Positions 1 to 64,000 of a DNA stretch of 64,000 bases are shown piece by piece. The stretch's first letter is position 1. Each line of letters starts with the position of its first letter. The position numbers and the translations under genes are program-made. The notes below the pieces were generated by a model, which saw nothing but the letters and a program-made list of their open reading frames with translations, was not told the origin of the DNA and did not search any database. Origin of the DNA: Planctomycetota bacterium (GTDB taxonomy: Bacteria > Planctomycetota > Phycisphaerae > Phycisphaerales > UBA1924). The stretch spans positions 124,001 to 188,000 of the forward strand of contig JAFIFX010000003.1 in NCBI GenBank assembly GCA_020831805.1, given 5' to 3'.

Positions 1-1083
1 GAGGCGGTCACGATGCTCTGCGAGCTGGGCCGGGCGATGGGGTCGATCGACGATCCAGAATCGTTCGTCCGTCAGACGGGCGAGCAGGTGGGCTCGACGC
101 TGATGTACCGCTGGACGACGATCTGCCTGGACGGGCGTGACGGGCGGGACGACCGCATCTTTGAGATCGGCCAGGAGCGGCTGGGCGAGGAGCGGGTGCG
201 GGCGGTGCTCGGCCGGATCGAGCTGGAACTGCCGACGGCGACGGCCGGGACAACCGCGATCTACCAGGTGGACGATGCTTCCGATCCGCTGTCGCCCCAG
301 ATCGTGTCGCACCCGATCGAGCGGAACGGGCGCCGGTTCGGGCTGATGATCGCGGGCGGAAAGCTGGGCGACGACCCGCAGGTCTCAACCTACGAGACCA
401 AGTCGATCGAGTCGGTCTGCGGGCTGCTGGGCGCGTTCCTCGAGAACGCGGATCTGTACGAGGAGCAGCGGCTGAGCTTCATCGGGACGATCCGGGCGAT
501 GTCCGGCGCGCTGGACGCGAAGGACCGGTACACCCGCGGCCATTCGGACCGGGTGGCGTACATGAGCGCGGAGATCGCCCGGGCGCTGGGCTTCTCGGAC
601 GAGGAGGTCGAGCGGGTCCGGATCGCGGGCATCGTGCACGATGTCGGCAAGATCGGCGTGCCGGAGAGCGTGCTGTGCAAGCCGGACCGGCTGACCGACG
701 AGGAGTTCGATCTGATCAAGAAGCACCCGGAGATCGGTCATCAGATCCTCGAGGGGATCCCCGGGCTCAAGGACATCCTGCCGGGCGTGCTGTACCACCA
801 CGAGCGGTACGACGGCAAGGGGTATCCGCACGGCCTGGCGGGGGACGACATCCCGCTGCTGGCGCGGATCATGGCGGTGGCGGACACCTTCGATGCGATG
901 AGTTCGAACCGGGCGTACCGGTCGAAGATGCCGCGGGAGGTGGTGCTGGGCGAGATCGCCAAGTGCGCGGGCACGCAGTTCGACCAGCGGGTGGCCGAGG
1001 CCTTCCTGGGCCTTGACCTGACGGAGTACGACCGGATGGTCGCGGACCACGCGGGCCAGGATTCGCTTGGAAAAGCGGCCTGA
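1..1083 (+). CDS. GAF + HD-GYP signalling phosphodiesterase (5' end probably cut by the window)
   Basis: HD-GYP proteins hydrolyse cyclic di-GMP in the cytoplasm. Counting from the ATG at 13, residues about 1-155 look like a GAF sensor and the HD-GYP domain fills about 165-345. The metal-binding HD sits in HDVGKIGVPE (about residue 209), with the second signature HHERYDGKGYP at about 262-272, so the site looks intact. The frame is open through base 1 (codons for EAVT precede the ATG), so the true start is probably upstream and more sensor domain may be missing. It ends with TGA at 1083, followed by about 500 bases without a gene. No partner cyclase is visible, but a role in controlling the pilus genes that follow is conceivable. 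Confidence 0.88.
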   Translation, partial: EAVTMLCELGRAMGSIDDPESFVRQTGEQVGSTLMYRWTTICLDGRDGRDDRIFEIGQERLGEERVRAVLGRIELELPTATAGTTAIYQVDDASDPLSPQIVSHPIERNGRRFGLMIAGGKLGDDPQVSTYETKSIESVCGLLGAFLENADLYEEQRLSFIGTIRAMSGALDAKDRYTRGHSDRVAYMSAEIARALGFSDEEVERVRIAGIVHDVGKIGVPESVLCKPDRLTDEEFDLIKKHPEIGHQILEGIPGLKDILPGVLYHHERYDGKGYPHGLAGDDIPLLARIMAVADTFDAMSSNRAYRSKMPREVVLGEIAKCAGTQFDQRVAEAFLGLDLTEYDRMVADHAGQDSLGKAA

Positions 1084-1231
1084 TACGGATCCCATCTGAA
1101 ACCCGGGCGCGACCAGTTTTGTGCTCTTCGTCTCCGGAGTGCACGCCCGTTGACGCGCTCGCTCTTGCAAGGCCGAGTGCGTGGCCCCTACGCGACGTGA
1201 GGGCGGCGCGTTCCTGTGTGTTGGTCTGGTT

Positions 1232-1328
1232 CAACGCAGAGGATCGCTGAGGGGCGCAGAGGATTGAAACAGAATCATTGGATCTCTCTGCGCTCCTCTG
1301 CGCCTCTCGGCGTACTCTGCGTTTGATT
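1232..1328. repeat. Imperfect inverted repeat rich in GCAGAG
   Basis: In the 1084-1581 gap the left arm (about 1232-1265) and right arm (about 1290-1328) are imperfect reverse complements built from CGCAGAGG-like units. They could fold into a hairpin of about 30 interrupted base pairs around a loop containing ACAGAATCATTGGATC. Short palindromes of this style are known as dispersed intergenic repeats in environmental bacteria. No protein-like frame with matching codon use was found elsewhere in the gap. It could act as a terminator for the upstream gene or be a miniature mobile repeat. Confidence 0.55.
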
Positions 1329-1581
1329 GCTGTGCGTTTCGCGCGGTGAAAGGCGGCGGGCCCCGGAGGTTCAAGGGCGTTGGTTCAAGCGACACGTGAA
1401 ATGCATGGTCGGCGCTCGGTGCGCTCGTCCCCGTCGCTGACGCTCAGGGCTTCTTTCGTGCTCGGCGCATCGCGGATGGCGACCGTCATGGCGGCCGTCT
1501 CCCTACCGCGGTCCACGCACGAGTTTCACGCGAGATCCGTATGACCCGGCGGCGTCGGGCGGCCGGCGAATCGGTTCCCTT

Positions 1582-2748
1582 TTAGTCCACGACGCGGGCG
1601 AAGCTGCCCGGGATCACCCGGAAGCCGGGGGGCATGCTGGACGCCTCGTAGAGTTCGTTGATGGTCGAGCCGCTGAGTTGGGCGGAGAAGAGCATGACGC
1701 GGGCGACCGATCCGAAGGTCGGCGAGGACTGGTCGTAGGTCGACCACGGGATGTTGCGCACACCGAAGTACCAGTCCTGGGTGTTGGCGGGGCGAATAAG
1801 GAAGATACCGTTCAGGCCGACGGTCGTCCCCGAATGATCAGCGCGGCGCACACCGTCCAGGTAGAGTTCCATGCCGTTTGAGCCCCAGGTCAGGGCGATG
1901 AAGTGCCATTGACCCTCGACGATTCTGTTGCTCGAGAACCGGATCGACCGGCCGATGCCGCTGGAGGCCTCCAGCGTGTAGTAGAAGTGGTTGTCGGTCA
2001 GGTACGAGGAGAGGGAGACCGAGGAACCGAGGGGGGAGCGTTCCTTCGAGATCGCGGCCATCTGTATCCCGGAGGTGGTCGGCTTGAGATCGAACCGGAT
2101 CCAGAAGCAGAGCGTGCCGTTCGCCAGCTCGAAGGCCGAGCGGTGCGGGACGCGGATGTGCTCTGTGACCCACTGGACGCGGGGGGCGGGGTTGCCGTGC
2201 TCGTGGGTCATGGCGCCGGCGGCGGACTGCACCCCGTAGACCCCGTTGCGGGCGTTGATCTTGTCCACGGCGGTCGTCTGGTTGACCTCGTCGAGCGGCC
2301 AGTAGGCGACGATGCGGTTGTGCACTGACACATAGCGCGTCAGGTCGTCCTCGGGCAGGTCCATCTCGAACCCGATCCGGGAGCGGGCCTGGCCGACCCG
2401 GGCGTCGGCGACGACGCGGAAGCGTTCGGTTTCGTCCTGGACGGGGCCTTGGGTGTCGGCGTCGGTGACGGTGGCGGCGATGGCGCCCGCGGACAGGTTC
2501 AGGTTCGAGAAGATCGTGCCCGTGAATGAGCGGGCGATGAACGCGTCGGTGTCGCGGTAGGCGTGCTCGATGGCCAGCTCGGCCGCGCTGACGGCCAGCC
2601 GCGACGCGTCGGACCCCTGGCCGGCCAGTTGGGCCCGCTCGTTGATCTGCTTGCGCAGGGCCACCCCGGTCATGACGAGCATGGTGACGGCGGCGATGAC
2701 GACGATAATGGCGAGGTAGACGCTGCCGCGCCGGCCGGAACGGATCAT
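1582..2748 (-). CDS. Membrane-anchored PilX-like pseudopilin with a LamG domain
   Basis: The 388-residue protein starts with a short basic head and one hydrophobic helix (residues about 9-30, GSVYLAIIVVIAAVTMLVMTG), as in PilX/MshP-type minor pilins. The rest should be outside the cytoplasmic membrane. From about residue 150 to 375 there is a concanavalin-like LamG fold: WPLDE, then LCFWIRFDL, then GQWHFIALTWGSNGMELYLDG, then a closing strand. LamG domains usually bind carbohydrate or protein ligands, so this may be a tip adhesin or exported cargo. The start ATG overlaps the stop of the gene before it (ATGA), and it is the last gene of the operon running down from 13106. The ligand is unknown. 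Confidence 0.8.
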   Translation of the reverse strand: MIRSGRRGSVYLAIIVVIAAVTMLVMTGVALRKQINERAQLAGQGSDASRLAVSAAELAIEHAYRDTDAFIARSFTGTIFSNLNLSAGAIAATVTDADTQGPVQDETERFRVVADARVGQARSRIGFEMDLPEDDLTRYVSVHNRIVAYWPLDEVNQTTAVDKINARNGVYGVQSAAGAMTHEHGNPAPRVQWVTEHIRVPHRSAFELANGTLCFWIRFDLKPTTSGIQMAAISKERSPLGSSVSLSSYLTDNHFYYTLEASSGIGRSIRFSSNRIVEGQWHFIALTWGSNGMELYLDGVRRADHSGTTVGLNGIFLIRPANTQDWYFGVRNIPWSTYDQSSPTFGSVARVMLFSAQLSGSTINELYEASSMPPGFRVIPGSFARVVD

Positions 2749-3263
2749 GAGCTCTCCCGCGAGACATCGAAGGAACGGGTCCGCAGGATCGACCGCTCGG
2801 CGAGAACGATCCCGTGGCGGGAGACGGTGACCGTCACGCGTTTGATGCCGGTTTCGCTGGCCGAGTCGTTCATCGGGTTGCCGATCTGGGCGTGGGCGAC
2901 GCGGACACGGATCAGCCAGCCGTCGCCGAGGCCCGTGATCGGATTGCCGTTGACGGTCTGGGGCGGCGCGGTCCAGCCGTTGTAGTCATCGACATCGTCG
3001 AAGTCCTGGCGCGTCGTCCCGCTCTCGCCGGGGTTCAGGCCGATCGTCCCGTCGTCGTGATCCGGATCGGCGAAGTGCCGCGTGGCGATCTCGTCGAGCA
3101 TGTCGTCGGCCAGGGTCACCGCGATCATGCGGTCGCCCGCGAGCTGGGTGGAGCGGACCGTCGGCCCAACGAGCTGCAGGGTGGTGGCGAGGGTGCCGCC
3201 GACCAGCAGGGTGCCGATGGCGACTTCCATCATCGAGATGCCTCGGCGTGCGGGCGTGCGCAT
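2745..3263 (-). CDS. Prepilin-type minor pseudopilin (GspI/PilV-like)
   Basis: The 172-residue protein begins MRTPARRGISMMEVAIGTLL, a class III signal: basic leader, Gly, then a hydrophobic helix with Glu at position +5 (GISMMEVAIG). Cleavage after the Gly by the prepilin peptidase is expected. The remainder is a small globular domain with no recognised catalytic site. Size and position between a GspJ-like gene and the LamG pseudopilin fit a minor pseudopilin that primes or caps the pseudopilus. It starts three bases after the TAA of the upstream gene and overlaps the next gene by ATGA. Confidence 0.8.
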   Translation of the reverse strand: MRTPARRGISMMEVAIGTLLVGGTLATTLQLVGPTVRSTQLAGDRMIAVTLADDMLDEIATRHFADPDHDDGTIGLNPGESGTTRQDFDDVDDYNGWTAPPQTVNGNPITGLGDGWLIRVRVAHAQIGNPMNDSASETGIKRVTVTVSRHGIVLAERSILRTRSFDVSRESS

Positions 3264-3266
3264 GGC

Positions 3267-3764
3267 TTAGGGGACCTCCGGCGTGTTGAGCAGGCGGACT
3301 TCCAGGACGCGTGCGGCGGGGGTGTGGTGCTCCATGTGGAAGATCAGGCGGACCGATTTGATCCGATCGGATTCCTGCGTCATGACAATCTCGGTGTCCT
3401 TGAGCGGGCCGAGGATCGGGCGTGGATCGTCCATGTTGACGGCCCGGCCCAGCAAGCCGCCGGACATGTTCGTGTACGAGATCACCTCGCCGATGCCGTC
3501 CCCGGTTCGATCGGGGACCGCGATGTGGAACCCGTCGGAGTCCCGGACGATGCCGATGGCTTCCTCCAGGTCGGACCGGATCTGCTCGATGCCGCGCTCG
3601 ACCCATCCCGCCGTGATGACCGTTTCGTTGCCCGTCGGGACGGCCCGGGAGGCGACGAGCACCGCCGAGCCCAGCGCGAGCAGCAGGACCGAGCTGATCG
3701 AGACCGCGACGACGGTCTCGATCAGCGTGAATGCACGGGCTCCTGCGGCTCGGGCGTGGCGCAT
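3267..3764 (-). CDS. Prepilin-type minor pseudopilin (GspJ/PilW-like)
   Basis: The signal RAFTLIETVVAVSISSVLLL has the canonical FTLIE form with Glu +5. The start is set by a good ribosome site (GGAGG seven bases before the ATG at 3764) lying just past the TGA of the upstream gene; a start further upstream would overlap that gene needlessly. This gives 165 residues. The body contains QIRSDLEEAIGIVRDSDGF, the kind of segment seen in GspJ/PilW proteins. It should be a minor subunit of the pseudopilus. Confidence 0.8.
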   Translation of the reverse strand: MRHARAAGARAFTLIETVVAVSISSVLLLALGSAVLVASRAVPTGNETVITAGWVERGIEQIRSDLEEAIGIVRDSDGFHIAVPDRTGDGIGEVISYTNMSGGLLGRAVNMDDPRPILGPLKDTEIVMTQESDRIKSVRLIFHMEHHTPAARVLEVRLLNTPEVP

Positions 3765-3765
3765 G

Positions 3766-4287
3766 TCAGCCTCCCAACAGACCGTTGACCAGACCGCCAA
3801 GCAGGCCGCCCCCCCCACCCCCGCCGGATTCCTCGGCTTCTTTCAGGGAGGTCATCACGGGTCCGACCAGATCGACCGTCCGGGTCATGGAGCCGGCCGC
3901 GATGCGGACACGGGCGTTGGCCGAGTACATGCCGAAGCCGTCCACGGTCAGGTAGCCTTGGGGGTGGGTGATGTTGGTCGTTTCGAAGCGGACCTCGTAC
4001 GGCGATCGGCTCATCGGCACGGTGCGGACCAGCGGGCCGAGCGATCCCGGTGAGCCCTCGTAGACCCGGAACTCGGATTGGCTCAGGTGGATCTGGATGG
4101 TGTGGGTCCGGCCTTTGGCCCTGGCGAGATCGGAGACGCTTTCGAACTCGGTGACGAGGCGCTTCTCGGCGGCGCTGAGCCGTTTGCCGGATTGGCCCGA
4201 GCTGACGCGTGGGACCGCGATGGCCGCGACCATCCCGATCACGATGATCACCAGCACCAGCTCGATCAGCGAAAAGCCGCGGCGCAT
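3766..4287 (-). CDS. GspH/FimT-like prepilin
   Basis: MRRGFSLIELVLVIIVIGMV is a perfect prepilin signal with a five-residue leader. The following SDLARAKGRTHTIQIHLSQS matches the helix-to-beta transition of GspH/FimT pseudopilins. The 173-residue protein ends in a glycine run (GGGGGGGLLGGLVNGLLGG) that is not typical and looks flexible and hydrophobic. It follows the GspG-like gene after a 75-base gap holding a hairpin, and its TGA is followed after one base by the next start codon. Confidence 0.85.
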   Translation of the reverse strand: MRRGFSLIELVLVIIVIGMVAAIAVPRVSSGQSGKRLSAAEKRLVTEFESVSDLARAKGRTHTIQIHLSQSEFRVYEGSPGSLGPLVRTVPMSRSPYEVRFETTNITHPQGYLTVDGFGMYSANARVRIAAGSMTRTVDLVGPVMTSLKEAEESGGGGGGGLLGGLVNGLLGG

Positions 4288-4303
4288 GGGTCGTCTCCTG
4301 AAT

Positions 4304-4334
4304 GAGAACGCCCCAGCGTTGGCCGGGGCGTCTC
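4304..4334 (-). terminator. Hairpin between the major and minor pseudopilin genes
   Basis: On the minus strand ACGCCCC pairs with GGGGCGT around a ten-base loop, with GAG/CTC extending the stem across one unpaired base. The hairpin lies about 30 bases after the stop of the GspG-like gene, and only a short TTCTC follows, so it would be a weak terminator. A leaky terminator or RNA-stabilising stem here would make the major pseudopilin more abundant than the downstream minor ones. Confidence 0.5.
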
Positions 4335-4362
4335 TGGTTCGGTCACACGGCCGGGCCGCGGA

Positions 4363-4854
4363 TCAGTAGCTGTTGTACCGCACGCCCCGTGCGTCGACTT
4401 CGGTGTCGGGCAGGTTCGCGCTGATCGAGCCGGTGGTGGCGTCGTAGACCCAGCCGGCGCTGGTGCCGCCCTGGGTGGCGACGATGCCGTTCTGGCCGCG
4501 GTTGCTGCCGACCTTCAGCTCGGGGATGGAGCGCAGGTACGGGCCGAGGTAATGGGTGGTGTCCTTGGTGGCCGAGGTGCCGCCCAGCGGATCGCTGTAG
4601 AGCGTCATCTGGTCGACGAAGTCCGCGAAGGACGGGTACTGCCCGCCGTGCTCGGCCTGGTAGAGTTCGATGGCGTTGCGCATCACCGCCAGGTCGGCGA
4701 TGAGGCTGGAATCGGCGGCGCCGGAAGCGCCGCGGCTCATCCGGGGCAGGGCGATCGCGCCGATGATCCCGATGATGACAACGACGATCACAAGCTCAAT
4801 CAGGCTGAACGCCCGACGAGAGCTCCGAGAGTGTGGCATGGTCAGCCCTGGCAT
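4363..4854 (-). CDS. GspG-like major pseudopilin
   Basis: The signal RRAFSLIELVIVVVIIGIIG is followed by IADLAVMRNAIELYQAEHGG, the long N-terminal helix and conserved spacing of type II secretion major pseudopilins, and by a Pro/Gly/Asp-rich C-terminal region (MTLYSDPLGGTS). The chosen ATG at 4854 has AGAAGGAGAC ending seven bases upstream; a longer frame to 4929 lacks this. The product is 163 residues including an 11-residue leader before the cleavage Ala/Phe junction. The residue before the helix is Ala rather than the usual Gly, which is uncommon but tolerated by some prepilin peptidases. Confidence 0.85.
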   Translation of the reverse strand: MPGLTMPHSRSSRRAFSLIELVIVVVIIGIIGAIALPRMSRGASGAADSSLIADLAVMRNAIELYQAEHGGQYPSFADFVDQMTLYSDPLGGTSATKDTTHYLGPYLRSIPELKVGSNRGQNGIVATQGGTSAGWVYDATTGSISANLPDTEVDARGVRYNSY

Positions 4855-4989
4855 GTGTCGGTCTCCTTCTGAGTCCTCCGGGTACACCCCGGACAGGGTT
4901 GACATCGACACCGAAGCGGTTGAGGTCAAACAACTTGTCCGTCGGAAGCGCTGAGACGGTCCGTCTGTGCGGCCCGGAACCGGGGGGGT

Positions 4990-5559
4990 TCAGTTACCGG
5001 GCGACGGGAGCGAGAGCATCGCCGTGGAACCGCCCATCGAGATGCTCACCGAGCGGACGCCGACGCCTTCCAGCCGGTATCCGTCCGGGTGGACCTCACC
5101 GACGCGCATGCGGTGCCCGTCGATGACCGCGATCCCGCCGTCACGGGTCGGCATGACGAGCGTCAGGCGCGGCGTGGCGGTCAGCCCGGGCAGGATGCCG
5201 GTCTGGACCGTCTGTGCGGGGCGGGCGTTCTCGTTCGCGGCCGCCTGCGGCTCCTGGACCGCGGCCCGCAGCCGCTCGGTCCAGGCCAGATCGGGCCCGA
5301 AGGCGATCTCCGGGGTGCCCTCGGCGGCGAAATCGCCCAGCGCCCGCGTCATCACCTCACGGATGCCGGCTTCGACCCGGCCGCCCACCGCGTTGGCCAC
5401 GGCCTGGACCGGGCCGCCCGCGGAAGCGGTCTCGGCCGGGGCCGGCTGCGGGGACGCCGCGGCGTTCTCCGGCTGGAGGAACAGTTGATCGACCATCAGC
5501 CCGGTGACGGCGACCGCCCCCAGACCGACCAATACCTTTCGTTCGCGTGGCATGCCCAT
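4990..5559 (-). CDS. GspB/PilP-like inner-membrane protein
   Basis: The 189-residue protein has one N-terminal membrane helix (VLVGLGAVAVTGLMVDQLF), an Ala/Pro/Glu-rich linker, and a C-terminal beta domain of the form AVIDGHRMRVGEVHPDGYRL then GVGVRSVSI, resembling the homology region of GspB, GspC and PilP, which docks to the secretin. Its place right after PilM, PilN and PilO is that of PilP. No strong ribosome site distinguishes the ATGs at 5559 and 5553. The family assignment rests on layout and motif style. Confidence 0.6.
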   Translation of the reverse strand: MGMPRERKVLVGLGAVAVTGLMVDQLFLQPENAAASPQPAPAETASAGGPVQAVANAVGGRVEAGIREVMTRALGDFAAEGTPEIAFGPDLAWTERLRAAVQEPQAAANENARPAQTVQTGILPGLTATPRLTLVMPTRDGGIAVIDGHRMRVGEVHPDGYRLEGVGVRSVSISMGGSTAMLSLPSPGN

Positions 5560-5613
5560 GGTCACAATGGCCGAAACGGCGGCGACGCATGCCAGTGGGT
5601 TCGGCGGAATGTT

Positions 5614-6177
5614 TCAGTTCGCCGCGACGGTCGTGCCGGTCAGCCAGGACAGCACGGTGCGCATCCGCACGGTTTCCGGACCCGTGTGCTCGAGCGTGAT
5701 CGAGCGGAGGTGCAGGTCCGGATGCTGCGACTCGAAGACGCCAAGCAGTTCGTAGACCACATCGAGCCGGCCGGTGATCTCGAAGCGGATCGGGATGATC
5801 GGCGTGACCGGGTCCGGGACCAAGTCGCGCGGCTGGATCACCTCCGGGACGACGCCGTGGCTCAGGCAGAGGTCGGTCAGGTCCGCCAGCACGCGGTTGA
5901 GCTGATCGGCCGGGCGCAGCGTGACCATCCGGGATTCCACGGATTCCGAGAGGCGTGCGGCCTCGGCGTTGAGCGAGCGGTTGCTGCGGGCGGCGGCTTC
6001 GAGCCTCTCCGTCGCAGCGGCCAGACGATCGAACTGCTCGCGGGTTTCCTGCCGGGACTTCATGCCCGGCACCAGGAACACGAAGGCCGCGCCGACGACG
6101 ATGGAGATGCACACGGCTGTGCCGACCGCGTGGATCGGGCGTGTGGCGCGGACGATCTGGGCGCGTTCTTCGGTCAT
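5614..6177 (-). CDS. pilO: PilO-like inner-membrane alignment protein
   Basis: Starting at the ATG at 6177, which overlaps the upstream TGA by ATGA, the product is 187 residues: a short cytoplasmic head, one helix (AVGTAVCISIVVGAAFVFLV, about 16-36), a coiled coil (about 40-85) and a ferredoxin-like periplasmic domain with PIRFEITGRLDVVYELLGVF. This is the usual PilO/GspM plan. PilO pairs with PilN to link the cytoplasmic actin-like PilM to the outer parts of the machine. Confidence 0.8.
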   Translation of the reverse strand: MTEERAQIVRATRPIHAVGTAVCISIVVGAAFVFLVPGMKSRQETREQFDRLAAATERLEAAARSNRSLNAEAARLSESVESRMVTLRPADQLNRVLADLTDLCLSHGVVPEVIQPRDLVPDPVTPIIPIRFEITGRLDVVYELLGVFESQHPDLHLRSITLEHTGPETVRMRTVLSWLTGTTVAAN

Positions 6178-6752
6178 GGCGTGCTCCTGAGCCGGAAGCG
6201 GGCGTCGATCTCGCAGCGGACGACCTCGGCGTTGGTGAGCTGGACCCTGGACGAGTTGGTCAGGGTGACCGAATCGAACACGCCCGACTCCTCGAGACGC
6301 AGGACGAATGCACGGGCCTCGGTGAGGCTGTCGACCAGGGCGATGATCTGGGTGCGGACCTCGGTGCGCCCTTCGCTGGTGATCCGAGATTCGATCCGCT
6401 CGAACCTGGCCCCGTTTGAGGCGGCCGAGAGCGCGTGCAACAGCGGGCGCCAGTCGGCCCGGTCCTCCACGGCCTTGAGCACGCGGTCGGTCTGCTGGAG
6501 ATCGGCGATGCGGCGTCGCAGCCGCGGCTCCTCGGCCTGCAGTTGCTCGATGGATCGTTCGGCCCGTCGGGTCCGGTCCTCGATCTCGGCGGCGCCGCTG
6601 CCCGTGGCCAGGGCCATCGCGCCCGCGGGGGCCATCGCGCCGATGGCCACCAGGACGCCGGCGGTGAACCAACCGGCGATCACGCGATGTCGAGCGCGAC
6701 GCACCCGTCGGGCGAGCGGGAGCAGGTTGATGGTCGGCATGGGCGCGGTCAT
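6174..6752 (-). CDS. pilN: PilN-like inner-membrane protein
   Basis: The 192-residue product begins MTAPMPTINLLPLARRVRRA. The INLLP motif is the hallmark PilN segment that inserts into the groove of PilM. A membrane helix follows (about 27-50), then a coiled coil (ERSIEQLQAEEPRLRRRIAD) and a periplasmic ferredoxin-like domain. The start was chosen because its ATG overlaps the stop of the PilM gene (ATGA), and the next gene overlaps it in the same way. Confidence 0.88.
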   Translation of the reverse strand: MTAPMPTINLLPLARRVRRARHRVIAGWFTAGVLVAIGAMAPAGAMALATGSGAAEIEDRTRRAERSIEQLQAEEPRLRRRIADLQQTDRVLKAVEDRADWRPLLHALSAASNGARFERIESRITSEGRTEVRTQIIALVDSLTEARAFVLRLEESGVFDSVTLTNSSRVQLTNAEVVRCEIDARFRLRSTP

Positions 6753-7792
6753 TCGTCGAACCTCCCGGCCAGCCCGATCGCCACGGCGGCGCGGGGCAGG
6801 TCGGCCTTTGTGGCGTCGTCGGGTGTGATCACGCCTGTGTCCGCCGGCTGGACGGGCATGCCAAGCACCTCGTCGAGGATGCTCAGGCATTCCGGGCGGG
6901 TGGCGCCGTACCCGGCGAGCTGGACATGCCCGACGGGCGCCGTCCGGTGCGCGTGGGTCACATAGGTAATGGCCGTGTCGATCTCGTGGCCGAGATCCAC
7001 CGCGAGATCGTGCCACGCGGCCCGGGCGGTCGATTCGAACACATCCGGTTCATCCGTCTCCGGCTGGTGCGATTCGAGCACCCGGCAGGCGTCGTTCCAG
7101 GAGATCCCGGTCTGCTCGCGGAAGCGGGTCAGATACGGCCCGATGCCGATCTCGAAGCGGCGTGTGTACACGACCGTATCGCCGAGGGTCAGCACCCCCA
7201 GCGTGGCGTTCCAGCCGATGCGCAGCAGGGCGTGGATCCCGTCGGGCTCGACGCGCAGGGTGGACCCGCAGGCCCTCGCCAACGCGGCTTCCTCGAGATC
7301 GACCGCGAGCGGGATCAGCCCGGCCTGCTCGATGTGGTCAAGATGCTTTTCCAGGTCCGGCCGCTCGCAGGCGATGGCCAGGCCGCGGTCCGTGCGTCCG
7401 CGCTGGGGCAGGTACCAGGTGGCCAGCTCGAAGCGGTCAGGCGGGCACCGGCGTGTGCGGGCGATCTCGGCCCGGGCGATCAGTTCGGCCGGGGCGCCGC
7501 TCTCACGATCGGGCAGATCGACGATGTGGGCCGAGCAGGCGCCGTGGGGCGCGGTGATGGCGACTTTCTTGCCGACGAAGCCGCGGCGTTCCAGCACACC
7601 GGCGATCCACGCCGCTTCCTCGGCCTCGATGACGCCGGCCGGGCCCGGGCCGTCACGCCTCGGGAAGACGGCGTGGCAGACCAGGCGGTCGCCTTCCTGG
7701 GTCCGTGAGAGCTGGGCGGCGCGGACCTCGCCGCCGCCGATCTCAAGCCCGATGGGGGACAGTGTCAGGAGCGGGAATCGGGGTCGGTTCAT
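6749..7792 (-). CDS. pilM: PilM-like actin-family ATPase
   Basis: The 347-residue product starts at 7792 (ATGA overlap with the GspF stop). SPIGLEIGGGEVRAAQLS is a degenerate actin-type phosphate-1 motif, and GIWG-like and LSILDEVLG segments toward the C-terminus fit the two-lobed actin fold. PilM sits on the cytoplasmic face and binds the N-terminus of PilN. The phosphate loop carries GGG rather than the DxGxxS of classical PilM, so ATP binding may be weakened. Gene order (pilC, pilM, pilN, pilO) supports the identity. Confidence 0.8.
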   Translation of the reverse strand: MNRPRFPLLTLSPIGLEIGGGEVRAAQLSRTQEGDRLVCHAVFPRRDGPGPAGVIEAEEAAWIAGVLERRGFVGKKVAITAPHGACSAHIVDLPDRESGAPAELIARAEIARTRRCPPDRFELATWYLPQRGRTDRGLAIACERPDLEKHLDHIEQAGLIPLAVDLEEAALARACGSTLRVEPDGIHALLRIGWNATLGVLTLGDTVVYTRRFEIGIGPYLTRFREQTGISWNDACRVLESHQPETDEPDVFESTARAAWHDLAVDLGHEIDTAITYVTHAHRTAPVGHVQLAGYGATRPECLSILDEVLGMPVQPADTGVITPDDATKADLPRAAVAIGLAGRFDE

Positions 7793-9015
7793 GGCGCGCC
7801 TCCCGCGCTGGCGGTCAGGTCGAAGAGCGGCAGGAACATGCTGACCGCGACGAAGGCGACGAGCCCGCCGAGCACCACCATGATCAGGGGTTCGAGCAGG
7901 CTGGACAGCGCCTTGACGGTCGATTCGTTCTCTTCGTCGAGGTAATCGGCGATGTGAACGAGCACCTCGGACATGCGGCCGGTCTGCTCGCCGTTGCGGA
8001 CGGCCTGGGCCGACGACGCGATGAACAGATCGCTTTCGATGAACGCGGTGCTGACCGGATCGCCCTTGGTGACGCCGCGTTCGGCGCGGTCGAGCAGTTC
8101 CTTGAACCCGTGATGCGACACGGATCGGCGCGTCAGCCCGATCGCCTCGATCATCGGCACTTTGGCGTCGAGCAGCGTCCCGAGGATGCGGGCCACCCGA
8201 GCGGTCCCGAACGAGCGGACGATGTCCCCCACCTTCGGAGCCCGGAGCAACGCCCGTTCCAGGGTTCGCTTGCCGGGCGGCGTGCGGAGCCACCAGGCGG
8301 CCGTCCACCCGGCCACCAGCAACGCCGGCAGGGCGAGCCACCAGTACCCGATCATCAGTTCGGAGATGGCCACGAGCACCTGGGTCGAGGCGGGCAGCGG
8401 CGTGTCGAGCGTCTCGAAAAGCCCGGAAAACCGCGGCAGCACCACACCGAGCATCAGCACGAGCACCGCTAGGCAGACCATCGTCAGCAGCAGCGGGTAC
8501 ATCATCGCCGCGATCACGCTGGAACGCACATGGGCCTGGCGTCGCGTGAGCATCGCCAGGCGGTTGAGCATCTTGTCGAGCTGGCCGGACGACTCGCCGG
8601 CGGCGACAAGGGACACGAAGACCGCGTCGAAGATCTCGGGGCGGGATTCGAGCGCCTCGGAGAACGCGTCACCGTCCTCGAGGTGGCGTCGTACGCTGCC
8701 GACCACATCCCGCCATTGGTCGTTCTCGGCCTGCTTCTCCAGCGACTCGATGGCGTCCGCGATCGGCGTCCCCGTGGAGACGAGCACGGCCAGCTCCCGC
8801 GAGAACTGGGCGATCTGCTTGGGGCTGGCTTTTTTCCTGCGGGCCTTGGTCTGGCGTTTGGGCGCGGACGCCTTGTCGCCCTTGCCCTCCGCGATCGAGA
8901 CCACGAAGGTCCCCTGGCGCCGGAGCTGCTCGGTCGCCTCCTCGATGCAGGTTCCTTCGCAGACGCCCGAGACGGTCTTGCCGGCCTTGTCATACCCGGA
9001 GTAGCTGAACTTCAT
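7789..9015 (-). CDS. GspF/PilC inner-membrane platform protein
   Basis: The 408-residue protein has the usual three membrane segments: one near residue 170-200 (MYPLLLTMVCLAVLVLMLGV), one at 220-240, and a C-terminal one (IMVVLGGLVAFVAVSMFLPL). Two GspF cytoplasmic helical domains flank them, the first starting after a lysine-rich linker (about 50-65) with ISxGTPIADAIESL. GspF/PilC anchors the assembly ATPase. Its ATG overlaps the stop of the gspE gene by ATGA and it overlaps pilM at its own end. Confidence 0.92.
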   Translation of the reverse strand: MKFSYSGYDKAGKTVSGVCEGTCIEEATEQLRRQGTFVVSIAEGKGDKASAPKRQTKARRKKASPKQIAQFSRELAVLVSTGTPIADAIESLEKQAENDQWRDVVGSVRRHLEDGDAFSEALESRPEIFDAVFVSLVAAGESSGQLDKMLNRLAMLTRRQAHVRSSVIAAMMYPLLLTMVCLAVLVLMLGVVLPRFSGLFETLDTPLPASTQVLVAISELMIGYWWLALPALLVAGWTAAWWLRTPPGKRTLERALLRAPKVGDIVRSFGTARVARILGTLLDAKVPMIEAIGLTRRSVSHHGFKELLDRAERGVTKGDPVSTAFIESDLFIASSAQAVRNGEQTGRMSEVLVHIADYLDEENESTVKALSSLLEPLIMVVLGGLVAFVAVSMFLPLFDLTASAGGAP

Positions 9016-10916
9016 GCCGCCACCCCCTGGTCAGGCGTGTCGGTCTGAGCGATCTTCGGCTTGGCGTTGGCGGCCTCGGGATCCTCGTCGTTGTGGGTGA
9101 CGCGGAGGACTTCTTCGAGGCTGGTCTTCAGATCGAGGGCGAGCCGCACGCCTTCCTCGCGGAGGTTGAGCTGGCCGCGGGAGCGCAGCGCCTCACGGAG
9201 TTCGTGCGACGGGGCCTCACGGTAGATCATGCGCCGCACTTCGGGCGTGACCTCCATCGTCTCGTAGATGCCCAGACGGCCGTGGAATCCCGTGTCGTGG
9301 CAGCTTGCGCAGCCGGCCCCCTTGCGGAAGGCCCGGCCGGCCATGTGCGAGAGGCCCGCGTCGGCGAGCACCCGCTCGGACGGGTAGTACTTGGTCGAGC
9401 AGGACGCGCAGATGGTGCGGGCCAGTCGCTGAGCAACCACCCCATTGAGCGCGGCGCTGAGCAGGTACGACTCGACGCCCATGTCCACCAGCCGGGCCAC
9501 CGCGCCCGGCGCATCGTTGGTGTGCAGCGTGGCGAGCACGCCGTGCCCGGTCAGCGCGGCCTGGGTGGCGACGCGTGCGGTCTCCTCGTCACGGATCTCG
9601 CCGACCATGATGATGTCGGGGTCCTGCCGGAGGATCGACCGCAGGGTTCGGGCGAATGTCAGGCCGATGCTCTCGTGGACCTGGATCTGGTTGACCATGT
9701 CGAGCTGGTACTCGACCGGGTCCTCGACGGTCACGAGGTTCGTTTCGGGGCTGCGGAGCAGGTCGAGCGCCGAGTACAGCGTGGTGGTCTTGCCCGATCC
9801 GGTCGGGCCGGTGACCAGCACGAGCCCGTGCGGCATCTTGAGCACGCGCTTGAAGGTGCCCAGGGCCTCCTCGCGGAAGCCGAGATCCTCCATGCGGACA
9901 TGCAGGTTCTGCTTGTCGAGGATGCGGATGACGAGCTTCTCGCCCAGCAGCGTGGGGATGCTCGAGACGCGGAGGTCGATCTCGCGGCCCTCGGCCATGA
10001 TGCGGACGCGGCCCTCCTGCGGCATGCGCTTCTCGGCGATGTCCATCTTCCCGATGATCTTCACGCGCGAGACGATGGCCGAGTGCATGCCCGGCGGCGG
10101 CTTCATCAGATCGCGGAGCGTGCCGTCGATGCGGTAGCGGACCCGGGTGCCTTTCTTGTCCGGCTCGATGTGGATGTCCGACGCCTTGTCCTTGACCGCC
10201 GTCAGCAGGGCGACATTGACCAGGTTGACGATCGGTGAGCCCTCGACCATCTGGTCGAGATCCGTCGTCGGGCCCTCGTCGACGCGTTCACGCTCGACGA
10301 CCTCGACATCGCTCTCCGCCAGGCTGGTCAGGAACGCGTTGACATCCACATCCCCGCTCTGGTACTTGCGGATGTACTCGATGATGTTGGCCTCGAGGGC
10401 CAGCACCGGGCGGATCTCCATTCCCGTCAGATCACGCAGGCGGTCGATCGTCGGCAGGCTCTGCGGCTCGGCCATGGCCACGGTCAGCACGCCGTGGACA
10501 CGGAACATCGGGATCGCGAGCAGCCGCTCGGCCTCCTCGTTGCCGATGAGCGGGAGCAGGGAGGGGTCGATCAGGCCGTGACGGAGCTGCACCCCGCGAA
10601 CGCCGAGGCACTTGGCCAGCGACTGCACCAGGGTCACGCCCGAGATCATCCCCTGCTCGACCAGCATCTCGCCGAGCTTCATGCCGCTCGATCGCTGGTC
10701 CGACAGGGCCCGGGAGAGCTGGTCCTCGGAGATCAGCCCCTCGGAGAGGAGCACCTCGCCAACCATGCGCGGACGGTTCGAGCGACGCGACCGCCGGTCG
10801 TCGCGGTTGGCGCGCCGTTCCACGGGATCCTGCCGCGCGTCGGGCTCGCCGATGCGGCGGTCCGCGGGCACAAAGCCCTCCGGTTGGTCAACCCCGTTGG
10901 GTGTCGGCTCGGTCAC
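9012..10916 (-). CDS. GspE/PilB assembly ATPase with zinc tetracysteine
   Basis: This hexameric ATPase powers pseudopilus assembly. I place the start at a GTG (10916) that overlaps the STAS stop codon (GTGA), giving 634 residues; longer frames would intrude on the STAS gene. Residues about 55-190 form two MshEN-like modules (GEVLLSEGLISEDQL, GEMLVEQGMISG), a fold that can bind cyclic di-GMP. Walker A is GPTGSGKTTTLY (about 368), followed by an Asp box, Walker B and His box (IMVGEIRDEETA, ALTGHGVLATLHTNDA). The zinc motif is intact: CASC, then CASC about 37 residues later. Confidence 0.93.
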   Translation of the reverse strand: MTEPTPNGVDQPEGFVPADRRIGEPDARQDPVERRANRDDRRSRRSNRPRMVGEVLLSEGLISEDQLSRALSDQRSSGMKLGEMLVEQGMISGVTLVQSLAKCLGVRGVQLRHGLIDPSLLPLIGNEEAERLLAIPMFRVHGVLTVAMAEPQSLPTIDRLRDLTGMEIRPVLALEANIIEYIRKYQSGDVDVNAFLTSLAESDVEVVERERVDEGPTTDLDQMVEGSPIVNLVNVALLTAVKDKASDIHIEPDKKGTRVRYRIDGTLRDLMKPPPGMHSAIVSRVKIIGKMDIAEKRMPQEGRVRIMAEGREIDLRVSSIPTLLGEKLVIRILDKQNLHVRMEDLGFREEALGTFKRVLKMPHGLVLVTGPTGSGKTTTLYSALDLLRSPETNLVTVEDPVEYQLDMVNQIQVHESIGLTFARTLRSILRQDPDIIMVGEIRDEETARVATQAALTGHGVLATLHTNDAPGAVARLVDMGVESYLLSAALNGVVAQRLARTICASCSTKYYPSERVLADAGLSHMAGRAFRKGAGCASCHDTGFHGRLGIYETMEVTPEVRRMIYREAPSHELREALRSRGQLNLREEGVRLALDLKTSLEEVLRVTHNDEDPEAANAKPKIAQTDTPDQGVAA

Positions 10917-11251
10917 AGGAAACTCCTCACCGCGCCCTGAACATCCTCGTGCAGGCTGAACAGGGGCGAGACATCCGTGACCGCCAGGATCTCCCGGAGC
11001 GTCTCGCCGACGCCGCACAGGCACAGGCTCCGCCCGCTCTGGTTGAGTTCCTTGGTCAGATCCACCAACGCCTCAAGCCCGTCGCTGTCCACGAAGGGCA
11101 TGTCGGACACATCAAGCACGAACCGGCCGAGGGTTTTTCCCAGCGTCTCGAAGCCCTCGCCACGAAGCCGCTCTGCATCCTCGGTGCTGGTCACCGGCCC
11201 ACGCGGGCGGAGGACCGTGACGGCGCCGTGCTTGTGCTGCTCGATCCGCAT
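10913..11251 (-). CDS. STAS-domain anti-sigma-factor-antagonist-like protein
   Basis: The 112-residue protein is a single STAS domain with KHGAVTVLRPRGPVTSTEDA, then FVLDVSDMPFVDSDGLEALV. The serine in FVDSDGLE is where SpoIIAA-type proteins are phosphorylated. It lies between a histidine kinase (17-base gap) and the GspE gene, whose GTG overlaps its stop. The context suggests it relays a signal to the machine rather than to a sigma factor, but no partner switch kinase or phosphatase is visible nearby. Confidence 0.85.
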   Translation of the reverse strand: MRIEQHKHGAVTVLRPRGPVTSTEDAERLRGEGFETLGKTLGRFVLDVSDMPFVDSDGLEALVDLTKELNQSGRSLCLCGVGETLREILAVTDVSPLFSLHEDVQGAVRSFL

Positions 11252-11267
11252 CGGTCAGGTTCCTTGT

Positions 11268-13106
11268 TCACGCGGCGCGTTGCGACGACGACTGCTCCGG
11301 GCATGGCAGCGTGATGGTGAATGTGCTGCCCTCGTCCATTTTCGATTCCACGGTGATGTCCCCGCCGTGCAGCCGGGCGATCTCGCGGGCCAGGGCCAGG
11401 CCCAGGCCCGAGCCGGTCACATGCGCGATCCGCCGGTCGTTGGCCCGGTAGAACCGGTCGAAGATGCGCCCGCATTCCTCGGGGTCGATCCCAATCCCGG
11501 TGTCGATCACATGGATGATCAGCCCGCTGTTCTCCGGGGCCTCCACCCGGACCGTCACCTTCCCCCCGGGCGGCGTGTACTTGAGCGCGTTGCCGACCAG
11601 GTTGTGCAGGGCCTGGCCCAGCCGGTCGCGGTCGGCCCGGATGACCGGCATCTTGGGAGGCAGGTCGAAGACCATCTCGATGGTCTTCTCGGCGGCCTGG
11701 GCCTCGTAGTCGTGCTGCAGGTCGCTGAACAGGGCGTCCGTCCGGACATCGCCAGTCCGGATCGAGAGCGAGCCCGCCTCGATCTCCGCCACCGAGAGCA
11801 TGTCGGCCACGATGCGCTCCAGGCGGCGCGCCTCGGAGTTGATGACATTGAGCGCCTGGGCACGGAGCTTGGGGTCGTTCTCGCCCTCGTCGACGGCCTG
11901 CTCGACATACAGGCGGATGTTCGTCAGCGGCGTGCGGAGTTCGTGCGTCGCCTGCGCCACGAACGAGTTGCGCGAGCGGTCGGCCACGCGCTGCTGCGTG
12001 ATATCCTCGATCAGCACGCCCGCGAAACGGTCGTTGCCCGTCTCGGACGAGCGGATCATCAGGCGCAGCTCCGCGTCCGGGTCCTGCCCGGCCTCGCCCC
12101 GGGCGATCTCGATGGTCTTGCGGACCGGCATCTCGGACTCCAGGCAGGCCTTGATGGTGGCCCGGACCCCTTCGTCCTGAAAGACCTGGTCTGTGGTCGC
12201 CTTGGCCAGATCCTCACGGTGGCGGCCGAGGAGCACCCCCGCCGCCCCGTTGACATACACAACCTCGCCGGACGCGTCGAGGACGACCAGGCCGTGGGTC
12301 AGCGTGTCGCACACGGCCACGACGCTGCCCGATTCCCCGGGGGCCTCCATGGCCGCGACGACGGTCTGGTGCTCGGCGATCGTGCGGTCCTGCTCGTCAC
12401 GCTCACCGATCAGGGCGTTCCACGCGTCGGCGTAGGGCCCCTGGCCGTCCGCCACCCGGAGCACGCCGGCCCGGCGTTCGCCCTGGGCGACCTCACCCAG
12501 GGCCGTCCCGATCGAAGCCAGGGCGGCCAAACGCCCCCGAATCCGTCGGAACACGAACCAGACCCCCACGATGGCGCCCAGTCCGACAATGCCGGCCCGC
12601 GCCAGCACGCTGGCGAAGGCGCCGCGGGCATGCTCGTACTCGATCTCGACAAAGCCCGCACCGCGCCCCGGCACATTGAACGGGACACGCACCGTCCCCG
12701 GTGTCGGCTCCGGCGTCGCGGCCACGCCGGACCAGCTTTCCGGGAGTTCCATCGCGGTGATTTTCTGCGGGTCCGAGGACGCGATGACCCCGACGCCCGG
12801 GAGCACGACATGGCAGGCGGAGACCAGCCTCGCCGCCTGGATGTCAATCATCTGGCGGCGCACCGTGCCGATGTCCGATTCGCGCAGGGCGAGGTCGGTC
12901 CGTGCCGCCACGATCTCGGCCACGCCCTGGGCGGTGCGTGTCCGCTCCGCGTTGGTCCGATCACTCGCGATCCGGTTGGTCCACATGGACGCCGTCATCA
13001 CGGAGAACACCAGCAGGATGGCCACGCCGCCGACGGCGCCGGAAATCCAGCGGGAGACCCCCGCCTCCGATGCCCCCGCGATCAATCTGTCAATGTATGC
13101 TCGCAT
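11268..13106 (-). CDS. Membrane sensor histidine kinase with PAS domain
   Basis: The 612-residue kinase has a first membrane helix at about 22-43 (GAVGGVAILLVFSVMTASMW), a periplasmic sensor of about 140 residues, a second helix at about 178-200, a PAS domain (THGLVVLDASGEVVYVNGAA, about 270-380), a HisKA dimer helix with the phospho-acceptor in HELRTPLTN (His about 388) and a HATPase domain with N box NLVGNALKY (about 502), DTGIGIDPEE and GSGLGLALA. All catalytic boxes look intact. No response regulator is adjacent. It is the first gene of the pilus-like operon and is followed by the STAS gene, so both probably regulate that machine or its gene expression. Confidence 0.92.
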   Translation of the reverse strand: MRAYIDRLIAGASEAGVSRWISGAVGGVAILLVFSVMTASMWTNRIASDRTNAERTRTAQGVAEIVAARTDLALRESDIGTVRRQMIDIQAARLVSACHVVLPGVGVIASSDPQKITAMELPESWSGVAATPEPTPGTVRVPFNVPGRGAGFVEIEYEHARGAFASVLARAGIVGLGAIVGVWFVFRRIRGRLAALASIGTALGEVAQGERRAGVLRVADGQGPYADAWNALIGERDEQDRTIAEHQTVVAAMEAPGESGSVVAVCDTLTHGLVVLDASGEVVYVNGAAGVLLGRHREDLAKATTDQVFQDEGVRATIKACLESEMPVRKTIEIARGEAGQDPDAELRLMIRSSETGNDRFAGVLIEDITQQRVADRSRNSFVAQATHELRTPLTNIRLYVEQAVDEGENDPKLRAQALNVINSEARRLERIVADMLSVAEIEAGSLSIRTGDVRTDALFSDLQHDYEAQAAEKTIEMVFDLPPKMPVIRADRDRLGQALHNLVGNALKYTPPGGKVTVRVEAPENSGLIIHVIDTGIGIDPEECGRIFDRFYRANDRRIAHVTGSGLGLALAREIARLHGGDITVESKMDEGSTFTITLPCPEQSSSQRAA

Positions 13107-13212
13107 GAATATCCGCCCGCGGACACGGCGTGCGTCCGTACAGAGCGGGTATCGGCGTGGTAACGGCGTGGCTCAAGCCCGGTATGGGTGACCGCGGGTT
13201 ATCGGGCGGGCA

Positions 13213-13238
13213 GAAAAAAACCCCCTTCGGGGGGGTTG
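13213..13238 (-). terminator. Intrinsic terminator after tRNA-Tyr
   Basis: On the minus strand AACCCCCCCGAAGGGGGTT folds into a GC-rich hairpin followed by a run of seven T. It lies directly after the tRNA-Tyr 3' end and closes the tRNA cluster. Confidence 0.85.
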
Positions 13239-13240
13239 AG

Positions 13241-13323
13241 TGGGCGCGGCTGGATTCGAACCAGCGAAGGCGAACGCCAGCAGATTTACAGTCTGCCCCC
13301 TTTGGCCACTTGGGTACGCGCCC
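13241..13323 (-). tRNA. tRNA-Tyr (GTA)
   Basis: The 83-base class II tRNA has acceptor GGGCGCG pairing with CGCGCCC, anticodon loop CTGTAAA giving GTA, a long variable arm and the T loop TTCGAAT. The CCA end is not encoded. Confidence 0.95.
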
Positions 13324-13355
13324 GGGGTCGGTTCCGGCATTGGGGCCGGGGGGAA

Positions 13356-13384
13356 AGAATACGCCGCCATCTGGCTTTGGGCAA
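13356..13384 (-). promoter_or_regulatory. Promoter for tRNA-Tyr
   Basis: A -35 box TTGCCC (13379-13384) and a -10 box TATTCT (13356-13361) are separated by 17 bases, with the -10 about 33 bases before the mature tRNA-Tyr. This suggests tRNA-Tyr is transcribed separately from the two tRNAs upstream. It is inferred from consensus only. Confidence 0.55.
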
Positions 13385-13395
13385 CGCATTCGGAA

Positions 13396-13468
13396 AGCCG
13401 CCTGCCGGATTCGAACCGGCGACCTGCAGATTACAAATCAGCCGCTCTACCAGCTGAGCTAAGGCGGC
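13396..13468 (-). tRNA. tRNA-Thr (TGT)
   Basis: The 73-base cloverleaf has acceptor GCCGCCT/AGGCGGC, anticodon loop TTTGTAA giving TGT, and T loop TTCGAAT. The anticodon stem has one T-T mismatch. It starts seven bases after the hairpin that follows tRNA-Val and has no obvious promoter of its own. Confidence 0.93.
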
Positions 13469-13474
13469 GGGATG

Positions 13475-13505
13475 AAAAACGGCCTCGCCGTGAAGCGAGG
13501 CCGTT
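13475..13505 (-). terminator. Hairpin between tRNA-Val and tRNA-Thr
   Basis: AACGGCCTCGC and GCGAGGCCGTT form a perfect 11-bp stem with a short loop, followed on the minus strand by TTTTTC. It looks like an intrinsic terminator placed between two tRNAs, so either tRNA-Thr depends on read-through or the stem is an RNA-processing signal. Confidence 0.7.
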
Positions 13506-13507
13506 AG

Positions 13508-13581
13508 TGGGCGATACAGGGCTCGAACCTGTGACCTCCAGTGTGTCATACTGGCGCGCTAGCCAACTGCGCCAATCGCCC
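13508..13581 (-). tRNA. tRNA-Val (GAC)
   Basis: The 74-base cloverleaf has acceptor GGGCGAT/ATCGCCC, anticodon loop ATGACAC giving GAC, and T loop TTCGAGC. The CCA end is not encoded. A consensus-like promoter lies just upstream. Confidence 0.95.
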
Positions 13582-13594
13582 GTCTACGGCCGCC

Positions 13595-13624
13595 AGTATA
13601 GGCCCCTTCCGGCGGGACCGACAA
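13595..13624 (-). promoter_or_regulatory. Promoter for tRNA-Val
   Basis: On the minus strand a -35 box TTGTCG (13619-13624) and a -10 box TATACT (13595-13600) are 18 bases apart, and the -10 lies 13 bases before the mature tRNA-Val end. The spacing fits a housekeeping-sigma tRNA promoter. Confidence 0.65.
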
Positions 13625-13649
13625 GGCGGCCGGGAGATTCCCGCCCGGT

Positions 13650-14309
13650 TTAGCTGCCGGGGGCCAGAATCACGATCTCGACCCGGCGGGACTGTTCCTT
13701 GGTCGCGCGGGGCCGGGTCGGGCCGAATGTGGCCGAGTAGATCCGGTTCGCGTCGACGCCCTTCGAGACGAGATACTCGTGGACGGCCATCGCCCGTTCG
13801 GCCCCGAGGCGTTCGTTGGTCTTCCATCCCGATCGTCGGATGGGGTCCGAATCGGTGTGTCCTTCAACGCGGATGACATTGTTCGGGTACTGGGTCCGCA
13901 GGACCTGGGCCACCTGGTCCAGGCGCTGGCGAGCCTGCTGGCGCAGGGTGGCCTGGCCGGAGGCGAAGAGCACATCGCCCGCCACGCCGACGGCGATCTC
14001 ACCACCGGGGCGGTAGCCGACATCGACGCCGCCGATGCCCTCAAAGCCACTCCGGCCGCGTGCCGTGGCTCCGGCGCCCTGCTCCTTCAGGCGGCTGTTC
14101 TCCTCGCGGAGCTGGGCGTTCTCCTGCGAGATCTGGGCGTTGCGATCGTTGGCCTGGCGGACATTGTCCTGCAGGGTCGCGATGCGCTCCCGGAGCTGCG
14201 TGTTCTCGTCGATCGCCGCGTCGTAGTCTGCCTGCGAGATCGTCTTGCAACCGGTCAGGCCCATCGCCCCGACCAGCCCGACCACCAACACCACCAGCCG
14301 CGTCTTCAT
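13650..14309 (-). CDS. OmpA/Pal-type peptidoglycan-binding lipoprotein
   Basis: The 219-residue protein has a lipoprotein signal (VGAMGLTGC, Cys about residue 21), a coiled coil of asparagine/glutamine heptads (about 30-95), and an OmpA C-terminal domain. There, VLFASGQATLR, then VEGHTDSDPIR, then the binding helix TNERLGAERAMAVHEYLVSK and QSRRVEIVI keep the Asp and Arg that hold diaminopimelate. It should tether the outer membrane to the cell wall. GGAGG lies seven bases before the ATG. It is a single gene, separated from the tRNAs downstream and from the prepilin peptidase upstream. Confidence 0.9.
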   Translation of the reverse strand: MKTRLVVLVVGLVGAMGLTGCKTISQADYDAAIDENTQLRERIATLQDNVRQANDRNAQISQENAQLREENSRLKEQGAGATARGRSGFEGIGGVDVGYRPGGEIAVGVAGDVLFASGQATLRQQARQRLDQVAQVLRTQYPNNVIRVEGHTDSDPIRRSGWKTNERLGAERAMAVHEYLVSKGVDANRIYSATFGPTRPRATKEQSRRVEIVILAPGS

Positions 14310-14387
14310 CCGTAACCTCCGTGTCAGATTTGGCGGGCCACAAGGCCCGAGAAGTACACTTTAGCAGGTCTTTCCTCGGACGGCATC

Positions 14388-15809
14388 TCAGGGAAGGCTC
14401 AGCGGGCCTGTCATCCCCAAAAGCCGCCCCAATCCGATCTCAACCAGCGGTTTCCCGAGGATCACGAGCAGGGTCGCAACGGCCAGGAACGGGCCGTAGG
14501 GCATCGCTCGGTTCAGCTTGCCGCCCACCAGTTTCGAGAGCACCGCCCAAGCCACGCCGACGAACGCTGCCAGGAAGAAGGCGATGACCGGGTCGATCCA
14601 GCCCAGGCAGGCCCCCACCGCCGCCATCAGGTGGACATCGCCCAGGCCCATGGCCTCTTTCCCGAAGGCGATGGTCCCGAAGATCCGGACGCCCCAGACG
14701 ATGCCGCCGCCGATGAGGTAGCCCATACAGACCGCGGCGAGCACCACGAGCCAGAGGGGGGCCTGGACCGGGGCGATGAGCATGCCCTGTTCGCCGATCT
14801 CCCACGGGCCGGCGAACCGGACAACCAGCTGGACGGCCAGCCACCCCCCCGCCATCGCGAAGAGTGCCGCGGGGGCGAGGAATGCCAGTTCCCGGATCAT
14901 CTCGCGCCGGGCGTGGGGATACTGGACCCACATATCGGTGGGATGCGACGCTTCCGGCGTCGAGGGTTGCTCGGGATCCTCGGGCGGTGTGGTGTCGAGT
15001 GTCCCGGGTCGCTGGGCGAGGACGGTTTTTTCCCAGGCCTCGTAATCCGCGAAGCTCCGACGGATCAAGCCCTTGTACAGCAACAGGTTCGAGACGCACA
15101 GCCCCAGCATCCCGCCGATGGCCCAGCCGATGAACCGCCAGCCGTCCAGCCCGCCGGTTGCAAGGGTCCAGACCTCGCTGGGGGCTGTGTTCCAGAGCAA
15201 TCGCGGCGTCTCGGTCCGCCAGAGGCCGGGAATCCCCTGGACAAGCGGGCCGAACCGCCACTCGAACCAGAGCGCGTGGCCCGTGTGGAGGACCAACGCC
15301 GTGAGCGCGGGGACCCAGGTCAGGATGAGGGGGATGGTGCAGGTCCGGGCGTCGATGATGGTCATCGCGACCAGGGATCCGATGAGCACGAGCAGGACCA
15401 CGAACGCCGGCCAGGTCAGGGCGGCTCCATTGCGAGCCCATTCAGGGGCGATTGCCCCAATGTTGACACCGAGCATCGTCGCGTCCGACGGGATGACATA
15501 CCAGAGCATGAAGAAGCCCGCGAACATCACGGCGACGATCGCTTCGATGGTCGGGTACTCGGCCGAGATCTTGCTCTGGCAGAACCGGCATCGCCCTCGG
15601 AGGAGCAGCCAGCCGAGGATGGGGATGTTCTCGCGCCAGGTCAGTTTGGTGCCGCAGGACGGGCAGCGGCTGGTCGGGGTGACCACATCGAGCCCGCGGG
15701 GGAGCCGATAGACGAGGACATTGATGAGGGATCCCACGCAAGCACCGACGGCGAAGACGAACAGCGTCGTCGTGATCATGGGCAGCCGCATGATGAGCCA
15801 GTCGGGCAT
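14388..15809 (-). CDS. Prepilin peptidase with a large insertion
   Basis: This A24-family aspartic protease cleaves prepilin leaders and would serve both pilin loci in this window. The N-terminal domain has SLINVLVYRLPRGLD and two zinc pairs, CPSCG (about 46) and CRFCQ (about 73). The catalytic aspartates are in IDARTCTIP (about 152) and GLGDVHLMAAVGACLGW (about 387). At 473 residues it is much longer than the usual 250-300, because about 170 residues, including extra hydrophobic segments and an acidic Pro-rich stretch, separate the two aspartates. The first ATG lacks a clear ribosome site; internal ATGs at residues 7 and 11 are alternatives. Confidence 0.88.
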   Translation of the reverse strand: MPDWLIMRLPMITTTLFVFAVGACVGSLINVLVYRLPRGLDVVTPTSRCPSCGTKLTWRENIPILGWLLLRGRCRFCQSKISAEYPTIEAIVAVMFAGFFMLWYVIPSDATMLGVNIGAIAPEWARNGAALTWPAFVVLLVLIGSLVAMTIIDARTCTIPLILTWVPALTALVLHTGHALWFEWRFGPLVQGIPGLWRTETPRLLWNTAPSEVWTLATGGLDGWRFIGWAIGGMLGLCVSNLLLYKGLIRRSFADYEAWEKTVLAQRPGTLDTTPPEDPEQPSTPEASHPTDMWVQYPHARREMIRELAFLAPAALFAMAGGWLAVQLVVRFAGPWEIGEQGMLIAPVQAPLWLVVLAAVCMGYLIGGGIVWGVRIFGTIAFGKEAMGLGDVHLMAAVGACLGWIDPVIAFFLAAFVGVAWAVLSKLVGGKLNRAMPYGPFLAVATLLVILGKPLVEIGLGRLLGMTGPLSLP

Positions 15810-15839
15810 TCGGCAGGGTTCATCGGCCCGCGCGGGGCG

Positions 15840-16079
15840 TTAGCTGGATTCGTCGCCGGAAGCCCGCTTTTTGAGGGTTTCGAGGTCGAGTTGCTCGATG
15901 CGTTGCTCGGCGCGGGTCAGGATGGCGCGGGCCTTGGCGATCAGGACGACGCCCTGCTCGTAGGCCTTGATCGAGTCCTCAAGCCCAATCTCGCCGGATT
16001 CGATGCGTTCGACCAGTTCCTCGAGCTGCTCGACAAGGGCCTCGTAGCGTTCTTCGGTTGACGGGGGGCGGTCGCTCAC
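15840..16079 (-). CDS. xseB: Exodeoxyribonuclease VII small subunit
   Basis: The 79-residue protein contains YEALVEQLEELVERIESGEI and LEDSIKAYEQGVVLIAKAR, the two-helix XseB signature. It coats the large subunit and is needed for the nuclease that degrades single-stranded DNA. The likely start is a GTG at 16079, 14 bases after xseA ends, so the two are cotranscribed. Confidence 0.93.
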   Translation of the reverse strand: MSDRPPSTEERYEALVEQLEELVERIESGEIGLEDSIKAYEQGVVLIAKARAILTRAEQRIEQLDLETLKKRASGDESS

Positions 16080-16093
16080 GGGGAGAGGGTAGG

Positions 16094-17629
16094 TCAGAAC
16101 AGCCCCATCTGGCGGTCGTCGGGAGGCGGGGCCTTGCGGCGTCGCCGGGGCGGGGGGCGGTCCGCGGGACGCGGAGGCGCCGGGGTGGTGTCGCCGGGGC
16201 CGAGCACGCCGGAGCGGATCGTGCCGGACTGCAGCCGGGTCAGGATCTCGTCCCCGGCCGTGACCTCGCCGGCGGCTCGGAGGAGGCGGCCGTCGGGGGT
16301 GGTGGTGACCGAGAAGCCCCGGGCGAGGACCTGGAGCGGGCCGACGGCGTGCAGCTCGCGGTGCAGGGCGTCGAGGGTGTCGGCCGCGGCGCGGGCGCGG
16401 GTTCGGACGGCGCGGTCCAGGCGGTCCTCGAGCGCCCGGAGGGCCTCTTCGCGTCGGGCCTGGATGACGCCCGGGCGGTGGCGTTCGAGGCGTGCGGCCG
16501 CTCGGTGCAGGCGTCGTTCGGCCTGCATCGCCGCGGTGCGGGCGCCCGCGGCGAGCTGGCGGGTCAGCGATCCGAGCCGATCTCGGTGGGCGTCGAGCAC
16601 GCGGGCGGGGTCCCGGAACGCGGGGCGGCCGGCGAGCATCGAGAGGCGCTTGCGTTCGGCGATGGCATGCTGGCGTGCGGCGGTGGAGACACGGCGAGCC
16701 AGCGCGTCGAGCTGTTCCTGCAACGCGCCCGCGTCGGGGATCAAGGCCATCACGGCCTGGGTGGGCGTCGCGGCCCGGTGGTCGGCGACGAGCTCGGCGA
16801 TGGTGGTGTCGGTCTCGTGGCCGATGGCGGCGACGACCGGGACGGCGGTGTTGCGGATCGCTTCGGCGACGGTGATCTCGTTAAAGGCCCAGAGGTCCTC
16901 GAGGGAGCCGCCGCCGCGGGTGACGAGGATGGCGTCGATGCCGAGGCGGTGGGCGGTCGCCGAGAGGAGACGGACGGCCTCGGACACATCCGGCGCGGCC
17001 CGCTCGCCCTGGACCCGGACATCGACGATCAGCAGGGCGACGGCGGGGCACCGCCTGCGTGCGGTGTCGATGACATCCTGCACGGCGGCGCCGTCCTTGC
17101 TCGTGACGACCGCGATGGTGCGCGGGAAGGCGGGAAGCGGGCGTTTGGTTTCCGGATCGAGCCAGCCGCGTTCGCGCAGCATCTCAACGCGGGCCTTGAG
17201 TTCGCGTTCGAGGGCGCCCTGCCCGAGGGGTTCGAGTTCGTCGATGATCAGGCTGACGCGGCCTCCGGGGGCGTAATAGTCAAGCCGCCCGGTGGCGATG
17301 ACCCGTTCGCCCTGGGTGGGCAGGACCCTGAGCTTGCGGGCGGTCGAGGCGAAGGCGACGGCTGAGACCACCGCGCCCTCGTCCTTGAGGCTGAAGTACC
17401 AGTGGGTCCGGCTGGAGACATTCGAGACCTCCCCCACCACCCGGACGCGACCGGGCACGCCGCTCTTGAGCGCGGCGTCGATCCGGACGGCGAGCTGGGT
17501 GATGGTCAGGACGCCCTCGGGCAGCGCGCCGTCGCCCGGAACAACCAGACCCGGCGGCGTTTCGCCACCGGGTCCGGCTCTCTTGCCTCGCTTGATGCGA
17601 CCCGGGTCGAATGGAAGGCGTCCGCTCAC
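16094..17629 (-). CDS. xseA: Exodeoxyribonuclease VII large subunit
   Basis: The 511-residue protein begins with a Pro-rich head, an OB fold (RVRVVGEVSNVSSRTHWYFS, about 60-150), then the catalytic core with VVTSKDGAAVQDVIDTARRR, ILVTRGGGSLEDLWAFN and PVVAAIGHETDTTIAELVAD, followed by the coiled-coil arm and a C-terminal domain with GRL and R/Pro-rich tail. These are the diagnostic XseA motifs. The start is a GTG at 17629. It is followed immediately by xseB. Confidence 0.95.
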   Translation of the reverse strand: MSGRLPFDPGRIKRGKRAGPGGETPPGLVVPGDGALPEGVLTITQLAVRIDAALKSGVPGRVRVVGEVSNVSSRTHWYFSLKDEGAVVSAVAFASTARKLRVLPTQGERVIATGRLDYYAPGGRVSLIIDELEPLGQGALERELKARVEMLRERGWLDPETKRPLPAFPRTIAVVTSKDGAAVQDVIDTARRRCPAVALLIVDVRVQGERAAPDVSEAVRLLSATAHRLGIDAILVTRGGGSLEDLWAFNEITVAEAIRNTAVPVVAAIGHETDTTIAELVADHRAATPTQAVMALIPDAGALQEQLDALARRVSTAARQHAIAERKRLSMLAGRPAFRDPARVLDAHRDRLGSLTRQLAAGARTAAMQAERRLHRAAARLERHRPGVIQARREEALRALEDRLDRAVRTRARAAADTLDALHRELHAVGPLQVLARGFSVTTTPDGRLLRAAGEVTAGDEILTRLQSGTIRSGVLGPGDTTPAPPRPADRPPPRRRRKAPPPDDRQMGLF

Positions 17630-17660
17630 GCGGGGAGCCTATCCGGGTCGGGGCGTGGTG

Positions 17661-18410
17661 TCAGCGGCTGTCGGCGACGCGCTGGGCGTTGCGACGCTCG
17701 ACCGAGGCGACCACATCGGGGGCGGTGCCGAACGGCAGGGAGATGCGGACGGGCTCGTCGCCCGAGAGCAGCGTCGCGGCGATGGCGGCGGCGCGGTCGG
17801 ACGCGGGCCGGGCCTGGACCTGCTCCCGCGAGCGGGTGCGGGGCGCGTCCTCAGGCACGCGGAACCGGCCGGCGGGCTCGGGCAGGGTCGCGCCGTCGCG
17901 GGATTCGCCGGCGTTGGGGTTGGTGAAGGTGCGGGGGTTGTAGTAGCCGTTGTCGCGGAGCCAGTTCTGGCGGGCGCTCTCGAGCAGGCGCATCAGCTCG
18001 CGGGTGCGGTCGATGCTCTGGCGGTTGTAAAGGGTGCGGTCGACCTCGAGCGAGCCGGGGCGGGTGAGCTGGCGCATCAGCGTGGTGCCGCCGGAGGGCA
18101 GCGGCGCGAAGGGATCGATGGCGAAGACCATGTCGAAGGCGCGGACGAGGATCAGTTCGGGGGCGTGCTGGCCGCCGAGGCGGTCGCGGTCGGAGTTCGC
18201 CTGCTGCCAGGCGAGGACGCCGTGGTCGATGGTCGCGACGACCGGTGCGGGCTCGTTGGCTCGGAAGCGGATCTGGTCGCGGCGGAGTTCACCGGTCTGC
18301 CGGGTCATGCCCGAGCGGATCTCGACGATGTCGGCGGCCGGGCGGATATGGGTGACCGTGGCCGGGCCGTAGGCGGTGAACGAGAGTGCGATCATGGTGG
18401 CGGTCAGCAT
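17661..18410 (-). CDS. Unrecognised protein with a possible export signal
   Basis: The ATG at 18410 has AGAGGAG eight bases upstream, so I use it rather than a longer frame from 18437; the product is 249 residues. The first 20 residues (MLTATMIALSFTAYGPATVT) resemble a short signal or anchor. A region about 60-130 reads ELILVRAFDMVFAIDPFAPL, LTRPGSLEVDRTLYNRQSID and LLESARQNWLRDNGYYNP, and the tail is Arg/Ala-rich. I recognise no family. It lies between a glycosyltransferase gene and xseA with about 170 and 30 bases of spacing. Confidence 0.7.
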   Translation of the reverse strand: MLTATMIALSFTAYGPATVTHIRPAADIVEIRSGMTRQTGELRRDQIRFRANEPAPVVATIDHGVLAWQQANSDRDRLGGQHAPELILVRAFDMVFAIDPFAPLPSGGTTLMRQLTRPGSLEVDRTLYNRQSIDRTRELMRLLESARQNWLRDNGYYNPRTFTNPNAGESRDGATLPEPAGRFRVPEDAPRTRSREQVQARPASDRAAAIAATLLSGDEPVRISLPFGTAPDVVASVERRNAQRVADSR

Positions 18411-18583
18411 GGTGAATCTCCTCTTTGGTTGTGTCACGCCGGGTCCTGCGGATCCCGGGCGTGATGCCGCCCCGTGCTGTAGTGAGTGTGCGCGAGTTCC
18501 CGCGATCCGCCAGCGAATGGGCGGTTCGAACCGGCAAAACAGGGGGGTCTGGGGGGATCTCGGACGCGTGCAGGCCCGAGAAC

Positions 18584-19675
18584 TCAGGCCCGGTCGGTCT
18601 GCATGCTGATCGAGTCGATCCGGGCCAGGTCCGTGTAGGCGTCGACCAGGGACGCGATGTGGGCTGAAGCACGGCGGTGCTGGCGGACATGCTCACGGGC
18701 GGAGAGGCCCAGGGCCACGGAGCCGGCGCGGTCGGCCAAGCGCTGGGTGACGGCGTCGGCCCAGCCGGCGGGGGTCAGGGACTTGGGCACGGCGGCCGTG
18801 ACCTGATCGCGGATGATGGAAACCTGGGGGTCCGGGGCGGCGACGATGACCAGGCCGTGGGCCATGGCGTCGAGGAGGAGGGTCCGCTGTTCGTGGCGTG
18901 CGTCGGGGTAAACGAGCATGTCGCAGCGCAGGACGAGGTCGCGACGGTCCTCGAGACGGTCCATAAGCGAGACCCGGTCGAGGACGCCGGCCTGCTCGGC
19001 CAGAGACCAGAGGCCGGCCCGGTGGGCCGCGGATTCGGCGACGAAGAGCATGATGTCGTCGCGGTCTGCGATGACGCGGCAGACGCCGGAGAAGGCGGCG
19101 CGGCATGCCTCCGTGTCTCGGCCCGCGCTGCAGAAGACGATCGAGGCGCTGCGCCCCGGCTTGAGCACCGGGGTGGGTCGCGGCGGGGCGTAGGCGCCCC
19201 AGGGGGTCACGCGGATGGGCGAGGTGATGCCCGCTTCGACGAGGGCGCGCTCGATGGGGCGGTCGGGGGCGAAGAAGGCGAGGGGGATGTGGGCGGGGAC
19301 CTTGATGGACGCGGCGCGGTCGACGAGGCCGCCGCGCCATATCTCGAACGCGATGGATGCGTGGAAGATCTCGGCCAGCTCGAGGCCCATGGGCCAGGCC
19401 GCGCCGCCGAAGACATGGATGACATTGACGGCGCGGTCTCGGTCGGAGCCGGCGACGCGTTCGGCGACCTGCTGGGCGCGGATGCGCTGGGTGAAGATCA
19501 GGCCGCGGTTGGAGTAGCGGATCGGCTCGGAGACCAAGGAGAACTCGGTGCCGGCGTTCTTGGGCAGGGCGAGGGTGGTGCGGACGCTCTCGCCGAGCAG
19601 CCCCGCCGCGATGCGTTCGAGCAGGGCACGCTCGTGCTCTGCGAACTGCCCATCGGCGAGGAGGAGGACATGCAT
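18584..19675 (-). CDS. GT4-like glycosyltransferase
   Basis: The 363-residue protein starts MHVLLLADGQFAEHERALLE and shows the GT-B layout: an N-terminal half with VIHVFGGAAW, a linker RVTPWGAYAPP, then SIVFCSAGRDTEACRAAF, DRVSLMDRLEDRRDLVLRCD and a C-terminal donor-site region with MLVYPDARHEQRTLLLDAMA then GLVIVAAPDP. The last replaces the usual E-x7-E with a shifted acidic pattern. It should transfer a sugar to an unknown acceptor. The start lies four bases after the oppD stop, so it may be the last gene of the peptide transporter operon. Confidence 0.75.
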   Translation of the reverse strand: MHVLLLADGQFAEHERALLERIAAGLLGESVRTTLALPKNAGTEFSLVSEPIRYSNRGLIFTQRIRAQQVAERVAGSDRDRAVNVIHVFGGAAWPMGLELAEIFHASIAFEIWRGGLVDRAASIKVPAHIPLAFFAPDRPIERALVEAGITSPIRVTPWGAYAPPRPTPVLKPGRSASIVFCSAGRDTEACRAAFSGVCRVIADRDDIMLFVAESAAHRAGLWSLAEQAGVLDRVSLMDRLEDRRDLVLRCDMLVYPDARHEQRTLLLDAMAHGLVIVAAPDPQVSIIRDQVTAAVPKSLTPAGWADAVTQRLADRAGSVALGLSAREHVRQHRRASAHIASLVDAYTDLARIDSISMQTDRA

Positions 19676-19679
19676 GAGC

Positions 19680-20825
19680 TCACCCGTTGGTTTCGTCCCC
19701 GACGCGGAAGGCCAGTTCCGGGGGCGGCGAGTTATCGTCGGCCAGGGCCTCGGTCCGCCAGCAGCCGACCCAGTGGTCGGGTTTGACGAGCCGGAGGGCG
19801 TAATCGCCGGCGGGCTCGGGTCTGGGCTTGAGGTCCTTGGGGGCGTCGTTCCAGGGCCACCACGGCGTGACGCCCTGCTCGGCCCCTGGGAGCTGACGGA
19901 ACTGGGCGGGGTTCTCGACGACCTCCTTGATGGTCACGAGTCGTTCGTTGCGTTCGTGGATCTTGGGGATACTGGCGAGCAGGCCGCGGGTGTAGGGGTG
20001 CATGGGGTTGTCGAAGAGCTCGTAGACGGTGGCGAACTCGACGATGCGGCCGGCATACATGACGCAGACGACATCGGCGTTCTCGGCGACGACGCCGAGG
20101 TCGTGGGTGATGAGCATGACACCCATGTTGCGTGTCTGCTTGAGTTCCTTGAGCAGCTCGAGGATCTGGGCCTGGATGGTGACATCGAGCGCGGTGGTCG
20201 GCTCGTCGGCGAGCAGGAGGCGGGGCTGGCAGGCGAGGGCCATGGCGATCATGACGCGCTGGCGCATGCCTCCGGAGAACTGGTGGGGGTAGGCCTTGAG
20301 ACGGGTGACCGGGTCTGGGATGCCGACATCGTTCATGGCCTTGACGGCGATGTCGGCGGCTTCCTTGACGGTCACTTCCTGGTGGAGGAGGATGGCCTCG
20401 GTGATCTGGTCCCCGACGGTGTAGACGGGGTTGAGGCTGGTCATCGGCTCCTGGAAGATCATGGCGATCTCGTTGCCGCGGATTTTGCGCATCTCCGACT
20501 CGGAGAGTTCCATGAGGTTGACGACGCGCCCGCCGTCCTTCTCGGAAAGGCGGAAGAGGATCTCGCCGCGGTCGAAGCGGCCGGGGGGGCGGGGGATGAG
20601 CTGCATGGAGGACATGGCGGTGACCGACTTGCCGCAGCCGGACTCGCCGACGACGGCGAGGGTCTGGCGGGGGAAGACGGTCATGCGGACGCCGTCGACC
20701 GCCTGGATACGCGGTCCCGAGCCGTTGTCGAAGGAGACCGCGAGGTTCTTGACCTGCATCAGCGGCTGCTCGGCGACGACGCGGCTCCTGGATCCATCGG
20801 GCTTTGTGGTGGTCGCCTGGGACAT
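19680..20825 (-). CDS. oppD: Oligopeptide ABC transporter ATPase (OppD/DppD-like)
   Basis: The 381-residue ATPase has Walker [11 protein letters not shown]-loop [12 protein letters not shown], signature [16 protein letters not shown], Walker [17 protein letters not shown] and the His switch LITHDL. The extended C-terminus has the peptide-transporter motif [12 protein letters not shown]. The ATG at 20825 has GGAGG nine bases upstream. OppD normally pairs with OppF, but no second ATPase is present in the window, so it may work as a homodimer or with a partner encoded elsewhere. Confidence 0.93.
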
Positions 20826-20840
20826 AGAGGGCACCTCCGC

Positions 20841-22589
20841 TTAGACGCGGGCCTTTTTGAGCTTGGGGTCGATGGCGTCGCGGAAGGCTTCGCCGATGAG
20901 GTTGTACGCGAGCACGGTCAGGAAGATCGCCAGGCCGGGGAAGATGGCCAGCCACCAGACGAAGGCGCCGACCTGGTTGGTCGCGTCGGAGAGCAGGCGG
21001 CCCCAGCTCGCCTGGTTGGCCGGTCCGAGGCCGAGGAAGCTGAGGGTGGCCTCGGCGAGGATGGCGGCGGCGATGGCGAAGGACGCGTCGACCAGCACCG
21101 GGGTGACGCCGTTGGGCAGCATGTGCTTGAAGAGGATCGAGCGGAGCGGCAGGCCCACCGCGCGGGCGGACTGGACGAAGTCCTGGTTGCGGAGCTTGTA
21201 GAACTCGGCGCGGACGAAGCGGGCGGCGCCGGTCCATGTGACGCAGCCGATGATGGCCATCATGACATAGGTGTTGCGGGGCAGCACCGCGGCGGCGACG
21301 ATGAGCAGGAAGAGCACCGGGATCGCCATGAAGATCTCGACCACGCGGTAGAGCATCAGGTCGACCCAGCCGCCGAAGTAGCCCATCAGGGCACCCACCG
21401 TGACACCGATGACGACGGCGATCAGGGTCGAGACGAGGCCGATCGAGATCGAGAGCCGGCAGGCGTGGAGGAGCTGGCTGAGCATGTCCTGGCCGAGCGC
21501 GTCCGTGCCCAGGTGGAATCGCTCGATGGGGAGCGCGTCGATCCAGTCGGCGATGTCGCGGGTGTTGGCGATCCGGCCGTCGGCCCACGCGGATCGCAAC
21601 TCCTCGACGATGCCTTCGGCGGGGACGCTGAGCAACTGGGACTGGGCCATGATCTCGATCGCGGCCAGGTCGATGGTCGTCTCGTCGGCCGGGATGGCTT
21701 CGAGGCGCTGACGGATGGGCAGGTCGCCGAAGCCGGGGTCCCGGGACGCGAGGGCGTTGAGTTCGGCGCGGATCGCCGGGCTTCGTTGGAAGCGGTCGAT
21801 GGCGGGACGGAGGAGGTTGGAGCCGGGGGGCTTGAGGTTCAGGGTCGTATCGCCCTGGAGGGGGCTGAAGGGGATGACCGTGTAGACGGCGGAGATCCGG
21901 CCCTGGGCCTGGAGCTGGCGGTACTCGAACCGCTCGATGGGGCTTGTCCAGGTCAGCGTGGTGACGATCGCCACGACCAGCCCCACCACCGCCGCGGTCA
22001 CGGCCCGGGGGATCAGGCGTTCGAACGGCATCAGGAAGACCATCGGGGCGGAGATCAGCAGCGAGACCGTAAAGCAGGCGAGGGTCCCGAACCAGGATTG
22101 CTGCTCGAGATTTCGCATCCAGTCGGACGCGTCCCGGCTCGTGACCATGGCGTGGACGATGGTCAGCGCGACCAGGATGAGACCCGCCTGCAGACCGCCG
22201 ATGAGGAACATGCTCAGCCGGGTGCCCCGGTCGATCTTCATGTTGACGATCATCATCGGCACGGCGACAAAGGCGGCGATCAGCAGCAGGATGTCCGTGG
22301 CCCGCAGGTTGGCCAGCATCGGCGAGTAGGTGCGGAGCGTTTCGCCGTCCGGGCTGAGGTCGCGGGCGATGATGGGGTGCCCGGACGCGACGATCGGGGC
22401 GAAGACGGCGAAGAAAGCGATGATCCCGATCCAGGTGAGGCCGAAGATGGCGCCGGGGCGGCGGATGACCTGCGACCACGCCTCGGTCCAGAAGCCCTGG
22501 GTGGGGCGGTGTCCGATGCCCTGCGCGAGCTGGACGCCGGTGACGGACTCGGGCTGCTGGGGACGGGTTGTGTTGGTGGGTACTGTCAT
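20841..22589 (-). CDS. oppC: Oligopeptide ABC permease (OppC-like) with extra membrane domain
   Basis: The C-terminal 280 residues are a standard OppC permease, with GTDALGQDMLSQLLHACRLS, an EAA loop around FVRAEFYKLRNQDFVQSARA, and EATLSFLGLGPANQASWGRL. At 582 residues it is about twice the usual length. Between the first helix and the core is an extra region with four or more hydrophobic stretches (about 60-230) and a periplasm-like segment (about 230-340). It starts three bases from the oppB stop. The insert may substitute for or dock the anchored binding protein. Confidence 0.9.
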   Translation of the reverse strand: MTVPTNTTRPQQPESVTGVQLAQGIGHRPTQGFWTEAWSQVIRRPGAIFGLTWIGIIAFFAVFAPIVASGHPIIARDLSPDGETLRTYSPMLANLRATDILLLIAAFVAVPMMIVNMKIDRGTRLSMFLIGGLQAGLILVALTIVHAMVTSRDASDWMRNLEQQSWFGTLACFTVSLLISAPMVFLMPFERLIPRAVTAAVVGLVVAIVTTLTWTSPIERFEYRQLQAQGRISAVYTVIPFSPLQGDTTLNLKPPGSNLLRPAIDRFQRSPAIRAELNALASRDPGFGDLPIRQRLEAIPADETTIDLAAIEIMAQSQLLSVPAEGIVEELRSAWADGRIANTRDIADWIDALPIERFHLGTDALGQDMLSQLLHACRLSISIGLVSTLIAVVIGVTVGALMGYFGGWVDLMLYRVVEIFMAIPVLFLLIVAAAVLPRNTYVMMAIIGCVTWTGAARFVRAEFYKLRNQDFVQSARAVGLPLRSILFKHMLPNGVTPVLVDASFAIAAAILAEATLSFLGLGPANQASWGRLLSDATNQVGAFVWWLAIFPGLAIFLTVLAYNLIGEAFRDAIDPKLKKARV

Positions 22590-22591
22590 GA

Positions 22592-24124
22592 TCAGTCGTA
22601 GGTGATCCGCGGGTCGGCCATGGCGTACAGGATGTCGGCGAGCAGCAGCGCCAGCATGTTGACGATGCCGATGATCAGCGCGTTGGCGAGGAGGACCTCA
22701 CGGTCGCGCAGGAAGATGGCGTCGATGATCATCTTGCCCATGCCGTTGATCGAGAAGATCTGCTCGATGATGACCGAGCCTCCGAGCATGGCGGGGAAGA
22801 TCGACACGAACATCGTGATGATCGGGAGCAGCGAGTTGCGGAAGACATGGCGGAGGACGATGGTCCTGGACTCCACGCCCTTGGCCTTCGCGGTGCGGAC
22901 ATAGTCGGCGTTGAAGTTGTCGAGCATCGACGCGCGGGTCTGCTTGCTGAGGATCGCGAAGCCGGTGTAGACCAGGCACGCAACCGGCAGACACATGTGC
23001 CAGAGCGTGTCGAGCAGGAAGCCGCGGGAGAACTCGCCGTGGGCGTCGGGGCCGGGCAGGAAGCGCATGTGCTCGGCGCCGGTGGCGTGCAGGCCGGTGA
23101 CCGGGAACCAGCCCAGGCCGGTGGTCTGGTTGGCGAGATAGCCCATCATGAGCACGCCGGCCCAGACGATCGGGATGGACCAGAGGGCGACGAAGAGGCC
23201 GCCGGAGAGGACATCGAAGAGTCCGCCGCGTCGGGTGGCCGCGAGCATGCCGGTGGGGATGGCGATGAGGTAGATGATCGGGGTCGCGACGAGGTTGAGC
23301 AGGAGGGTGACGGGCAGGGCCTCGGCGATGAGCCGGCTGACGGGGCGGCCGCGGGAGAAGGACATGCCCAGGTCCGGGGTGGCGACGGAGATCAGGCTGG
23401 TGCCGAAGCCGGCCTGGCGGAAGGGCCGGGCGCGGAAGACGGCGGCGAGCTGCTGGCGGGCCTGTTCGGCGTTCTGATAGGCGGCGAGCGTCCGTTGGAA
23501 CTCGGCTTCGAGCATCTCGTGGCGCCCGGTTTCGTCCATGGCCTCCCGGAGCGTCGAAGCGGGGACGCGACGGCGCAGCGTGCCGTCGCGGTCCACGAAG
23601 CGGCCCATCTCGGCGTCGCGGAGGGTCTGGCCGACGGCGAGTTCGTAGGCGGCCCGCTGGCGGATGAACGCCCCGCGTGCGCGCGAATAGGCCCCCGAGG
23701 CCGCGCGGTACGCGACTGTCCGATCGGCTTCCGTGGCCCCGGGCTCGAAGCGGAACTCGGCTCGCGGCGAGGAGGGCATCTCATCGATGAAGGCGGCATA
23801 AGCCGGGATGGGCTTGAGCGGTCGCGGTGGGCGGACAACCTCGCCGGACGGGGCGATCTGGTCGCGTCGTCCGAACTTGATGGGGCTGACGCGTCCGAGC
23901 CAGCGGGAGTACTGGATGACGACCGGGTCGTCCAGACCGTAGCGGTCTTCGAGGTAGGCCTGCTGCTGGGCGCGGGAGCCGGCGTCCATCTGGCCGCCGC
24001 CGCTGACGCTGAGGGCGTCGCCCACGCCGCCGGGGGAGAGGGCGATGAGCAGGAAGACCAGGAAGGTCATGCCGATGACGGTGGGGATCATCAGCAGCAG
24101 TCTTCGGAGGATGTAGGTGCCCAT
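22592..24124 (-). CDS. oppB: Oligopeptide ABC permease (OppB-like) with periplasmic insert
   Basis: It begins MGTYILRRLLLMIPTVIGMTF, typical for OppB/DppB. The C-terminal core has the EAA-type loop YVRTAKAKGVESRTIVLRHV and GGSVIIEQIFSINGMGKMII. Between the first helix and the core, about 240 extra residues (about 40-270) rich in charged residues and Arg/Ala coiled-coil-like stretches would face the periplasm, giving 510 residues against the usual 310-340. It stands three bases before oppC and downstream of the binding-protein gene. Confidence 0.9.
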   Translation of the reverse strand: MGTYILRRLLLMIPTVIGMTFLVFLLIALSPGGVGDALSVSGGGQMDAGSRAQQQAYLEDRYGLDDPVVIQYSRWLGRVSPIKFGRRDQIAPSGEVVRPPRPLKPIPAYAAFIDEMPSSPRAEFRFEPGATEADRTVAYRAASGAYSRARGAFIRQRAAYELAVGQTLRDAEMGRFVDRDGTLRRRVPASTLREAMDETGRHEMLEAEFQRTLAAYQNAEQARQQLAAVFRARPFRQAGFGTSLISVATPDLGMSFSRGRPVSRLIAEALPVTLLLNLVATPIIYLIAIPTGMLAATRRGGLFDVLSGGLFVALWSIPIVWAGVLMMGYLANQTTGLGWFPVTGLHATGAEHMRFLPGPDAHGEFSRGFLLDTLWHMCLPVACLVYTGFAILSKQTRASMLDNFNADYVRTAKAKGVESRTIVLRHVFRNSLLPIITMFVSIFPAMLGGSVIIEQIFSINGMGKMIIDAIFLRDREVLLANALIIGIVNMLALLLADILYAMADPRITYD

Positions 24125-24152
24125 GGAGCCTCCTTCGGGATCGTTGGACGGC

Positions 24153-26096
24153 TCAGTTGGCCATGGGCTGGGCGGCGCTGGTGCTGATCCAGAACTCGTT
24201 GGGCGCGAGGCCGGACTCGTACTCCTGGATGTTGCGCATGCGCTTGGTGGTGAAGCGGAGCCAGGGCATCTCGCTCATGAAGGTGTAGGGCTGCTCCTCG
24301 TGGAAGACGCTGTGGAGCTGGTGCCAGACCTTCATCCGCTCGGCGTCATCGATGGTCGCGCGGCCCTTCTCGATGAGGCGGTCGGCTTCGGGGCTGCTCC
24401 ACTGGACGAAGTTGTCACCCTGGTTGGGGATCGAGTTGGAGTGCCAGATCTGGTACGGGTCGCTTTCCGGCGAGGAGGCGGACCAGGCGAAGGTGATGGC
24501 GTCGAAGTCGCGGTTGTTGAGGATGCTGGCCAGGACGGACCAGTCGATCGGACGCAGCGTGACACGGATGCCGATGCTGGCGCAGACATCGCGGACATAG
24601 TTGACCATCCGGAGGGTGCCCTCGGAGCCTTGCGAGAAGGTGAACTCGAAGGTGAAGGCGTCGCCGCGTTCGTTCCGGAGGGTGCCGCTGCCGTCGCGGT
24701 CACGCCACCCGGCCTCGGCGAGGAGGGCCCTGGCACGCTCGAGATCGACGGGCCACGGCTCGATGTCCGGGTTGGCCTGGGGGGTCGAGCTGAGGAAGGG
24801 GCCGGTGGCGGGGCGTGTCAGGTCGCGGTCGATGTCGCGGCGGATCCGATCGCGATCGATGATCATCGTCATGGCCTGGCGGACGCGCCGGTCGTGGAAG
24901 GGAGTGAGGCGTTCGCCGTTGCGCGGGCCGCACTGCCAGGCGATGAAGGAATAGCCGCCCTGCATGTTGAACCAGTTGCGGAGGTCGTGATCGCGGGAGA
25001 AGCGCGGATCGTCCTGCTGGATGGCGAACTGGTCGGAGTTGGGGCGCATCATGTCGCCGCCGCCGTTGGTGTACTCGGTCAGGCGCGCGAGGGCGTCGCT
25101 GATGGTGCGGAAGCGGATGGAGGCCAGCGCAGGCGCGGGGCCCCAGTAGCGGTCGTTGCGGACCAGGCGGATGTCGCCCGGGGGGGTCCACTGGTTATTG
25201 GGATCGACGCTGGCCAGGCGGAATGGGCCCGAGCCGATCAGCAGCCCGGTCGACTGGTTGAAGGTGGCCGGGGATTCGATCCAGCGTTCGTAGATGTGCT
25301 TGGGGAGGATCGGGAAGCCGAAGGCCTGGCTGAGGTTGTCGAAGCGTGGTTCCTTGAAGCGGAACTCGACGACTTTCTCGGAGAGGACCTCGATCGATTC
25401 GATGGCGTTGTAGACCGAGCGGAAGCGTTCGGCCTCGATCTCGTCGTTGAACAGCAGATCCTCATAGGTCCAGCGGACATCCTCGGCGGTGACGGGCTCG
25501 CCGTCGGAGAAGCGGGCGGCGTCGCGGATGCGGACGCGGAGCCAGTAGCCTTCGGGGTCGTACTGCCAGGAATCCGCGAGACGGCCGCGCATGGTCAGGG
25601 TGCGGTGGTGGTAGGCGCCGAGCGACTCGACCACCATGTCGTTGACGCGCCGGCCGTAGACATCGGCGTACAGGTACGGGGTGATCTTCGGGGCCTGGCC
25701 CTCGAAGAACTCGATGAACTCGCCACCGACCTCGACCCGGTCGTCGTCGAAGGGGTCGGTCACGAAGGTCCAGGGGCCGGTCGTGACGACCTCGTAGCCT
25801 TCTCTGGCCCAGGAAGGGGTGGCGGCGGCGCGTGGACGTCCATCGCCCTGGCCGGAGACGATCACGCCGGATTCGAGCTGTTCGCGGATGGCGACGAGCT
25901 GGTCGCGGACATCGGTGCTGCCCATCTGACGCTGGAGACGCGCGAGGTTGGCATCGATCTCCGCGATGCGGGCTTCCGCCTGCTTGAGTTCGTTCCAGCG
26001 CCGGTCGTCCTGGTACATCTTCAGCCATACGCTCAGGCCGATGATGAACATGACCACCAGGAGCACGAAATCCTTGAGTCCGAACTTGCTCTGCAT
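24153..26096 (-). CDS. Extracellular peptide-binding protein anchored by an N-terminal helix
   Basis: The 647-residue protein has an uncleaved-looking membrane helix (DFVLLVVMFIIGLSVWLKM, about 9-27), a coiled coil (about 30-60, LKQAEARIAEIDANLARLQR) and then an SBP_bac_5 domain, with WQYDPEGYWLRVRIRDAARF, FSDGEPVTAEDVRWTYEDL and ITFAWSASSPESDPY. Most homologues are lipoproteins or free periplasmic proteins; here no lipobox Cys is present, so the protein is tethered by a helix and stalk. GAGGG precedes the ATG. It sits between the two permease gene groups. Confidence 0.9.
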   Translation of the reverse strand: MQSKFGLKDFVLLVVMFIIGLSVWLKMYQDDRRWNELKQAEARIAEIDANLARLQRQMGSTDVRDQLVAIREQLESGVIVSGQGDGRPRAAATPSWAREGYEVVTTGPWTFVTDPFDDDRVEVGGEFIEFFEGQAPKITPYLYADVYGRRVNDMVVESLGAYHHRTLTMRGRLADSWQYDPEGYWLRVRIRDAARFSDGEPVTAEDVRWTYEDLLFNDEIEAERFRSVYNAIESIEVLSEKVVEFRFKEPRFDNLSQAFGFPILPKHIYERWIESPATFNQSTGLLIGSGPFRLASVDPNNQWTPPGDIRLVRNDRYWGPAPALASIRFRTISDALARLTEYTNGGGDMMRPNSDQFAIQQDDPRFSRDHDLRNWFNMQGGYSFIAWQCGPRNGERLTPFHDRRVRQAMTMIIDRDRIRRDIDRDLTRPATGPFLSSTPQANPDIEPWPVDLERARALLAEAGWRDRDGSGTLRNERGDAFTFEFTFSQGSEGTLRMVNYVRDVCASIGIRVTLRPIDWSVLASILNNRDFDAITFAWSASSPESDPYQIWHSNSIPNQGDNFVQWSSPEADRLIEKGRATIDDAERMKVWHQLHSVFHEEQPYTFMSEMPWLRFTTKRMRNIQEYESGLAPNEFWISTSAAQPMAN

Positions 26097-26148
26097 GCGT
26101 CCCTCGCTTACGAACGCCCGGGTGCGGGCGGCGTGGTCAGAAGTCTAG

Positions 26149-27459
26149 TCATCTTCCCCGCTTCGGATCGAACGCCTCGCGGAGCCCCTCGCCCACGAAG
26201 TTCATGGCCAGCAGCGTCAGCCCGAGCAGCAGGCAGGGGAAGAAAAGCAGCCACCAGTGGCTGCGCGTCAGGTTGAGTTCGCTCAGCCCGTCGGCGGCGA
26301 GGTTGCCCCAGCTCGGCAGGGGCGGTTTGACGCCGATGCCCAGGAAGCTCAGGAAGCTCTCCTGGAGGATCGCCTGCGGCACGGCGAGCGTGGCGTACAC
26401 CACGATCGGGCCGATGAGGTTGGGGAGCAGGTGTTTGAGGAAAATTCGCTTGGTGGGACTGCCCACAGCGCGGGCGGCCTCGACAAACGGCTGGTTTTTG
26501 AGGCTGAGCACTTGGCCGCGGATGACGCGGGCCATCGTCAGCCAGCTCACGCCGCCGATGGCGACCAGGAGCGTTGCGACATCGAGGAAAGTTCGGGTGC
26601 CCTCGGACATCTCCCGCCGCGGGTATCGCTGGGCGGCGAGTGCGGACAGCTCGGTGTCCAGATCTCGGTCCTGGGTGATCAGGACGCGGGCCTGGGAGCG
26701 GGTGACGGCCTCGCCCCGTTCGGCGGCGACTTCGACGACGCGCTGCTCCATCCAGGTCTGCTTGGCCCGGGAGCGGCTGATCCACTCGTCGACCAATGCG
26801 TCGCTGGCCACCGCGAGGAGGACGACCAAGAGGATGTAGGGCAGTCCGTAGAGGATGTCGACGACGCGCATCATCACCGAATCGAGCTTGCCGCCCGCGT
26901 AGCCGGCGACAGCGCCGTAGACGGTGCCGATGCACACCGAGATCAGCGCGGCGGCGATGCCGATGGAAAGGGAGATCCCGCCCCCGGCCAGCAGTCGCAC
27001 GCCCAGGGACCGCCCCAGGGTGTCCGAGCCGAGCCAGAAACGGGGCCACGCGGCCCGGACGCTGTCGGGCAGGTCCTCCGGGGCGGCGGTGAGAAGATCA
27101 TCGGGGCGGACCCCGGCCTCAGCGGCGAGCCGCTCGAGCTCGGCTTCGGGGATGGCCGCGGTGGCCCGGGCGGCATCGCGGGCGTCGTATCCGACCCAGA
27201 TGGGCGGCAAGCGGCCTTCGCGGGGCGAGCCGGCGTCGTACCGGGGGACGGCGGTGTCCCCCACCGTCGCGAGCGTCCAGGGCAGCGTGCCGAGGCAGAG
27301 TGCGAACATGAGGCCGAGAAACGCGATGCCCGCCAGCCCGATCGGGGAGCGCGTCAACGGGTTGTCGCGATGGCGTGGCGGCGCGGCCATCGCCGGCACG
27401 GCTTCGGGCTGGGATGGGGCCCTCCCGGACGGCGGGGGAGGCGGCGGCGCGTCGGTCAT
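26149..27459 (-). CDS. Second OppC-like permease
   Basis: From the ATG at 27459 the product is 436 residues: a Pro-rich cytoplasmic head, a first membrane helix (SPIGLAGIAFLGLMFALCLG), a periplasmic insert of about 80 residues, then the permease core with WLGSDTLGRSLGVRLLAGGG, an EAA region FVEAARAVGSPTKRIFLKHL and QESFLSFLGIGVKPPLPSWG. A further soluble insert (about 240-290) splits the core. It is the first gene of the transporter operon. Having two OppC-type proteins and one OppB suggests an unusual heteromer or two alternative complexes. Confidence 0.9.
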   Translation of the reverse strand: MTDAPPPPPPSGRAPSQPEAVPAMAAPPRHRDNPLTRSPIGLAGIAFLGLMFALCLGTLPWTLATVGDTAVPRYDAGSPREGRLPPIWVGYDARDAARATAAIPEAELERLAAEAGVRPDDLLTAAPEDLPDSVRAAWPRFWLGSDTLGRSLGVRLLAGGGISLSIGIAAALISVCIGTVYGAVAGYAGGKLDSVMMRVVDILYGLPYILLVVLLAVASDALVDEWISRSRAKQTWMEQRVVEVAAERGEAVTRSQARVLITQDRDLDTELSALAAQRYPRREMSEGTRTFLDVATLLVAIGGVSWLTMARVIRGQVLSLKNQPFVEAARAVGSPTKRIFLKHLLPNLIGPIVVYATLAVPQAILQESFLSFLGIGVKPPLPSWGNLAADGLSELNLTRSHWWLLFFPCLLLGLTLLAMNFVGEGLREAFDPKRGR

Positions 27460-27533
27460 CGGGGCACACCTTATCCGGATCGGCTTCAGAGTGCCAACCG
27501 CGTCTCTTTGCCGGCGGCTGACGAAAAATCTCG

Positions 27534-27559
27534 AAAAAAACAGGCCCCGAACGGGGCCG
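27534..27559 (-). terminator. Intrinsic terminator after tRNA-Pro
   Basis: On the minus strand GGCCCCGTTCGGGGCC forms a tight stem followed by TG and seven T, six bases after the tRNA-Pro 3' end. It separates the tRNA from the transporter operon. Confidence 0.85.
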
Positions 27560-27564
27560 GTCAA

Positions 27565-27638
27565 TCAGGGCGACAGGATTTGAACCTGCGACCTCGTGGT
27601 CCCAAACCACGCGCTCTACCAAGCTGAGCTACGCCCTG
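27565..27638 (-). tRNA. tRNA-Pro (TGG)
   Basis: The 74-base cloverleaf has acceptor CAGGGCG/CGCCCTG, anticodon loop TTTGGGA giving TGG and T loop TTCAAAT. It lies 40 bases after the stop of the giant GspK-like gene and has its own terminator. Confidence 0.95.
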
Positions 27639-27677
27639 GCGGATTGAGTGTATCCCCGGGCCGGGCCCGGACGGGGC

Positions 27678-30600
27678 TCAGAGCGGCAACTCCCGGAAGA
27701 GGACGATGCGCGGGGCGTCGCCCGGGTTGATGACATTCGAGCGGTCGATGACCATGAGGAACCGACGCTTGAAGGAGGGGACCAGCGGGTCGTCGGGCTG
27801 CAGGCCGGTGACATCGTTCTCCCGGAACCCCTGGATGACCATCCACGCCGCGAAGTAGTCCGAGCGGACCGAGGTGGTGTTCATGATGCTGGCGGCCAGG
27901 GCCAGGCGCTCGGCGTAGTCGTCGGGCGTCACGCCGGCGATGCCGGTGAACTGGGGGTCCATCGTGACCGCGGTGGCGCCGTCGCCCGAGACGCCCAGGT
28001 TGGTCTGGTTGCCGAAGTAGGCCTGCATGGTCAGGTGGCGGCGGTTGTCGGCGAGCTGGTTGGCGCCGGTGGTGTTTTCCCGCAATGACACGGCGAGCAG
28101 CTCGCCGAGCGAGGCGAACATGGGGGCGCCGCGGATTCCTGGAATGCCCGCGATGCTGGCCCGATCGCGGGGGAAGCTCGGGTCGAGGGCGAACTCGGTG
28201 ATGAGGTTCTGGGTGTAAAGACCCGCGTTGGTCGCGAGATCGGGCTGGTAGACGAGTTCGAAGTTCTCCGGCGGGCGCGAGCGGGCGCGGGGCGCGGCCA
28301 TCGTGCGGTCTCGGTAGGCCGCGATGCCGGCCGCGACATCGGGGTTGTCCCGGAAGTCGCCGGGCTGGAGCCTGGCCACGCCGATGTCGCTGCCGACCAG
28401 ACCGCCCTGGGCGGCCCACCACTCGGGGATGCGCGCGCCCGCGTCGATCGGGCGGTACTGCTCGGCGCTGGGCGTCAGGCCCGGCAGCAGCCGCAGGACG
28501 CGGAGCGGGGCGGTCTGGACATTGACCAGGCCCATGACCGGGCGGGTCAGCGGGAGACGCTGGAGCTGCTCCTGGCTGAGATTGTCGTCGCCCGGGAGCG
28601 GGAGGATGCCGAAGGGGCGGAGCTGGTCGAGCACCGTCAGCGCCATGGGCACGCCCGCGCCGCGGCGGAAGTCGGTCTGGGCGGGGTTGTTAGGGCTGTT
28701 GGTCAGCAGGGGGCGCCCGTTGGGTCCGGTTTCACCGGTGGGTTGAATGACATTGATGAAGGGGACATAGTCATCAAGGCGGAGACGGAGGTTGTCAAGG
28801 ACATACTCACGACCAACCAAAGGCACCGGAGGGGTTGGACTGATTTCATTGACTGTTCGCACGGCGTCGTGCCAGACGGCGTTGGCGGCCTGGGCCTCAT
28901 CAGCCTGCCCGATGTTGAATGACTCGTAGCCGAGGGCCGCGGCGAAGGCCTCGGGGAGGGTCATCCATTCCCCGTCCTCGAAGTTCGCATCCCAGCCCGC
29001 GATGGGACCGGTCAGGGGGCGGATTTCCGGAGCCCAGGTCGGGCCGATGCCCAGCGCGAGCAGGGCCTCGGCGATACGGGCGGAATCGATTGTCTTGCCG
29101 AGGAAGACCTCGGGGCGGATGGGGGAGTTGGACCCGAAGAGGCTGTCGCCGACCGCGTTGCTCGGCAGCGTGCGGCGGGGGAACCGGTTGCCTTCGCCGG
29201 CCTGGAACGGCCCTGTCGCCTTGGCGTAGGGCGTGCGGCCGAGCGTGGCGACCCTGGAACCGCGGCGGAGCATGCCGTCGCTGAACAGTTCGACCGGCGA
29301 ATAGGCGATGTCATAGCGCCCGCTCGACCCCTGCGAATAACGGCGCAGGGGCGTGCCGGGGTTGGAGGGGCTGCCGCCGTTGCAGGGCTCGAAGAAGTTC
29401 GCCCAGGTCAGGGCGTCACCGAAGGCCTCGGGCGCGGCGTCGGGGTGGCCTTCTTTGTTGGTGGTCCGGATGATCGTCTCGGTGGGGTTCCGGCGGGACT
29501 GGATCATCCACGGCAGGACGCGGCCGATCGCGTTGGGGTCGCCCAGCGATTCGGCGCGGTCGCGGCGACGGACCGACGCCCAGCGGGTGATGGACAGGCC
29601 GGTGTTGTCGTTGCGGACGATGAGGCCGGCATCGCCGCAGCTCGTGTTGAGCAGGTCGGATTCGCGGAACGAGACGGTGCCCGCCACGCTCTGGTTGGTC
29701 TGGGGCAGGCCGACCTCGAGGTAGTTGCTGATCGCCTCGTTGGGCATGCGCACGAAGAGGCGGTCGACGAGGATGTCGTTCTGGACGATGTTGCGTCGGG
29801 TGGCCTGGGGGTAGCCGTTGGGGGCGCCCGGGTTGGGGTTCTCTTCGTAGTTGGGGATCGTGTGCTTGCGCCACAGGCGGACCTGGCCGGCGTCGGCGGT
29901 GCGGTCGGGCAGATCGACGCCGAGCGAGGCCGGGGGCTGGCTGATGAAGTCGGTGAACTGGCCCTGGCGGACGAGCTCGCCGGTGCGCGGGTCGAAGGGG
30001 TGGACGCGGACGCCGGGTCCGTTGACCCGCAGTTGGTTCTCGATCCACTCCTGGGCCAGGCCGGTCCAGCCGCGGCCGTCGAAGCCATCGGGCAGGCCGT
30101 CCTCGTCGGCGTCGAAGTCGGCCGCGTTGGTGAACTGCTGGGGGATGTCGCCGTAGGCGTCGATGACGCGGAACCAGGTATTCTCCAGGCTGTTGAGGCT
30201 CTGGCGGTCGACCCAGTCGAAGCGCGGGTGGAACATGGCGTAGAACACGCGTGTCTGGCCCGGTCCGAGGGTGACATCGCGGTACTGGAACTCGCGGTTG
30301 TACGAGAAGCCGGAGGGGAAGTTTTCGCTGAGGCGACTGTTCGCGGGGGGGGGCGTGCCGCCGCGTTCGGAGATCGTGTTCTGCTGTGTGGGAGAGAACC
30401 CGGCGCCGGCGATGGTTTCGCTGGGCGTGTACTCCCAGAACTCGCCGAGCTTGAAGTACCAGCCGTTGTACTCGACATAGTAATCGAACTCGAGGTTGTT
30501 CTGGGGGTTGAAGTTGTTGGTGCCGCCGCCGGCGAGCTGCTCGGGGACGCGCCACATCACGCCGTTGGGGCCGGTGCCGCCGCCGAGGTTGATGGGTCGG

Positions 30601-33590
30601 TCGTAGGGGTTGTGGAGCTGGAAGGCCACGACGCCGGCGAGGAAGTCGGTGTTGGAATCGGAGCGGGTGCCGTTGATGGTCACCTCGCGGATGTTGATGG
30701 GCAGGGGGCGGCCGGGGGGCGGGGGGATGGGGTAGTTGGTCGAGTCGTCATCGCCGCCGGCGCTGGAGGATGCGTCGGTGTAGACATAGAAGGAGGCGAC
30801 CTCGGTGATGACGGGCATCGGCTCGACGCCGATGACATTGACGGCCTGGCGACGCTCGGGCAGGCGGTTGGTTGGCAGGACGCGCTCGGAGTCGGGGAGC
30901 GGGTTGGTGGTCTCGCCCTGGCGGGGTGCGTCGATGTCGAAGCGGGTCTGGTTGAGCAGGCCGGGGTAGTAGATGCCGAGGATGTTGGCGGGCGCGGTGA
31001 TGTTGAAGTTGTTGGGGTTGTTGCTGAGGTTCTGGAGGAGCTGGCGGTACTGGTTCGAGTCGCCGAACTGGTTGTCGAGCACGAGGGTGCCGACCGTGTT
31101 CTGGTTGCTCTGGCCGTAGAGATCCCTGAGGTTGACGGCGGTGTGGGCGGCGATGCGCATGGCCAGTTCGGGGCCGCGGTGGCCGTAGAAGAGCGTGGCG
31201 TAGGGGTTGTTGCGCGACTCTTCGAGGTCGCCGTTCCAGATCTGGTTGATGATGTTGGGGTTGGGGCCGTCCTGGGGACCGCCGGGGCCGGTGCCGCGCT
31301 TGGCGCGGTACATCTCGAGCTCGCCAGCGAGGCTGGTGTAGAACAGGTCGAAGGCGGAGCGGGCGTTGGCGTCGGAGACGAGGTCGCGGATGGTCCTGGA
31401 CGCCTCGGCCGCCGAGAGCGACGCGACGCCGGCGGGTTGGGGGTTGGGCTGGGCGCCCGCGGCACGGATCGAACCGCCGATGACGGACATCGGACGCAGG
31501 GGGACCGCGCCGTTGAGGGAGGTCATGACAAAGCGGGGGGAGAGTTCGAAGAGGGCCATGGAATCATCGGCGATCTGGCCGGTGACCTGGCGGGGTCGGT
31601 TGGGGTTGCGGTTCGCGGGCGGGACGCGGACCTGGCCGTGGCGGGTGCGATCCAGGTCGAGCGTGCGGGTCGAGAGGAGGGGGCTGATGCGTTCCTCGCC
31701 CTCCGGGCCCTCGAACCGGCCGAGCATGTTGCGTTCGAGCCGCGAGGTGTTGTTCGGGTCGTTGATGCCGTGGAATGCGAGCAGCTCGGCCAGATCGTCG
31801 ACGCCGTAGAGGGCGAAGGGCAGCGTGTCGATGTTGGTCTCGAAATAGTCGGTGTCGCGGAGGCCCTCCTCGGCGTCGTCGCCGTACGGCGCCATGCCGG
31901 CAAGACTCAGGCGGCTGGGATCGGCCCGGCCGACGCGGAAGTAGGTGGCGGCGCGGCCGCCGGCGTAGTAGCCGAACTCGGTCGTCGGGCTGCGACCCGG
32001 GCGCAGGAGCGATGTGCCCTCGTTGAGCAGGAAGATGTCGTCCGTGTCCGGTGCGACGGAGGATGCGCCGCGGTGCTGTGCGCCGAGCGTGTTGTGCTGG
32101 AGCATCCCCCGGCGGAGCGCGGCGGCGGCGTAGCGGCCGATGAGCATCGCGCTGGCGTCGGGGTCGAGCGGGCTGGTCTCGGGGGTTCCGGGGTTCTCGA
32201 AGAGATGACGGTGTGCCGAGTAGTCGCTCTCGGTGCGGAAGGCGGGCTGGTTGCCGGTGCCCTGGATGAAGCGGGGCTGGTGCAGGTAGGTGTAGGAGAG
32301 GGGGAAGGTGTTCTGCGGGTCGCCGCGATACTCGGCGGCCAAGTCCTGCATGGTCAGCAGGCGGCGCAGATCGATCTCGGCGGGGGTCAGGCCGAGGGGG
32401 AAGTCACGGGTCGGGGGGGTCAGGGCGTCGATCGCCGTGTTGATGTTGACCATGCCCGAGAGGTCTACGACGCGCACGGCGGCGAAGACGCGGAACTCGC
32501 TGTTGTCGTAGAAACGCTGGATGTCGGTGCGGGCGGCGGCCGAAGCGCTCTGGGGCTCGCGGGCGGCGGTCAGCTCGAACCAGCGGGCGTCGTACATGCC
32601 GTCGCCGGTGGTGTCGGCCCACTGGTAGGGCGGGTAGTCGGGATCACGCCAGGAGGAGACCTGGCCGGTGCGGTTGTAGGTGACGAAGGACTGGTCCGCG
32701 GGAAGGAAGGCGAAACGCTGGAACATGGTCCAGGCGGCCGGCGTGTTGCGGATGTCGTCCTGGGTCAGCCCGAGCGGGATGACCGGCACGGCGGACCCGG
32801 GCAACCAGATGCCCTCCGACGCAGGGTCGAAGGATTGGATGGGGGAGTTCGGGTCGTTCGGGCGGAGCTTCTTGTAGAGCGACAGGCCCTCGCTCATGCG
32901 CCGGACGCGCAGGCCGGCGGCGTTGGTGCCGATGCCCCAGCCGGGCTCGGCGTCGTACGCGCCGGTGTTTCCGCCCAGCGGCGTGGAGCGGAGGTTGTAG
33001 AGGTTCACGAAGCGGCCGTCGGGGGCGACATTGGAGATCTGGTACCAGTCGCGGTTGTCCAGGTAGTGCTTGAAGGGGTCGTTCTCGGAGAAGGGGCGGT
33101 TGAAGGGGTCGCCGAGGAAGGTGGGGCGCAGGGCGGCCAGCCACGGGTCGGAGGGGACGCGTGGGTCGTCGCCGGGGATGGTCCGGGGGCGGGGGAAGAG
33201 GTTGCCCCCGACGGGGTTGAACAATCGCCAGGCCTCGTTGGATTCCGAGCGCATCGCCCAGTCGGTGTAGGGCGCGTCGGTGGTGACGCGGCGCGGGGCG
33301 TGGAACTGGCGGGCGGAATCGACCGGCTGCATGATCGCGTCGAGGCGGTCGCGTGCGACGATGCGGGCGACATGATCGGCGTGGGACTGGGTGATCTCCG
33401 ACAAATCGGCGCGCTGGCGGACGGTGGCGGCGGAGCGCCGGTCGCTCTGGCCGACGGAGATGTAGATGGCGGCGAAGACCGAGATCAGCGCGAGCGTGCC
33501 GATCACGATGATCAGGGCGGAGCCGGGTCGGGTTGGGTGACGCGTGGTGTTCATGTTCGGTCCGTTCCGTCTCGTCGTCGGGGATCGCAT
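27678..33590 (-). CDS. Giant GspK-like pseudopilin-associated protein (about 1970 residues)
   Basis: The N-terminus carries one hydrophobic helix (SALIIVIGTLALISVFAAIY) after a basic head, the form of GspK/PilX proteins. Residues 60-130 include a GspK-style helical segment. Near residue 1685, LVNVQTAPLRVLRLLPGL matches the 'VNxNTAxxxVLxxLPG' core of GspK, and a similar VNINTAIDAL lies near residue 390. In between are long Asn/Pro/Gly-rich stretches and a calcium-loop-like DADEDGLPDGFDG near 1150. Normal GspK is about 300-350 residues. The ATG at 33590 has GGGAG six bases upstream; an ATG at 33554 is the alternative. It probably caps the pseudopilus or is exported as a large surface protein. 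Confidence 0.75.
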   Translation of the reverse strand: MRSPTTRRNGPNMNTTRHPTRPGSALIIVIGTLALISVFAAIYISVGQSDRRSAATVRQRADLSEITQSHADHVARIVARDRLDAIMQPVDSARQFHAPRRVTTDAPYTDWAMRSESNEAWRLFNPVGGNLFPRPRTIPGDDPRVPSDPWLAALRPTFLGDPFNRPFSENDPFKHYLDNRDWYQISNVAPDGRFVNLYNLRSTPLGGNTGAYDAEPGWGIGTNAAGLRVRRMSEGLSLYKKLRPNDPNSPIQSFDPASEGIWLPGSAVPVIPLGLTQDDIRNTPAAWTMFQRFAFLPADQSFVTYNRTGQVSSWRDPDYPPYQWADTTGDGMYDARWFELTAAREPQSASAAARTDIQRFYDNSEFRVFAAVRVVDLSGMVNINTAIDALTPPTRDFPLGLTPAEIDLRRLLTMQDLAAEYRGDPQNTFPLSYTYLHQPRFIQGTGNQPAFRTESDYSAHRHLFENPGTPETSPLDPDASAMLIGRYAAAALRRGMLQHNTLGAQHRGASSVAPDTDDIFLLNEGTSLLRPGRSPTTEFGYYAGGRAATYFRVGRADPSRLSLAGMAPYGDDAEEGLRDTDYFETNIDTLPFALYGVDDLAELLAFHGINDPNNTSRLERNMLGRFEGPEGEERISPLLSTRTLDLDRTRHGQVRVPPANRNPNRPRQVTGQIADDSMALFELSPRFVMTSLNGAVPLRPMSVIGGSIRAAGAQPNPQPAGVASLSAAEASRTIRDLVSDANARSAFDLFYTSLAGELEMYRAKRGTGPGGPQDGPNPNIINQIWNGDLEESRNNPYATLFYGHRGPELAMRIAAHTAVNLRDLYGQSNQNTVGTLVLDNQFGDSNQYRQLLQNLSNNPNNFNITAPANILGIYYPGLLNQTRFDIDAPRQGETTNPLPDSERVLPTNRLPERRQAVNVIGVEPMPVITEVASFYVYTDASSSAGGDDDSTNYPIPPPPGRPLPINIREVTINGTRSDSNTDFLAGVVAFQLHNPYDRPINLGGGTGPNGVMWRVPEQLAGGGTNNFNPQNNLEFDYYVEYNGWYFKLGEFWEYTPSETIAGAGFSPTQQNTISERGGTPPPANSRLSENFPSGFSYNREFQYRDVTLGPGQTRVFYAMFHPRFDWVDRQSLNSLENTWFRVIDAYGDIPQQFTNAADFDADEDGLPDGFDGRGWTGLAQEWIENQLRVNGPGVRVHPFDPRTGELVRQGQFTDFISQPPASLGVDLPDRTADAGQVRLWRKHTIPNYEENPNPGAPNGYPQATRRNIVQNDILVDRLFVRMPNEAISNYLEVGLPQTNQSVAGTVSFRESDLLNTSCGDAGLIVRNDNTGLSITRWASVRRRDRAESLGDPNAIGRVLPWMIQSRRNPTETIIRTTNKEGHPDAAPEAFGDALTWANFFEPCNGGSPSNPGTPLRRYSQGSSGRYDIAYSPVELFSDGMLRRGSRVATLGRTPYAKATGPFQAGEGNRFPRRTLPSNAVGDSLFGSNSPIRPEVFLGKTIDSARIAEALLALGIGPTWAPEIRPLTGPIAGWDANFEDGEWMTLPEAFAAALGYESFNIGQADEAQAANAVWHDAVRTVNEISPTPPVPLVGREYVLDNLRLRLDDYVPFINVIQPTGETGPNGRPLLTNSPNNPAQTDFRRGAGVPMALTVLDQLRPFGILPLPGDDNLSQEQLQRLPLTRPVMGLVNVQTAPLRVLRLLPGLTPSAEQYRPIDAGARIPEWWAAQGGLVGSDIGVARLQPGDFRDNPDVAAGIAAYRDRTMAAPRARSRPPENFELVYQPDLATNAGLYTQNLITEFALDPSFPRDRASIAGIPGIRGAPMFASLGELLAVSLRENTTGANQLADNRRHLTMQAYFGNQTNLGVSGDGATAVTMDPQFTGIAGVTPDDYAERLALAASIMNTTSVRSDYFAAWMVIQGFRENDVTGLQPDDPLVPSFKRRFLMVIDRSNVINPGDAPRIVLFRELPL

Positions 33591-33718
33591 GGGTCGCTCC
33601 CTGGTGCCCGCTTGGGTGCGGGCGTTCTCACGCCGCTGAAATGCCCGTTCGCGGACGCCCCCGCGCGGCGTGGCGGGGTCTGGCGCCCGTGCGTCCCCTT
33701 GTCATGGCCCGGGGCGGG

Positions 33719-35575
33719 TCAGCCCTGCTCCCCCGGGACCGAAAAGACAAACTGGTAGGTGCGTTCGATGGTCGGGTTGTCCGGATCGGCCAGCGACATC
33801 GTGATGCGGATGAAGCGCGGCCAGGGGACGACCGGGTTGACATTGGCGGGCGTGTTCGCGGCGTTCGTCAGTCCGAAGACGACGATCTCCGGGTTGGTCA
33901 GCGAGTTGTCCGGCGGGATCATGGCGATCCATTCACGCCGCGGCTCATCGGTGTTCCGTTGGATGTAGCGGTTGGCCGCGCGGTCGACGGGGGCGGCGGC
34001 GCTGTGGTCCTGGAGATCGATGCGGCCGTTGTTGTTCACATCCCGGTCCGAGCGGGGCAGGCCGTACCAGAGCATGCGCTTGAAGTTGGGATTCCCCTGG
34101 GCGAGGGTGTCGTCGACATAGCCGTACGACCACTCGACGATGAACTCCGTGCAACGCGGGACGAAGACGCTCGAGGCCAGCATCTCCTGGTTGGCCTCGA
34201 GGACCGCGCGGCCGAGGCGGCCGAAGTCGTTGCTCGGGAAGCGTGTCGGCTCGTACGAGAGCCGCGTGGGCAGTTCCTCGTAGCGGACGCCGGCGAGTTT
34301 TCGGGGCGGGTTCGACTCGCCGTCCCACAGGCTGGGGAGCATGTCCAGCGCCCAGGCGCGGAGGTTGAGGCGGTGCAGGGGGTTGGTCAGGCTGAGCAGG
34401 CGGCCGTCGGACGGGCGTGGCGAAGTCGTCTGGTCCAGCCACTGCACGCGGAAGCCGTCCGCCGACTGGGCGAAAGTGGCCGGGCGGGGTGAGAGGACAT
34501 TGACGGTGCGCGGTGCGTAATAGTTGCTCGGCGGGCCGAAGACCGCCAGGGACTCGAGTTGGCGCCGGATGCCGAGGATGTCGCCCTGGGCGATGTCAAC
34601 CACACCGCTGGAACGCCAGGCGGGCAGCGAGCGGTCGGCGGGGCTGGTCAGCCCCCCACCGCCGCCGTAGTTGGCGATGTCGCCGAACCACCAGCGGCTG
34701 ATGCCGTCGCCGGGCACGGAGCCGGGGGCGCCGGCGAAGAGGGCCTGGTCGGTCCACGAGAGGCTGTTGAAGATGGAGCGGGACGCGGGCTGGAGGGCGA
34801 TCTGACGGGCCGAATCCATCATGAGGGTGCGATCGGCCAGTTCCGTGCGGCGCCGCCCGAAGGCCTCGGCCGGGAGCACGCGGACGATCTGCGGCTCGGC
34901 CAGCACGGTGACATGACGCAGCAGGCTCCAGTCCGACGCGAAGCGGTTGGGGTTGGGAAGTTGCCCGGCCGGCTCGGGATTGCCTGGCAGGTGGGCGTAG
35001 CGGGAGAGCCGGTCGGAGCGGAGGTTGGCGTCGAGCGGGCTGGGGTTGAAGTAGAGGTTGCGCGCGTTGTTGGGGTCGTCGGCCAGGATGTTGATCGGGC
35101 GGCGCTGGCCGATGCCGTAGTAGATCGACGCTTCCGAGGAGGACGCGATGATGCCGGGCGTCAGCGGCGGGCGCTTGGACTGGAACTCGCCGCGGGCGAA
35201 GAACATCAGTTCGTCGGTGCGGCGGGCGCGGCCCTGCTGGTCCGCGGGGGCGACACGAACGCCGGGCTGGATCGCGTCGGCGAAGTTGTCGGCGGAGAAG
35301 ACCTGGCCCTGGTCGTTGGACGCGTAGCGGTTGACAATGACCAGGAACCCGTCGCGGGTGAGGCCCGAGAGATCGTCGCGGATCTGCAGTTCGATGCGTG
35401 CGGCGGCGCGGTTGAGTTCGCTGACGCGTCGGCCGTCGGTGACCGCGTCTCCCACGGTGCCGAAGATGACCGAGAGGCCGACCGAGATGATCGCCAGAAC
35501 CGCGATCGCGACCAGCAACTCCACGACCGTGAATGCGGATCGGCGTGCGGTTCGGGATGGGCGGCTGGTCGTCAA
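33719..35575 (-). CDS. Large prepilin-like protein (PilW/GspJ-type, 618 residues)
   Basis: The signal RSAFTVVELLVAIAVLAIIS is a clear prepilin leader with Glu +5, and a following ARIELQIRDDLSGLTRDGFL segment fits GspJ/PilW. The body is about 550 residues of unknown fold, three times the usual size. The start is a TTG (35575) with GGAG seven bases upstream; that ribosome site overlaps the TAA of the gene before it. Spacing from that gene is three bases. It belongs to the minor pseudopilin set of the second locus. Confidence 0.8.
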   Translation of the reverse strand: MTTSRPSRTARRSAFTVVELLVAIAVLAIISVGLSVIFGTVGDAVTDGRRVSELNRAAARIELQIRDDLSGLTRDGFLVIVNRYASNDQGQVFSADNFADAIQPGVRVAPADQQGRARRTDELMFFARGEFQSKRPPLTPGIIASSSEASIYYGIGQRRPINILADDPNNARNLYFNPSPLDANLRSDRLSRYAHLPGNPEPAGQLPNPNRFASDWSLLRHVTVLAEPQIVRVLPAEAFGRRRTELADRTLMMDSARQIALQPASRSIFNSLSWTDQALFAGAPGSVPGDGISRWWFGDIANYGGGGGLTSPADRSLPAWRSSGVVDIAQGDILGIRRQLESLAVFGPPSNYYAPRTVNVLSPRPATFAQSADGFRVQWLDQTTSPRPSDGRLLSLTNPLHRLNLRAWALDMLPSLWDGESNPPRKLAGVRYEELPTRLSYEPTRFPSNDFGRLGRAVLEANQEMLASSVFVPRCTEFIVEWSYGYVDDTLAQGNPNFKRMLWYGLPRSDRDVNNNGRIDLQDHSAAAPVDRAANRYIQRNTDEPRREWIAMIPPDNSLTNPEIVVFGLTNAANTPANVNPVVPWPRFIRITMSLADPDNPTIERTYQFVFSVPGEQG

Positions 35576-35578
35576 GGT

Positions 35579-36691
35579 TTACTCCTGGTCGAGGCTGAAG
35601 ACACGAACCGCGACCGGGGGCTGCGGGGTGAAGACGATCTGGCGGACCCACGAGGCCTTCTGGCGGACGGCCTCCGGCGAAGTGCTGGTGCTGTTCACCG
35701 TGCGGCCGTTGCTGGCCTCGGCCCGGGTGAAGGGCGGGTCCACCACGATGGCGCGTTGTGCTTCGATGGTCATCGGCTCGCCCGGTCCGGGCTGGGGAAT
35801 GCCGACCACGGTGCGGACGACGCCGGTGTTGTCGAGCAGTTGTTGCCCGACGCGGCGCACGAATCCGATCGAGGTGTCCACGCCGCTGTCGTCCGGGTCC
35901 GCTTCAAGGATGAGCCAGTCGAGACGACGCTCGTCCACATAGGCCTGCAAAGCCTGCGGCGGCGGATAGGCAAGGTTGCTGGCGTTCGGCTGCGGTGCGA
36001 CCAGCCGACCCGTGGGGATATCCAACGCCAGCGGGAGCTGGAAGGGGGTGTTGTTGCCGGTGAGGACATCGGAGAGCGTGACACCGCTCGGCACGCGGAT
36101 GCGATCGTCGATGCGACGCACGAACACGCCGATCTGGACCGATCCGGAGGGGTGACGCCGGGCGACCGCGTCCCAGACAAAGCGGGGTTCGGCCCCGGAG
36201 TACGGCTGCGGGTGCAGACGGGCGGAGACGGGTAGGATCTGCTGGCGTTGGGCCTGGCCGCCGGGCGCCCGCGTGTTCGCCCACCAGGCGCCGGTCAGGA
36301 AGTCGTTGAAACTCCGTGCGCCGGGCACCGGGGCGTTGGCCGGCCAGTTGACGGGCGCGCCGTCGATCTGGACAAAGTCATCCATCACCCAGATGTATTC
36401 GAACTGGATCGCGGAGTGGATCTGAGTGGGGCGGCCGAGACCGTCGCCGCCGATGGCCTGCACTCTTTCGACGCGGCCGAGGTCCGGGCCGCGGAGATCG
36501 CTGGTGTTGACCACCGTGCCGCTGCGGAGGATGTCCTCGGCGATCTTGGCGACCGTCTCGCCCGAGATCGAGTCGAAGGCGCGTCGCTGTTCGCTGATGA
36601 CCGCGGGGAAGATCGCGCCCAGCCCGAGCAATCCGAGCGCGAGCACCAGAATCGCGATGAGCACCTCGATCAGTGAGAACGCGCGTTTCAT
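35579..36691 (-). CDS. Prepilin-like protein (PilV/GspI-type, 370 residues)
   Basis: MKRAFSLIEVLIAILVLALG is a textbook prepilin signal with a four-residue leader, and the following GLLGLGAIFPAVISEQRRAF resembles PilV/GspI. The remainder (about 300 residues) contains VQIGVFVRRIDDRIRVPSGV and no recognised domain. TGAGG precedes the ATG, which overlaps the upstream stop codon (ATGA). It should be a minor subunit cleaved by the prepilin peptidase at 14388. Confidence 0.82.
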   Translation of the reverse strand: MKRAFSLIEVLIAILVLALGLLGLGAIFPAVISEQRRAFDSISGETVAKIAEDILRSGTVVNTSDLRGPDLGRVERVQAIGGDGLGRPTQIHSAIQFEYIWVMDDFVQIDGAPVNWPANAPVPGARSFNDFLTGAWWANTRAPGGQAQRQQILPVSARLHPQPYSGAEPRFVWDAVARRHPSGSVQIGVFVRRIDDRIRVPSGVTLSDVLTGNNTPFQLPLALDIPTGRLVAPQPNASNLAYPPPQALQAYVDERRLDWLILEADPDDSGVDTSIGFVRRVGQQLLDNTGVVRTVVGIPQPGPGEPMTIEAQRAIVVDPPFTRAEASNGRTVNSTSTSPEAVRQKASWVRQIVFTPQPPVAVRVFSLDQE

Positions 36692-37959
36692 CGCAGCACC
36701 TCAGTCAGTTCACCGGTGCTTGGCCGGACCAGGAAGATGCGCGCCTGCGGCTGATCCTGATCGTCGAATTCCTCGTCGAAGTTCGTGTCGCCCTCGATCC
36801 ACGCGTTGATCCGCTGGCGGATATCGTTGGGGACCGAGCCGTTGAAAAGTTCGGGATCGAGGCCAATGTCCCCGCCTGCGGCGGGGGTGAAGGGGCGGAA
36901 GAGGCTGTTGGTCTGGCTGTTCAGCCGCCGAGCGCCGATGTCGCGGCCCATCTGCCGCTCGTCGTACACCGCGATGCGGGCGACGGGCTTGACAAGGATC
37001 GTGTCGTTAGACGCGAGGCCAACGAGTTGCGGCCTGATATCTCTCGGATCACCAATCACATAAGGGGCGAAAGGATTGCCTGTAGCATCAATAGGAGCAC
37101 TAGCAATCAATCTTTGGGCCCATCTGGCCAGATTTTCTGCACGATCAGGACGGAGCCAGAGCTGGCTCGCGTTCGGTCGATCGCCGCCAATCCGGTCGTT
37201 GGTACTTGGGCGAGGATCGATAAAGATCGCGGGCGCTCGGTTGTTGCTCAAAGCACCGGTGCGTGCATCGAAGCGGATCATGAACGACTGGCGTGCTGTC
37301 GGGCGGCCCGGGCCGGCATTAGCCGCCTGACGAGACTTATCGTAAAAGTCTGTTTCAGGAAACACCCAGTTGCTCTCTTGCTTTTGGGGAGCATTGACAA
37401 GGCTTCCGCCATAAAGCTCTGAGTTGTACCACACCGCAACAAGATCACGATCCGGTCCTGAACCAGTCCCCGCATTTGGAGAGAAATCGATCATGGAGCG
37501 GGCGGGCGCGTAGCCGCGGACATTCCAGAAGGTCGGCATCTCGAACGCGGGAGCCTGGGGCACCGGCGCGAAGACATCGCGCTCAACCGTAGACGCCCCG
37601 ATTTGACTAGGTCCACCGCCGCCTGGGCCGCCCGATCCCCAAACAGGTTCAAGCATCGTGCCGACCTGAACCGCAGGGATGATTCGCATGGAACCCGAAG
37701 CATCATAGATAAAAACCACCGCGCCGTCTTCGCCGCTGGCCGATCGCAGGGCCAGCTCGCGGGCGGCCAGGGCGGCCGCGTTGACGGTGTTGAACGCCTG
37801 CGAGCGCGACGACGAGTAGATCAGGGCCTGGAACGCAGGGGTCGCCACGGTCAGGACGATCAGGATGATCACCACCACGACCAGCAGTTCGACCACGGTG
37901 AAGGCCCGGGACAGCGGTCCACGCGTGCGGGCGTCTGGATGTCGGTTTCGGTGTCGCAT
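36688..37959 (-). CDS. Prepilin-like protein (GspH-type, 423 residues), mosaic GC
   Basis: The signal SRAFTVVELLVVVVIILIVL follows an 18-residue leader, and AFNTVNAAALAARELALRSA fits GspH/FimT. The ATG at 37959 overlaps the previous TGA by one base. The middle of the gene (about 37030-37500 in plus coordinates) is distinctly AT-richer than either end while the frame stays open; the codons there use many A/T third positions, unlike the neighbours. This looks like a recombined or recently swapped segment encoding part of the exposed domain. Confidence 0.82.
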   Translation of the reverse strand: MRHRNRHPDARTRGPLSRAFTVVELLVVVVIILIVLTVATPAFQALIYSSSRSQAFNTVNAAALAARELALRSASGEDGAVVFIYDASGSMRIIPAVQVGTMLEPVWGSGGPGGGGPSQIGASTVERDVFAPVPQAPAFEMPTFWNVRGYAPARSMIDFSPNAGTGSGPDRDLVAVWYNSELYGGSLVNAPQKQESNWVFPETDFYDKSRQAANAGPGRPTARQSFMIRFDARTGALSNNRAPAIFIDPRPSTNDRIGGDRPNASQLWLRPDRAENLARWAQRLIASAPIDATGNPFAPYVIGDPRDIRPQLVGLASNDTILVKPVARIAVYDERQMGRDIGARRLNSQTNSLFRPFTPAAGGDIGLDPELFNGSVPNDIRQRINAWIEGDTNFDEEFDDQDQPQARIFLVRPSTGELTEVLR

Positions 37960-39098
37960 CAGTTCCCCAGCCCCACCAGGTTGTCCTCCCAGACTTCCTT
38001 GCGCAAGCGGATGATTTCCTGCTCGGTTGTCGGGACGGCCCGGCCGAGTTGCTCGGCGATGTACTCGATCGGCTCGGTGCCGAACAGCCCGTCCGGCCCG
38101 GCGCTGACGACCGCGTAGCGGGCCGCGCGGAGTTCCGGGCTGCCCGCGGTCAGGTCGATGTCGCGTGCGTTGGCGGAGTTGTCCTGGTTCCGGACGGCCG
38201 CGTAGATCTCGGGGTTGATCAGGACGGGCGGGATGTTCAGGTCCAGGGTGGTGCGGACCACGAGTTGCCCGCCGTCGAGCCGGCCGGGCTCCCAGCGGTA
38301 GTAGCGGATGGCCCGCCCCCACGGGTCGATGAAGGCCGCGTACGAATCCGGGATGTCCGCGGCGGGCGGCGGCGTGGCGCCGTGCTCGGCGTAGTCCCCC
38401 TCATGGCGGTAGCCGATGATCAGGCGGAGCGAACGCCGATCCGCGTCGATGACCGGCTGGAACCGATCGCGGGTGCCGCCGATCCCGCTGAGCAGCACGC
38501 CCTCGAACAAGCCGTTGGCCAGCGGGCGGGTCATGCCGGGGCCGGCCACGCCGTCGAGCCGCTGGCCCCCCACGCCGTAGAGGTAGTACGGCAGGGCAAA
38601 CTTGCTGTACCGCCGGTCTTCCCACGAATGGGCGATGTTCCACGCCCCGCCCTGCGGCAGCAGGACCGGATCCGACCCCTCGCCGCTGCGCCGGCGGATG
38701 AAGCCGAAATACCTGGGATCCACCTCGGACCAGACGACGAGCTGCTCGTACGCGTTGCCGCGAGGAAACGGAGGGGGGTTGGAAACAACCGGGCCGTCCT
38801 CCCGTCGGAACTGCCCGGCCACGGCGATGCCGGCGCGGTAGTTGGGGTTCCCGGCGGAAAGGGCCGGGCCGTCGTGCACCAGCGGCGGGAGGAAGCCGAA
38901 CTCGGCCTTGAACTGATTGACGCCGATCACCAGGGCGTCGATCGATCGCTGCGCGGTCACGGAGCGGGCCGTGCCGACCGTGCGGGCCAGCCCCGCGAGG
39001 AGGATGGCCGCGAGCAGGACGATCACCGCGATGACGACGAGCAGCTCGATGAGCGTGAACGCCGAAGCGGATCGGGATGTCGTCTTGTTGCTGGGCAC
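37959..39098 (-). CDS. Prepilin-like protein (GspG-type, 379 residues)
   Basis: The signal ASAFTLIELLVVIAVIVLLA is a strong prepilin motif. RSIDALVIGVNQFKAEFGFL after the helix matches the GspG pattern, and the C-terminus contains YAAVRNQDNSANARDIDLTA, then SAGPDGLFGTEPIEYIAEQL (the GPDG turn is common in GspG proteins). The start is a GTG (39098) with GGAGG five bases upstream. As first pilin after the PilC gene it may be the major subunit of the second locus, although it is about twice the usual length. Confidence 0.82.
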   Translation of the reverse strand: MPSNKTTSRSASAFTLIELLVVIAVIVLLAAILLAGLARTVGTARSVTAQRSIDALVIGVNQFKAEFGFLPPLVHDGPALSAGNPNYRAGIAVAGQFRREDGPVVSNPPPFPRGNAYEQLVVWSEVDPRYFGFIRRRSGEGSDPVLLPQGGAWNIAHSWEDRRYSKFALPYYLYGVGGQRLDGVAGPGMTRPLANGLFEGVLLSGIGGTRDRFQPVIDADRRSLRLIIGYRHEGDYAEHGATPPPAADIPDSYAAFIDPWGRAIRYYRWEPGRLDGGQLVVRTTLDLNIPPVLINPEIYAAVRNQDNSANARDIDLTAGSPELRAARYAVVSAGPDGLFGTEPIEYIAEQLGRAVPTTEQEIIRLRKEVWEDNLVGLGN

Positions 39099-39130
39099 GG
39101 TTGCCTCCGGGGTCCGGTCGGGACCAGGTC

Positions 39131-40417
39131 TTAGTTCAGCGACTCGATCATCTCGACCATGGGCAGGAACATCGCCACGACGATGGTGCCGACCATGCCG
39201 CCGAGGACGACGACCATCAGCGGCTCGAGCAGCGAGACGAGCGATTCGACCGCGACATCGACCTCCTCGTCGTAGTTATCCGCGATCTTCATGAGCATCG
39301 CGTCCATATCGCCGGTTTCCTCGCCCACATCGATCATGTTGACGACGATGGCGTCACAGGTCTTGGACTCGCGCAGCGGCCCGGCGAAGCTCTCGCCCTC
39401 GCGGATCGAGTCGTGTACTTTCATCAGGGCCTTCTCGTAGACATAGTTGCCCGAGGTCTGGGCCGTGATGGTCACCGCCTCGAGGATCGGAACGCCGGCG
39501 CCGATCAGGGTGCCGAGCGTCCGCGTGAACCGGGCGATGGTCGTCTTGCGGATCAGTTTGCCGAAGATGGGCGTCCAAAGCAGGAGCACATCGACGACTG
39601 CACGCCCCGGCGGGGTCTTCCGGAGGAGTTTGAAGCCGATCCAGAGCGCCGGGCCACCGAAGATCACATAGACGAAGCCAGGTATCGACTGGCCGGCCTG
39701 CGTGCCGGCCATCCACGCCGAGGTGTTCATCAGCCAGAGCGTCAGCCCGGGCAGTTCGACCTCGAAGTCCATGAAGATTTCCTGGAACTTCGGGATGATG
39801 AACACCATGATGAAGGTCAGGATGATGACCGCGATGGCGATGACCACGATCGGGTAGACCAGCGCGCCCTTGATCTTGCGCTTCAGCCGCTGGCTCTTCT
39901 CCATGAACTCGGCCAGACGCTGGAGGATCAGATCGAGCACGCCGCCGATCTCGCCCGCGTTGACCATCTTGACATAGAGGTGGTCGAATGCCTTGGGGTA
40001 CTTGGCCATCGACTCGGACAAGGAGTTGCCCCCCTCGACCTCCTCCGCCACGCCCATGAGCACCGACTTCATCTTGCCCGGCTTCTCCTGGCTCTCCAGG
40101 ATCTGGACGGAGCGCAGCAGGGGCAGGCCGGCGTCCTGCAGCGTGGAAAGTTGGCGGGTAAAAAGGGTGAGCTGCTTCGCGTTGACGCGGCCGAAGCTCA
40201 TACCCCCGGCGGCCTTCTTCTTTTTCTTCTTCGATGCGGCCGCGGTTTCCTCGCCCGTTTGCGTCTTGGACTTCTTGTCCTTCTGCTGCTGAACCGAGGT
40301 AGGGAAGTAGCCCTGCGCCTTGATGCGCTGCAGCGCTTCCTCACTGCTGGCGGCCTCGATGGTGCCCTTCTCGGTCTTGCCCGAGGCGTTCAGGGCCTGG
40401 TACGCAAATGTCGGCAT
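39131..40417 (-). CDS. pilC: PilC/GspF inner-membrane platform protein
   Basis: The 428-residue product starts at 40417 with GAGGAG upstream (MPTFAYQALNASGKTEKGTI is the standard PilC opening). A Lys-rich linker (residues about 47-70, ending in KKKKKKAAGG) precedes the first GspF domain (LTLFTRQLSTLQDAGLPLLR). Membrane segments are at about 200-225, 250-275 and the C-terminus (VVLGGMVGTIVVAMFLPMVE). It carries the PilC Glu-rich MDAMLMKIADNYDEEVDVAV. It recruits the ATPases encoded just upstream. Confidence 0.93.
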   Translation of the reverse strand: MPTFAYQALNASGKTEKGTIEAASSEEALQRIKAQGYFPTSVQQQKDKKSKTQTGEETAAASKKKKKKAAGGMSFGRVNAKQLTLFTRQLSTLQDAGLPLLRSVQILESQEKPGKMKSVLMGVAEEVEGGNSLSESMAKYPKAFDHLYVKMVNAGEIGGVLDLILQRLAEFMEKSQRLKRKIKGALVYPIVVIAIAVIILTFIMVFIIPKFQEIFMDFEVELPGLTLWLMNTSAWMAGTQAGQSIPGFVYVIFGGPALWIGFKLLRKTPPGRAVVDVLLLWTPIFGKLIRKTTIARFTRTLGTLIGAGVPILEAVTITAQTSGNYVYEKALMKVHDSIREGESFAGPLRESKTCDAIVVNMIDVGEETGDMDAMLMKIADNYDEEVDVAVESLVSLLEPLMVVVLGGMVGTIVVAMFLPMVEMIESLN

Positions 40418-40463
40418 CGCACGCTCCTCACGCGCTCCGGGGCGGCACGCCGTCCCCGGGCGA

Positions 40464-42194
40464 TTACTCTTCGGCCAAGGTCTCGCGGACAACCTCGTCG
40501 ATGGTGGTCACGCCCTCGTAGATCGCCATCAGCCCGGACTCACGCAGGCTCCGCATGCCCTTCTTGCGGGCCGCGACCCGGAGCACCGCCGTGCTGGCTT
40601 CCTTCATCATCAGCTCGCGCATCTCGTCATCCATGCGCATGATCTCGAACAGAGCCATCCGGCCCTTGTAGCCACCACCCACGCCCGCCGTCTGGCCGGG
40701 TCGGTAGAACTTGCGGCCCTTCACATCGTTCGGCGTCAGGGCGAGCTCGAGCAGTTCCTGCTCGGTGGGGATGTACGCCTCTTTCGTTTCCGGGTGCAGT
40801 GTCCGAACGAGCCGCTGGGCGACGATGCCCTCGAGCGTCGCCGTCAGCAGGAACGGCTCGATGCCGAGATCGACCAGCCGGATGATCGAGCTGGGCGCGT
40901 CGTTCGTGTGCAGCGTCGAGAGCACGAGGTGGCCCGTCAGCGACGCCTGCACGGCGATCTGCGCGGTCTCAAGGTCGCGGATCTCGCCGACGAGGATCAC
41001 ATCAGGATCCTGGCGGAGGAAGGACCGCAACGCCTTGGCGAAGGTCAGGCCCGCCTCGTTGTTCACCTGGATCTGGCACAGCCCGTCGATGTCGTACTCG
41101 ACCGGGTCCTCGGCGGTGAGGATCTTGGTCTCGATGTCGTTGAGCTCGGCCAGCGCCGCGTACAGCGTCGTGGTCTTGCCCGAGCCCGTCGGGCCGGTCA
41201 CGATCACGATTCCGTTGGGCTTCTCGATCAACGCACGGAAGGTCTCAAGGTCGTCCGGGCGGAAACCGACGCGATCGAGCGACAACTCGACATTGCCCCG
41301 GTCAAGCACACGCATGACGCACGACTCGCCGTAGATCGTCGGAAGGATCGCCACGCGAAGATCGACCGGGTTACCCCCCACTGTCAGCTCGATGCGGCCG
41401 TCCTGCGGCAGGCGACGCTCGGCGATGTCCAGGTTGGCCATGACCTTCACGCGGCTGGTGATTGCCGGGCCGAGGTGCTTGGGCGGGGGCACCATCTCGT
41501 ACAGCACGCCGTCGATGCGGTACCGCATCTTGAACTCGTTCTCGAACGGCTCGAAGTGGATGTCCGAGGCCCGGTCCTTGATGGCTTGGAGCAGGACGAG
41601 GTTGAGCAGGCGGATGACCTGATTGTCGTCGGCCGCCTCGAGCACCGCGTCCAAGTCGATGGACTGGTCGCTCATCCCGCCGAGATTCTTGAGCTTCTCG
41701 TTGCCCGCCAGGGCTCCCACCACATCGGTGATGGACTCTTCCTTGGCATAGTGCTTGGCGATCAGGGCGTCGATCTGGTCGCCCGGGGCCACCACCGCGT
41801 CGACCTTGGCTCCGAGCAGCAGCCGGAGGTCGTCCACAGCCTGGAAGTTGCTGGCGCTCTTGATGGCGACCCGGAGGTGCTTGCGGACCGGATCCCATTT
41901 CACGGGCACGATCTGGTACGCCCGGGCGTTCTCCGAAGGAACCGCACTGATTGTGTCGTCCGAGATGCCCATCTTGGACAGGTCGACGAACTCCATGCCC
42001 GCTTGGCCGGCCAGGGCCCGATCCACATCCTGCCTGGAGCAATACCCCAACTCCACGAGGATCGCGCCGAGTTTGACCTTCTGGGTGCGGCTTTTCTGGA
42101 CCTGCAGGGCCTCATGAACCTGCTCGCGTGTGACCACTCCGAGCTTGGTCAGCACCCGACCGATCTTCCGTCCTTTTAGTTCAGAAACATCCAT
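40464..42194 (-). CDS. pilB: PilB/GspE assembly ATPase without tetracysteine
   Basis: From the ATG at 42194 (GGGAG upstream) the product is 576 residues. Two MshEN-like modules (GRVLTKLGVVTREQVHEALQ, GAILVELGYCSRQDVDRALA) precede the motor core, with Walker A GPTGSGKTTTLY (about 331), DPVEYDIDGLCQIQVN, VILVGEIRDLETAQIAVQA and LTGHLVLSTLHTNDAPSSII. In the place where GspE/PilB carry CxxC pairs there is instead ETKEAYIPTEQELLELALTP, with no cysteines, so zinc is not bound. It is a pilus-extension motor upstream of pilC. Confidence 0.92.
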   Translation of the reverse strand: MDVSELKGRKIGRVLTKLGVVTREQVHEALQVQKSRTQKVKLGAILVELGYCSRQDVDRALAGQAGMEFVDLSKMGISDDTISAVPSENARAYQIVPVKWDPVRKHLRVAIKSASNFQAVDDLRLLLGAKVDAVVAPGDQIDALIAKHYAKEESITDVVGALAGNEKLKNLGGMSDQSIDLDAVLEAADDNQVIRLLNLVLLQAIKDRASDIHFEPFENEFKMRYRIDGVLYEMVPPPKHLGPAITSRVKVMANLDIAERRLPQDGRIELTVGGNPVDLRVAILPTIYGESCVMRVLDRGNVELSLDRVGFRPDDLETFRALIEKPNGIVIVTGPTGSGKTTTLYAALAELNDIETKILTAEDPVEYDIDGLCQIQVNNEAGLTFAKALRSFLRQDPDVILVGEIRDLETAQIAVQASLTGHLVLSTLHTNDAPSSIIRLVDLGIEPFLLTATLEGIVAQRLVRTLHPETKEAYIPTEQELLELALTPNDVKGRKFYRPGQTAGVGGGYKGRMALFEIMRMDDEMRELMMKEASTAVLRVAARKKGMRSLRESGLMAIYEGVTTIDEVVRETLAEE

Positions 42195-42373
42195 GAGGCG
42201 CTCCCACAGCACGGCGGGCCCGCTGGGCCAGCTCTAACATATCCGCACACGGACCTGGGCGGTTCTCCACCAAGGACCGAATCCATGAAAAAGAACCGAT
42301 ACGACATGTGGATAGGTGTCTATTTGAACCACTGCTCGGTTTCGGATTGGCCTGCGTGACACCGGGGACCTGG

Positions 42374-43498
42374 TCAATCCACTTCCTTCGCGGCTTCGGG
42401 ATCGTCCAGTTCTGGACGGCCGATCACACCGCCGGCCTGGTGAACGCGTGTCCGCAGGTCTGACTGGTTCTTGCACTTGTCGATCATCTCTTCCGCCGAG
42501 ATCATGCCTCTGCTGTAGAGCGACCAGAGGTGATCGTCCAGAAGCTGCATGCCGTACTTCTTACCGGTCTGGATGGCCGAATCGATCCGGAATGATTTGT
42601 TATCGCGAATCAAGTTCGCGATGGCGGGTGTGATCACGAGGAACTCGTAGGCCGCCACCATGCCCTTGGTGTCGATGCGTCCGAGGAGAACCTGGGACAA
42701 CACCGCAATCAGGGCGGTCGAGAGCTGGACCCGGATCTGGTTCTGCTGGCTGACCGGGAAGGCGTCGACCAGGCGGTCGATGGTCTTGGCGGCCCCGGTG
42801 GTGTGCAGGGTGCCGAACACCAGGTGGCCCGTTTCCGCGGCCCGGACGGCGGCCTCGATGGTCTCGAGGTCGCGCATCTCGCCGACGAGGATGACATCCG
42901 GGTCCTGACGCAGGGCCCGGCGGAGTGACTCGGCGAAGCTGGGCACATCGTTGCCCACCTCGCGCTGATTCACAATGGACTTCTTGTGGGCGTGGTAATA
43001 CTCGATCGGGTCTTCCATCGTGATGATGTGCCGATCGAAGTGCATGTTGACATAGTCGACCATGGTGGCCAGCGAGGTCGTCTTACCCGAGCCGGTCGGC
43101 CCGGTGACAAGGAACAGGCCGCGGGGACGCCGGACCAGCTCGCGGCACATCTCCGGCAGGCCGATCTGCTCGAAGGTCAGAAGCTTGTTCGGGATCTGAC
43201 GCAGCACGATGGCCAGGTCGCCCTTCTGGCGAAAGACGGATACGCGGAAGCGGGCGGCGTCGCCGTAGGCGAAGCCGAAGTCCGTGCCGCCTTCTTCCTG
43301 GAGTTCCTGCTGGTTCCGCTCTGGGGTGATCGCCTTCATGAGCGACACCATGTCGTCGGAATCGAGGACCTTGGTCTGGAGGTTGCGCAACCCGCCGTGG
43401 AGGCGGATGGTCGGCTGGCGTCCGACGGTCAGGTGGAGGTCGGAGCCGCCGGTTTTGACGACGGTGTCGAGCAGTCGGTCGATCTGCACGGTGGACAT
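42374..43498 (-). CDS. pilT: PilT retraction ATPase
   Basis: The 374-residue protein has the PilT order: GGSDLHLTVGRQPTIRLHG, Walker A GPTGSGKTTSLATMVDYVN (about 131), Asp-box and AIRxLR-like SFAESLRRALRQDPDVILVG, Walker B and His box ETGHLVFGTLHTTGAAKTID. PilT depolymerises the pilus and drives twitching. This makes the second locus a true type IV pilus rather than only a secretion pseudopilus. It lies between the two pilB-like genes with gaps of about 30 and 180 bases. Confidence 0.95.
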   Translation of the reverse strand: MSTVQIDRLLDTVVKTGGSDLHLTVGRQPTIRLHGGLRNLQTKVLDSDDMVSLMKAITPERNQQELQEEGGTDFGFAYGDAARFRVSVFRQKGDLAIVLRQIPNKLLTFEQIGLPEMCRELVRRPRGLFLVTGPTGSGKTTSLATMVDYVNMHFDRHIITMEDPIEYYHAHKKSIVNQREVGNDVPSFAESLRRALRQDPDVILVGEMRDLETIEAAVRAAETGHLVFGTLHTTGAAKTIDRLVDAFPVSQQNQIRVQLSTALIAVLSQVLLGRIDTKGMVAAYEFLVITPAIANLIRDNKSFRIDSAIQTGKKYGMQLLDDHLWSLYSRGMISAEEMIDKCKNQSDLRTRVHQAGGVIGRPELDDPEAAKEVD

Positions 43499-43529
43499 CG
43501 GGTGGGTCTCCCGGGGTTGGTCGGTCGGT

Positions 43530-45248
43530 TCAGCTCTCGCCCGTGTCGGTCTGGCTGACGCGTGCGATCTCTTCTGGGGTCGTCACGCCATTGATCACCT
43601 TCAGGCGGCCGTCCTCGTGGAGCGGACGCATGCCGGAGTTCAGGGCGGCCTTTCTCAGTTCGGATGACGGCGCGAGCTTGAAAGCCAGCTCACGCAGCTC
43701 CGCGTTCATCTGCATCATCTCGAAGATGCCCTTTCGGCCTTTGTAGCCGTTCGGGGCTTCCTCGGTGGACACCGCCTTGTAGACCTTGCCCAGGGCGTCT
43801 TTCATCTTCAGGTTGATGAGGCTGAGGTACTTGGGGTCCAGGTCCTCTTCCTTGGCGAGCTGCTTCGAGGCGTCGTGCAGCACGCGGATCAGCCGCTGGG
43901 CCATGACCGCCTGGATCGACGAGGCGACGAGGAAGGGCTTGATGCCCATGTCGATCAGCCGCGTGATCGCGCTGGGCGCGTCGTTGGTGTGCAGCGTAGA
44001 GAACACGAGGTGGCCGGTCAGCGCGGCCTGGATCGCGATCTCGCCCACCTCCCGGTCGCGGATCTCGCCGACCAGGATGATGTTGGGGGCCTGACGCAGC
44101 ATCGACCGGAGGATCGCCGGGAAGGTCAGGCCGATGCCCTCACGCACCTGGCACTGGTTGATGCCGTCGAAGTTGTACTCGACAGGGTCCTCGGCGGTGA
44201 TGATCTTGCGGTCCGGCCGGTTGAGCACATCCAGCGCGGAATACAGCGTCGTCGTCTTGCCAGAGCCCGTCGGGCCGGTGACGAGGAAGATGCCGTTGGG
44301 ACGCCGGATGATCCGGTTGAAGATATCCAGGTTGTCCTGCTCGAACCCGAGATTGACCAGACCGATCCGCACGGCGTCGGGACGCAGGATACGGAGCACC
44401 ACCGATTCGCCGTGATACGCGGGGCAGGCCGACACGCGGTAGTCGATCTGCGTCCCTCCCACCGGGATCTTGATGCGGCCGTCCTGGGGGATCCGCTTCT
44501 CGGCGATGTTCATGCCCGCCATCAGCTTGACGCGGGAGAGGATCGAGTTCTGCATCCGCTTCGGCAGGTTGTCGCGCTCGATGCACACGCCGTCGATGCG
44601 GTACCGCAGGCGGACACGGTCGCCCATCGGCTCGATGTGGATGTCGCTGACCCGCATGCCCACTGCTTCCTCAAGGATGCGGTTGCACAACTTGACGATC
44701 GGCGAGTCCTCGCTCGACACATCGATCGACTTGTCCATCGAGCGGTCGACGGACCGGTCGATCGTGCGATCGATCGAATCCGTGACCAGCGACTCCTGCG
44801 GCGCGCCGCCGGGGCCCTTGCCGGGACCTTCGATGAACGAGCGGATCTGGCTCTTCGGGGCGATCCGCGGCTCGATATCCATGTTCAGCCGGAAACGCAG
44901 GTTGTCCAGCAGCTCCAGATCCATCGGATCGTGGATGATCAGCCGCATCTTGCCCCCGGATTTGCCCAGTGGCAGGACCAGGAACTTCTTGATGATCCCC
45001 TCGTCCAGGGAGGAGCGGTCGATCTTGTCCTTCACGCCGGGGGCGTCCAGGTCGACATACTCCAGCCCGTACTGCTCGGCGAGGGCCTTGGTGACCTGCT
45101 TCTCGGAGGCCAGGCCGAGCTCCATAGCCGCTTCCCCGATCCGCTTGCCGGTCTGCTTTCCGTGCTTGAGGGCTCGGTCCGCCTGCTCGGCGTTGAGCAC
45201 GCCGCTGCTGACGAGAATCTGGCCCAATTTTTTCCGCGTCCTCGCCAT
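43530..45248 (-). CDS. Second PilB-like ATPase without tetracysteine
   Basis: The 572-residue protein has AGGAGG upstream of the ATG. It begins with an MshEN-like module (GQILVSSGVLNAEQADRALK, GEAAMELGLASEKQVTKALA) and a charged repeat of Asp/Arg/Ser (SIDRTIDRSVDRSMDKSIDV, about 170-190). The motor core has GPTGSGKTTTLYSALDVL (about 322), DPVEYNFDGINQCQVREGIG and IGEIRDREVGEIAIQAALTG. The zinc CxxC pairs are missing, replaced by a Lys/Leu-rich stretch. Two divergent PilB paralogues plus PilT in one locus suggest separate assembly programs. Confidence 0.92.
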   Translation of the reverse strand: MARTRKKLGQILVSSGVLNAEQADRALKHGKQTGKRIGEAAMELGLASEKQVTKALAEQYGLEYVDLDAPGVKDKIDRSSLDEGIIKKFLVLPLGKSGGKMRLIIHDPMDLELLDNLRFRLNMDIEPRIAPKSQIRSFIEGPGKGPGGAPQESLVTDSIDRTIDRSVDRSMDKSIDVSSEDSPIVKLCNRILEEAVGMRVSDIHIEPMGDRVRLRYRIDGVCIERDNLPKRMQNSILSRVKLMAGMNIAEKRIPQDGRIKIPVGGTQIDYRVSACPAYHGESVVLRILRPDAVRIGLVNLGFEQDNLDIFNRIIRRPNGIFLVTGPTGSGKTTTLYSALDVLNRPDRKIITAEDPVEYNFDGINQCQVREGIGLTFPAILRSMLRQAPNIILVGEIRDREVGEIAIQAALTGHLVFSTLHTNDAPSAITRLIDMGIKPFLVASSIQAVMAQRLIRVLHDASKQLAKEEDLDPKYLSLINLKMKDALGKVYKAVSTEEAPNGYKGRKGIFEMMQMNAELRELAFKLAPSSELRKAALNSGMRPLHEDGRLKVINGVTTPEEIARVSQTDTGES

Positions 45249-45450
45249 CCGGGGCGGTCCTCCTGGGGCTGGTGTCCGACCACGGCCAGCCGTAGGCCTT
45301 CGCCGGGGTCATTATGGTAGGGTCGGGTCGGGTCCGGGTCGCAGCGAACAGGCCCTGCTCGGGCACAACGCCCGCGAGGCCCATACGATCCTCGCCCAAG
45401 ACCTGTTCCCCGCCGCACACTCGGCAACGAACGAACCGAACGGGATCCCC

Positions 45451-46164
45451 GTGCCCCCCGAGCAGCCAAAGACACTCCGACTCCTCATCAGCGCCGGCCC
45501 GACCTATGAGCCGATCGACTCGGTTCGCTTCATCGGCAACCGGTCCTCCGGTCGGCTCGGCTCGGCACTGGCCGACCGCGCCGCCCAGGCCGGCTGGCGT
45601 GTCACGCTGCTGTTGGGGCCCAACGCCACCGAGCCCTCGAACCCCGGCGTGGAGCTTGTCCGATTCCGGTCGGCGGCGGACCTGGAATCCCTGCTGGCAG
45701 AGCACCTGCCCGATTGCGATGTCCTGATCATGGCCGCGGCCGTGGCGGACTACCGACCGGAGCCTGCCTCGGCTCAGCCTGGGGGGAAACACCGTCGCAG
45801 CGATGGCCCCTTTGTGCTGCGACTGGAATCGACCCCGGACCTCTTGGCCGGGTGTTCCGCCCGGGCTCGTCCGGACCAACTGCTCGTCGGCTTCGCGCTC
45901 GAGCCCGAGGCGGAGCTGCTCGCGTCCGCCCGGTCCAAACTTGAACGCAAGTCGATCGACGTGATCGTGGCCAATCCGCTCGAAACGATGGAGAGTCCCG
46001 CCATTCGCGCCCGGCTGATCGGAAATCCGGACCGGGGCTGCCCCATGGATGAACAAACCGACGGACCCATCCCCAAGGAAGCGTTCGCCGGGTGGTTGCT
46101 CGAACACCTGACACCCTTGGCCCTCCAGCGGGCCGGATCGGAGCCCGCCCGTGGCCAAGCGTGA
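45451..46164 (+). CDS. coaB: Phosphopantothenoylcysteine synthetase (CoaB domain only)
   Basis: It contains LRLLISAGPTYEPIDSVRFI and GNRSSGRLGSALADRAAQAG, the nucleotide-binding start of CoaB, with VLIMAAAVADYRPEP and KLERKSIDVIVANPL. CoaB joins cysteine to phosphopantothenate in coenzyme A synthesis. In most bacteria it is fused behind CoaC, but here no CoaC domain precedes it. The GTG at 45451 is the best start near the motif, with only a weak GGGA site. The 200 bases upstream, back to the divergent pilB start at 45248, should hold both promoters. Confidence 0.85.
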   Translation: MPPEQPKTLRLLISAGPTYEPIDSVRFIGNRSSGRLGSALADRAAQAGWRVTLLLGPNATEPSNPGVELVRFRSAADLESLLAEHLPDCDVLIMAAAVADYRPEPASAQPGGKHRRSDGPFVLRLESTPDLLAGCSARARPDQLLVGFALEPEAELLASARSKLERKSIDVIVANPLETMESPAIRARLIGNPDRGCPMDEQTDGPIPKEAFAGWLLEHLTPLALQRAGSEPARGQA

Positions 46165-47731
46165 CTTCTCATCCCGCCCCCCCGGTCGACCGGGGTCCGG
46201 CGGGCCACAGCAAGGCGGGCGGGGCAGGCCTTTCGGACGGCCAGGGCCGGATCCCCGCGACGGACGGGATCGCGATCGCAAGCCGCCCGGCCGCCCGCCA
46301 CTGATCGTCCACCGCGACCGTGACCTCCTCGTGGTGGTCAAGGAGCCCGGCCAGCCGACAAGGGGGCAACCCGGCGTTTCGCTCGTATCCCGTGTCAATG
46401 AGCACATGGCCGGACGCCGGGAGCGGTACCGCCCCATTCACGAACTCGACGACCGCGCGTCCGGCGTGGTCGCCTTCGTGCCGGCCGGCGAGGACGACGA
46501 CATCCGCGACCCAATCCGGTCATCCACGACCTACATGGTGCTGGTCGAGGGCGACTTTGACACCGGCGATGCGCCGGAACGAGTCCTGACCGGCCCGGTT
46601 CCGGGCCTGAAAGCCAAGGCCTCAGCGCCCGTCACCTCGGTCCGCAAGATCCAGAGCGGCAATGGCTTGACGCTGCTCCGCGTCCGGGCCCGCCCGGATG
46701 CACCGGGCCAGGTCCGCACGCATCTGGCCGCGGCGGGACACCCCGTGCTCGGGGATACCGAAAGCGGGTCCATGCGCGACGATGTCCGTCGCGTCGCGCT
46801 CCACGCAGAGGAGATCCGCCTGCGCCACCCGGGAAGCGGCATGTCCGAGCGGTACCGCCACCCCGCCCCGGCATCCTTTTACAGAGCCGTTGACGCCACC
46901 CCGCCCGAGGGCAGCGAGGACGATCGCCCCCCCGCCCCGACCGACGCCCGCGGCTGGGACCAGGTCGCCGGTTGGTATGACGACCTGATCACCTCCGGAT
47001 CGTCCGACCATCACGAGAAGACCGTCATCCCGGGCGTCGAGCGGCTTCTGGATCTTCAAGCGGGCGAACGTTTCCTGGATATCGCGTGCGGCCAGGGCAT
47101 CCTGCTCGACCAACTCAGCCGCCGACCGGACCACGGCCCGCTCGTCGGCATCGACGCCTCGCCGGCACTGATCGAGGCCGGGCGCCGGAACCTCGGCGAC
47201 CGGGCCGATCTGCGGATCGGCGATGCTCGGGATCTGGCCGGCGCCCTGGGCGACACCGAACCGTTCGAGGCGGCCGCCTGCGTGCTCGCCCTGATGAACA
47301 TTGATGATCTGCTCGGCGTCTGTCGCGGGATCGGCGCGGTGCTCAACCCCGGTGGGCGGTTCGTGGCGGTCGTCCTGCATCCAGCGTTCCGCGCTCCGCA
47401 GACCACGGCGTGGGGCTGGACGACCGACGGACGGACCGGCGTGGCGGTGCAGTTCCGGCGTGTGGACCGCTACCTGACCGAGCGGTCCGCGGAGATCGTG
47501 ATGAACCCCGGTAAGGCCGCCGCGGGCAAGGCCGCCGTGACCACCACGACCCACCACCGCCCCATCGGGGCCTATGTCGCGGCCCTGTCGGGCGCGGGCC
47601 TGACGATCGACACGATCGAGGAGTGGGTTTCCCAGCGCAGCAGCGAGCCGGGCCCCCGGGCTCAAGCGGAGAACATCGCCCGCGCCGAGATCCCGATGTT
47701 CATGGCGATCCGCGCCCGCAAGCCGGGGTGA
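46151..47731 (+). CDS. Pseudouridine-synthase-like and methyltransferase fusion
   Basis: The GTG at 46151 overlaps the end of coaB by 14 bases. After an Arg/Gly/Pro-rich head (1-50), residues about 50-240 resemble RluA: LLVVVKEPGQPT, then HELDDRASG (about 96, in place of HRLDxxTSG) and QVRTHLAAAGHPVLGD. The catalytic Asp is kept but the Arg is Glu, and the usual TGRxHQIR is PDAPGQVR. Residues about 275-520 are a class I methyltransferase with motif I FLDIACGQG (about 308), VGIDASPALIEAGRRN and NPGGRFVAVVLHP. It may modify rRNA or tRNA. The fusion is uncommon, to my knowledge. Confidence 0.78.
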   Translation: MAKRDFSSRPPGRPGSGGPQQGGRGRPFGRPGPDPRDGRDRDRKPPGRPPLIVHRDRDLLVVVKEPGQPTRGQPGVSLVSRVNEHMAGRRERYRPIHELDDRASGVVAFVPAGEDDDIRDPIRSSTTYMVLVEGDFDTGDAPERVLTGPVPGLKAKASAPVTSVRKIQSGNGLTLLRVRARPDAPGQVRTHLAAAGHPVLGDTESGSMRDDVRRVALHAEEIRLRHPGSGMSERYRHPAPASFYRAVDATPPEGSEDDRPPAPTDARGWDQVAGWYDDLITSGSSDHHEKTVIPGVERLLDLQAGERFLDIACGQGILLDQLSRRPDHGPLVGIDASPALIEAGRRNLGDRADLRIGDARDLAGALGDTEPFEAAACVLALMNIDDLLGVCRGIGAVLNPGGRFVAVVLHPAFRAPQTTAWGWTTDGRTGVAVQFRRVDRYLTERSAEIVMNPGKAAAGKAAVTTTTHHRPIGAYVAALSGAGLTIDTIEEWVSQRSSEPGPRAQAENIARAEIPMFMAIRARKPG

Positions 47732-47963
47732 CTGAGCCGCCAGCTATCCAAGGAACGGAGCAGTGCTGCACTAATCCCGGGAACCTTGCTAAGGCATCGT
47801 GAGTCATTTGCCTGGGCAATCGAGCACCTTGCGGATACGGGGCGGCTATTCACTCGTTGTCATTTCGGATCGAGTCGAAAAATCGTGCAAGGCGATCAGG
47901 GAGAAACGCCATTGCACGACTTACTGCAACCGACCACCGATTGTGGCCTTGACTGGGGGCCGA

Positions 47964-48659
47964 TCAACTCATCGGGGTGCGATGAGCCGGGGTCGGATCA
48001 CGCTCTCCCGTGAGGGGCTTGCTCATAGGATTGGCGCCCGGGTTGCCACGATTCGTGTCAGCCCTGTGAGGGGTGCTCGGCCTTGACGAATCCATCCGAT
48101 CGCGATGAGTCTCCGACGACGAGCTTTCCTTTGACGATGATTTCGGGGCATCGGCCATCGAGCCCGTACTGATGTCGTCCGCGTTCTCGTTCTCGAAGAT
48201 TTCCTTGGCCAGCTTCACACGGTCCGAGTCTGTCGCGTGGACGGCGATCAGAATGTTGCCATCCTTTACTTTGCCTTCATAGCGCTTGGCCTCGATTTCC
48301 GGGATCCCCATGCCGATCAGCGCGCCGGTGATCCCGCCAATCGCGGCGCCGGCCGCGATGCCGCTGAGCGAAGCCATGATGGGGCCGGCGGCGATAAAGG
48401 GGCCGAGCCCGGGAATCGCGAGCAGACCGATGCCGGCCAGCAGACCGATGGTGCCGCCGACAACGCCGCCCGCTCCGGCGCCGGTCACCGCGCCTTCGGG
48501 CGCCTTCGTGTTCTTCTCGTGCGCGAAGTCACGGGTGGTGGATTTGTCGGGGAAGAGGACCGAAATGTCGTTGTCCGCAAACTTTTCCGCCTTCAAGCGA
48601 GAAACGATCGCGGTGGCGACGGATTCAGTCGGTGCGATACAGAAAACAGAAGTACTCAT
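47964..48659 (-). CDS. General stress protein 17M-like membrane protein
   Basis: The 231-residue protein starts MSTSVFCIAPTESVATAIVS and contains NDISVLFPDKSTTRDFAHEK and NTKAPEGAVTGAGAGGVVGG, features of a widespread stress-protein family. A Gly/Ala/Ile-rich double hydrophobic hairpin (about 60-120) should insert in the membrane, followed by AKRYEGKVKDGNILIAVHAT and a Ser/Pro-rich tail. GGAG precedes the ATG. Lower GC than the flanking genes and a distribution of this family across distant phyla suggest transfer. Its molecular job is not known. Confidence 0.8.
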   Translation of the reverse strand: MSTSVFCIAPTESVATAIVSRLKAEKFADNDISVLFPDKSTTRDFAHEKNTKAPEGAVTGAGAGGVVGGTIGLLAGIGLLAIPGLGPFIAAGPIMASLSGIAAGAAIGGITGALIGMGIPEIEAKRYEGKVKDGNILIAVHATDSDRVKLAKEIFENENADDISTGSMADAPKSSSKESSSSETHRDRMDSSRPSTPHRADTNRGNPGANPMSKPLTGERDPTPAHRTPMS

Positions 48660-48780
48660 TGAAAAACTCCATTCTTTGTGTGTTCAATGCAGCAGTCGCA
48701 GCAGGAACATGTGGGTGAACTGATCGGGTGCGAAGCCGTCAGCGGTACTGGTCCATGGCATTCGCGAGCACAAGAACCGA

Positions 48781-49227
48781 TCAGCCTCCGGTGATTTCAA
48801 GCTCGTTCGTCACGGCGTTCTCGCCGGCAATCTGCCTGGCGATGCGCCCGATCAGATTCTTTTCTCCATTGGATTTCACGGCTCCACGAAGCCAGACCAT
48901 GCCCGAGCTATCGGTGATGATTTTGCAGTTCTTTGCGCCGGCCGAGAGCGTGTCATCTGAAATGATCGCCCGCCGGATATCAGCCGTCAGGCTGACGTGC
49001 TCACTTGTTTGGGATTGATTCATCGGGGTCATGGCATCGCGCCCAGTATCGCCTCTGTTGCTGCCCGTGTTGTCGGCCGGCGCTGTCGAAGTGCTTCGCT
49101 CCTGCGCAGGCTGTGAAGTGCGTGCCGCGGAAGAGCTATCTCTCGAGTCGCAGCCGGTCATGCCGAATGCGGTGCTGGCAGCGATCAAGGCGGTACGAGT
49201 CATCATGTTTTTCATGTCGAGTCTCAT
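48781..49227 (-). CDS. BON-domain lipoprotein
   Basis: The 148-residue protein has a lipobox (FGMTGC, Cys about residue 26), a Ser/Thr/Asn-rich linker and a BON domain (LTADIRRAIISDDTLSAGAK, then VWLRGAVKSNGEKNLIGRIA, then VTNELEI). BON domains bind phospholipids and appear in OsmY-type periplasmic stress proteins. Two ATGs (49227, 49215) are possible; neither has a strong ribosome site. It lies in the lower-GC stress cluster. Confidence 0.82.
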   Translation of the reverse strand: MRLDMKNMMTRTALIAASTAFGMTGCDSRDSSSAARTSQPAQERSTSTAPADNTGSNRGDTGRDAMTPMNQSQTSEHVSLTADIRRAIISDDTLSAGAKNCKIITDSSGMVWLRGAVKSNGEKNLIGRIARQIAGENAVTNELEITGG

Positions 49228-49614
49228 TTCTTTCGCAGCGCATTTGCCGCGTTCAAAGTGTTGCTGAACGGATCAGCGGGGATAAATACTAGACGCGAAT
49301 CGCACCGACTCGATCAGGTCATCGCAGCGTCATTGATGACGCTCATGTCAAGCTCGGCTCAGAGCATTGGAACTTGGTCTTGGTTCCGTTTTCGTTGTTG
49401 ACCATGCCAAGCATCGATCGAAGCCGTTCTTCACCTCTTGTGCCATACCAAGCACCCGGAAGCATCACCATTCCCCTCAGCACCACGATCGCGGCGGTCA
49501 GGGAGCCAGGCATGCGATCGCGGATCACCTGCCGGGGAAGGCGACCGGGAATGCCTTCGAATCGGTGACCCAAACGATCAGGCCTGCCAGACAAAGCGCC
49601 CATCGAGCATGGCG
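49228..49614. other. Gap of about 390 bases with no confident gene
   Basis: Several short frames exist on both strands (for example 49343-49603 minus) but none has a clear ribosome site, family motif or consistent third-position pattern. The DNA is AT-richer than the genome average, like the stress genes around it. Promoters for the BON gene are probably here. Confidence 0.4.
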
Positions 49615-49959
49615 CTACCGCCCCGGGAGGACTCGTGCCAGGATCGCGCCGAGACCGAACGCCGTCAGCACGGCGGCAGTCGGGTTCTTCTTGGTAAAAT
49701 CGCAGATCGCGCGATGGCTTCGCTTGGTCTTCCCCTCGACGGCGTGCCCGACATCAGTAGCCTTGTCCTTGAATGTGCCACAGGCTTCCCTGGGCTTGTG
49801 CGCGATCTCGTCAGCCATTTCGGACGCTTTGTTAACATCATCGCGAATGTCGATCCGACCGCTGCCGGTTTCGCCGGCGATATTGGCGCGATCGCTTCTT
49901 TTCTGGTAGTCTGAGCGGTAGGTGGTGTCGATCCCTCCTGCTTTGACATCGTTTGCCAT
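49615..49959 (-). CDS. DUF883/ElaB-like membrane-anchored protein
   Basis: The 114-residue protein is hydrophilic and helical (about 35-85) and ends in one membrane segment NPTAAVLTAFGLGAILARVL followed by PGR, the plan of ElaB/YqjD-type proteins that sit on the inner membrane and can bind ribosomes in stationary phase. GGGAG lies before the ATG. It groups with the 17M-like and BON genes as a stress set. Confidence 0.75.
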   Translation of the reverse strand: MANDVKAGGIDTTYRSDYQKRSDRANIAGETGSGRIDIRDDVNKASEMADEIAHKPREACGTFKDKATDVGHAVEGKTKRSHRAICDFTKKNPTAAVLTAFGLGAILARVLPGR

Positions 49960-50122
49960 GATTTAAAACTCCCTTGTTATCGATGCCGCCGAGTATCGCA
50001 CGGCATGGTCTGTCATCACATGCGGATGACCGCGTCTTCGAAGTCAAGTATGGTCCATGCATGCTGTTCCGGGTATCGGGGTAAAGCCCGACCGCAACCA
50101 ACTCAACCCGCTGAGGCCGGCG

Positions 50123-50305
50123 CTATGGTCGGTTGGTGAGGCCCTTAGAGCCCTCTCCAAGGGTGGTGAAGTCTGCCAGCCCCATGATCGAGAGCTGGTC
50201 GAGTTCCCGGATCAGATCCGCGAGGTGCCATTCGAGGGCCCGCTCGTCTGTCCCAGATCTTCGGGATCCGCCGCTCCGGATTGACCGGGCTGGGCCGCTT
50301 TGCAT
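50123..50305 (-). CDS. Possible 60-residue protein
   Basis: From an ATG with GGAGG about 10 bases upstream, the frame reads ERALEWHLADLIRELDQLSI then LADFTTLGEGSKG. Third positions are mostly G/C, as in real genes here. No family is recognised. It ends just before the tRNA-Gly gene. The rest of 49960-50385 shows nothing else. Confidence 0.4.
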   Translation of the reverse strand: MQSGPARSIRSGGSRRSGTDERALEWHLADLIRELDQLSIMGLADFTTLGEGSKGLTNRP

Positions 50306-50385
50306 ATGCTTTCGCCCTCCCTTTGCCGATGACCAAACTGCAGAGTTTCGTGCAAGGAGGGCGACAACACGGTCTTTGACACCCC

Positions 50386-50457
50386 GCGGGCGTAGCTCAA
50401 TGGTAGAGCGTCAGCCTTCCAAGCTGAATGTTGCGCGTTCGAGTCGCGTCGCCCGCT
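50386..50457 (+). tRNA. tRNA-Gly (TCC), integration target
   Basis: The 72-base cloverleaf has acceptor GCGGGCG/CGCCCGC, anticodon loop CTTCCAA giving TCC and T loop TTCGAGT. Bases 50412 onward (anticodon stem to 3' end) are identical to a second copy at 55069-55114, so its 3' half comes from, or is restored by, the integrated element. Confidence 0.95.
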
Positions 50458-51872
50458 CTTTCGCACCACCCTGCACAACGCCGCTAAACCCCGCTCCAGA
50501 GCGGGGTTTTTGCGTGCGGTGCTCCGAGCGTTCAGCCGAACCGTCCTCGCGTCGTCTCGCACCGGAACCACCCTCATCCGCACCCCGAGTGCTGTGGGGA
50601 GTGCGGGCGCTGAGCTGGTCCCGCCCGTGCGTGCCCGTCGCGCGTTCAGCCTGATCCGCACCGGGCCGGATGGTCGGGAGTGCGTCCACCGCCTTGGCCA
50701 CATCCGCCAGGCCGAGCACCGTGTAGTGCGTGAGCGTGGTCCGGTAGTCGCCGTGCCGCATGACCCGCTGGGCGATCTGCGGGGCCACGCCGGCCCGGGC
50801 GAGCAGCGTCCCGAGCGTGGTCCGCAGCGCGTGCAGGTCGATCACCCGGCCGTCCTCATCGTCCGTCACGATGCGGGTCTTCACGCGCTGGCGTTTGCCC
50901 TTGCCGACCATCACCGGGCGGCCCGCCTCGTCCGTCACCGTCTCTTCGCGGGCCAGCCCGGCCCGCAGGAAGTCGTTGAGCTGCGTCCGTGAGGTCACGA
51001 CGGCCGGGAAGACCCTGGCCTTGGGCATCGCCGGAGCGGCCGTCAGGCGGGCTCTGAGGGCCTCGGCGAGCTGGGGGTGCATCGGCACCACATCGACCCG
51101 CTTGGCCTTGCCCGTGCGGATCGTGATCGTGCCATCGGCGAAGTTCACATCGGACCAGGTCAGGGCCTCCATGTCGCCGCGGCGGAGCCCGGCCAGGGCG
51201 GCCGCCAGATACCACGCCTCGCGGTCGTGTTCGCGGGCGACGGCGATCAGGCGGGCCAGCTCGTCTTCGGTCAGGGCCCGACGCACGCGCCGCCGGTCGC
51301 CCCGCTCGTCCAGCTTGCGGACCACGCGGAGCGGGTTGGAGGGCGTCCGCGAGGTCCGCACGCACCACTGCCCGAACGCCACGGCGATCTGCCTGGCGAA
51401 GTTCGCCGAGCGGGCGGAGAGCCCGTCCTCGCGCATCAGGGCCATGTGGTGCTCCAGCTTGTCTGAGGTCAGGTCCGCGAGCCGGGTGGCCTTGCTGGTC
51501 TCGAGCAACCGGGCCAGGTGGGCGGCTTTCTGATCCACATGGCGGGGGTTCTGGCCCGTCCGCCGGCAGTGCTGGATGTACCCGTCCACATGCTCGGAGA
51601 GCGGGCGCCGGGCCTCGGCCGAGTAGCGGTCCTGGTCCGGATCGATCACGCCGTCACGGCGCAGAGCGGCCCCCGAGAGCCGCTCGCGGAGGATGCGCTC
51701 GGCCGCGGCCCGGTCGGTCGTGCGGGTGTTTCGCTCCCGCCGACGGCCCTCGTGATCGAACCACGCGATGATCCACGGGCGGCCCTCGCCACGCCGGTAG
51801 ATCGACCCGGTGCCCCGGGTTCCTCAACCGCTTCGGCTTCTTCTCGGAAGCCGGCTTCTTCGCCTTCGCCAT
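50411..51872 (-). CDS. int: Tyrosine integrase, frameshifted near its N-terminus and truncated at the attachment core
   Basis: It catalyses site-specific recombination of the element. From the ATG at 51872 (GGAG upstream) the frame reads MAKAKKPASEKKPKRLRNPG, then a one-base surplus in the C run at 51813-51816 (GGGG on the coding strand) moves the next segment, TGSIYRRGEGRPWIIAWFDH, into the frame that carries the rest. Core-binding and catalytic domains follow, with Arg in LAGLRRGDMEALT, Lys in GKAKRVDV, HALRTTL, RHGDYRTTL and the Tyr codon at 50723-50725. The reading frame runs through the terminator and the 46-bp core and ends at TGA 50411-50413, whose last base lies in the tRNA outside the core. 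In the circle this codon becomes TGC and translation continues (see 54825-55070). Confidence 0.85.
50412..50457. repeat. attL core (46-bp direct repeat)
   Basis: These 46 bases equal 55069-55114 exactly and cover the tRNA-Gly 3' half. The match ends where the sequences diverge (t versus g before, ct versus tt after), marking the crossover region of the element. Confidence 0.95.
50486..50511 (+). terminator. Intrinsic terminator for tRNA-Gly, supplied by the element
   Basis: AAACCCCGCTC and GAGCGGGGTTT pair perfectly around two bases and are followed by TT on the plus strand (five T in all). It stands 29 bases after the tRNA, inside the integrase frame on the other strand. The host's own terminator was moved to 55137-55167 by integration, so the element appears to bring a replacement. 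Confidence 0.75.
50588..50612. repeat. Candidate integrase arm site, left copy
   Basis: This 25-base sequence containing GTGCTGTGGGGAGTGCGGGC is identical to 54960-54984 at the other end of the element. It lies 131 bases inside the left core and encodes SARTPHST in the integrase frame. Paired repeats on both sides of the core are typical of arm sites, but binding is unproven. Confidence 0.6.
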
Positions 51873-51937
51873 GCTGTTCTCCAACCCTTGGATGCTGAAT
51901 TATGCTACGGCGTGCGTGATCGTGCAAGCCGAAAGCG

Positions 51938-52735
51938 TCAGTTTGAGCCCGTGAGCGTGTCCGAACCGGGCGGCTGGCCGTTCGCTGGCCCGGCAATCTG
52001 AGCATCCAACCAGATGCGTTGCTCCTGGAACAGTGCAAGCCGCTGTTCCCGGTTCTGGTCCGCTGAAGCGAAGCGTTTTGTCCACGGGCGTCGGCGGTCC
52101 GCGGGATCGGCGGTCGGTTTCTGCGACGCCCGAGTAGTTCCCGCCGCCGCCGCCGCATCCTCGCCCGGCGTGGCGTCCGCTGGGCCACTCGCCGCCGGCT
52201 GCCTGGCCGCGTCGCCCATTGGATTCTTTTCTTGGATGAGCTTGGAAGAGCTTGGATCCGGTGCAGCCGGCTGCACCGTTGGCGTCGTCAGACTGCGCCC
52301 TTCGCGTCGCTGGACTGCACCGTTATCGGTGTGCCGTGCTGCACCGTTTACCGTGCAGTCCGCTGCACCCTTGCCCTTGGCCGCCGGGTGCTGATTCGGC
52401 GGATCGGGCGAGCTGAGCGATTCGAGGTCCAGCCGCCACACATTGACCCGCCCGCGTCCATTCTCGTATCGCCCACCCTTTGCCCGCTCGATCACGACCA
52501 CCCCCGTGCGTTCCAGCGCTCGCATCCGGTCTATTGCCGCGCGTCGTTTCAGCCCGAGCAGACCGGCGAGGCGATCGAACCCCATCGTGATGCGGAGGTC
52601 GTACCGGTTGAGCCCGTCGGCCGCGAAGAGCAATGTGGACCGCTCTTTCGGTGGGAGCCGAGACGCTTCCACCATCCCGCGAAGCTGTGCGTCGGTGATC
52701 TGGCAGGGTGGACGGCGGGGTTTCTGATTGCTCAT
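51938..52735 (-). CDS. Winged-helix DNA-binding protein of the element
   Basis: The ATG at 52735 overlaps the stop of the upstream gene (ATGA), giving 265 residues. The N-terminal third reads QITDAQLRGMVEASRLPPKE, FDRLAGLLGLKRRAAIDRMR and ALERTGVVVIERAKGGR, a winged helix with a GRGRVNVWRL wing. A long Ala/Pro/Ser-rich linker and a charged tail (DQNREQRLALFQEQRIWLDA) follow. It could be an initiator or regulator of the element. It is followed, after 65 bases, by int. Confidence 0.65.
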   Translation of the reverse strand: MSNQKPRRPPCQITDAQLRGMVEASRLPPKERSTLLFAADGLNRYDLRITMGFDRLAGLLGLKRRAAIDRMRALERTGVVVIERAKGGRYENGRGRVNVWRLDLESLSSPDPPNQHPAAKGKGAADCTVNGAARHTDNGAVQRREGRSLTTPTVQPAAPDPSSSKLIQEKNPMGDAARQPAASGPADATPGEDAAAAAGTTRASQKPTADPADRRRPWTKRFASADQNREQRLALFQEQRIWLDAQIAGPANGQPPGSDTLTGSN

Positions 52736-53133
52736 CCCGGCCCAGCTCCCCGGACCGCTACCCACACGACGGCCCGACACCCCGCGTCCGTGCGGCGGTG
52801 TCGGCCCGAGTCACGCACCAGGCCGAGCTTGACCAGCTCGCCGCGTCGGGGCGTGTAGGTCCGCAGCTTGATCCCGAGAGCCTTTTCGCCTTCCTCGTCC
52901 GTCGATCCGGCATTGCCGCGGGCGATCAGGTGGGCGAGCACCTGGCCGCGGTAAGTGCTCATCGCGGGTTCGATCCGCTTGGCCGCCTCGCGGGAGGTCG
53001 AGGGCGCCGACACCCGCCAGGGTGCCCGGATCGGCTTGGAGCCGCCAGGGCGGGTAGGGTGTGCCTGTGAGTCCCCGACGCCGCCCACGCCTGCACGCGG
53101 GGCCGCGTCTTCCGGTTCGGGTCGAGGTTTCAC
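52732..53133 (-). CDS. Small winged-helix protein of the element
   Basis: The start is a GTG at 53133 overlapping the previous stop (GTGA); a longer ATG frame from 53169 has a ribosome site too close to be useful. After a Pro/Arg-rich head, residues about 65-130 form a winged helix: STYRGQVLAHLIARGNAGST, DEEGEKALGIKLRTYTPRRG, ELVKLGLVRDSGRHRRTDAG and CRAVVWVAV. This style is common in phage-type regulators. No catalytic site is seen. Confidence 0.7.
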   Translation of the reverse strand: MKPRPEPEDAAPRAGVGGVGDSQAHPTRPGGSKPIRAPWRVSAPSTSREAAKRIEPAMSTYRGQVLAHLIARGNAGSTDEEGEKALGIKLRTYTPRRGELVKLGLVRDSGRHRRTDAGCRAVVWVAVRGAGPG

Positions 53134-53357
53134 CGGCGGGCCGCCTTCCCTGCCTGGTCCGCGAGCCATGCCTCCAGCTCGCGGACGGGGTAGACGACGG
53201 CCCGGCCGATCCGGGCGTGGGGCAGCTCGCCGGCGTTCGTGAGGGACCAGAGCTTTCGCTCGCCGATGCCGAGCGCCCGGGCGGCTTCCTTCGGGCGCAG
53301 GGCGAGGGCGGGGACCGGCGTGGTGCCGGCGTGGGGGATCTGAGCGGCCGTGCTCAT
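53130..53357 (-). CDS. Excisionase-like helix-turn-helix protein
   Basis: The 75-residue product begins at 53357 with AGGAGG upstream. ALRPKEAARALGIGERKLWS and GELPHARIGRAVVYPVRELE show the MerR/Xis-like helix-turn-helix of 'DNA-binding protein excisionase' families. It starts by ATGA overlap with the previous gene and ends by GTGA overlap with the next. Either this or its neighbour may be the directionality factor. Confidence 0.75.
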   Translation of the reverse strand: MSTAAQIPHAGTTPVPALALRPKEAARALGIGERKLWSLTNAGELPHARIGRAVVYPVRELEAWLADQAGKAARR

Positions 53358-53569
53358 GAGCGGGCCTCCTGCTGAGGGACGGACAAGCCCGCGCCGGAGC
53401 GGTGCTCCAGAGTCTCGCGGACGGCTTCCAGGTTGAACATGCGGCGACGGCCGACCATCAGGCACGGGATGCGCCCCGCGTCGGCTTCACGCCGGAGCCA
53501 TGCGCGAGGGACGCCGAGCCTGTGGGAAGTCGGGCCGATGGGCAGAAACTGGGGCCGGGTGCTCGTCAT
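53354..53569 (-). CDS. Second excisionase-like helix-turn-helix protein
   Basis: The 71-residue product has SHRLGVPRAWLRREADAGRI and IPCLMVGRRRMFNLEAVRET, a helix-turn-helix domain of the excisionase type. It is first in a chain of four genes joined by ATGA/GTGA overlaps that implies one transcript and translational coupling. Confidence 0.75.
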   Translation of the reverse strand: MTSTRPQFLPIGPTSHRLGVPRAWLRREADAGRIPCLMVGRRRMFNLEAVRETLEHRSGAGLSVPQQEARS

Positions 53570-53648
53570 GCCTCGAGCATCGCACGGGTTCGCGGGTCAC
53601 GACGCCGGATTCTGGTCAGATTTCCGGGCTGTTCCGCTCTGGTCCGCC

Positions 53649-54449
53649 CTATTCCTCACTGGAGAGGGCACGATCGATCATTGGTGCAAACTGTGGCCAG
53701 AGCCTGCGCACCTGGGGGACGGGGTAGTGCCAGCGATTCCCGTTCCCACGCTCGCGCTGCAGCCGGCCTTTCTCTCCCGCTTTGCGGAGCGTGTCGGGGT
53801 CGAGCTGGTCCCCCGTCTTCTTGCGGAACCACTCAGCCGATCGGAACGGCGGAGTTTCGGGGTCGGGCGTCGGCGGAGCGATGATGCCCATCCCGACCGC
53901 CATCGACGCGAGAGACTCAGGGGCCGGGGGGCTGGTTTCGATGCAGGCGTAGAGCGTGTCAAACGCTTCCCCCAGTGCGGCGGCCAGGTCCGCCGCAGCC
54001 TCGGCTTCCGCATCCAGCCGCGAGCTGGCGAGCGCATTGGGGAAACCCGCCGTGAACCCGTATGTGGTCCCCTCTTCCGCCAAGGCGGCGCACCAGGCAT
54101 CCAGCGACGCCATAGATGCCGGCACTGATTCAACGCGGCGGAACAGCCTGGCCGACCACGCCTCCGCTCCCTGCCAGCTCTCGCCGTCCGCCACGCGACC
54201 GGCGCCGTCCCGCAGAAGAGCGGCCGCGGCCGCGGTTGCCTCCCCCAGGTCGCTCAGCAGCGGTTTCATTTCGCGTCGCCACGGGACCAGCAGCGACGCA
54301 CGCACCACTTCGAATGGCGTTTGCGGGTCGCTGGCGGGGCTGACTTCCATTGCGTAGCGCAGATTCCGCAGCGTGTCGCGTAGCTGGCCCGCGGCACGCC
54401 ATGCACTGCACAGCTCCACCGCCAATCTGTGCGACCGATTCTCGGCCAT
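53649..54449 (-). CDS. Unrecognised 266-residue protein of the element
   Basis: It starts at the ATG at 54449 with GGAGG seven bases upstream. The N-terminal two thirds are Ala/Glu-rich helices (LAVELCSAWRAAGQLRDTLR, ADLAAALGEAFDTLYACIET); the C-terminus (FRSAEWFRKKTGDQLDPDTL then RHWYPVPQ-like motif RWHYPVPQVRRLWPQF) looks like a small DNA-binding or docking domain. I know no family. As the only non-regulatory gene it may be the element's cargo. It lies 80 bases upstream of the regulatory chain. Confidence 0.65.
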   Translation of the reverse strand: MAENRSHRLAVELCSAWRAAGQLRDTLRNLRYAMEVSPASDPQTPFEVVRASLLVPWRREMKPLLSDLGEATAAAAALLRDGAGRVADGESWQGAEAWSARLFRRVESVPASMASLDAWCAALAEEGTTYGFTAGFPNALASSRLDAEAEAAADLAAALGEAFDTLYACIETSPPAPESLASMAVGMGIIAPPTPDPETPPFRSAEWFRKKTGDQLDPDTLRKAGEKGRLQRERGNGNRWHYPVPQVRRLWPQFAPMIDRALSSEE

Positions 54450-54824
54450 GCCCAACCCTCCGCGGGGCCGGGCGAGGGCGTCCCCCGGGTTGGGAGGGAA
54501 CGCCGCTCGCCCGCGTTGCCGGGTCGGGGATCAGCCGACGCGGGCCCAGGTGCGATCAGGGTAGCGGGCCGGGGCGCAGGGCGCAAACAAACTCTACTGC
54601 ACATGGTTGCCTTTCGCGGCGGGGTCACCACCCCTTCACCCTTCACGGAGGACCCGAGCGCCGCCAGGCCGGCGGGTGCCCGGGCCACGGCGCGGACGGT
54701 GCTCGCGGTCGGCCAGGTGCGCACGGCCACGCCCCCACTGCTATCGGGGGGTGCCTGCGTCAGTCGCGTTTGCTGAATCACGCCGGCCGAGCTGATCCGC
54801 GGGCGGGGCCGAACGCCCGGCGGA
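54450..54824. other. Gap of 375 bases inside the element
   Basis: No confident gene. It should contain the promoter of the unknown gene at 53649 and of the int end fragment, and it includes most of the hairpin at 54792-54828. Short frames here lack family motifs and ribosome sites. Confidence 0.4.
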
Positions 54825-54828
54825 TCAG
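54792..54828 (-). terminator. Hairpin at the stop of the integrase C-terminal fragment
   Basis: CTGATCCGC pairs with GCGGATCAG and inner GGGCG with CGCCC. The stem covers the TGA that ends the stranded integrase coding segment. It lacks a T run but could end or stabilise the transcript of the full-length integrase in the circle. Confidence 0.45.
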
Positions 54829-55070
54829 TCGCCCGGCACGGACGCCCGGACCATCGCCACGATGCCGGCCTTCACCGCGTCGGGCAGCTCCGCCCACGCA
54901 TCGACCACGGCGGCCAGGCGGGCATCGGGCGGGTCCTGGTCCGCCCCGTCCGGCTCGGAAGTGCTGTGGGGAGTGCGGGCGCTGGGCGAAGTGCTGTGGG
55001 GAGTGCGGGCCTCGGCTGGGCCGTGCTCGTAAGCCCCTGTGTTTTCAGCACCTTCGGCATCGGGCCCGCA
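54825..55070 (-). CDS. Integrase C-terminal segment, stranded by integration
   Basis: Reading on the minus strand out of the right core in the integrase frame, the codon after ...FSLEG is TGC rather than TGA, and the frame stays open for 81 residues to TGA at 54825. The segment contains two copies of ARTPHSTS (10 codons apart) and the conserved-looking LAAVVDAWAELPDAVKAGIV AMVRA tail, with high G/C at third positions. Joined to 50458-51872 with the N-terminal base removed, it gives one frame of 567 codons plus stop. In the integrated state it has no start codon of its own except a TTG in the core. Confidence 0.85.
   Translation of the reverse strand, partial: CGPDAEGAENTGAYEHGPAEARTPHSTSPSARTPHSTSEPDGADQDPPDARLAAVVDAWAELPDAVKAGIVAMVRASVPGD
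54960..54984. repeat. Candidate integrase arm site, right copy 1
   Basis: Identical over 25 bases to 50588-50612 and in the same reading frame (SARTPHST). It lies 84 bases from the right core. With the next copy it forms a 30-base tandem. Confidence 0.6.
54990..55010. repeat. Candidate integrase arm site, right copy 2
   Basis: 21 of the 25 bases match the other two copies (AGTGCTGTGGGGAGTGCGGGC). It lies 58 bases from the right core, 30 bases after copy 1. Confidence 0.58.
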
Positions 55071-55114
55071 GCCTTCCAAGCTGAATGTTGCGCGTTCGAG
55101 TCGCGTCGCCCGCT
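55069..55114. repeat. attR core (46-bp direct repeat)
   Basis: A partial copy of tRNA-Gly (anticodon stem to 3' end) without the 5' half. It marks the right end of the element and the original junction with the chromosome. Confidence 0.95.
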
Positions 55115-55136
55115 TTCAGGATGGCACCAAGAAAAA

Positions 55137-55167
55137 GCCCCCGGCGATGTGCCGGGGGCGTTTGTTT
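55137..55167 (+). terminator. Displaced terminator of tRNA-Gly
   Basis: GCCCCCGGC and GCCGGGGGC form a nine-bp stem followed by GTTTGTTT. It stands 22 bases after attR, so before integration it would have followed the intact tRNA-Gly. Confidence 0.8.
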
Positions 55168-55191
55168 GAAGAAGGGATTGCCGCGGTTCGT

Positions 55192-56091
55192 TCAGCGACG
55201 GCGGCGGGCGCCGATCAGGCCGGCGATGCCGAGCATGGGCAGAACGCCCGGTGAGGGCACGAGGAACTCGAGGAACCGGCCGCCGCCCGAGTAGACGAGG
55301 GAGCTGGTGCCGAGACCGACATCAAAGATGTGGGCGCCGGCGCTGTTGGTCCACATGATGTTGCCGTTGCCGAGTTGGTAAACGCCACGGGCGCCGCTGG
55401 CGGCGAAGGTGCTGATCACATCACCCGTGTTGGGATCGAACCGGACGATGTTGTTCGACGAAAAGCCCGCCACAAGGATGTCGCCGTTGGAGGCATAGGC
55501 CATCTGCTCGGCGAAGTTCAGCGTGGTCGAGTTGTGGAAGGTGCCGATCGAGTTGCCGTTGATGTCGAAGTGGTGGATGTCGTCGTTGGCAGAGGAAGAC
55601 GACACGAGCAGGCCGCCCTGATAGGCGAGCACATGGAACGGGCTGGGAGCCAGTCCGACGGTGCTGAACGAACCCATGCTGTTGCCGTTGGTGTCGAACA
55701 TGACGACGGCGGGGCCGGGGGCGTCATTGTTCGTGCCGGCGTTGGTCACATACACGGTGTTGCCGACAAGGGCCATGCCGCGGATGTTGTCGAGGCCGCC
55801 GCCCGCGAACTGGCCGCCGATATTGCCCAGCAGGTTGCCGGACAGGTCCCAGCGGGAGACGCGGTCGCCGATCTGCTCGGAAACCCAGATCTCGTTTCCG
55901 ACATTGATCGCGTGGACGGGCGTGCCGGCCTGGAGACCGAAGAAGTCGCTGTTGACCACCGAGCCGTTGAAGGTGTCGAACAACACCATGCGGTTGTTGG
56001 TCGAATCGGGCATCATGATCCACTGGGCGTTCGCCTGCGCGGCCGCACCGGCGCCGACCAGAGCGGCGGCCAGAAGCACTGATTTTCTCAT
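55192..56091 (-). CDS. Secreted beta-propeller protein with exosortase-type C-terminal anchor
   Basis: The 299-residue protein has a signal peptide (MRKSVLLAAALVGAGAAAQA then NAQ), repeated propeller-like blades (for example NRMVLFDTFNGSVVNSDFFG, DRVSRWDLSGNLLGNIGGQF, DIHHFDINGNSIGTFHNSTT) and a C-terminal VPSPGVLPMLGIAGLIGARR tail, which is the VPxP-helix-Arg form of PEP-CTERM sorting signals. It is probably processed by an exosortase and placed on the cell surface. GGAG precedes the ATG. No exosortase gene is in the window. Confidence 0.82.
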   Translation of the reverse strand: MRKSVLLAAALVGAGAAAQANAQWIMMPDSTNNRMVLFDTFNGSVVNSDFFGLQAGTPVHAINVGNEIWVSEQIGDRVSRWDLSGNLLGNIGGQFAGGGLDNIRGMALVGNTVYVTNAGTNNDAPGPAVVMFDTNGNSMGSFSTVGLAPSPFHVLAYQGGLLVSSSSANDDIHHFDINGNSIGTFHNSTTLNFAEQMAYASNGDILVAGFSSNNIVRFDPNTGDVISTFAASGARGVYQLGNGNIMWTNSAGAHIFDVGLGTSSLVYSGGGRFLEFLVPSPGVLPMLGIAGLIGARRRR

Positions 56092-56284
56092 CGGGCTCTC
56101 CTTTTTCCCTGGTTCCCCCAGGGCTCTCTTGCCATGTCTTTACGGCGGCCGAGCGGATGACTGCACAGCCATCCATGAGCGGACCCCCGTCATGGCATGC
56201 CTCCAGTTTAACCGAATAAGGAATTTTGCTCAACCCGAACAAATTCCTGTTTAGATGGATGCAGACCCACCAAACGGATGCGGA

Positions 56285-57463
56285 TCAGTCCGCCTTGGGC
56301 TCGATCCGGATCAGTTGCCCGTTACGCTCATCCGTCAGCACGTACAGGTATCCATCCGGCCCGTCCCGGACATCGCGGATGCGCTGATCGAACTGCAGCG
56401 TCTCCTCACCCATAATCTCATCCCCGTCGAAGATGACCCGGCGGACCTGCTTCAGGATCAGCCCCCCGGCAAAGAGGTTGCCCCGCCACTCCGGAAACTT
56501 GTCACCGGTGTAGAACGCCAGGCCGCTGGCGGCGATCGACGGGGTCCAGTTGATCAGCGGGTCGACCATGCCCGGTTTGCTCGTCTGATCGCTGACACGG
56601 GGGCCGTGGTACTCATAGCCGTAGGTGACGACCGGCCAGCCGTAGTTGTTGCCCGGCTCGATCAGGTTGAGTTCGTCGCCGCCCCTCGGTCCGTGCTCGG
56701 TGGAGTAGATCTGGCCGGTTTCCGGGCGGATGGCCAGGCCTTGCGGGTTTCGATGGCCGTAGGAGTAGATCTCTTGTGCGGCGTCAACCCGCGCCTGGAA
56801 GGGGTTGTCCGTTGCGGGCGAGCCATCGTCCATGATGCGGAGGATCTTGCCGAGGTGCGATCCCATGTCCTGCGATGGATCCTTGAGCCCGCCCTCGCCC
56901 ATCGTGAACAGCAACGAGTTGTCGGGCAGGAAGACCATGCGGCAGCCGAAGTGGAAGCCCTGGGGCTTGGCGGGCTGCGTGGTGAAGAGGACCTCAAGGT
57001 CGTTGAGGGCATGGTCCTCGTAGCGTGCTCGGGCGATGCGCGTGTGATTGGCGCGGGCCGTGCCGTGCGCGTAGGCGATGTAGACGAAGCGGTTCTCGTC
57101 GAAGTCCGGGTGCAGGATGATGTCGAGCAGACCGCCCTGACGCAGGGCGAGGACTTCCGGAACGCCATTGATCGGCTCGGGGTGCAGCGTCTGATCCGGC
57201 TTGAGGAGCCGGATGCGTCCGGGGCGTTCGGTGATCAACGCGGACCCGTCGGGAAGCCAGGCGATGCCCCAGGGGTGTTCGAGTCCGGAAACGACCGTCA
57301 CGGGTTTCCACCCTTCCGCGGGCGGCGTCTCGCCGGTCGGCGGGACCGGCCCCTCGAGCGGCGGCAGCGGGTCGAATCGGGGTTGGCCGCAGGCTGCGGT
57401 GGTGATCAGAAGCATCGAGGCGGCGGCGATCGTGGTCAGAACGGGTCGGGTCGTCATCGTCAT
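56285..57463 (-). CDS. PQQ-dependent sugar dehydrogenase (GSDH family)
   Basis: The 392-residue product (ATG at 57463) has a lipoprotein-type signal (LLITTAACGQ). The six-bladed propeller contains EHPWGIAWLPDGSALITERP, GLLDIILHPDFDENRFVYIA, GEGGLKDPSQDMGSHLGKIL, YSYGHRNPQGLAIRPETGQI, STEHGPRGGDELNLIEPGNN and WTPSIAASGLAFYTGDKFPE, which carry the GSDH His/Arg residues and calcium sites. It oxidises an aldose or alcohol in the periplasm using PQQ. A longer frame from 57499 exists without a ribosome site. Confidence 0.92.
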   Translation of the reverse strand: MTMTTRPVLTTIAAASMLLITTAACGQPRFDPLPPLEGPVPPTGETPPAEGWKPVTVVSGLEHPWGIAWLPDGSALITERPGRIRLLKPDQTLHPEPINGVPEVLALRQGGLLDIILHPDFDENRFVYIAYAHGTARANHTRIARARYEDHALNDLEVLFTTQPAKPQGFHFGCRMVFLPDNSLLFTMGEGGLKDPSQDMGSHLGKILRIMDDGSPATDNPFQARVDAAQEIYSYGHRNPQGLAIRPETGQIYSTEHGPRGGDELNLIEPGNNYGWPVVTYGYEYHGPRVSDQTSKPGMVDPLINWTPSIAASGLAFYTGDKFPEWRGNLFAGGLILKQVRRVIFDGDEIMGEETLQFDQRIRDVRDGPDGYLYVLTDERNGQLIRIEPKAD

Positions 57464-57570
57464 GGGGGATGATAACCGCCGATGGATGGGGTCATCCATT
57501 GACAAGTTGCCGGGAAATCGGTTCTGTTTCGATCCGGTCCGCTGTATGATGCGGCAGAGGAGCTTTTGAG

Positions 57571-58641
57571 ATGATCCATTCCAACTTCGCTGTCTTTGCC
57601 GTGATCGCCGCCACGACGACTGGGGCGATCGCCCAGAGTTTTTCCGGACAGGTCGAGAGCGCATCGAGCCAGGCCTCGATCAACGGGACGGCGGAGGTAG
57701 CTACTGTCGGGTTCCTGATCGGAGATTACGACCCGGTCACCAACCCTGGTGGGACGCAGACCCGGCCCGGGCTCTTCGGCGGATCCGGGAACAACCCGAT
57801 CCCCACCTCCGCGGATTTCATCATCAACACGGATCTGCAGACCCAGCCCTCCGGCGGCGTGAGCCTGGAGCTGAGCACCAACGCCGGGTCCATTCGCTTC
57901 GACGGGCTGTTTGTGGATCTGCTCAACGGCTCGCCGGGGTCGACCGACCTGACCGTTCGGTTGCTCTACAATACCTTCAACACCATCAACCCGAGTTTCA
58001 TCTATCCCGGCGGTACGCCGTTCGAGGTGGATGTCGGCGAGGTCGGGAATGTGAGCCGTGCGGAACTGATTCAGACGGAACCCGGCGAGGGGATGCTGAT
58101 CCCCACCGCGGATCCGGATGTGTTCGACTTCACGGCCACGATCTTCGCCGAACTCAATCTGACCATCAGCGTCGCACTTCCGGACAGTGATCCAGTCGAT
58201 AACGAGTTCGACGCGTTGCCGGTGGTGGTGCCGCTGGTCGGCCAGGCCGAGGTGCTCGCCGACGGCTCGCTGCGCCTGACCATCCAGGCCGTCGCGGACT
58301 CCGATCCGGCGGTGATCCCGATCGACTCCGAGCCGTTGCCGCCGATCCCGCTGGAGCTGCCCACCCTCGGGACGAGCACGGCGAGCGTCCTGCTCAATCT
58401 CACCCCCGAGAGCCTGACCGTCGATGCGTCGGTCACGGTCAACCTGACCATCCTGGCCGAGCCGTCCGGTTGCCTCGCGGACTGGAACAACGACGGGCAG
58501 GTCAACTTCTTCGACATCGTCGCCTATCTGGACGACTACAACAGCCAGCACCCCTCGGCGGACCTCGCCGAACCGTTCGGGGTCTTCAACTTCTTCGATA
58601 TCGTCGCGTTCCTGGACCTGTATAACCAGGGCTGCCCCTGA
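57571..58641 (+). CDS. Secreted protein with GC-type dockerin
   Basis: GGAG lies eight bases before the ATG. The 356-residue protein has a signal peptide (MIHSNFAVFAVIAATTTGAI then AQS), a beta-rich body of about 270 residues of unknown fold and a C-terminal dockerin-like pair, CLADWNNDGQVNFFDIVAYL and AEPFGVFNFFDIVAFLDLY ending in Cys. The second calcium loop is degenerate, since it lacks the D-x-N-x-D. Such domains are typical of Phycisphaerae. It is divergent from the dehydrogenase, with about 107 bases between. Confidence 0.82.
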   Translation: MIHSNFAVFAVIAATTTGAIAQSFSGQVESASSQASINGTAEVATVGFLIGDYDPVTNPGGTQTRPGLFGGSGNNPIPTSADFIINTDLQTQPSGGVSLELSTNAGSIRFDGLFVDLLNGSPGSTDLTVRLLYNTFNTINPSFIYPGGTPFEVDVGEVGNVSRAELIQTEPGEGMLIPTADPDVFDFTATIFAELNLTISVALPDSDPVDNEFDALPVVVPLVGQAEVLADGSLRLTIQAVADSDPAVIPIDSEPLPPIPLELPTLGTSTASVLLNLTPESLTVDASVTVNLTILAEPSGCLADWNNDGQVNFFDIVAYLDDYNSQHPSADLAEPFGVFNFFDIVAFLDLYNQGCP

Positions 58642-58710
58642 GAAATCGGCCCTGGCGGGGGGAGGGGAGGGCGAGGGTGAGACCGGCCACGCATCCGCAT
58701 ACGCTCATGG

Positions 58711-60564
58711 GTGCTGATTTCCGCCCGCGGCCTAACCAAGTCGTATGCCCTCCGGACGCTCTTCTCCGGCGTGACCATCTCCGTGGCGCAGGGCGATCGC
58801 CTAGGCCTGATCGGCCCGAACGGGGCCGGCAAGAGCACCCTGCTCAAACTGCTGGCGGGGCAGGTGGAGCCGGACAACGGCGAGGTCGTCGCGGCTCGGG
58901 GGCTGCGTGTGGTCTATGTGCCGCAGGCGGACGCCTTCGAGCCCGGGGCCAGCCCGCTGGCCGCGGCGACGGACGCGGCCCGGGCATATCTCGGCGGCCT
59001 CGAAGGCGTCCACGATGACCATGAGGCTGAGGTCGCCGCGGGCGTGATCCTCGATCGGCTCGGTTTCGATGCCGATCGCATGGCCAAGCCGTGCGAGCAA
59101 CTCTCCGGCGGGTGGCGCAAGCGTGTGTCGCTCGCGCGGGCGCTCGCGTCATGCGGCGGCGAACCGGACCTGATCCTCCTCGACGAGCCGACGAACCACC
59201 TCGACCTCGAGTCGATCCAGTGGCTCGAGTCCTTCCTGAAGCGGGGCGTCTTCGGGCCGGCATCCTTTGCCTCGGTCTTTGTGACGCACGACCGGACCTT
59301 CCTTGAATCGATCGCCACCCGCGTGGCGGAACTGAGCGCCGCCTATCCGGACGGGTTGTTCGAGGTGGACGGAAACTACACCGAGTTTCTCCGGCGTAAG
59401 CAGGAGTTCCTCGACGGGCAGGCCCAGGCGCAGCGGGCGATCGCGGGGCAGGTCCGCAAGGACCTGGCCTGGCTCTCGCGCGGCCCGCAGGGTCGGGGCA
59501 CCAAGGCCAAGGGACGCATTCAGGACAGCCACGATCGGATGACCCAGCTCGCATCGTTGAAGGCGCGCAACGCCGCCGCGACGGGAAGCTCGGCCCGGGT
59601 GGATTTCACCGCGACCGACCGCCAGACCCGCAAGCTCATCTCCGCCAAGGGGATCGCGAAATCGCTCGGCGGTCAGGCCCTGTTTTCCGATGTGGACCTC
59701 GTGCTCGGCGTGGGCGACTGCCTCGGCCTGCTCGGCCCCAACGGCAGCGGCAAGACCACGCTCATCCGTGTGCTGACCGGAGACCTGGCGCCGGACGCGG
59801 GATCGGTCTTCCTCGCGGACATCAGGCCCAGGGTGGCGGTCTTCAGCCAGCACCGGCAGGAGTTCGACCCCGCGATCACGCTGAAGGAAGCCCTCTGCCC
59901 AATCAGCGACCAGGTCAGGTTCCGAGATCGGCCAATGCATATCACCGCGTGGGCGAGGCGTTTCCTGTTCCGGGATGAGCAGCTGACCCAACCCGTCGGC
60001 TCGCTGAGCGGCGGGGAACTCGCCAGGATCCACATCGCCCGGATCATGCTGGAGCCTGCCGAGGTGCTCGTACTCGACGAGCCGACCAACGACCTCGACA
60101 TCCCCACCCTGGAAACGCTCGAAGAGGCCCTGGAGGACTTTCCGGGCGCGATCATCCTCGTGACCCACGACCGGGCCATGCTCGGGCGGCTGTCCACGCA
60201 GGTGCTCAGCCTCGACGGCCGCGGCGGCGCCAGGATGTTCGCCGGGCTGGAGCAGGCGCTCGCCGCCCGATCGCCCGAGCCGAAGCTGGCCGCGGCGCCC
60301 GCCCGTACCGCGGCATCGGTTGCTCAGCCGTCTGCCCGAAAGAAGCTCGGTTACAACGAACAGCGTGAGTATGACTCGATGGAATCAAGGATTCTGGAAG
60401 CGGAAGAGCGGGTGGCCCTGGCCGAGGCGGCCATGAACGATCCGGCCGTGCTGGCCGATCACGCTAAGATGGCGCGGGCGTGCGAGCGGCTCAGCGCGGC
60501 GCAGGAAGCGGTCGCGACGCTCTACTCCCGATGGGCGGAGCTCGAATCGAGATCCGGGGGCTGA
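58711..60564 (+). CDS. uup: ABC-F family ATPase (Uup-like)
   Basis: The 617-residue protein carries two ATPase cassettes: Walker A GPNGAGKSTLLKLLAG (about 35) and GPNGSGKTTLIRVLTG (about 342), signatures LSGGWRKRVSLARAL (131) and LSGGELARIHIARIM (432), Walker B LDEPTNHLDL and LDEPTNDLDI. There is no membrane domain; a linker with PQGRGTKAKGRIQDSHDRMT and a C-terminal coiled coil match Uup, which acts at ribosomes or on branched DNA. The start is a GTG at 58711. Its end overlaps the end of the convergent next gene by 43 bases. Confidence 0.92.
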   Translation: MLISARGLTKSYALRTLFSGVTISVAQGDRLGLIGPNGAGKSTLLKLLAGQVEPDNGEVVAARGLRVVYVPQADAFEPGASPLAAATDAARAYLGGLEGVHDDHEAEVAAGVILDRLGFDADRMAKPCEQLSGGWRKRVSLARALASCGGEPDLILLDEPTNHLDLESIQWLESFLKRGVFGPASFASVFVTHDRTFLESIATRVAELSAAYPDGLFEVDGNYTEFLRRKQEFLDGQAQAQRAIAGQVRKDLAWLSRGPQGRGTKAKGRIQDSHDRMTQLASLKARNAAATGSSARVDFTATDRQTRKLISAKGIAKSLGGQALFSDVDLVLGVGDCLGLLGPNGSGKTTLIRVLTGDLAPDAGSVFLADIRPRVAVFSQHRQEFDPAITLKEALCPISDQVRFRDRPMHITAWARRFLFRDEQLTQPVGSLSGGELARIHIARIMLEPAEVLVLDEPTNDLDIPTLETLEEALEDFPGAIILVTHDRAMLGRLSTQVLSLDGRGGARMFAGLEQALAARSPEPKLAAAPARTAASVAQPSARKKLGYNEQREYDSMESRILEAEERVALAEAAMNDPAVLADHAKMARACERLSAAQEAVATLYSRWAELESRSGG

Positions 60565-62135
60565 TCCCCGCTTTGTGTGCTGCTCAGGTACGCGAGCGCG
60601 CGGCTCATGTGGTATCCCACGGCGTCGAGCCAGCGGACGGTGTCGATAATGTTGCCGCTGATCTCTGCGGAGATCTGCCCGCGGGCGGTCTGCTCGAGCA
60701 GCCTGTGCCGCAGGGTGCGCCGGACCGCGGCGATCCGGACGGATTCGGCCGAGATCGCGTCCGGATCCCCCACCCAGCCCGATTCACCAAAGCCGCTGGC
60801 GGCGTGCAGGAGCATCTCCTCGACCGCGGAGCGGTACTGGTCGACCTCCGGCCGCCGGATGATCTGCGGCCGATCGTCGAGCCGGTCGATCACCTCGCCG
60901 AGCTTTTCAAGGTGGTCGATCGCATGGATCAGGCCGATCTGCTGATGGATATCCGCGTCTCGTCCGGTCTCGGCGCCGATCCTGGCCACGAAGGCGGCGG
61001 CCTTGGGGATGGCGGCGCGGGCCTCGGCGAAGCGTTCGGTCTGCTCACGACCCAGCGGCTCGCCACGCGTCACCGCGATGATCCTGGAGATGAGCACCCC
61101 GAGCACCTCGGTCAGCGCACGCCGGGCCGACTCGAGCCCGATCGGGCCGAGATCCGCCACCGCAGGATCGAAGTGGCGTGCGAACCGTGATCCGCGTTCG
61201 GGAACGATCCGTTCGATCATCCGTGCGAACCGGTGGATCACCGGGAGGAAGATCAGCACACCGAGCACATTGAACACGGTGTGAAAGCCCGCCAGCGTCA
61301 CGACGCCAGCCGTGTCTCCGGACCGGTCCTCCCAGAATCCCACACCCCACGCAAAGACCGGGAGCAACGCGAACGCGACCGCGCCGGTCACGATGTTGAA
61401 GAAGATGTGGGCCACCGCCGTGCGCTTGACCGCGGTCGATCCCCCGATGCTCGCCAGGACCGACTTGACCGTCGTACCCATGTTCTGGCCGATGACCAGT
61501 GCCGCGCCCTGCGTGATGTCGATACCCCCGGCGTGCAGGGCGGCCAGGGTGACGGCCATAGCCGCCGAGGACGACTGCATGACGACGGTCATGGCGAAGC
61601 CGACGCCGATCAGAATGAGTGCACCGAGGAACCCTTCGCCCGGTATGCTGGCCGGATCGATTCGCTCGGCCAGACCGCTCATGCCCTCCTGAAGCAACGC
61701 GATCCCGAAGAACAGCAGCCCGAACCCGGCGATGGCGATTCCGATCGATGCGACCTTGCCCCGCATCAGAAGCCGCATCAGGGCGCCGAGCGTCACCAGC
61801 GGCAGGGCGACCGCTCCCATCGAGATCTTGAACCCGAGGACCGAGACGATCCAGCCGGTGCTGGTCGTCCCGATGTTGGCCCCGAAGATGACGCCGATGG
61901 CCTGGGGGAATGTGATCAGCCCCGCGCTGACGAAGCCGATGGTGGTCAGCATGGTTGCGCTGGAGGACTGGAGCAGAGCCGTCAGGGTCGCCCCGGAGGC
62001 CATCGCGGAGACCGGCCCCCGAACGAAGCGGGTCAGCACATCGCGCAGGGCGGTCCCGGCCAACGCCTTGATGCCGTCGGTCAGCAGGAGCATGCCGAGG
62101 AGAAAGAGACCGATGCCGCCGAGCGTGGTGATCAT
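60522..62135 (-). CDS. Na/phosphate cotransporter with PhoU domain
   Basis: The 537-residue protein has two inverted repeats of the NptA/PNaS family with TLTALLQSSSATMLTTIGFV and VVMQSSSAAMAVTLAALHAG (the QSSSA substrate motifs), FGANIGTTSTGWIVS and IGQNMGTTVKSV, and about eight hydrophobic segments. Residues about 340-520 are a PhoU-like helical domain. It imports phosphate with sodium across the inner membrane. It is convergent with the ABC-F gene. Confidence 0.92.
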   Translation of the reverse strand: MITTLGGIGLFLLGMLLLTDGIKALAGTALRDVLTRFVRGPVSAMASGATLTALLQSSSATMLTTIGFVSAGLITFPQAIGVIFGANIGTTSTGWIVSVLGFKISMGAVALPLVTLGALMRLLMRGKVASIGIAIAGFGLLFFGIALLQEGMSGLAERIDPASIPGEGFLGALILIGVGFAMTVVMQSSSAAMAVTLAALHAGGIDITQGAALVIGQNMGTTVKSVLASIGGSTAVKRTAVAHIFFNIVTGAVAFALLPVFAWGVGFWEDRSGDTAGVVTLAGFHTVFNVLGVLIFLPVIHRFARMIERIVPERGSRFARHFDPAVADLGPIGLESARRALTEVLGVLISRIIAVTRGEPLGREQTERFAEARAAIPKAAAFVARIGAETGRDADIHQQIGLIHAIDHLEKLGEVIDRLDDRPQIIRRPEVDQYRSAVEEMLLHAASGFGESGWVGDPDAISAESVRIAAVRRTLRHRLLEQTARGQISAEISGNIIDTVRWLDAVGYHMSRALAYLSSTQSGDQPPDLDSSSAHRE

Positions 62136-62163
62136 GTTCGGATCTTACAAAGGTTCGGTGTGG

Positions 62164-63456
62164 TCAGCCGAGGGCGTCGATACGAGCGGCGATGGCGTCC
62201 AGCCCGAGGTTCGCGCAGCCGCCGAGCGAAACCCGGGCCGCCAGGCTCGCCTCAGGGTCGGCTTGGCGCAGCTCGTCCAGCGATTCGCCAACCTGTCGGT
62301 ACGCGTCGCGGAAGGACATGCCCCCGGCCGCCAGTTCGACCGCCTTGTCGGTGGCCATCATTGCCCCGTCGTTAGCCGCTCTCATCCGATCGAGCTTAAA
62401 CTCGGTCCGCCGGAGCACATCCGGGATCAGGGCGACCGCGTCGAGAGTGATCCGGGTGGCCCGTATCAGAGCCGGCTTGGTCAGTTGGAGGTCGCGGTGA
62501 TAGCCGCTGGGGAGGCTGAGGACCTGCTGCAGCTCGGCCATGGCCCCCGCGACGACCGCGCAGGACGCCCGGAGCAGCTCGGCCAGATCCGGGTTTTTCT
62601 TGTTCGGCATGATCGAGGAGCCGGTGACGGTCTCGGGCGGCATGCGGACGAAGTCGAACTCGGCGGTGCTGAACAGGCTCAGATCCCACGCCAGACGCCG
62701 GATGTCCTGCATGGCCTGCCACATGGCGCTGAGCACCTGATGCTCATGCTTGCCGCGGCTGGCCTGGGCCGCCATCGGGTTGATCACGACGCGGGCGAAG
62801 CCGAGTTTCGCGGCGACCTCCTCGCGGGCCAGGGGTAGGTTGACACCGTAGCCGGCCGCCGTGCCGAGCGGGCTCGCATTGATCCATGCGCGGGTCATGC
62901 CCACCAGCTCGGCCGTCTCGGCGAAGGACTCGGCGAATGAGCCCATCCACAGGCCCACGCTGGAAGGCACAGCGCGCTGGAGGTGGGTATAGCCGGGCAT
63001 CGGGGACATGGCGTCGGCACGAGCCCGGTCCAGGGCCGCGCGGGCGGATTCGACCAGGCCCGCCTTGAGCCGATCGAGGGCGTCGAGCATGTAGAGCCGG
63101 GTGGCGACCAGGACCTGGTCGTTGCGGCTGCGGCCGAGGTGCACCCGCCCGCCGGTCTCGCCTAGACGCTCGGTCAGGTAGGCTTCGATGGCGGAGTGGC
63201 CGTCCTCGTACCGGTCGTCGAGGACAAAGTCCCCCTTTGACCAAAGGTCGGAGAGGTCGTGTAAAGCGGCCACGATCGCGTCCGCGTCTTTCGTCGGGAG
63301 CAAGCTGCGCAGCGCCAGCCCCTCCGCGTGGGCCGCGGTCGCGCGGAGGTCGAAGGGGAACAGCTCGCGGTCCAAGAGCACATCATCGCCCGCGAGAAAC
63401 CGCATCACCGCGGCATCGGTCCTGACGCCCTGCTTCTGCCAGAGGAGCGTGCTCAT
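62164..63456 (-). CDS. argH: Argininosuccinate lyase
   Basis: The 430-residue protein has the fumarase/lyase-fold signature GSSIMPNKKNPDLAELL (about 276), the catalytic HxxxQRA region PGYTHLQRAVPSSVGLWMGS, RVHLGRSRNDQVLVATRLYM and EDGHSAIEAYLTERLG. It makes arginine and fumarate from argininosuccinate in the cytoplasm. Its ATG overlaps the stop of argC (ATGA), an arginine-pathway operon. Confidence 0.96.
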   Translation of the reverse strand: MSTLLWQKQGVRTDAAVMRFLAGDDVLLDRELFPFDLRATAAHAEGLALRSLLPTKDADAIVAALHDLSDLWSKGDFVLDDRYEDGHSAIEAYLTERLGETGGRVHLGRSRNDQVLVATRLYMLDALDRLKAGLVESARAALDRARADAMSPMPGYTHLQRAVPSSVGLWMGSFAESFAETAELVGMTRAWINASPLGTAAGYGVNLPLAREEVAAKLGFARVVINPMAAQASRGKHEHQVLSAMWQAMQDIRRLAWDLSLFSTAEFDFVRMPPETVTGSSIMPNKKNPDLAELLRASCAVVAGAMAELQQVLSLPSGYHRDLQLTKPALIRATRITLDAVALIPDVLRRTEFKLDRMRAANDGAMMATDKAVELAAGGMSFRDAYRQVGESLDELRQADPEASLAARVSLGGCANLGLDAIAARIDALG

Positions 63457-64000
63457 GCCGCACCCCCGCCGTTGCTTAGCAGGCCGGATTCCGGATCCAT
63501 TCCGAAGGCAAGGTTCAGATTCTGGACCGCCTGCGATGCCGCTCCTTTCAGGAGGTTGTCCACCGTGGCCACCACCGCAAGATCGCGGCCGTCCGGGCCG
63601 AGCGTGATCCCGCCGATCTCGGCGCCGGGGTCGCCGGCAATGTCCTGAACCCGGGGCATGCGTTCTCCCAGCACGCGGATCAGCCTGGAAGGCCCGTAGG
63701 CGTCAACATAGAGCCTGGTGAGGCCTTCGATGGTCGCCGGCTCGCGCAGCCGCGCTTGGATGCTGACCGTAATGCCCCTGAAAAACGGGGCCACATGGGG
63801 CGAGAACCGGACCGCCATCCCGAGGTGACGTGAAACCTCCCGCTCGTGGGTGTGTCCGACAAGCTTGTACGGCGTCACGCCGCTGGCGAGTTGCTTGGGG
63901 TCGTTGCGAGGGGAGGGGGTTGTGCCCGCGCCGGAGTAGCCGGAAACCCCGAACGCGTGCGGCGTGCCCTCGATCAAACCGAGCAGCGGGCGGAGCGCGA
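63453..64000 (-). CDS. argC: N-acetyl-gamma-glutamyl-phosphate reductase, 3' part
   Basis: The frame is open at the window's right edge, so the 5' part is missing. The visible 182 residues contain VSGYSGAGTTPSP, TPYKLVGHTHEREVSRHLGM (the ArgC H-x-H-xxE region), VAPFFRGITVSIQARLREPA, and the conserved VVATVDNLLKGAASQAVQNL NLAFG near the C-terminus. It reduces acetylglutamyl phosphate in arginine synthesis. The GCGSNPGC-type catalytic Cys lies outside the window. Confidence 0.95.
   Translation of the reverse strand, partial: ALRPLLGLIEGTPHAFGVSGYSGAGTTPSPRNDPKQLASGVTPYKLVGHTHEREVSRHLGMAVRFSPHVAPFFRGITVSIQARLREPATIEGLTRLYVDAYGPSRLIRVLGERMPRVQDIAGDPGAEIGGITLGPDGRDLAVVATVDNLLKGAASQAVQNLNLAFGMDPESGLLSNGGGAA

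Follow-up and report, generated by a model that had tools for sequence, protein, structure and literature searches.

The studied window comprises 64,000 nucleotides of a contig from a member of the Planctomycetota and contains a small element inserted at a tRNA-Gly gene. Pairwise repeat comparison of the element ends revealed an exact 46-bp direct repeat (50412-50457 = 55069-55114), with a core-to-core length of 4657 bp. The features of the element are as follows:

50386..50458, plus strand: intact tRNA-Gly(TCC) gene, the target gene (attB), the 3' part of which forms the core (ARAGORN; Rfam RF00005, 72.7 bits)
50411..51823, minus strand: open frame of the integrase as trimmed by integration (470-codon open frame; PF00589, E 1.6e-16)
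50412..50457, no strand: attL copy of the core, 46 bp, read as minus-strand integrase codons (exact repeat)
50588..50612, no strand: repeat that recurs on the tail side, candidate arm site within the integrase frame (25-bp repeat)
51824..51872, minus strand: likely integrase N-terminus in another frame, with an ATG at 51872 (three-frame translation)
51938..52735, minus strand: replication-initiation-like protein (PHROG 270, E 1.2e-6; no Pfam match)
53130..53357, minus strand: HTH_17 protein, excisionase-like (PF12728, E 1e-13; PHROG 66, E 1.3e-9)
54825..55070, minus strand: orphan integrase C-terminal tail, 81 codons plus stop, in phase through the core (frame comparison, phase test)
54960..54984, no strand: counterpart of the repeat at 50588-50612, candidate arm site within the tail frame (25-bp repeat)
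54990..55010, no strand: second repeat partner, of 50588-50608 (21-bp repeat)
55069..55114, no strand: attR copy of the core, 46 bp, a tRNA 3' fragment (exact repeat)

The minus-strand integrase frame crosses the core, ends in ...ATRLERATFSLEG, and is closed by a TGA codon (50413-50411), of which the third base is outside the core. The equivalent codon at the right end of the element is TGC, and the same frame remains open for 81 more residues up to a stop at 54825; this orphan tail at the far end carries the conserved motif LAAVVDAWAELPDAVKAGIVAMVRAS. The exact repeat, together with the TGA versus TGC codon, bears out the original prediction that the core is read in frame by the integrase and that integration trims its C-terminal tail. 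At the DNA level, one gene is shown to possess two predicted C-termini, the choice between them being set by integration.

The listed integrase ORF is 412 aa long (50411-51649, GTG start), and the open frame extends over 470 codons, up to about 51823. Since the likely ATG (51872) is in another frame, the window copy has a frameshift near 51820. The Phage_integrase domain (PF00589) occupies residues 125-310 of the 412-aa integrated frame and is whole, with the core lying approximately 100 residues beyond it. In a Pfam scan of three integrases at E <= 1, PF00589 was accompanied by weak SAM-like or DUF matches, and PF16795 (Phage_integr_3) was absent.

For a phase test led by the tail, the tail frame, the integrase frame, and the shared repeat were called separately in six frames in stretches around the tails. 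Phase was left out of this step, although one of the two integrase profiles had been trained on frames already seen in phase. Of the 101 tail loci, 58 lacked an integrase frame within reach, many of them lying on contigs that end, and four had an integrase and no repeat of at least 13 bp in the zone, leaving 39 testable loci with a tail, an integrase, and a shared core. The tail agrees in phase with the integrase at 36 of these 39 loci, against an expectation of one-third (P 1.9e-14 if the loci are treated as independent, which is not entirely true of related elements). The three off-phase loci are L057, L232, and L243; in addition, for one of the four loci without a repeat in the zone (L054) an earlier, wider search gave a 54-bp repeat that is off phase, so that the strict count is 36/40. 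The original prediction had looked to related elements for a frame continuing across the core, and apart from these exceptions the testable loci have it. The distance from the core start to the tail stop is 71-108 codons in 38 of the 39 loci and 135 codons in off-phase L057.

Inspection by eye indicated that the tail of L057 is frameshifted against that of the relative P0085. In L232, also by eye, the chosen repeat lies away from a tRNA-like stretch, and that stretch reads in frame on both sides.

The cores lie in recognized tRNA genes in 32 of the 39 loci, representing 16 kinds of tRNA, with 28 of them antisense and four sense to the integrase reading; no tRNA gene was recognized at the other seven cores, one of which (L058) overlaps a tmRNA gene. 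All three codon phases of the T-loop are present (19, 10, and 6 of the 35 cores with the motif); therefore the tRNA does not dictate the frame, and each tail fits its own integrase. Of nine repeats that flank the core and are candidate arm sites, only two are in phase, which suggests that constraint acts on the DNA there and on the reading frame at the core.

These observations bear on the alternative that the arrangement has no function: in GC-rich DNA the frame might be open across the core fortuitously, or the tail might be a small gene of its own. Long open frames are indeed common (277 ORFs of at least 80 aa in the window), and the shared repeats beside the core suggest that constraint acts on the DNA as well; against this, the phase agreement holds in the great majority of testable loci, third codon positions of the tail are the most variable, and contiguous integrase-core-tail proteins occur naturally. 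Because of the phase test and the conservation of the tail, the shared frame across the core is considered more than chance, and the phase test and the contiguous proteins leave both the chance frame and the separate small gene very improbable.

The tail was found in 78 of 200 related genomes, mostly as short frames, when it was searched alone, and a profile search detected it in 77 of 294 genomes sampled across the phylum; both counts include the genome of the window itself. Its conserved part is approximately LAAVVAAWPDLPPAVRAGIVAMV. The entropy at codon positions 1, 2, and 3 equals 0.866, 0.511, and 1.254, respectively (61 distinct DNA versions), and pN/pS is 0.41 for pairs no more than 30% different, as for a translated protein. 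None of five tails scanned matched a Pfam family at E <= 1. The ends of the tails are variable, and the internal motif, predicted to be helical, is conserved.

The tail might instead set the amount of integrase, e.g., as a signal for degradation or for a partner, without affecting the direction of recombination. BPs phages offer precedents, since a degradation tag is lost when they integrate and their integrase bears a signal for proteolysis (PMC4557955). An ssrA-like degron is ruled out here, by the pattern used, since none of the 62 orphan tail frames has such an end, and the variable ends around a conserved internal motif also speak against this explanation, which we regard as improbable.

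Uninterrupted forms of the gene were found among both proteins and viral contigs. Of the best 120 among 1917 relatives of the L045 integrase, 12 contain the core and the tail in one protein, and many others end, as judged by eye, in short tRNA-derived peptides (examples among the relatives listed are GLEPVTSAM, GFEPP, and PPEGLEPSTR). The tail part of P0085 used as a query retrieved 13 proteins, 12 of them bearing PF00589. A whole integrase-core-tail protein is encoded on the IMG/VR contigs L097 and L098, which have terminal repeats of 69 and 123 bp, respectively, and are taken as circles; in L098 the integrase frame crosses the contig junction. The distal tail, the conservation of which as a part of integrases the original prediction had made decisive, is thus the C-terminus of the uninterrupted proteins from both sources. 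The 23-bp core occurs once in L097 and twice, 6970 bp apart, in its relative L131, the two integrases being 77.5% identical over 436 residues; these core counts are as would be expected for the free and the integrated state.

No match to P0085 was found in plasmid records, and phage records gave three weak matches at 24-25% identity. A viral scan with a part of the window integrase produced no confirmed match, and when two further integrase alignments were used on the viral sequences they gave 21 and 9 rows and 27 new loci, with no tail detected by the tail profiles and no terminal repeats seen in the stretches around the integrase.

The related loci were also collected from the integrase side. 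Named genomes were scanned with alignment A1, in which 12 of the 20 rows carry the tail and the search words were taken from the catalytic part; this identified 102 relatives, of which 80 were kept. A viral scan added four, giving 84 loci, several of them the same places as tail-led ones (e.g., L104, L109, L115, and L123). Contig ends truncate five of the integrases. In 67 of the 79 scored for their gene end the integrase gene terminates inside an antisense tRNA gene, compared with none of the 79 inside a sense one. The remaining 12 end in no recognized tRNA gene, and one of these is the free form L097. A tail upstream was found in 13 of the 84 loci, the stretch searched being at most 10 kb and often less, and nine of the ten loci with both a tail and a repeat are in phase, the exception (L101) being the place of L057. 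The integrase L150 of Blastopirellula marina DSM 3645, a culturable planctomycete, terminates in an antisense tRNA-Met gene, and no tail was detected for it within the 10 kb searched. In L121, L131, and L143 the frame runs past the core at the far end too, with a diverged ending. The set spans Phycisphaerales, Pirellulales, Gemmatales, Isosphaera, Kuenenia, and others. Two loci, L129 and L134, are labelled as other phyla and may be misbinned.

As read from the genomes compared, the architecture, i.e., a core, a common frame, an orphan tail at the far end, uninterrupted relatives, and the use of many tRNA genes across Planctomycetota, is shown. Because it recurs at many tRNA genes across the phylum, the arrangement is not peculiar to the window element; the earlier remark that it had not been seen described for planctomycetes understated its extent. 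The arrangement also accounts for the tRNA-derived C-termini of many of the relatives listed.

A structural model was predicted with AF2 for the relative P0085 from 70 sequences (mean pLDDT 81.5), and a model from 20 rows (59.4) was not used. In this model the integrase body is predicted with confidence and is joined by a disordered tether (about 387-466), within which the core-encoded residues fall, to the two tail helices 474-485 and 488-501 (block mean pLDDT 81-88). Its best PDB match is lambda Int (1z1b, E 1.3e-10). P0085 is thereby predicted to be a lambda-type three-domain enzyme with a disordered tether and a tail in the form of a helical hairpin. The three-domain fold with an N-terminal arm-binding domain is predicted for P0085 only, the window copy being frameshifted at its N-terminus; the likeness of the window integrase to the lambda type is suggested by PF00589 together with this modelled match.

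The reading that we prefer, with a probability of roughly 60%, is that the attachment site lies in the element's own integrase gene, that the free circle encodes a full-length enzyme with the conserved tail, that in the integrated state the tail is replaced by a few residues of the tRNA gene or flank and a stop, and that the enzyme is probably converted by this exchange from a form that integrates into one that excises or rests. A tail that only the circle encodes may be expected to serve the needs of the free state, chiefly integration; in the full-length enzyme encoded by the circle it would be needed for, or would favor, attP x attB recombination. On integration into the tRNA gene, the tail is exchanged for a brief terminus encoded by that gene and its flank. 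The trimmed enzyme could excise, because the catalytic domain is kept and an excisionase-like HTH_17 protein is encoded in the same element, and it would do so together with that protein; excision would rebuild the full gene and restore the tail. As a result of the swap, the enzyme probably acts differently once the element is inserted.

A strictly suicidal integrase is an unlikely alternative, although of those considered here it deserves the most weight: the trimmed protein would be inactive, and the element would be locked in until a related element brings an intact integrase. Archaeal elements offer a precedent, with inactive integrase fragments and rescue by superinfection (PMC8371274), and a possible donor of the enzyme exists, since the window's own genome harbors a second element of the same kind (L040, at a tRNA-Thr gene, 12.1 kb, in phase). 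On the other hand, the catalytic domain is uncut, the 67 integrases that end in tRNA genes are mostly whole frames, and the element itself retains an excisionase-like gene, all of which may argue against an inactive trimmed protein.

In its widest form, the preferred reading would make the exchange a hard-wired switch throughout the phylum, in which the junction with the chromosome signals to the integrase whether the element is inserted: the tailed enzyme of the circle integrates and the trimmed one only excises or rests. Directionality would then be written into the gene itself, in a number of diverged integrase families and at 16 or more kinds of tRNA gene. This extension is tentative, and we hold it to be somewhat less probable than its opposite. 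Two natural forms of one enzyme would make the directionality of tyrosine integrases testable. In metagenomes, an integrase joined to the tail may serve as a marker of the excised circle, and the same parts would mark both ends of integrated elements.

Older reports describe some bacterial elements in which attP and the end of int overlap. In the literature searched, which is mostly open access, no case was found of a bacterial integrase gene that is cut by the attP of its own element. Self-disrupting integrases of the SSV type (SSV1, pTN3, and pT26-2) are termed exclusively archaeal in a 2021 review; in these, integration breaks the gene into int(N) and int(C), and the truncated forms are reported to be inactive in vitro (PMC8371274). 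The window element shares with them a tyrosine integrase that has the attachment site inside its own gene and is altered by integration (PMC8371274). It differs in being bacterial and in having PF00589 without PF16795, and, because the catalytic domain stays whole, integration results in an exchange of the C-terminal tail, unlike the splitting of the SSV type. A bacterial phylum here widely uses a milder version of the SSV-type arrangement, with the catalytic domain kept and a conserved tail exchanged. In BPs-type phages attP is located in the repressor gene, and the prophage repressor loses an ssrA-like degradation tag (PMC4557955); common to both systems are an attP inside an ORF and an integrated form that lacks the C-terminal tail (PMC4557955), whereas here attP is in the integrase gene and the tail is a predicted internal helical motif without an ssrA-like end. 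The comparison with SSV viruses and BPs in the original prediction stands as to the way the system works, with the difference that the catalytic domain is not split here.

The integrase gene of lambda is complete in both states. The same is true of HK022, in which 73 bp separate the int stop from the junction (PMC6814406). In the elements described here, in contrast to lambda and HK022, the tail is lost on integration. Ordinary phage satellites likewise keep the integrase complete in both states, which sets them apart from the window element, as does the absence of a packaging gene among its proteins scanned (all but one small ORF). A likeness to satellites of the PICI type lies in the small size of the elements and their location at tRNA genes, and it may extend to packaging genes in L097, which carries genes for a prohead protease, a terminase small subunit, a DnaB-like helicase, and an excisionase-like protein.

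At the cores (the direct repeats at both element ends) of four loci (L088, L236, L243, and L247), the integrase frame runs in the same sense as the tRNA gene, so that the arrangement is not restricted to an antisense reading of that gene. The far-end frames are in phase with the integrase in both L121 (from position 2125) and L143 (from position 2269), and the endings of both are missed by the search with the tail profile. Since the ending in L121 is long and different, more than one kind of tail, perhaps several, may exist.

Repeats of approximately 20-22 bp (e.g., GGCAACAAATCCGGCAACA) flank the core in L045, L049, L051, L058, and L070, where they are located in the integrase linker and in the tail linker. 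The reading frame of these repeats differs between the integrase side and the tail side, as would be expected for candidate integrase arm sites buried within coding DNA.

Another element of the same kind, located at tRNA-Thr(CGT), is carried by the window's own genome (L040, G000:C7:213000-232900). This element is 12.1 kb long, its core repeats measure 50 bp and 19 bp, and its integrase and tail are in phase. The integrase may be broken, since its frame includes only 234 codons.

Two tail copies (1342-1638 and 8767-9573) are located on the same strand of L056, approximately 7.9 kb apart, and no integrase was found at this locus by the integrase profile search. Two other loci, L097 (7355 bp) and L098 (7437 bp), are small viral contigs bearing terminal repeats. 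The gene set of L097, comprising an integrase, two excisionase-like HTH genes, a DnaB-like helicase, a prohead protease, an HNH gene, and a terminase small subunit, resembles that of a phage satellite.

One further gene of the window adjoins attR, the far end of the integrated element:

55192-56091, minus strand: gene adjoining attR, C-terminus read by eye

This C-terminus has the appearance of a PEP-CTERM-type sorting signal.
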